Of a stretch of DNA of 20,627 nucleotides, positions 1-20,627 are shown piece after piece. Position 1 is the first letter of the stretch; each line of letters starts with the position of its first letter. A program made the translations under genes and the position numbers. The DNA is from an uncultured Faecalibacterium sp. (GTDB lineage: Bacteria > Bacillota > Clostridia > Oscillospirales > Ruminococcaceae), in contig CAKTGS010000032.1 in the NCBI GenBank assembly GCA_934561485.1, forward strand, positions 1 to 20,627, written 5' to 3'. The notes under the pieces are model-generated. The model had not been told where the DNA came from. It did not search any database and saw only the letters and a program-made list of their open reading frames with translations.

Positions 1-534
1 ATGCCCAACCTGATCGGCGGCATCCTGCTGGGCTACATCTGGCAGATCCTGCTCAACGGCGTGCTGGCCAACCTGCAGAAGCCCCTGCTGGCACTGGATG
101 CCAAGGCCGGTTTTGTCGGCTTGGTCATCCTGATGTGCTGGCAGCAGATCGGCTACATGATGATCATTTACGTAGCCGGCCTGCAGAGCGTGCCCGGTGA
201 TCTGATCGAAGCCGCCAAAATTGACGGTGCCAACGACCGCGAGATCCTGTTTAAGATCAAGATCCCCATGGTCATGCCCAGTGTGACCATCTGTACCTTC
301 CTCACCCTGACCAACAGCTTCAAGCTGTTCGATCAGAACGTAGCTCTGACCGCCGGTGAGCCTGCCAACGCCAGTGAAATGCTGGCCTTGAACATCTACA
401 ACACCTTCTATGGCCGTTCCGGTGCCCAGTGGAAGGGCATCGGCCAGGCAAAGGCCGTGGTGTTCTTCCTCATCGTGGTGGTCATCTCGCTCATCCAGCT
501 CCACTTTACCCGTTCTAAGGAGGTGCAGCAGTAA
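1..534 (+). CDS. Sugar ABC transporter permease, MalF/UgpA type (5' end outside window)
   Basis: This is the membrane-spanning subunit of a carbohydrate importer. It forms the translocation channel with the next gene's product and is fed by an extracellular binding protein. The 177 visible residues hold several hydrophobic segments and the EAA loop that docks on the ATPase: Glu-Ala-Ala at 70-72, the conserved Gly at 76, and the run to Pro89. The frame is open at base 1, and family members are about 290 residues. The Pro-Asn-Leu-Ile-Gly-Gly stretch after the first Met normally lies inside a membrane segment, so that Met is probably internal and about 110 residues are missing upstream. The stop overlaps the next start (TAATG), indicating translational coupling. 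Sugar specificity is not readable here; the adjacent malQ suggests malto-oligosaccharides. Confidence 0.9.
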   Translation: MPNLIGGILLGYIWQILLNGVLANLQKPLLALDAKAGFVGLVILMCWQQIGYMMIIYVAGLQSVPGDLIEAAKIDGANDREILFKIKIPMVMPSVTICTFLTLTNSFKLFDQNVALTAGEPANASEMLALNIYNTFYGRSGAQWKGIGQAKAVVFFLIVVVISLIQLHFTRSKEVQQ

Positions 535-1376
535 TGCCCAAACAGAAACGTATGTGGGACAATGTCCTCACCACTATTATGACCCTGCTGTGTCTGCTGT
601 GGATCTACCCCATCGTGCTGATCCTGCTGAACAGCCTGAAAACCGAGGGCAGCTTTACCACCTCCACGGTGTTCCGTCTGCCTACCGCCGAGACCTTTGC
701 CGGGCTTGAAAACTACATCTACGGCGTGACCAAGATGGGCTTTCTGTCCAGTCTGGGCTACAGCCTGGTGATCACCATCACCAGCGTGGTGCTGATTCTG
801 CTGTGCTGCTCCATGACCGGCTGGTACCTCACCCGCGTGAACAACAAGCTGAGCAAGTTCATGAACCTGCTGATTGTGTTTTCCATGGTGGTTCCCTTCC
901 AGATGGTCATGTTCACCCTGTCCAAGACCGCCGACAACCTCAAGCTGAACACCCCCTGGAACATCTGCATCATCTACCTGGGCTTCGGCGCAGGCCTGGC
1001 CGTGTTCATGTTTACCGGCTTTATGAAGAGCGTGCCCATCGAAATTGAGGAAGCCGCCATGATTGACGGCTGCAACCCCATCCAGATCTTCTTCAAGATC
1101 GTGTTCCCCATTCTGAAGCCCACCATGATCTCCACCGCCATCCTCGAAACCATGTGGGTGTGGAATGACTATCTGCTGCCCACCCTGGTGCTGGACATCA
1201 AGAAGTACCGCACCATCCCCATGGCCATCCAGTATTTCCGCGGCGGCTATGGCCGTGTGGAGCTGGCTCCCATGATGGCCTGCATCATCATTGCCATCAT
1301 CCCCATCATCATCCTGTACGTGACCTGCCAGAAGTACATCATTGAGGGCGTGGTCGCCGGTGCAGTCAAGGGCTAA
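534..1376 (+). CDS. Sugar ABC transporter permease, MalG/UgpE type
   Basis: This is the second permease of the carbohydrate importer, 280 residues and full length for the family. About six membrane segments can be seen (roughly 16-34, 71-98, 109-129, 142-164, a short one near 195-210, and 242-265). The EAA loop has Glu-Ala-Ala at 173-175 and Gly179, followed by Phe-Pro-Ile. The C-terminus ends in Gly-Ala-Val-Lys-Gly, common in sugar permeases of this class. The ATG at 534 overlaps the upstream stop, and an AAGGAGG site sits about 12 bases before it, inside the upstream gene. No ATPase gene is visible; many Firmicutes importers of this class share one MsmK-like ATPase encoded elsewhere. Assignment to malto-oligosaccharide uptake rests only on the neighbour malQ. 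Confidence 0.92.
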   Translation: MPKQKRMWDNVLTTIMTLLCLLWIYPIVLILLNSLKTEGSFTTSTVFRLPTAETFAGLENYIYGVTKMGFLSSLGYSLVITITSVVLILLCCSMTGWYLTRVNNKLSKFMNLLIVFSMVVPFQMVMFTLSKTADNLKLNTPWNICIIYLGFGAGLAVFMFTGFMKSVPIEIEEAAMIDGCNPIQIFFKIVFPILKPTMISTAILETMWVWNDYLLPTLVLDIKKYRTIPMAIQYFRGGYGRVELAPMMACIIIAIIPIIILYVTCQKYIIEGVVAGAVKG

Positions 1377-1389
1377 GGAGGTGCGCACC

Positions 1390-2856
1390 ATGCGTGCAAG
1401 CGGCATTCTGATGCCTGTGTTCAGCCTGCCGGGGCCTTTTGGCATCGGCACACTGGGCAAAGAGGCATTTGCCTTTGTGGATTTCCTGGCCGAAGCAAAG
1501 CAGACCTACTGGCAGATCCTGCCCATTGGCCCCACCGGCTACGGGGACAGCCCGTATCAGAGTTTTTCGGCCTTTGCCGGCAACCCCTATTTCATCGACC
1601 TGCAGCTGCTGGCAGATGCCGGGCTGCTTACGGCAGACGAAGTACCCGCCGCAAAGCCTGTGTCCGGCATTGACTACGGTGCGCTGTACAATGAGCGTCC
1701 CGTGGTACTGCAAAAGGCCGCCGACCGGCTGTTGGCTGCACCCTCCCCTGCTTACGAAGCCTTCTGCCGTGCGCAGAGCTTCTGGCTGGAGGACTACGCC
1801 CTGTTCATGGCGGTGAAAGCCCAGCAGGGGCAGGCAGGCCTGGCCGACTGGCCGGATGCCCTGCGCTGCCGCCAGCCGGAGGCCATCGCTGCCGCCAAGG
1901 AACAGCTGGCCGGGCAGATCACCTACTACAAGGCGGTGCAGTTCTTCTTCTACACCCAGTGGAACGCCCTGAAAGCCTACGCCAACGGCAGGGGCGTGCA
2001 GCTGGTGGGCGACATTCCCATCTACGTCAGCCCGGATTCCAGTGACCTGTGGACCCACCCGGAACTGTTCCAGACCGATGGGCAGATGCATCTGACCCAG
2101 GTGGCCGGATGCCCGCCGGACGCCTTTGCGGCAGACGGTCAGCTGTGGGGAAACCCGCTGTATGACTGGCCTGCCCACAAAGCCACCGGCTTTGCCTGGT
2201 GGAAGGGCCGCATGAAGCACGCCACGTCCATTTACGATGTGGTGCGCATCGACCATTTCCGCGGTTTTGAGAGCTACTATTCCATCCCCGCCAGGGACAA
2301 GACCGCTGCCGGCGGCCACTGGGAAAAAGGCCCGGACCGCGACTTCATCCACGCCATGCACGAGGCTTTGGGTGCAGGCGGCATCATTGCCGAGGACCTG
2401 GGCTACCTGACCCCGGAAGTCAAGGCCATGCTGGCAGAGAGCGGCTATCCGGGCATGAAGATCATGCAGTTTGCCTTTGACAGCCGCGAATCCGGCAACT
2501 ACCTGCCCCACACCTACCCTCGCAACAGCGTGGTGTACACCGGCACCCACGACAATGTGACCACCGAGGGCTGGCGCACCAATGCCAGCGCTGAAGATGT
2601 GGCCTACGCCTGCCGCTACCTGCGCTGCAAACCGGAGGACCTGACCGAAGCCATGATCTGCGCCTGCCTGGCCAGTGTGTCGGATATGGCGATCATCCCG
2701 CTGGCAGACTGGCTGCACTTGGGCAGCAAGGCCCGCATCAACACCCCCAGCACCCAAGGGGCCAACTGGCAGTGGCGTCTGTCCACCCCCCTGCCGGAGG
2801 ACCTTGCCGGACACATTGCCCAGCTCACCGCGCTGTACGAGCGCACCCCGCAATAA
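1390..2856 (+). CDS. malQ: 4-alpha-glucanotransferase (amylomaltase), GH77
   Basis: This cytoplasmic enzyme transfers alpha-1,4-glucan chains between malto-oligosaccharides and releases glucose, making imported maltodextrins usable. The protein has 488 residues, normal for GH77. The three catalytic acids can be placed: nucleophile Asp288 in Val-Arg-Ile-Asp-His-Phe-Arg-Gly, acid/base Glu335 in Ile-Ile-Ala-Glu-Asp-Leu-Gly, and Asp388 in Tyr-Thr-Gly-Thr-His-Asp-Asn. The blocks GDIPIYVSPDSSDLW (208-221) and the one around CPPDAFAADGQLWGNPLYDW (241-260) are also typical. The ATG at 1390 is chosen because AAGGAGG overlaps the upstream permease stop nine bases before it. An upstream in-frame ATG at 1342 lies inside the permease gene and would add 16 unrelated residues. 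It is probably co-transcribed with the permeases and is followed by a terminator. Confidence 0.96.
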   Translation: MRASGILMPVFSLPGPFGIGTLGKEAFAFVDFLAEAKQTYWQILPIGPTGYGDSPYQSFSAFAGNPYFIDLQLLADAGLLTADEVPAAKPVSGIDYGALYNERPVVLQKAADRLLAAPSPAYEAFCRAQSFWLEDYALFMAVKAQQGQAGLADWPDALRCRQPEAIAAAKEQLAGQITYYKAVQFFFYTQWNALKAYANGRGVQLVGDIPIYVSPDSSDLWTHPELFQTDGQMHLTQVAGCPPDAFAADGQLWGNPLYDWPAHKATGFAWWKGRMKHATSIYDVVRIDHFRGFESYYSIPARDKTAAGGHWEKGPDRDFIHAMHEALGAGGIIAEDLGYLTPEVKAMLAESGYPGMKIMQFAFDSRESGNYLPHTYPRNSVVYTGTHDNVTTEGWRTNASAEDVAYACRYLRCKPEDLTEAMICACLASVSDMAIIPLADWLHLGSKARINTPSTQGANWQWRLSTPLPEDLAGHIAQLTALYERTPQ

Positions 2857-2887
2857 TCTCCCCTGCTCCCCTCCACCGGGAAGCATC

Positions 2888-2933
2888 AAGTCCCATGTCC
2901 GCACCGCCAAGGTTCCGGGCATGGGACTTTTTT
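2888..2933 (+). terminator. Intrinsic terminator after malQ
   Basis: A perfect 10-bp inverted repeat (AAGTCCCATG, 2888-2897; CATGGGACTT, 2920-2929) is followed by six T residues at 2928-2933. It lies 31 bases after the malQ stop and should end the transporter-malQ transcript. Confidence 0.9.
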
Positions 2934-3138
2934 GCAGATGCTGCAGCCGAATGACGTTCCCGGAAAAGGGCAGCACAGGCAGAGCCGCAGAAGGCCCTGC
3001 TGCTATGATCTGACTACGACATTTTTTCGCCGGAGCAGACAGGGGTGTGCTGGGCCGGTTTGGCGATACATCGCTGGTTTGCAGTGTCATCGCCACAATT
3101 CGTTCACAAATGTATCATGATTTTAGTGCTGAACTCTC
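2934..3138. other. Intergenic stretch without a recognised gene
   Basis: Between the malQ terminator and the next promoter there is no convincing gene. Short open frames here lack good ribosome binding sites and resemble nothing known. A 7-bp inverted repeat TGGCGAT/ATCGCCA (3061-3067 and 3089-3095, 21-base loop) and the palindrome ATCATGAT (3114-3121) lie just upstream of the promoter for the Gly-Gly leader genes. They could be regulatory, but this is weak. Confidence 0.4.
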
Positions 3139-3167
3139 TTGTTATTTTTATACAGTTATGCTACAAT
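3139..3167 (+). promoter_or_regulatory. Promoter for the Gly-Gly leader gene pair
   Basis: A -35-like TTGTTA (3139-3144) and a -10-like TACAAT (3162-3167) are separated by 17 bases, about 60 bases upstream of the first start codon. The surrounding sequence is AT-rich. This gives the two small genes their own transcription start, separate from malQ. Confidence 0.65.
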
Positions 3168-3225
3168 TCAGTTAATACAAAATCTGCCTTTGTGCGGATT
3201 CACGAGCGAAAGGAGTTTTTCCACA

Positions 3226-3687
3226 ATGGACCATACATATCAGACCACCCTGCTGATGCCCGCTTCCTATGCGGTTCTCTCCGAAGAAGAAATGACCTAT
3301 GTTGAAGGCGGTGCCTTTTCGACCAACATCGACATGAAGACTGTCATGTTCTACGCTGCCAACTTTGCGATAAACAGCCTGTACGTGCTGGGCCGCGGTG
3401 CCTTCCAGCAGGCGGTGACCATGTTCCAGAACGGTTTTGCCGATGGCATGAGTGCTATTGGCATTGCAGACCACTTCTGGAACAGTCTGAACGGCTGGAG
3501 CAAAGCTGCTACCGTGGGCCTGGGCGCTCTGGGCGGCTACTACGTGTACACCCAGGTAGTGAGCATTGTGCGCTCCATCAAGAACCTGGTGGAGGCCCTG
3601 CGCCCGAATCAGAGCACCGATTCCTCCGCAGATACCGCTGCAGCCGATCCCACGGCACAGGCCACTGCGGCCCTGACAGCTGCCTGA
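3226..3687 (+). CDS. Small protein with double-glycine export leader, precursor A
   Basis: Not assigned to a known family. The 153-residue product begins with a 29-residue leader ending in MPASYAVLSEEEMTYVEGG (11-29). It closely fits the double-glycine leader consensus (Leu-Ser-x-Glu-Glu-Met/Leu-x-x-Val/Ile-x-Gly-Gly) cut by C39-peptidase ABC exporters. Cleavage after Gly29 would release 124 residues with no cysteine. These contain a hydrophobic glycine-rich stretch near residues 100-120, a short basic segment, and a low-complexity Ala/Thr/Asp/Ser tail from about 132. The start is the ATG at 3226, preceded by AAAGGAG; the 29 codons open upstream contain the promoter -10 and are not coding. 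The next gene shares the leader. It could be a large bacteriocin-like or contact toxin, or another exported peptide. No exporter, immunity or modification gene is visible in the window. Confidence 0.8.
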   Translation: MDHTYQTTLLMPASYAVLSEEEMTYVEGGAFSTNIDMKTVMFYAANFAINSLYVLGRGAFQQAVTMFQNGFADGMSAIGIADHFWNSLNGWSKAATVGLGALGGYYVYTQVVSIVRSIKNLVEALRPNQSTDSSADTAAADPTAQATAALTAA

Positions 3688-3738
3688 CCAGGTTTTGACC
3701 TCTGTTCCCTGACCTGATCCAGAAAGGAGTGTTCTTTC

Positions 3739-4086
3739 GTGAAAAAGCTTCAGATGCCGGCTTCTTATGCCCTGCTTACGGAAGACGAGCAGCGCACCAC
3801 TTCCGGCGGTGGTGAGTTCAAGGATGCCTTGAGCAACTTTTTTGACAATCTCCACCTGAGCGATTTCTTCCTGGGCGGTGGATTGATCTCCTTCTCCATC
3901 ACGTTTGTGCCGGTGCTGCTGTTCAAAGCAGTACGCACCGGTGTCTCCTTTGCCTTCAACCTGTACGACCAGCTTTCCAATCTGCTGGGCTTCCACGATG
4001 AGACCGCAGACCAGGTGCAGCAGCTGGCACAGGAACAAAAAGAGATTCTTGCTTCGCAGACCACTTCCACCCGCTCCATGTTCTGA
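3739..4086 (+). CDS. Small protein with double-glycine export leader, precursor B
   Basis: Not assigned to a known family. The 115-residue product starts at GTG 3739 (good AGAAAGGAG site before it), 51 bases after precursor A. Its leader segment MPASYALLTEDEQRTTSGG (6-24) has exactly the same 19-residue length to Gly-Gly as precursor A and matches it at 11 positions, although the last part is less canonical. The remainder (about 91 residues, no cysteine) has an amphipathic acidic start, a hydrophobic stretch near 43-62 beginning with three glycines that could cross a membrane, and a polar Gln/Glu-rich C-terminus. It is probably co-transcribed with A and may act with it, as in two-component bacteriocins, but the bodies are much longer than class IIb peptides. 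Export by a peptidase-containing ABC transporter encoded elsewhere is inferred. Confidence 0.75.
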   Translation: MKKLQMPASYALLTEDEQRTTSGGGEFKDALSNFFDNLHLSDFFLGGGLISFSITFVPVLLFKAVRTGVSFAFNLYDQLSNLLGFHDETADQVQQLAQEQKEILASQTTSTRSMF

Positions 4087-4122
4087 ACGGAAACAAAGGG
4101 GCTGTTGCACACGCCCCAACAA

Positions 4123-4169
4123 AAAGACCAGAGTTATTTAGCCAAAAGGCTTTACAACTCTGGTCTTTT
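4123..4169 (+). terminator. Terminator/attenuator upstream of the transposase remnant
   Basis: A perfect 13-bp stem (AAAGACCAGAGTT 4123-4135; AACTCTGGTCTTT 4156-4168), with a smaller AGCC/GGCT stem in its loop, is followed by a short T run. It ends the transcript of the Gly-Gly leader genes. Because it lies inside the element's left end, it may also have protected the transposase gene from read-through transcription. Confidence 0.8.
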
Positions 4170-4192
4170 GCTTTAACGTTAACAGTGGCAAA

Positions 4193-4594
4193 ATGAAACG
4201 GATAAAGCAAGAACAGCATATCGAAATTCAGGAGAAAAGCCAAAAGTTAAAATTTCGGATGCAGACAGAAATTCAAATCGACAAACATCATGTGCTCTGT
4301 CAGGCAAGCGGCCAGCTTGAGGAACTGGACGATACAAAATTGTATTTCGCTTATTCGGGGATCCGAAAATCGCAGATCGAGCCGCGGGTGTTATTCAAGG
4401 TGCTGGTATGCGCCTACATAAAAGGCGTATACTCCAGCCGGAAGATCGAAGAACTATGCCGGGAGAATCTGGTGTTCCGGTGGCTTCTGGAAGACCAGAA
4501 TGTACCAGATCACTGCACGATCGCAAGATTCCGGAGCAACAGAGGTTTACAGAAACAGCATCTCATCCACCCGAAAGCCTACCTGAAATTCTGA
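4193..4594 (+). pseudogene. Truncated transposase, IS1182/IS5-like N-terminal region
   Basis: The 133 codons begin like IS1182-type transposases. The stretch from about residue 64 to 117 (Pro-Arg-Val-Leu-Phe-Lys, a Tyr-Ser-Ser-Arg-Lys-Ile segment, then Asp-His-Cys-Thr-Ile-Ala-Arg-Phe-Arg) matches the N-terminal domain found in these enzymes. After Phe-Arg the family resemblance stops and the frame ends 18 residues later. The DDE catalytic core is absent, so it cannot be an active transposase. A lysine-rich frame continues in another phase to a stop at 4662-4664 and might be the old C-terminus joined after a deletion and frameshift, but that is uncertain. Confidence 0.75.
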
Positions 4595-4728
4595 TTTTCT
4601 GAAAATTGAAAAAACAGGCTCTTCCAAAGACTTCAAAAAAGTCGGTAGGGTCTGCTTTTGTTGACTAAGTTTTCAACATTTTGCTCGTTTGACGCTGGTT
4701 TTCCACGTATTTGTGCCGAGAAAGCAAG

Positions 4729-4771
4729 AAAAAGGGCTGCTGCACTGGCGTCTATCCTTGTGCAACAGCCC
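4729..4771 (-). terminator. Hairpin with U-tract on minus strand at the remnant's right end
   Basis: GGGCTGCTGCAC (4734-4745) pairs with GTGCAACAGCCC (4760-4771) with one mismatch across a 14-base loop. Read on the minus strand the second arm is followed by five T residues (4733-4729). It could stop leftward transcription and it contains most of the right inverted repeat of the insertion-sequence remnant. Confidence 0.6.
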
Positions 4772-4842
4772 CAAAAACGAAAGTTTCCCCGGCAGACATT
4801 CCTACTGGTTGGGACCCGCGCACTAAGCAACAGCCACGGGTT

Positions 4843-4896
4843 GCGTTAGCTGATTTTTCCGCAGCCCCTTGGCAGGGCTTTGAAAAATCAGAACGC
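4843..4896. repeat. Long imperfect hairpin
   Basis: The arms are GCGTT plus CTGATTTTTC (4843-4847, 4850-4859) and GAAAAATCAG plus AACGC (4882-4896). That is 15 paired bases with a two-base bulge, with a further AGCCC/GGGCT stem inside the loop. The inner 10-bp repeat is perfect. There is no T run directly after it, so it is not a standard terminator on either strand. Function unknown. Confidence 0.7.
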
Positions 4897-4990
4897 GGCC
4901 CCAACAGCTTCTCCCTGTTTCAGCCGCTGGCTGCGGTCGTTGCCGTTGCACTGGGCTGATTGCTTACCCTGCCTGCGGCAGGGCCGTGCT

Positions 4991-5012
4991 GTTCGAATCC
5001 CTCTAGGCCCCA
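4991..5012 (+). other. 3' fragment of a tRNA gene (T-loop and acceptor arm), inverted to tRNA-Ala
   Basis: The 17 bases GTTCGAATCCCTCTAGG (4991-5007), then CCCCA, are nearly the same as the 3' end of the tRNA-Ala gene at 5082-5154, but in the opposite orientation. No remaining tRNA arms exist upstream. It is therefore a remnant, either of a decayed tRNA gene or of an integration (att) site, since integrases often use tRNA 3' ends. Confidence 0.65.
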
Positions 5013-5040
5013 AAGCCAGCGTGTGACTTATGTGCACACA

Positions 5041-5076
5041 AAAGAAAAGCAGCAGCGTTAAAATTACGCTGCTGCT
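5041..5076 (-). terminator. Terminator of tRNA-Ala
   Basis: A perfect 11-bp stem AGCAGCAGCGT/ACGCTGCTGCT (5048-5058, 5066-5076) stands five bases past the tRNA 3' end on the minus strand. It is followed on that strand by T-rich sequence. Confidence 0.85.
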
Positions 5077-5081
5077 AAAAG

Positions 5082-5154
5082 TGGACCTAGAGGGATTCGA
5101 ACCCTTGACCTCTCGGATGCGAACCGAACGCTCTCCCAACTGAGCTATAGGCCC
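5082..5154 (-). tRNA. tRNA-Ala, anticodon CGC
   Basis: The reverse complement folds as a 73-base tRNA: acceptor GGGCCTA/TAGGTCC, D-arm GCTC-AGTTGGGA-GAGC, anticodon arm TTCGG-TTCGCAT-CCGAG, variable loop AGGTC, T-loop TTCGAAT, and discriminator A. Bases 34-36 are CGC, reading GCG (Ala). The G3:U70 pair, the main identity element for alanyl-tRNA synthetase, is present, which supports Ala. The outermost T-stem pair is A-C and the first anticodon-stem pair is U-G, both minor oddities. CCA is not encoded. It has its own promoter and terminator. Confidence 0.93.
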
Positions 5155-5172
5155 ATAACGGATAACGCTGTA

Positions 5173-5201
5173 AGTTTACCGCTTTTGCACGCGTTTGTCA
5201 A
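5173..5201 (-). promoter_or_regulatory. Promoter of tRNA-Ala
   Basis: On the minus strand a consensus TTGACA (-35, 5201-5196) and TAAACT (-10, 5178-5173) are separated by 17 bases. The -10 lies about 19 bases before the mature tRNA 5' end. Confidence 0.8.
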
Positions 5202-5257
5202 GTCGTTTCGGGCCAGCCGCACAGCCAATTCCGCTGACCAAAGCCCTAAAGTGAGCA

Positions 5258-5287
5258 TTTACATCCGGCCCATCTTCGTGATAAAAT
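5258..5287 (+). promoter_or_regulatory. Promoter of the nitroreductase gene
   Basis: TTTACA (5258-5263) and TAAAAT (5282-5287) are separated by 18 bases, about 48 bases before the start codon at 5336. This is a good sigma-A-like match, back to back with the tRNA promoter on the other strand. Confidence 0.65.
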
Positions 5288-5335
5288 GGAAACGACCGCT
5301 CCCCGCAATGCGAGAGCAGAAAGGAAGATACAGTT

Positions 5336-5848
5336 ATGGAATTTACTCAGGTCGTTGAAAATCGGTATTCCTGCAAGAGCTATGGCCCCCGCAAGGTGGA
5401 AGCCGCACAGCTCACCGCTATTCTGGAAGCCGGCCGTGCAGCCCCGACTGCCAAGAATTTTCAGGAACAGCGGATCTATGTGATCCAGTCGGAAGAGGGG
5501 CTGGCCAAAATCGATGCCGTTACGCCCTGCCGGTATGGTGCCACCACTTGTGTTGTTGTGGCGTGGGACCGCACCAACACCTTTACCTATCCCGGTGGAA
5601 CGCGGGATTCCGGCGCAGAGGACGCCACCATTGTGGCTACACACATGATGCTGGCCGCTGCCAATGCCGGTGTGGACAGTTGCTGGATTAACTTTTTTGA
5701 CCCGGAGAAGCTGGCCAAAGAGCTGGATCTGCCGGAAAACGAAGAAATTCTGATGATCCTTGATCTCGGCTATGCCGCCGAGGGTGCCGGCCCCCTGCCA
5801 AACCATGCATCCCGCAAACCTCTGTCCGAAACTGTTTCCTACCGGTAA
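5336..5848 (+). CDS. Nitroreductase-family FMN oxidoreductase
   Basis: This is a small FMN-dependent oxidoreductase expected to use NAD(P)H to reduce nitro groups, quinones or similar acceptors in the cytoplasm. The physiological substrate cannot be read. The 170 residues are the usual length of the short nitroreductase subfamily. Family marks are an N-terminal Asn-Arg-Tyr-Ser-Cys-Lys-Ser-Tyr (FMN phosphate region, 8-15), Ala-Gly-Arg-Ala-Ala-Pro-Thr-Ala-Lys-Asn (33-42), the helix with Thr-His-Met-Met-Leu-Ala-Ala (about 102-108), and a C-terminal Leu-Gly-Tyr-Ala-Ala-Glu-Gly followed by Arg-Lys-Pro-Leu. GAAAGGAAG precedes the ATG. It stands alone, convergent with the phosphodiesterase gene downstream. 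Confidence 0.88.
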   Translation: MEFTQVVENRYSCKSYGPRKVEAAQLTAILEAGRAAPTAKNFQEQRIYVIQSEEGLAKIDAVTPCRYGATTCVVVAWDRTNTFTYPGGTRDSGAEDATIVATHMMLAAANAGVDSCWINFFDPEKLAKELDLPENEEILMILDLGYAAEGAGPLPNHASRKPLSETVSYR

Positions 5849-5890
5849 GGCTCCCTTCCAGGTTCTGTTTCCGGATGCAGAAACGCAAAA

Positions 5891-5904
5891 GAGGCTGTTG
5901 CACA
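5891..5904 (+). repeat. Third copy of the IS-end sequence
   Basis: GAGGCTGTTGCACA matches the 14-bp terminal repeat of the remnant at 4098-4772 at 13 of 14 positions. No partner copy is seen nearby. It lies in the 133-base gap between the convergent nitroreductase and phosphodiesterase genes, within a loose ATGCAGAA/TTCTGCAT inverted repeat. It may be a solo element end or part of a dispersed intergenic repeat. Confidence 0.5.
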
Positions 5905-5981
5905 TACAAAATCCTTCATTCTGTTTTCCTTTTCGGGTTCTGCATATACACCGGTTCTATCTTGCCCATGGGGCGGGCTTC

Positions 5982-6530
5982 TCAGTCCAGTTTCAGGGTA
6001 TGGTACCCTTCGCCTTCCAGCGTTTTCCAGCAGAAAATCGTTCCTTCCAGGGTCATATAGCCGTGGGCGCTGTTCTCCTTGGGAATGCTCAGGGAGCCGG
6101 GGTTCAGGTAGAGATTTCCCTCGCCGAACTCCGTCCAGGCCGGAACATGGGTATGGCCGTGCAGCAGCACATCCCCCGTGGCCAGCGGCGGCAGGTTCTT
6201 CAGATTATATACGTGCCCGTGGGTGGCATAAACCAGCCGCTGCCCTACCGGCAGCACCGCATAATCCGCCATCACCGGGAACTCCAGCACCATCTGATCC
6301 ACCTCTGCATCGCAGTTGCCGCGCACACACAGCAATTTTTGCTTCATGCCGTTCAGCAGCGGGATCACCTCTTTGGGGGCATAGCCCTGTGGCAGGTCGT
6401 TGCGGGGGCCGTGGTAAAGCAGGTCGCCCAGCAGCAACAGGCGGTCCGCCCCCTCCCGTGCAAAAGCTTCCAGCATCTGGCGGCAGTAGAACGCCGACCC
6501 GTGCAGGTCGGATGCGATCATCCATTTCAT
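5982..6530 (-). CDS. yfcE: Metallophosphoesterase, YfcE/MJ0936 type phosphodiesterase
   Basis: This is a small cytoplasmic calcineurin-like phosphodiesterase that binds two metal ions. The in vivo substrate of the YfcE group is not established; bacterial members cleave model phosphodiesters. The 182 residues carry every metal-site block: Ser-Asp-Leu-His-Gly (Asp8, His10), Gly-Asp (Asp36) with His-Gly-Pro-Arg-Asn after it, Gly-Asn-Cys-Asp (Asn72), Thr-His-Gly-His (His104), Gly-His-Thr-His (His126, His128), and Asn-Pro-Gly-Ser. The start is the ATG at 6530, preceded by AAAGGAG on the minus strand. It has its own promoter and converges on the nitroreductase gene. The family and fold are secure; the symbol is given by resemblance. 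Confidence 0.93.
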   Translation of the reverse strand: MKWMIASDLHGSAFYCRQMLEAFAREGADRLLLLGDLLYHGPRNDLPQGYAPKEVIPLLNGMKQKLLCVRGNCDAEVDQMVLEFPVMADYAVLPVGQRLVYATHGHVYNLKNLPPLATGDVLLHGHTHVPAWTEFGEGNLYLNPGSLSIPKENSAHGYMTLEGTIFCWKTLEGEGYHTLKLD

Positions 6531-6565
6531 AGCAGGACACTCCTTTTTATAGAATATCTATTTTT

Positions 6566-6594
6566 ATTGTAGCGTACCCGTGAAAAATGGTCAA
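6566..6594 (-). promoter_or_regulatory. Promoter of the phosphodiesterase gene
   Basis: On the minus strand TTGACC (6594-6589) and TACAAT (6571-6566) are separated by 17 bases. They lie about 36 bases before the start codon in AT-rich sequence. Confidence 0.8.
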
Positions 6595-6628
6595 GTCTAT
6601 AAAAGTCATACTTTTACAATGTGGAGCC

Positions 6629-6657
6629 TTGACATCCGCTGCGTGGTGTGGTATCTT
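6629..6657 (+). promoter_or_regulatory. Promoter upstream of the MATE gene leader
   Basis: A perfect TTGACA (6629-6634) and TATCTT (6652-6657) have a 17-base spacer. Transcription would start near 6664, about 225 bases upstream of the MATE start codon, and run almost at once into the terminator at 6706-6746. Confidence 0.7.
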
Positions 6658-6705
6658 ACAGTCAATAAAATTCGTGTGGATTTTTACAGCAATATGCTAC
6701 TTTTC

Positions 6706-6746
6706 GCCACACAATGACTTCAAAAAAGCCATTGTGTGGCTTTTTT
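6706..6746 (+). terminator. Terminator in the MATE gene leader (candidate attenuator)
   Basis: A perfect 11-bp stem GCCACACAATG/CATTGTGTGGC (6706-6716, 6730-6740) is followed by six T residues. It lies between a good promoter and the MATE gene. Just upstream, GTGTGG (about 6674-6679) repeats part of the right arm and could pair with CCACAC of the left arm, preventing the terminator. This arrangement suits transcription attenuation; the alternative is a short RNA of about 80 bases ending here. Confidence 0.75.
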
Positions 6747-6823
6747 GTGCCCGCGTTTGTTTTCTCCAGCGGTCTTGCGCCGCAAGATGGCGGAGCCGCA
6801 CCCCGGCAAACCTGCCAAAACGC

Positions 6824-6846
6824 TGAAAGCCCCCGCAGGGCTTTCA
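6824..6846 (+). repeat. Hairpin in the MATE gene leader
   Basis: A perfect 9-bp inverted repeat TGAAAGCCC/GGGCTTTCA has a five-base loop and lies 42 bases before the start codon. There is no T run after it. A smaller TCTTGC/GCAAGA hairpin lies about 50 bases upstream. These add to the structured leader between the terminator and the coding region. Confidence 0.7.
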
Positions 6847-6888
6847 AGCAGCAATTCAATTTCAGTATTCAGGAGCAGCCAAAGAACT

Positions 6889-8220
6889 ATGAACGAATCC
6901 TTTATGAAAGAAAAGCCCGTACTGCCGCTGCTGCTGTCCATGGCGCTGCCCAACGTCCTTTCGATGCTGGTCAACTCCCTGTACAACATTGTGGACAGCC
7001 TGTTTGTGGCGCAGATCAGCGAGGACGCCATGACCGCCCTCAGCCTGGTGTACCCCATCCAGAACTTTGCCAATGCCATTGCCATTGGTTTTGGCATCGG
7101 CATCAATGCCATGATTGCTCTGTACCTGGGTGCAGGCGACCACAAAAAGGCCGAGACCGCCGCCACACACGGCATGGCGCTCTCGCTGCTGCACGGCGTT
7201 GTGATCACCGCCGTCAGCATTGCCATTATGCCGGGCTTTCTGCGCCGGTTCACCGCCGATGAAAGCCTGATCGCATCCGGCATCACCTATTCCACCATCG
7301 TGTTCCTGTTTGCCACCATCAACATGGCCGCCCTGGCTTTTGAAAAGATGTTCCAGGCCGTTGGCCGCATGAAGGTGACCATGGCAGCGCTGATCTTCGG
7401 CTGCGTATGCAACATCATTCTGGACCCCATCCTGATCTTCGGCCTTGGCCCGGTGCCCGCTCTGGGCATTGCGGGCGCTGCCCTGGCCACCGGCATCGGC
7501 CAGCTGCTGAGCCTGTGCGTATACCTGTTCGTCTACGCCCGCACTGAGCTGCCCATCCGTCTGCGCCGCAGCTGCCTGCACCCGGACGCCGCACTGGACG
7601 GCCGGCTGTATGCCATCGGCGTGCCGGCTATCCTCAATCTGGCCCTGCCTTCGCTGCTGGTCACCTTCCTCAACAGTCTGCTGGCCGGGTTCTCCCAGAG
7701 CTACGTGGTGGTGCTGGGCATCTACTATAAGCTGCAGACCTTCCTCTACCTGCCGGCCAACGGCATTGTGCAGGGTATGCGCCCGCTCATTGGCTACAAT
7801 TACGGTGCCAAGGAGCATGCGCGCGTGAAAAAGCTGTACAGCCTTACCCTGGTGATGAGCGCCGCCATCATGGCACTGGGCACCGCGCTCTGCCTGCTGG
7901 CCTCCGGGCAGCTCATCAGCCTGTTCTCATCCAACCCCGAAACCATTGCCGCCGGGCAGACCGCTCTGCGCATCATCTGCATTGGCTTTATTGTGTCAGC
8001 GGTGTCCACCACCTCGTCCGGTGCACTGGAAGGCCTGGGCAAAGGTGCGGAATCGCTGGTGATCTCTCTGTGCCGCTATGTGATCTTCATCATGCCGCTG
8101 GCTGCGGTGCTGTGCCATTTTCTGGGCGCAGACGGCGTGTGGCACGCCTTCTGGATCACCGAAGTGTTGTCTGCACTGGTGGCCTACCCGGTGTACTGCA
8201 AGGTGGTTACAAAGCGGTAA
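6889..8220 (+). CDS. MATE-family multidrug/sodium antiporter
   Basis: This is an inner-membrane exporter expected to use a sodium or proton gradient to expel organic cations or drugs. The 443 residues are normal for MATE proteins. About twelve hydrophobic segments are arranged as two related halves. The family start Leu-Pro-Leu-Leu-Leu-Ser-Met-Ala-Leu-Pro-Asn and the Asn-Ser-Leu-Tyr-Asn-Ile-Val-Asp-Ser-Leu-Phe-Val stretch (about 27-38) are characteristic, as are Asp-Pro-Ile-Leu-Ile-Phe-Gly and Pro-Leu-Ile-Gly-Tyr-Asn-Tyr-Gly in the second half. The ATG at 6889 is chosen because an AGGAG lies 13 bases before it and homologous sequence starts there; the 51 codons open upstream overlap the leader terminator. 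It is monocistronic, with its own terminator. Substrate not readable. Confidence 0.92.
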   Translation: MNESFMKEKPVLPLLLSMALPNVLSMLVNSLYNIVDSLFVAQISEDAMTALSLVYPIQNFANAIAIGFGIGINAMIALYLGAGDHKKAETAATHGMALSLLHGVVITAVSIAIMPGFLRRFTADESLIASGITYSTIVFLFATINMAALAFEKMFQAVGRMKVTMAALIFGCVCNIILDPILIFGLGPVPALGIAGAALATGIGQLLSLCVYLFVYARTELPIRLRRSCLHPDAALDGRLYAIGVPAILNLALPSLLVTFLNSLLAGFSQSYVVVLGIYYKLQTFLYLPANGIVQGMRPLIGYNYGAKEHARVKKLYSLTLVMSAAIMALGTALCLLASGQLISLFSSNPETIAAGQTALRIICIGFIVSAVSTTSSGALEGLGKGAESLVISLCRYVIFIMPLAAVLCHFLGADGVWHAFWITEVLSALVAYPVYCKVVTKR

Positions 8221-8228
8221 ATTTTATT

Positions 8229-8264
8229 AAAAGCTGTTGTACTTTTGGGTACAGCAGCTTTTTT
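8229..8264 (+). terminator. Terminator after the MATE gene
   Basis: A 14-bp stem AAAAGCTGTTGTAC/GTACAGCAGCTTTT (one G-U pair, loop 8243-8248) is followed by a run of T residues to 8264. Confidence 0.92.
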
Positions 8265-8383
8265 CTTTAATACCCTCGCCCTCTTCTTATTATATCGCCT
8301 CTTTTCCTGCACAATCTCCCAGCAGAACAGTCGGATATCTTTGTGGATTGTGCCGAAGTGTATGAACACTTTATGGCTCCCTC

Positions 8384-8412
8384 TTGAAATCCCTATCAAA
8401 AAGATATAGAAT
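8384..8412 (+). promoter_or_regulatory. Candidate promoter of the suf operon
   Basis: TTGAAA (8384-8389) and TAGAAT (8407-8412), 17-base spacer, lie about 77 bases before the sufC start. No clear IscR- or SufR-type operator was recognised around it. Confidence 0.55.
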
Positions 8413-8434
8413 GCACTCAGAGAGTTATCCTAGT

Positions 8435-8458
8435 GCAGCACTCGGATTTTGGTGCTGC
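8435..8458 (+). promoter_or_regulatory. Hairpin in the suf leader
   Basis: GCAGCAC (8435-8441) pairs with GTGCTGC (8452-8458) around a 10-base loop in the presumed 5' leader, ending 17 bases before the ribosome binding site. It might influence translation or messenger stability. It is not followed by a T run, so it is not an evident terminator. Confidence 0.45.
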
Positions 8459-8488
8459 GCCCGGTTTTGTCATTTGGAGGTGCAGTTT

Positions 8489-9247
8489 ATGAACAATCCG
8501 CTGCTGGAAGTCAAAGACCTGCAGGTTACCGTTGGTGAGGAGCAGAAGGTGCTGCTCAACGGCCTGAATCTGACCGTATACCCCGGCGAGACCCATGTGC
8601 TCATGGGCCACAACGGCGCCGGTAAATCCACCCTGATGAGCGCCCTGATGGGCGACCCGCGCTATACCATTACCCGCGGCCAGATCATGTTTCGCGGGCA
8701 GGATGTGACCCACGAGAGCGCCGATGTGCGCGCCCGCCTGGGCATGTTCCTTTCCTTCCAGACGCCGGAAGAGATCCCCGGCATCACGCTGGAAAACTTC
8801 CTGCGCACGGCCCAGAACGCCATTACCGGCAAGCCGGTCAAGGTATTCGCCTTCCGCAAGGAGCTGGCCAAGCAGATGGAAGCCCTGGGCATGGACCCCT
8901 CTTACGCCGACCGCTACCTGAATGTAGGCTTCTCCGGCGGCGAAAAGAAGAAGAGCGAGATCCTGCAGCTTCTCATGCTCAAGCCCAAGCTGGCCCTGCT
9001 GGACGAGACCGACTCCGGCCTGGACGTGGACGCCGTGAAAACCGTGGCCCAGGGTGTGCGCGCCTACCACGATGACACCAATGCCCTGATCATCATCACC
9101 CACAACGCCAAAATTCTGGAAGGCCTGCATGTGGATTACGTCCATGTGCTGGACGATGCTCACATCGTGCGCACCGGCAGCGATGAGCTGGTGAACGAGA
9201 TCATCGAGGAGGGCTTCCGTGCGGTGAAGGAGGACGAAGCAGAATGA
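8489..9247 (+). CDS. sufC: Fe-S cluster assembly ATPase SufC
   Basis: This is the cytoplasmic ABC-type ATPase of the SufBCD scaffold. ATP hydrolysis drives shape changes of SufB and SufD that allow Fe-S cluster assembly. The 252 residues contain Walker A GHNGAGKST (40-48), the signature Phe-Ser-Gly-Gly-Glu-Lys-Lys-Lys (148-155, the Lys-rich form typical of SufC), Walker B LALLDETDSGLD (168-179), and the switch His205. The start is the ATG at 8489 after TGGAGG. An upstream in-frame TTG at 8384 lies on the promoter -35 and would add 35 unrelated residues. It is first in the operon and overlaps sufB by ATGA. Confidence 0.97.
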   Translation: MNNPLLEVKDLQVTVGEEQKVLLNGLNLTVYPGETHVLMGHNGAGKSTLMSALMGDPRYTITRGQIMFRGQDVTHESADVRARLGMFLSFQTPEEIPGITLENFLRTAQNAITGKPVKVFAFRKELAKQMEALGMDPSYADRYLNVGFSGGEKKKSEILQLLMLKPKLALLDETDSGLDVDAVKTVAQGVRAYHDDTNALIIITHNAKILEGLHVDYVHVLDDAHIVRTGSDELVNEIIEEGFRAVKEDEAE

Positions 9248-10662
9248 GAGCCTTTGAAACCGAAAAGACCGATGTCGCCGAGGTAGACCGCAGCATTTAC
9301 GACATCCGGGACGGCGAGAATGCCGCCTTTGAGGTAAACTCCGGCCTGACCAGTGAGATCGTGGAAAAAATTTCCGAGGAAAAGCACGACCCCGAGTGGA
9401 TGCGCATTTTCCGCCTGAAAGCACTGGAAACCTACAACAGGATGCCGGTGCAGAACTGGGGTCCTTCCATTGAAGGGCTGGATATGAACAACATCGTCAC
9501 CTACGTGCGCCCCAACACCGAGATGCGCGGCAAATGGAGCGATGTGCCCGAGGACATCAAGAACACCTTTGAGCGCCTGGGCATCCCCAAAGCCGAGCGT
9601 GCTTCGCTGGCCGGCGTGGGTGCCCAGTACGACTCCGAGGTGGTGTACCACAACGTCAAATCCGAGGTTGCCGCCCAGGGTGTGGTGTACACCGACATGG
9701 AAAGCGCCCTTACCGGCCCCTATGCCGAAATGGTGCGCAAGCATTTCATGAAGCTGGTGCCCCCTACCGACCACAAGTTTGCAGCCCTGCACGGTGCCGT
9801 GTGGAGCGGCGGTTCCTTTGTGTATGTGCCCGCCGGGGTGCATGTGGAAATTCCGCTGCAATCTTACTTCCGCCTGAACGCCAAGGGTGCCGGCCAGTTT
9901 GAGCACACCCTGATCATTGTGGACAAGGGTGCCTACCTGCATTTTATCGAGGGCTGCTCTGCCCCCAAATACAATGTAGCCAACCTGCACGCAGGCTGCG
10001 TGGAGATCTACGTAGGCGAGAATGCCCGAGTGCGCTACTCCACCATCGAGAACTGGTCCAAGAACATGTACAACCTGAACACCAAGCGCGCCAAGGTGGA
10101 AAAGGGTGGCACCATCGAGTGGGTGTCCGGCTCCTTTGGTTCCCACACTTCCTGCCTGTACCCCATGAGCATTCTGGCAGGCGAGGGTGCCCGCATGGAG
10201 TTTACCGGCATCACCTTTGCCGGTGCCGGGCAGGATCTGGATACCGGTGCCAAGGTGGTGCACGCAGCCCCCAACACCAGCTCCCACATCACCACAAAGT
10301 CCATTGCCCGCGATGGCGGCATTTCCAACTTCCGCAGCTCGGTCACCGTGCTGCCCAACGCGAAAAACAGCAAGTCCGCCGTCTCCTGCGAGAGCCTGAT
10401 GCTGGACGACCGCTCCCGCTCCGATACCATTCCCGAAATGGACATCCGCTGCGATGCCGTGGATGTGGGCCACGAAGCCAAGATCGGCCGCATCAGCGAG
10501 GAAGCCGTGTTCTACCTCATGAGCCGCGGCCTTTCGGAAGAGGACGCCCGGGCGCTGATCGTGGGCGGCTTTGCCGAACCCATTGCCAAGGAGCTGCCCG
10601 TGGAGTACGCCGTGGAAATGAACAACCTGATCCACCTGGAAATGAAGGGCAGTATTGGCTGA
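9244..10662 (+). CDS. sufB: Fe-S cluster assembly scaffold protein SufB
   Basis: This is the scaffold subunit of SufBCD, on which iron and sulfide are thought to be assembled. The 472 residues are standard length. The start overlaps the sufC stop (ATGA). The central part (about 175-420) shows the repeated short beta strands of the SufB/D beta-helix, including Trp-Ser-Gly-Gly-Ser-Phe-Val-Tyr-Val-Pro-Ala-Gly-Val and Phe-Ile-Glu-Gly-Cys-Ser-Ala-Pro. The C-terminus has the family's GRISEEAVFYLMSRGLSEED segment (about 415-434), the helical part that binds SufC. Cysteines suitable as ligands or sulfur acceptors are present, for example in the Val-Ser-Cys-Glu-Ser segment and in Asp-Ile-Arg-Cys-Asp near the C-terminus. 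Confidence 0.97.
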   Translation: MRAFETEKTDVAEVDRSIYDIRDGENAAFEVNSGLTSEIVEKISEEKHDPEWMRIFRLKALETYNRMPVQNWGPSIEGLDMNNIVTYVRPNTEMRGKWSDVPEDIKNTFERLGIPKAERASLAGVGAQYDSEVVYHNVKSEVAAQGVVYTDMESALTGPYAEMVRKHFMKLVPPTDHKFAALHGAVWSGGSFVYVPAGVHVEIPLQSYFRLNAKGAGQFEHTLIIVDKGAYLHFIEGCSAPKYNVANLHAGCVEIYVGENARVRYSTIENWSKNMYNLNTKRAKVEKGGTIEWVSGSFGSHTSCLYPMSILAGEGARMEFTGITFAGAGQDLDTGAKVVHAAPNTSSHITTKSIARDGGISNFRSSVTVLPNAKNSKSAVSCESLMLDDRSRSDTIPEMDIRCDAVDVGHEAKIGRISEEAVFYLMSRGLSEEDARALIVGGFAEPIAKELPVEYAVEMNNLIHLEMKGSIG

Positions 10663-10676
10663 GAGGGGGCATTTTG

Positions 10677-11756
10677 ATGAACGAAACGAATATGAACCGC
10701 CTGCCGGTGCCCACCTGGAACCAGTGCGGCGTGAACGCGGCCCCTGCGGCCGCTGCCCTGCCGGCCAGTGCCGGAGACTGGGGCGAAGCCGAATTTGCCG
10801 TCACCCTGCCTGCCGGGGTCGGTGAGAGCAAGGAAGAATTCACTGCCTTTGCCGAAAGCGGCATGGGCGCTGAGACCGATGCTTTTCTGCTGGAAAATGC
10901 CACCATCCGCCATGCGCTGACGGTGGCTGAAAATACCGCCGTGGCGCAGCCTGCCGTGTTTGAATTCACGCTGGATGCCGCCCACCCCAATGCCCTGAGC
11001 GTGTTGGACGTGGACGCCAAGGCAAACAGCAGCCTGACGTTGGTGCAGGTGGTGCGCGGCGATGCCGAAAACGGCGTGGCAACCAACCTGGTGCGTATCC
11101 GTGCCGCCGAGGGCGCTCACGTCAAGCTGGTGCAGGTGCAGCTGCTGGGCAGCCATGCCCGCCGCTGGAACGCTGTGGCCGTGGAGGAAGGCACCGGTGC
11201 CAAAGTGGAGCAGGTGCGTCTGGAACTGGGCGGCAGTGTTTCCGCCTGCGGCACCCGCGCCATGCTGGGCACCGCCAAGAGTGAATACGACCTGGATGCC
11301 ATCTATTTTGGCGGCGGCCAGGCCGTGCTGGATTACAACGATGTGTCTGTGCACACCGCCAAGGACACCTTGTGCGAGATGCACACCGCCGGTGTGCTGA
11401 CCGGCCGCGCCAGCAAGATCCTGCGCGGCACCATCGACTTCCGCCGGGGGGCCAAGCGCGGCGTGGGCCATGAGAGCGAGGATGTGCTGCTGTTCAGCCC
11501 CGAAGCCCGCAACCGCACCGCACCGCTGATCCTTTGCGGCGAAGAAGAGGTGGAAGGCCAGCACGCAGCTTCCATCGGCCGCCTGGACGAAGAAAAGCTG
11601 TACTATCTGCGCTCCCGCGGCCTGAGCGAAGCACAGGCCCGCCGCCTGATGGTGGATGCCCGTTTTGCTCCCGCGCTGGATAAGATCCCGCTGGCGGACC
11701 TGCGCACCGAAGCGGCCGCAGAAACTGCAAGGAGGCTGGACGCAGATGTTGAATAA
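10677..11756 (+). CDS. sufD: Fe-S cluster assembly protein SufD
   Basis: This is the partner of SufB in the SufBC2D complex, needed for iron acquisition during cluster assembly. The protein has 359 residues. The N-terminal 80 or so are Ala-rich and variable; the middle shows the SufB/D beta-helix; the C-terminus has Ser-Ile-Gly-Arg-Leu-Asp-Glu-Glu-Lys-Leu-Tyr-Tyr-Leu-Arg-Ser-Arg-Gly-Leu-Ser, the block shared with SufB. Shorter length and divergence from SufB distinguish it. The ATG at 10677 follows AGAGGGGG, 14 bases after sufB. The frame is open much further upstream but only as a shadow of sufB. Its end overlaps sufS by 11 bases. Confidence 0.93.
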   Translation: MNETNMNRLPVPTWNQCGVNAAPAAAALPASAGDWGEAEFAVTLPAGVGESKEEFTAFAESGMGAETDAFLLENATIRHALTVAENTAVAQPAVFEFTLDAAHPNALSVLDVDAKANSSLTLVQVVRGDAENGVATNLVRIRAAEGAHVKLVQVQLLGSHARRWNAVAVEEGTGAKVEQVRLELGGSVSACGTRAMLGTAKSEYDLDAIYFGGGQAVLDYNDVSVHTAKDTLCEMHTAGVLTGRASKILRGTIDFRRGAKRGVGHESEDVLLFSPEARNRTAPLILCGEEEVEGQHAASIGRLDEEKLYYLRSRGLSEAQARRLMVDARFAPALDKIPLADLRTEAAAETARRLDADVE

Positions 11757-12975
11757 TCAGACGAACCCCTGGCTCAAGGATTTCCCGATCCTGGCGGCAG
11801 ACGAAAACGGCAGCCGTCTGGTCTATCTGGACAGTGCCGCTACCACTCAGCACCCCACCCAGGTGCTGGATGCCGTGGCCAATTACTACAGGCACGACAA
11901 CGCCAACCCCCACCGGGGCGTGTACGAACTGGCCATGCGGGCCACGGACGCCCACGAGGGTGCCCGCCACCGCGTGGCACGGTTCTTTAACGCACAGGAC
12001 GATGAGATCGTGTTTACCCAGAACACCACCGAAGCGCTGAACCTGGTGGCCTACAGCTACGGGCTGCATTTTCTGCATGAGGGCGATGAGATCGTGATCT
12101 CGGTGGCCGAGCACCACTCCAACCTGGTGCCCTGGCAGCGTGTGGCGCAGGCCACCGGTGCAAAGCTGGTGTATCTGTACCCCGGTGCAGACGGCCACCT
12201 GACCGAAGAAGAACTGGATAAAAAGATCACCGGTAAGACCAAACTGGTGGCCGTGGGCATGGTGTCCAACGTGCTGGGCCTGCGTGCCCCCGTGGAGGCC
12301 ATTGTGGCCCGCGCCCATGCCGTGGGTGCCGTAGTGGTGCTGGACTGCGCCCAGAGTGCCCCCCACATGCCGGTGGATGTCAAGAAGCTGGACGTGGACT
12401 TCGCGGCCTGCTCGGCTCATAAGCTGTATGCCCCTATGGGCATGGGTGCCCTGTACGCCCGGGCCGAACTGCTGGACAAGATGCCGCCCTTCCTCAGCGG
12501 CGGCGATATGATCGGTGCCGTGCACGAGCACAGTGCCACCTGGGCAGAAGGCCCCCGCAAGTTTGAAGCCGGCACCCGAAACGTGGGCGGCGAAGTAGGC
12601 TTTGCCGCCGCGCTGGACTATATGCAAAGCATTGGTTGGGACGCCATGATGACCCACGAACACGCCCTGCTGGACCGGATGCTGAAAGGCATGGCCCAGA
12701 TGCCGTGGCTCACGGTTTACGGTGACCCCACTGCCGCCAAGCGCTTTGGCGTGGTATCCTTCAACGTGAACGATGTGCACCCCCACGATGTGGCCACCAT
12801 TCTGGATGCCGGCGGCGTAGCCGTGCGGGCAGGCCACCACTGCGCACAGCCGCTGATGGACTTTCTGGGCATTGGCTCCTGCTGCCGTGCCAGCGTGGCC
12901 ATCTACAACACGGCAGAGGATGTGGACGCCCTGCTGAACAATCTGGAAAATGTACGAAAGGTGATGGGCTTATGA
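11746..12975 (+). CDS. sufS: Cysteine desulfurase SufS (group II)
   Basis: This PLP enzyme converts cysteine to alanine and holds the sulfur as a persulfide for SufU. The 409 residues include Ser-Ala-His-Lys with the PLP-binding Lys226, Asp200 and Gln203 around the cofactor, His123/His124 in Glu-His-His-Ser-Asn, Gly-His-His-Cys-Ala-Gln-Pro (363-369), and the catalytic Cys380 in Cys-Arg-Ala-Ser-Val-Ala. The short lobe around that cysteine identifies the SufS rather than the IscS/NifS group. An extra cysteine directly before it (Cys379) is a little unusual. The ATG at 11746 has AAGGAGG before it inside sufD; the stop overlaps sufU (ATGA). Confidence 0.96.
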   Translation: MLNNQTNPWLKDFPILAADENGSRLVYLDSAATTQHPTQVLDAVANYYRHDNANPHRGVYELAMRATDAHEGARHRVARFFNAQDDEIVFTQNTTEALNLVAYSYGLHFLHEGDEIVISVAEHHSNLVPWQRVAQATGAKLVYLYPGADGHLTEEELDKKITGKTKLVAVGMVSNVLGLRAPVEAIVARAHAVGAVVVLDCAQSAPHMPVDVKKLDVDFAACSAHKLYAPMGMGALYARAELLDKMPPFLSGGDMIGAVHEHSATWAEGPRKFEAGTRNVGGEVGFAAALDYMQSIGWDAMMTHEHALLDRMLKGMAQMPWLTVYGDPTAAKRFGVVSFNVNDVHPHDVATILDAGGVAVRAGHHCAQPLMDFLGIGSCCRASVAIYNTAEDVDALLNNLENVRKVMGL

Positions 12976-13409
12976 ACCTGAATGAACTGTATACCCAGGT
13001 GATCACCGAAAACAGCCGCAGCCAGGAGAACCGCCACCCGGTGGAAGGTGCCACCCACAGCCTGGAAGGCGTGAACCCCAGCTGCGGCGATGACATCACC
13101 CTGCAGCTGCGGGTGAAGGACGGCAAGATCGAGGACGCCGGGTTCATCGGCAGCGGCTGCGCCATCAGCCAGGCATCCGCTTCGCTGATGATCGACCTGG
13201 TCAAGGGCCGCACCGTGGAGGATGCCCGCCGCCTGATCGGCCTGTATTTTGATATGATCAAGGGCAAGATCACCCCGGAGCAGCTGGACGATCTGGAAGA
13301 TGTGGCTGCCCTGCAGGGCATTGCCCATGTGCCTGCCCGGGTCAAGTGCGCCGTGCTGGCCTGGCACACGCTGGAAGAAGCCCTGGACGGCGAAGGCAAA
13401 GTGAAATAA
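12972..13409 (+). CDS. sufU: Sulfur-transfer protein SufU
   Basis: This zinc-bound sulfurtransferase accepts sulfur from SufS in Gram-positive Suf systems. The 145 residues contain the ligand set Cys38 and Asp40 in Asn-Pro-Ser-Cys-Gly-Asp, Cys63 in Gly-Ser-Gly-Cys-Ala-Ile-Ser, and Cys126 in Pro-Ala-Arg-Val-Lys-Cys-Ala. The segment between the last two cysteines is longer than in IscU, as in SufU, and the IscU His-Cys pair is missing. The four-base overlap with sufS supports coupled synthesis. No sufE or sufA is present in this operon, consistent with SufU serving as the sulfur acceptor. Confidence 0.95.
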   Translation: MNLNELYTQVITENSRSQENRHPVEGATHSLEGVNPSCGDDITLQLRVKDGKIEDAGFIGSGCAISQASASLMIDLVKGRTVEDARRLIGLYFDMIKGKITPEQLDDLEDVAALQGIAHVPARVKCAVLAWHTLEEALDGEGKVK

Positions 13410-13478
13410 AAACTGTTTGCTAAAGAATGGAGCGCCCGCCATGGGCTCTCTACCGCTGCTGACAGCGTACATCCCCGA

Positions 13479-13519
13479 AAAAAACTCCCCGGCATTGCAA
13501 TCGTGCCGGGGAGTTTTTT
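13479..13519. terminator. Bidirectional terminator between sufU and the lipoprotein gene
   Basis: A perfect 16-bp stem AAAAAACTCCCCGGCA/TGCCGGGGAGTTTTTT (13479-13494, 13504-13519) has T runs on both strands. It ends the suf operon and, on the minus strand, the lipoprotein gene, whose stop codon overlaps the repeat's right end. Confidence 0.95.
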
Positions 13520-14999
13520 AATAGTAGTTGATCTGTACGTTCGGTGCAAAACTGTTGTCAAAAGTACCGAACGGGAACGAGTCTTCCGACTTTGCCGTGA
13601 TCACACAGTCACTGCTGATCGTTACCGATGTAAGCGGTGCATCGCGGAAGGTTCGGTCTGCAATAAACTTCACGCTGCGGGGGATCGTGACCGAAGCAAG
13701 CGCGGTGTCATAATTGAACGCCCCCCATTCGATCCGTGTCACGCCCTCCGGGATAATAACCGATGTCAATGCCGTACAGCCGCTGAACGAGGAATCGCCG
13801 ATCACCGTTGCATGGCTGGGCAGCTTGACCGACTGCAGGGACGTACAGTCCATGCAAAGAAACATAGGGATTGCAGAAACTGCATCCGGCAAAGTGAGCG
13901 ATGTCAATGCATTGCATTCATTAAATGCGCCCTGCCCCACCGAGCTGACACTGCCGGGGATCAAGACGGACGTCATGGCCGTGCATCTAGTAAAAGCGTA
14001 TTCTCCGATGGATGTGATGCCGTTTTCAATGACAGCCGTTTTAATCCGGTCTCTGCAATCGTCCCAGAGCTTAGCATTCTCATCGTCATAGTTCCAGATG
14101 GCACCGCTGCCGGAGATATGCAGTGTGCCGTCCGCGTCCAACACCCATTCCGCATTGTCGCCGCACCGCCCCGATACCGTGCCTGCCGATGCCGACTTTT
14201 CCTCCGCTTTGCTGGCTGCTGAAGATGCAGCCTGCTCCGTCTTATCTGCACCGGATGCCGCCGGAGTCTCTTTGCTGGAAGCAGGCTCTTCCTCTTTTTC
14301 CTGTCCAGAGGCCGCAGCTTTTTTCTCCGATGCGCCGTTCTCCTCGCCCGGGTCCGCCGTGTCTGAAGTACTGTCCGGTGTTTCCATGCCGTTTTCTCCT
14401 TCGTCCAGCAGTGCATCCCGCGCAGCGGCTACATCTTCGCCCAGCTGCTCCAGCTGATCGTAGTCTGCAAGAGCCTTATCCACCAGCGCCAGCGTTACGC
14501 AAAGCCCGATGTGCAGGCGCAGCGCCTGCTTTTTCAGGGCAGTAACGTTTTCCTCTGAGACCTGTTCCTTCGCATGCAGGTCGTCCCCACCAAGCAGGGT
14601 GATCGCCTTTCCGGCGTCCAGCTCTGCACTTACAAGCTCCTGCAGTGTCTGGTTGATCTCCGCACGTGCCGTATAGGCCCGCGCCTGCGTATAGGGCAGC
14701 TCACCTGTTTTCTCGATCACCATCGTGTAGTCGCCCTTTGCATCCTCGTACTGTTCCAGAGCTGCATACGCCTGCGCACGCCCAATATATGCCTGAATAT
14801 CTTCCGGGTTCAACCGGATAGCCTCCGTAAACACCGCTACTGCCTCGGAATAATTCATCTCCGTCAGGTATTTCCGGCCCAATTCCAGCTGCTTTGCCGC
14901 ATTTTGCGCGCTGGACGCACAGGCCGTAAACAGCATTGCTGTGAGCAATACTACTGCTGTCAAACGGACAACCGCCTGTTTTTTGAATTCCTCAATCAT
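13518..14999 (-). CDS. Lipoprotein with TPR repeats and BspA-like leucine-rich repeats
   Basis: This is a probable surface-anchored lipoprotein of 493 residues with no known specific function. The signal peptide has two lysines and a hydrophobic stretch (9-26) ending in Leu-Phe-Thr-Ala-Cys, giving lipidated Cys27. Residues about 30-110 hold tetratricopeptide repeats (for example Ala-Val-Ala-Val-Phe-Thr-Glu-Ala-Ile-Arg-Leu-Asn-Pro). About 205-275 is a low-complexity Glu/Ala/Ser/Lys linker. From about 278, after a Cys-Gly-Asp-Asn...Trp...Gly-Thr-Leu-His-Ile-Ser-Gly-Ser-Gly motif, come repeats of the BspA type (Leu-Thr-Ser-Val-x-Ile-Pro-x-Gly-Val-Thr-x-Ile-x-x-x-Ala-Phe). BspA-like repeats elsewhere serve adhesion. 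GGAGG precedes the ATG. Monocistronic. Confidence 0.9.
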   Translation of the reverse strand: MIEEFKKQAVVRLTAVVLLTAMLFTACASSAQNAAKQLELGRKYLTEMNYSEAVAVFTEAIRLNPEDIQAYIGRAQAYAALEQYEDAKGDYTMVIEKTGELPYTQARAYTARAEINQTLQELVSAELDAGKAITLLGGDDLHAKEQVSEENVTALKKQALRLHIGLCVTLALVDKALADYDQLEQLGEDVAAARDALLDEGENGMETPDSTSDTADPGEENGASEKKAAASGQEKEEEPASSKETPAASGADKTEQAASSAASKAEEKSASAGTVSGRCGDNAEWVLDADGTLHISGSGAIWNYDDENAKLWDDCRDRIKTAVIENGITSIGEYAFTRCTAMTSVLIPGSVSSVGQGAFNECNALTSLTLPDAVSAIPMFLCMDCTSLQSVKLPSHATVIGDSSFSGCTALTSVIIPEGVTRIEWGAFNYDTALASVTIPRSVKFIADRTFRDAPLTSVTISSDCVITAKSEDSFPFGTFDNSFAPNVQINYY

Positions 15000-15049
15000 A
15001 TTTTTCCTCCTGTTCTGGGTTCAGACGCAGTGCTTCTGCGCTTTTTTCT

Positions 15050-15079
15050 ATTCTACTCACTCTGTAGCTCCATTGTCAA
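15050..15079 (-). promoter_or_regulatory. Promoter of the lipoprotein gene
   Basis: On the minus strand TTGACA (15079-15074) and TAGAAT (15055-15050) are separated by 18 bases, about 50 bases before the start codon. Confidence 0.75.
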
Positions 15080-15137
15080 TCACCGCGTACAAAACGAGCG
15101 ATTCTTCCATTTCATCTAGGGGCCGCCCGCATTTTAT

Positions 15138-15166
15138 TTGACAGCGCGTAAAAGTTGCGGTAAAAT
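15138..15166 (+). promoter_or_regulatory. Promoter of the AGCS symporter gene
   Basis: Consensus TTGACA (15138-15143) and TAAAAT (15161-15166) have a 17-base spacer. The leader is only about 60 bases, so a glycine-type riboswitch is not possible here. Confidence 0.85.
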
Positions 15167-15232
15167 AAGTTGTTTGTTTTCCGGCATTGCGGCCGGGAAA
15201 CAGCGTATTTTACTAGAGGATGTGGGAAAATC

Positions 15233-16624
15233 ATGATCGAAACGATCACGGCCGTCAATCAGGCGGTCAACAGCTTTATCTGGGGCGTGCCCGCCATGGT
15301 GTGCATCATCGGCGTGGGCCTGCTGCTCAGTGTGCGCACGGGCTTTTTGCAGATTCGCAAATTCCCTTACGCCATCAAAACCACCATTGGCCGCATGTTC
15401 CGCAAAAAGGACGCTTCCGATGGTGCCATGACCCCCTTCCAGGCGGTGTGTACCGCGCTGGCCGGCACGGTGGGCACCGGCAACATTGCCGGCGTGGCGG
15501 GTGCCATTGCCATCGGCGGCCCGGGTGCCGTGTTCTGGATGTGGTGCTCGGCGCTGCTGGGCATGTGCACCAAATTTGCCGAGGTTACGCTGGCGGTGCA
15601 CTTCCGGGAGCGCAGCGAGACCGGCGAATGGGTGGGCGGCCCGATGTACTACATCAAAAACGGCCTGAGCAAGCACTGGCAGTTCCTGGCCGTGCTCTAT
15701 TCCCTGTTCGGCGTGCTGACCGTGTTCGGCACCGGCAACGCCACCCAGGTAAACACCATTGTGGCTGCCGTGGACACCGCCCTGCTGGAATACGGCGTGG
15801 TGAGCAACGGCTTTCTTGGTACGCTCAACCTTGTGGTGGGCATCCTGGTGGCCATGCTGGTGGCCATGGTGCTACTGGGCGGCATCAAGCGCATTGGCAG
15901 CGTAAGCGAAAAACTGGTGCCCTTTATGGCGCTGTTCTACATCGTGCTGGCCGTGGGCGTGGTGTTGCTGAACATCCAGCGCTTCCCCTATGTCATTGAG
16001 TCTATCGTAGCCGGTGCCTTCAACCCCGCCGCCTTCACCGGCGGCACCATCGGCAGCCTGTTTGTCAGTATGCAGAAGGGCGTCTCCCGCGGCATCTTCT
16101 CCAATGAAGCCGGCCTCGGCACCGGCTCCATTGCCCACGCCTGCGCCGACACCAAAAAGCCGGCCAAGCAGGGCATGTTCGGCATTTTTGAGGTGTTTGC
16201 CGACACCCTTGTCATCTGCACCCTGACCGCTATGGTCATCCTGTGCAGCGGCACCCCGGTCAACTACGGCACTGCTGCCGGTGCAGAGCTGACCATCTCC
16301 GGCTTTACCACCACCTACGGCGGCTGGTCTTCCATCTTTACCGCCGTGGCACTGTGCTGCTTTGCCTTTTCCACCATCATCGGCTGGGGCCTGTACGGTT
16401 CCCGCTTCCTGGTATTCCTGTGCCACAGCGACAAGGTGGCAAAGCCCTTCTTTGTGGTGTACTCCTTTGTGTCCATTCTGGGCGCAACCATAGACCTCGG
16501 CCTGCTGTGGAGCATCGCCGATACCTTCAACGGCCTGATGAGCATTCCGAACCTGGTTGCTCTGCTGCTGCTCTCCGGCACCGTGGTCAAGCTGACCAAA
16601 GAATTCTTTGCAACGGAAGGGTAA
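15233..16624 (+). CDS. Sodium:alanine/glycine symporter, AGCS family
   Basis: This is an inner-membrane carrier that takes up alanine, glycine or related amino acids with sodium. The 463 residues and about ten or eleven hydrophobic segments fit the family. The signature appears at about 78-105: Gly-Thr-Val-Gly-Thr-Gly-Asn-Ile-Ala-Gly-Val-Ala, then Gly-Gly-Pro-Gly-Ala-Val-Phe-Trp-Met-Trp. Gly-Gly-Pro-Met-Tyr-Tyr-Ile and Ser-Asn-Glu-Ala-Gly-Leu-Gly-Thr-Gly also match. The ATG at 15233 is preferred because homologous sequence begins there, although the AGAGGA site is 12 bases away and not strong. A longer start at 15170 would fall on the transcription start. Monocistronic, divergent from the lipoprotein. 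Exact substrate not readable. Confidence 0.93.
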   Translation: MIETITAVNQAVNSFIWGVPAMVCIIGVGLLLSVRTGFLQIRKFPYAIKTTIGRMFRKKDASDGAMTPFQAVCTALAGTVGTGNIAGVAGAIAIGGPGAVFWMWCSALLGMCTKFAEVTLAVHFRERSETGEWVGGPMYYIKNGLSKHWQFLAVLYSLFGVLTVFGTGNATQVNTIVAAVDTALLEYGVVSNGFLGTLNLVVGILVAMLVAMVLLGGIKRIGSVSEKLVPFMALFYIVLAVGVVLLNIQRFPYVIESIVAGAFNPAAFTGGTIGSLFVSMQKGVSRGIFSNEAGLGTGSIAHACADTKKPAKQGMFGIFEVFADTLVICTLTAMVILCSGTPVNYGTAAGAELTISGFTTTYGGWSSIFTAVALCCFAFSTIIGWGLYGSRFLVFLCHSDKVAKPFFVVYSFVSILGATIDLGLLWSIADTFNGLMSIPNLVALLLLSGTVVKLTKEFFATEG

Positions 16625-16636
16625 CATTTTAAACAT

Positions 16637-16675
16637 AAAAGGACGGCCATACCAATCCGGTGTGACCGTCCTTTT
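16637..16675. terminator. Bidirectional terminator between the symporter and MerR genes
   Basis: AAAAGGACGG (16637-16646) pairs with CCGTCCTTTT (16666-16675). T runs follow on both strands, serving the two convergent genes. Confidence 0.88.
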
Positions 16676-16678
16676 GCT

Positions 16679-17512
16679 TTATTCCTGCAACCGCACCGGC
16701 ATCCGCAGTACATTGTGCACCTGCCGGATTCCGTTTTTTTCGGTGTAGCAGAACACCCGCCGGAACAGTACCGGTTCCGGCACAAGGTTCAGCGCCCGGG
16801 CGCGCTCCATACAGTGCCGGTACAGCCCCCGCTCCGAGCCTTTTTCCTCGGGAATATCCCAGGAGCAGTAGATCTCCAGCACCCGGCCCATGTGCAGCAG
16901 CCGGGCCGGTTCCTGCAGGGCAAAGCCCAGCAGCTCCGCTTCCGCCTGCTCCAGCCCAAGGCCCCACTCCATCCGCTCTGCGCCTTCGTCATTGCCATAG
17001 ATGATCTGCGCCGAGGTGACTACGGGCATCCATTCCAGCCAGCCCGGCAGCTGCTCATAGATGCGGTCGTCCTGCACAAACTCCCGGCCAATGGTGTGCG
17101 GCAGGTACCACACATCCGGCACGGTGCGCACACTCCACTCGTTCTGCTCACACAACCTGAGGGCAGCCCGCAGGTTGTGCAGCCCCTGCAGGTGCATCTG
17201 CTGGGTGCGGATCTGTTTCTGGAACACTTTTTCACGTTGTTCCAGCATTTCAACCACTTCCTGCTCGGTGCAGTTGTTGACCCCTTTTTCAATCTGCCGC
17301 ACCGAAAGCCCCATGTTTTTCATCCGGAAGCACTCCAGCACCAGGCTGGCATCCCGGATATCATAGTGGCGGTAGCCGTTTTCCTGCACAGTGGGGTGCA
17401 GGATGCCTTTTTCTTCATAAAACTTGAGAAAATGCGTGGAAACGCCTGCTTTTCGGGCAAAATCGCCAATGGCGTATTTCCGGGCATACGGGTCGTATTT
17501 CGGGGTCGTCAT
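16679..17512 (-). CDS. MerR-family transcriptional regulator
   Basis: This is a DNA-binding regulator of 277 residues. The winged helix-turn-helix is at about 12-80: Tyr-Ala-Ile-Gly-Asp-Phe-Ala-Arg-Lys-Ala-Gly-Val-Ser, then Leu-Lys-Phe-Tyr-Glu-Glu-Lys-Gly-Ile-Leu, and Asn-Gly-Tyr-Arg-His-Tyr. A dimerisation helix follows (about 82-115). The C-terminal 150 residues should bind an effector but were not recognised; they lack the paired cysteines of metal-sensing MerR proteins. The start is the ATG at 17512 with AAAGGAG before it; an upstream in-frame Met at 17569 is less likely. It is divergent from the flavoprotein gene, whose promoter has a 19-base spacer, so it very probably controls that gene. 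Confidence 0.9.
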   Translation of the reverse strand: MTTPKYDPYARKYAIGDFARKAGVSTHFLKFYEEKGILHPTVQENGYRHYDIRDASLVLECFRMKNMGLSVRQIEKGVNNCTEQEVVEMLEQREKVFQKQIRTQQMHLQGLHNLRAALRLCEQNEWSVRTVPDVWYLPHTIGREFVQDDRIYEQLPGWLEWMPVVTSAQIIYGNDEGAERMEWGLGLEQAEAELLGFALQEPARLLHMGRVLEIYCSWDIPEEKGSERGLYRHCMERARALNLVPEPVLFRRVFCYTEKNGIRQVHNVLRMPVRLQE

Positions 17513-17541
17513 AAAAGGGTACGCTCCTTTCCGCAATGCAG

Positions 17542-17569
17542 ACTGTACAAATTTTTCCGGCTGCAGCAA
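17542..17569 (-). promoter_or_regulatory. Candidate promoter of the MerR gene
   Basis: On the minus strand TTGCTG (17569-17564) and TACAGT (17547-17542) are 16 bases apart, about 30 bases before the start codon. A moderate match only. Confidence 0.4.
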
Positions 17570-17589
17570 AGAGTCCTTGCCTTTTGGGC

Positions 17590-17620
17590 TTGACTTGTGT
17601 GTTTGCCGCAGGTGTATGAT
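17590..17620 (+). promoter_or_regulatory. MerR-type promoter of the flavoprotein gene
   Basis: TTGACT (17590-17595) and TATGAT (17615-17620) are separated by 19 bases, two more than normal. This is the hallmark of promoters that MerR proteins activate by untwisting the spacer. An imperfect dyad ACTTG/CAGGT (17593-17597, 17609-17613) is centred in the spacer. A second palindromic stretch, AAAGTTAAACTTT, lies just downstream near 17632-17644. Confidence 0.72.
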
Positions 17621-17713
17621 AAGAGACGGACAAAGTTAAACTTTTGACGAAGCAGTTCTGTTTCGTTCGGTTTGGCTTGGAACAGGACGACAAGAAGATA
17701 AAAGGAGAACAAC

Positions 17714-19714
17714 ATGGAAAAGATTTCCCGCCAGGGCTTTCTGAAAGTCGCTGCCGCAGCTGCCATGTCCGGCGTTACCGCCGCCGGTCTGGCTGCCTGC
17801 ACCAATGGCAAGGCTGACAGCACCCCCGCCGCTGCCGGTAATGCCGGCATCTACACCCCGGGCACCTACACCGCTACCGAGACCGGCACCGGCACCGTGA
17901 CCGTGACCATGACCTTCAGCGACAGCGCCATTACCGAAGTGAAGGTGGACACCTCCAAGGAAACCATCGCACTGGCTGTGGATTCCGCTGCCGACTTCCA
18001 GGAAGCCCTGATGGCTGCCCAAAGCTCCGAGATCGACTCGGTTTCCGGCGCAACCATCACCAGCAAAGCCGTGAAAAAGGCTGCCGCAAGCTGCATTGAG
18101 CAGGCCATGGGTCTGGCCTCCAACGAAGAGACCACCGAGACCGTGGACGATGGCACCCCGAAGTGGCTGGGCACCGCTCCTGTGATCGCTGACAGCGACA
18201 TCGTGGAGACCTACGAGACCGAAGTGCTGGTCGTTGGCGGCGGCACCGGCGGCCTGTTTGCAGCCTGCAGTGCTGCAGAGAACGGCGCAAAGACCCTGGT
18301 GATCGACAAGGTGACCAGCGGCGGCATCCGTGACGATCTGGGTGCCATCGACAGCCGTTATCAGAAGGAATGGGGCACCAAGATCGACAAGTTCGATTAC
18401 ATCACCGAGATGACCAAGGTCGCAGCCGGTCACATTGACCAGCGCCTGGTGCGTCTGTGGTGCGAAGAGTCCGCCGAGACCATCGACTGGTACGGTGACC
18501 GTCTGGCCGAGCGCGGCGTTGAGCTGTGGCACGAGGCCGGCGGCGACGACCCCGATGATCGTTACATCCACTTTGCTACCGGTCATTCTCCCCGCTGGAC
18601 CGGTTCCGACGATGGCAAGGGCAACGTACTGGACGGTGCAGTCGTTCTGACCGACTACGCCGCCGGTCTGGGCGTCGAGTTCATGTACAACACCCCGATG
18701 GTGGAGCTGGTGAAGGAAAACGACCGCGTGGTCGGCGTCATCGCCGAGAACGAGGACGGCAAGTATGTGCGCATCAACGCTTCCAAGGGCGTTATCGTGT
18801 GCACCGGCGGCTACTCCCTGAACTATGACATGATGGAAGCCCTGCAGCCGGAGAATCTGGCCATCGTGGGCCGCAACGGTTCTATCCCCGGTGCTACCGG
18901 TGACGGCATCAAGGCCTGCATCTGGGTGGGCGCAAAGTTTGATGACACCCACAGCATGATGATGTTCGACCGCGCCGCCCTGAAGCCCGATGCAGTGCCC
19001 GGCCGTGAGCAGACCGAGAACGGCGAGAGCGGCTTCTTCTGGATGGGCAGCCAGCCGTTCCTGAAGGTCAACTCCAAGGGCGAGCGCTTCTTCAACGAGT
19101 CCGGCACCTATGAGGGCATCCTGCACGCAGACGAGTTCAACAAGGATCACTGCCATTATACCATTTTTGACTCCGATTGGACAACCTATATTCAGGAGTT
19201 CAAGACCCATGGCTGCAGCCGCATGTTCCCGTTCCCGAACAATGCGGACCCCAACATCCCCTATCAGGCCATTGAGCAGAACATGCTGCCCGGCCTGGTG
19301 GAGAACGGCTTTGTGTTCAAGTGTGACACCATTGCCGAACTGGCTGAGAAGCTGGGCCTGCCTGCAGACCAGCTGGAAGCTACTGTGGAGCGCTACAACG
19401 AGCTGTACGATAAGGGCGTGGATGAGGACTTCGGCAAGGAAGCTCACCGCATGAGCGCCATCCGCACCGCTCCCTTCTACGGTGCCAAGAACACCGGTTA
19501 CATCCTGTGCACCATGGACGGCATCCAGATCGACCTGAACATGAACGCTGTTGACACCAACAACGATCCCATCCCGGGCCTGTACGTTGTGGGCAACGAC
19601 TCCGGCGGATACTTCTCCGGCACCTACCCCAACCTGTCCACCGGCGCAGCCTGTGGCCGTACCGTCACCTTTGGCCGCCGCGCAGGCCGCATTGCCGCTA
19701 CCGAGGGCATCTGA
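17714..19714 (+). CDS. Exported FMN-binding/FAD flavoprotein reductase (fumarate/urocanate reductase-like)
   Basis: This 666-residue, probably cell-surface reductase would transfer electrons to a small organic acceptor in anaerobic respiration. The N-terminus (Ser-Arg-Gln-Gly-Phe-Leu-Lys, Ala-rich core, Leu-Ala-Ala-Cys29) is a Tat-like lipoprotein signal with only one of the twin arginines. Residues about 45-133 form an FMN-binding domain with Asp-Ser-Val-Ser-Gly-Ala-Thr (108-114), the motif whose Thr is loaded with FMN by ApbE. Residues about 168-660 are an FAD-binding oxidoreductase domain beginning Val-Val-Gly-Gly-Gly-Thr-Gly-Gly (173-180). The C-terminal Arg that binds fumarate in classical members (Asn-Arg-Leu-Gly) is replaced: here Tyr-Pro-Asn-Leu-Ser (638-642). 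A different substrate is therefore likely. Good AAAAGGAG site; regulated by the divergent MerR protein. A paralogue enters at the right window edge. Confidence 0.92.
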   Translation: MEKISRQGFLKVAAAAAMSGVTAAGLAACTNGKADSTPAAAGNAGIYTPGTYTATETGTGTVTVTMTFSDSAITEVKVDTSKETIALAVDSAADFQEALMAAQSSEIDSVSGATITSKAVKKAAASCIEQAMGLASNEETTETVDDGTPKWLGTAPVIADSDIVETYETEVLVVGGGTGGLFAACSAAENGAKTLVIDKVTSGGIRDDLGAIDSRYQKEWGTKIDKFDYITEMTKVAAGHIDQRLVRLWCEESAETIDWYGDRLAERGVELWHEAGGDDPDDRYIHFATGHSPRWTGSDDGKGNVLDGAVVLTDYAAGLGVEFMYNTPMVELVKENDRVVGVIAENEDGKYVRINASKGVIVCTGGYSLNYDMMEALQPENLAIVGRNGSIPGATGDGIKACIWVGAKFDDTHSMMMFDRAALKPDAVPGREQTENGESGFFWMGSQPFLKVNSKGERFFNESGTYEGILHADEFNKDHCHYTIFDSDWTTYIQEFKTHGCSRMFPFPNNADPNIPYQAIEQNMLPGLVENGFVFKCDTIAELAEKLGLPADQLEATVERYNELYDKGVDEDFGKEAHRMSAIRTAPFYGAKNTGYILCTMDGIQIDLNMNAVDTNNDPIPGLYVVGNDSGGYFSGTYPNLSTGAACGRTVTFGRRAGRIAATEGI

Positions 19715-19765
19715 TCCTTTGGTCGGCAGATCCCTTCGCATTTTTCTTTCTTCTTTTTCTCATAA

Positions 19766-19807
19766 AAAAGCAGGGCAGCTGTTCTTCGGGGCAGCTGCCC
19801 TGCTTTT
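19766..19807. terminator. Terminator after the flavoprotein gene
   Basis: A perfect 16-bp stem AAAAGCAGGGCAGCTG/CAGCTGCCCTGCTTTT (19766-19781, 19792-19807) is flanked by A and T runs. Confidence 0.93.
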
Positions 19808-19881
19808 GCTGTGTGCCGGGCACCGATACGGCAGCGGTTTTGCGGCAGAATCCGTTATTTTTTCTACTTTTTCCTTTTCTC

Positions 19882-19916
19882 TTGCGGCTTTTCGTCCGAT
19901 ATGATATTGTATACAA
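19882..19916 (+). promoter_or_regulatory. Promoter and palindromic operator of the exporter-like gene
   Basis: TTGCGG (19882-19887) and TATTGT (19905-19910) are 17 bases apart. The perfect palindrome TTGTATACAA (19907-19916) overlaps the -10 region and resembles operators of GntR-type repressors, so it could be a regulator site. Confidence 0.5.
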
Positions 19917-19944
19917 GACGAGTATTTCTGAGGAGGAACCTGTT

Positions 19945-20490
19945 ATGCCTGAATTTCCGCGTTCCGATTTCCGGCTGCATGTAGGCTGGCGCACCATCAA
20001 AACATCGGTCACCGCCATGCTGGTGGCCATGGTGTACTGCCTGCTGGACCGCAATCCCGCCTTTGCCTGCATTGGCGTGATCTTCGGCCTGGGCACCGAC
20101 ATGCCGGATTCCATCAAAAACGGCGGCAACCGACTGTTCGGCACCCTGATCGGCGGCCTGCTGTCCATTGTTGTGTTCTGGATCTATCTGCACATCTACC
20201 CGCAGGGCGGCCACAGCATGCTGCTGGCGGTGCTGCTGGGCGCTGCCACGGTGGTGCTGATCGTGTTGTGCCAGTATTTCTGGCCGGGCGGTGTTCAGCC
20301 AGGCGGCGTGGTGCTGTGCATTGTGCTGTACAGCACCCCCGTTGAGACCTATGTCAGCTATGCGCTGAACCGCATCCTGGACACCGCCATCGGCGTGATC
20401 GTGGCGCTGCTGGTAAATTATATCCTGCCACGGGAACGGGTGGTTGCCCTGTGGGAGGGCTTTAAAAAACATATTGGCGTCTGCCGTTGA
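19945..20490 (+). CDS. Aromatic acid exporter family (FUSC/ArAE) membrane protein
   Basis: This inner-membrane protein of 181 residues resembles the N-terminal membrane half of aromatic acid exporters and fusaric-acid-resistance-like proteins. Five or six hydrophobic segments can be seen (about 21-35, 38-50, 66-85, 92-112, 114-132, 146-166). The sequence Gly-Asn-Arg-Leu-Phe-Gly-Thr-Leu-Ile-Gly-Gly (61-71) matches the Arg-xxGTxxG motif of the family, and a second Asn-Arg-x-Leu-Asp-Thr-x-Ile-Gly (about 143-151) is its internal echo. The cytoplasmic C-terminal domain of long members is absent. AGGAGG precedes the ATG at 19945; the longer open frame from 19813 crosses the promoter. It lies between two reductase paralogues, suggesting a role in moving an aromatic or other acid, by inference only. 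Confidence 0.85.
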   Translation: MPEFPRSDFRLHVGWRTIKTSVTAMLVAMVYCLLDRNPAFACIGVIFGLGTDMPDSIKNGGNRLFGTLIGGLLSIVVFWIYLHIYPQGGHSMLLAVLLGAATVVLIVLCQYFWPGGVQPGGVVLCIVLYSTPVETYVSYALNRILDTAIGVIVALLVNYILPRERVVALWEGFKKHIGVCR

Positions 20491-20491
20491 A

Positions 20492-20530
20492 ACAAAATGG
20501 GCCTTGCCGAATCGGCAAGGCCCATTTTGT
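20492..20530. terminator. Bidirectional terminator between convergent genes
   Basis: A perfect 19-bp inverted repeat (ACAAAATGGGCCTTGCCGA, 20492-20510, and its complement 20512-20530) lies two bases after the exporter gene and just beyond the stop of the minus-strand reductase gene. It should stop transcripts from both sides. Confidence 0.9.
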
Positions 20531-20551
20531 CTTGAAGAAAAAGAAGAAAGA

Positions 20552-20627
20552 TCAGATGCCTGCGGCAGCGTTCTGGCCGGCAAGACGGCCAAAGGTAGCG
20601 CTGCGGCCTGCGGCGGCACCTGCCATC
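20552..20627 (-). CDS. C-terminus of a second flavoprotein reductase (cut by window end)
   Basis: Only the last 24 codons lie in the window. Read on the minus strand they end in Gly-Ala-Ala-Ala-Gly-Arg-Ser-Ala-Thr-Phe-Gly-Arg-Leu-Ala-Gly...Gly-Ile and a TGA stop at 20554-20552. This aligns with the end of the flavoprotein at 17714-19714 (Gly-Ala-Ala-Cys-Gly-Arg-Thr-Val-Thr-Phe-Gly-Arg-Arg-Ala-Gly...Gly-Ile), including the position of the stop. It is therefore very likely a paralogous FAD-dependent reductase, transcribed toward the exporter gene. The N-terminal domains cannot be judged. Confidence 0.8.
   Translation of the reverse strand, partial: MAGAAAGRSATFGRLAGQNAAAGI

Follow-up and report, generated by a model that had tools for sequence, protein, structure and literature searches.

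Two adjacent genes in the genome of an uncultured Faecalibacterium sp., here called A and B, form a real pair that is conserved in the genus. They were analyzed in a window of 20,627 nucleotides, the whole stretch of DNA under study (contig CAKTGS010000032.1; Table 1). The reading that we consider probable is that A and B constitute a two-gene operon whose products are orphan substrates of the single MAM-type peptidase-containing ABC transporter (PCAT) of Faecalibacterium and have a role in the cell envelope. MAM, the Microbial Anti-inflammatory Molecule, is a known surface protein of the genus. As for the parts of this reading, it is very likely that both proteins are exported by the MAM-type PCAT, and the chances appear evenly balanced that their role lies in the envelope rather than in killing or signalling. 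No description of A or B was found in the literature searched.

Table 1. Features of the A-B pair and its flanks in the window
Feature	Position	Strand	Description and basis
Orf A	3226..3687	+	153 aa; ATG start at 3226; putative precursor of a 124-residue protein
Leader of A	3226..3312	+	29 residues, Gly-Gly at the end
Orf B	3739..4086	+	115 aa; GTG start at 3739; putative precursor of a 91-residue protein; hydrophobic stretch, residues 43-62
Leader of B	3739..3810	+	24 residues, Gly-Gly at the end
Ribosome-binding site of A, AAGGAG	3210..3215	+	Sequence; kept in the upstream-region alignment
Ribosome-binding site of B, AAAGGAG	3723..3729	+	Sequence
Promoter-like site of the A-B unit: TTGTTA, 17 nt, TACAAT with TATG extension	3139..3167	+	Promoter scan; kept in the window and 12 aligned loci
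Likely terminator of the A-B unit: a hairpin whose 3' side is rich in T	4122..4169	+	Inverted-repeat search and folding
Possible malQ terminator between the mal genes and A-B: an inverted repeat with a T tract after it	2888..2929	+	Inverted-repeat search

Homology search yielded 75 relatives with A as query and 14 with B, and a broader B profile gave 233 relatives, of which the best 120 are listed. The single informative name among the relatives was a hypothetical protein of Faecalibacterium prausnitzii (P0006), and the MalF part of the window was 95-100% identical to the MalF of Faecalibacterium loci L154-L166. In a profile search of 31 genomes of the genus, the A profile (A1) matched 27 and the B profile (A2) 26. 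The additional A1 genome, G027, was matched through its MAM, which adjoins the PCAT; A proper thus occurs in 26 genomes, and G027 has a PCAT and no A-B. As judged from match coordinates, B follows A directly and on the same strand in all 26 genomes with B. The preliminary description had regarded A and B as a two-component system, and this constant adjacency, which suggests that they may act as one functional unit, is the one basis for it. Among 396 genomes drawn from the family, A2 was found in six and A1 in eleven. All six with B and a full-length A belong to the genus set, and the remaining five A1 matches cover chiefly the leader, reaching position 74 of 146 at most.

The chromosomal setting was compared in 22 loci (the 26 minus G003, G011, G015, and G028). 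The genes malF-malG-malQ lie directly upstream of A-B in 18 of them, with malF cut by the end of the stretch in one; the pairs of G012, G016, G013, and G010 have no malQ in the available stretch. Downstream of B, among 23 loci including the window, a convergent galK was found in 11, with the match starting 52-120 bases past B, and a galactokinase-like gene on the strand of B lies 269-505 bases off in eight (domains were checked in L158 only). Neither arrangement occurs in the other four, namely L157, L161, L167, and the window; where the 11 loci carry galK, the window has a fragment similar to IS1182 transposases (4193-4594), followed by a tRNA-Ala gene (5081-5154). Several metagenomic relatives of B (P0079-P0087, P0091, P0093, P0155, and P0184) have a common N-terminal half and C-terminal halves known from other species, with the switch near a conserved GGGLISFSITFVP stretch; these are either assembly chimeras or cases of true recombination. 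Another metagenomic relative, P0108, which could be a chimera, ends in an IPNTGD-hydrophobic-KKK tail that we take to resemble a sortase signal.

In the window, A and B are separated by 51 bases. A promoter shared by both genes had been claimed, and a promoter scan returned two promoter-like sites (3090-3118 and 3139-3167) against an average of 1.0 in shuffles, so that the scan by itself is no proof of an A-B promoter. The claim is supported instead by conservation of the second site, with its extended -10, across 13 aligned sequences, i.e., the window and 12 of the 22 A-B loci, the other ten lying outside this alignment. A CTTGTTATTT-like -35, a TATGCTACAAT-like -10, and AAAGGAG are kept upstream of A in the same sequences. 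The terminator described after the pair was recovered as a strong hairpin with T-rich flanks and a folding energy of -26.8 kcal/mol (z -7.6). A simple terminator scan of the window listed neither this hairpin nor the inverted repeat upstream of the pair; for the promoter and the terminator of A-B, conservation and folding energy are better evidence than the simple scans.

The two 19-residue segments ending in Gly-Gly, on which the preliminary description was built, were confirmed: they span residues 11-29 in A and 6-24 in B and are identical at 11 of 19 positions. The leaders had been called equal in length, which holds for the stretch from Pro to Gly-Gly (18 residues) but not for the full leaders: with the ATG and GTG codons of Table 1 as starts, these are of unequal length. 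The part upstream of the 19-residue segment is also conserved, with MDHTYQ-type starts in A and MKxLQ-type starts in B. The pattern P-x2-Y/F-x6-E/D-x5-GG had two matches in the six frames of the window, exactly A and B, and a mean of 0.05 matches in 300 simulated windows, none of which had two; because the pattern was composed with A and B already known, these counts measure rarity and are no blind test. Both leaders fit a scheme with Pro, Tyr/Phe, and Glu at positions -18, -15, and -8, respectively, before the terminal Gly-Gly (-2/-1). Past the central Glu, the B leader diverges from the other leaders in having no MTY, and Tyr is lost in some leaders, as in the B of G016, which has Cys instead.

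Five families share this leader: A, B, MAM, and two unnamed ones, C and D, and profile comparison gave no clear alignment of their bodies. In 28 chosen rows of leaders from these families, the alignment is gap-free from Pro to Gly-Gly; no row deviates at Pro, at one Glu, or at Gly-Gly, and Tyr is nearly invariant. The rows were picked by a loose pattern (Pro, Tyr/Phe/Asn, an acidic or Gln residue, and Gly-Gly, with variable spacing), so the agreement in residues is partly built in, the constant spacing less so. The leader genes of family C encode 109-141 aa and mostly occur as tandem groups of two or three whose bodies diverge (for example, G001:C1 ~211400-212000 in L174 and G004:C1 ~1888900-1890050 in L177), and their bodies are strongly hydrophobic in 11 of 11. 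Those of family D (73-80 aa) are solitary and lie elsewhere in the genome (L176:4803-5036, L178, L182, and L185).

A transporter encoded away from the pair had been postulated, and genomes of the genus support this. Profile search found one clear C39 protein each in 26 of the 31 genus genomes, and C39, ABC membrane, and ATPase domains were present in both C39 proteins scanned (G001 and G009). The C39-bearing frames measure 776-846 residues in 25 genomes. The C39 match at G030:C1:1947568 lies in a 203-residue frame, reflecting a frameshift or an assembly error, and G023 has only a weak C39 match in a 293-residue frame. In the eight genomes with A-B and the PCAT on one contig of at least 2.7 Mb (G001, G004, G008, G009, G018, G020, G030, and G031), linear coordinates place pair and transporter at a distance of about 78 to 806 kb. 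Of the 26 genus genomes that carry B, all relatives of the window, 25 show a clear C39 match. The exception is G028 (1.8 Mb), where A and B occur along with four leader matches but C39 gave no match. The leader profile A5 matched 27 of the 31 genomes, with 2-8 matches each, and had none in G021, G022, G023, and G029. Of the five genomes in which no clear C39 protein was found, four are thus also without a leader match (Fisher p 1.6e-4, a value that ignores kinship and incomplete assemblies). These four genomes, without a clear PCAT, A, B, or leader match, are either incomplete or members of a lineage that lacks the system.

The link between leader and transporter extends to other bacteria, where a leader ORF was found downstream of a PCAT with 50% or higher identity to that of Faecalibacterium in 16 of 26 loci, at a distance of no more than 2.5 kb and, in 15 of the 16, of no more than 200 bases. 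Among the ten misses, eight have no such PCAT match in the stretch (L007, L010-L013, L017, L029, and L030), L032 has no leader ORF by pattern, and the leader genes of L034 are 3.5 kb away. The PCAT-linked leader genes of other Clostridia (L006-L026 and L035) have leaders very similar to those of A-B, such as MPSSYAVMxEEEMTYVEGG, and the full-length PCATs that neighbor them are 60-65% identical to that of Faecalibacterium. They differ from A-B in gene order, with a cargo gene immediately following the PCAT in 15 of 26 loci, and in their cargo bodies. These loci carry one to three cargo genes each, with widely different bodies.

MAM is reported to be the most abundant envelope protein of F. duncaniae, with a leader inferred to be cut by PCAT and a proposed hexameric lattice (PMC12184118). 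The MAM of G009 begins in agreement with the peptide reported for F. duncaniae A2-165, and the A of this genome is at 1713415-1713849. The diversity and gene context of MAM have been described, and the PCAT is distant from mam in some strains (PMC8836110). A-B resemble MAM in leader type, Pro-to-GlyGly spacing, genus, and presumed PCAT; unlike MAM, they are a constant pair, their distance to the PCAT is 78 kb or more in the eight single-contig genomes, and body homology to MAM is unproven. Their leaders also fall outside the published MAM motif MMMPANx(8,11)VxGG (PMC12184118), A reading LLMPASYAVLSEEEMTYVEGG and B reading LQMPASYALLTEDEQRTTSGG. The lineage-specific recognition tag suggested in the preliminary description is supported by the sequences, though as a wider form of the published MAM leader (PMC8836110; PMC12184118). 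Since the leaders of A and B are nearly the same export tag as that of MAM, the same transporter probably exports A and B.

The bodies behind the leaders, 124 aa in A and 91 aa in B, are mutually unlike, as had been stated; hhalign gave an E value of 0.085 across 18 columns, as for unrelated proteins. The reported lack of cysteine is true of both window proteins and is not family-wide, with cysteine-free bodies in 33 of 49 A and 27 of 29 B sequences. An AlphaFold2 model of A, of moderate quality (pLDDT 71, pTM 0.40), has helices at 37-72, 77-87, and 90-125, and the model of B was poor (pLDDT 63). The long-short-long order predicted for A is also that of the published MAM helices at 37-70, 74-86, and 100-119 (PMC8836110; PMC12184118). 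No fold match in the PDB was found for the A model, as reported for MAM as well (PMC12184118). When compared by hhalign, the bodies of A and MAM scored 18.7, and so did the top-scoring one among 150 column shuffles; in the reverse direction, 1 of 200 shuffles scored better, and an unrelated control, the B profile against one A body, gave a similar hmmsearch E value (8.7e-4). Sequence support for common descent of the two bodies is borderline, and profile comparisons found no sequence relation between B and MAM. A stretch above 1.6 on the Kyte-Doolittle scale occurs in 97% of 29 B bodies, compared with 18% of 49 A and 10% of 30 MAM bodies.

A further possibility considered was that A and B are secreted effectors directed at host or mucus, the function proposed for MAM, and play no structural part. 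The common leader is relevant here, as MAM lowered NF-kB signalling in transfected cells (PMC8836110); the genus is a gut commensal, and rapid divergence would suit an interface. A sequence relation to MAM was, however, not found for B and is no more than suggestive for A, and MAM itself is hypothesized by its authors to be held in the envelope rather than secreted as such (PMC12184118). A purely effector role is quite improbable in our estimation.

The leaders and tandem arrangement of A and B could also be those of a large class IIb-like two-peptide bacteriocin exported by PCAT. With class II double-glycine bacteriocins (Bacteriocin_IIc, PF10439; class IIb), they have in common the leader, a C39 transporter in the genus, and the tandem gene pair. 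Compatible with such a role would be a weak Pfam match of A to Bacteriocin_IIc (16.6 bits, under the cut-off of 27.1), two GxxxG motifs in A (residues 70 and 100), the hydrophobic stretch in B, and the fast divergence of both. However, all Pfam and NCBIfam matches of A and B are under cut-off, and GxxxG is absent from the body of B. Usual class II bacteriocin peptides are shorter than 124 and 91 residues. No immunity gene was seen: the convergent galK leaves no room for one in 11 of the 23 loci, and inspection by eye of the other 12 (same strand, ATG start, 450 bases after B) revealed no small ORF alike between loci. Moreover, A-B occur in nearly all species of the genus, mostly in one place and with the promoter-like region kept, and differ in this from accessory bacteriocins. 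We consider the bacteriocin unlikely, and less likely than PCAT-exported envelope proteins; the bacteriocin or signal role of the preliminary description gained nothing in its favor besides the leader and the two tandem genes.

The expectation that homologues would retain the leader while their bodies diverge held in the genus genomes. Across the 18 loci, including the window, in which all four genes were found, mean pairwise identity was 90% for MalG and 81% for MalQ; it was 57% for the leader and 31% for the body of A, and 55% and 43%, respectively, for B. Among the pairs listed, i.e., those with a malQ dS under 0.9, dN/dS was mostly 0.1-0.8 for A and B and 0.03-0.28 for the neighbor genes. 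Some A and B pairs were saturated and gave no value; every listed A pair with a value was below 1 except three, at 1.0-1.1. In the related genomes of L154, L155, and L156, the dN of A is 6-10 times that of malQ, and in the closest pair (L158 and L159) A is no faster than malQ. A fair reading of these values is rapid change under purifying selection; the dN/dS comparison of the listed pairs did not demonstrate positive selection on A or B.

Fast divergence, the missing MTY part of the B leader, and the occasional loss of Tyr could alternatively indicate that the leader is vestigial and that A and B are unexported or decaying relics. This is highly improbable given the constant Pro-to-GlyGly spacing across the 28 rows, the promoter-like region retained in 13 sequences, and the prevailing dN/dS; the stop flagged in the B matches of G005 and G016 is each gene's own end.

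In the preferred reading of A-B as envelope proteins, the pair would be expressed together, and the C39 domain of the PCAT would recognize the shared leader through Pro, Tyr/Phe, Glu, and Gly-Gly at their fixed positions and cut after Gly-Gly, with the PCAT exporting mature A and mature B. Outside the cytoplasm, both may act jointly as a part of the cell envelope, B being the putative membrane-associated partner by virtue of its hydrophobic stretch and A, with its predicted long-short-long helical outline resembling MAM, the exposed one.

More tentatively, and with less confidence than in that reading, Faecalibacterium may possess a PCAT-driven envelope-building system in which one transporter exports some four to eight proteins that bear the leader and are encoded at scattered loci, MAM being only one of them. 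A-B would then be a surface complex of two proteins, restricted to the genus; between species it would diversify rapidly, while its promoter and export tag, and in most cases its location on the chromosome, would not change. Research on this leading gut commensal has treated MAM as its special exported protein. If the exporter of MAM is common to A, B, and the other leader ORFs, the PCAT would serve a whole set of proteins, and the effects of PCAT loss or of envelope preparations could not be credited to MAM alone. The pair would also provide new candidates for the species-specific surface of Faecalibacterium, whose system is tied by the leader to the PCAT clusters of other Clostridia.
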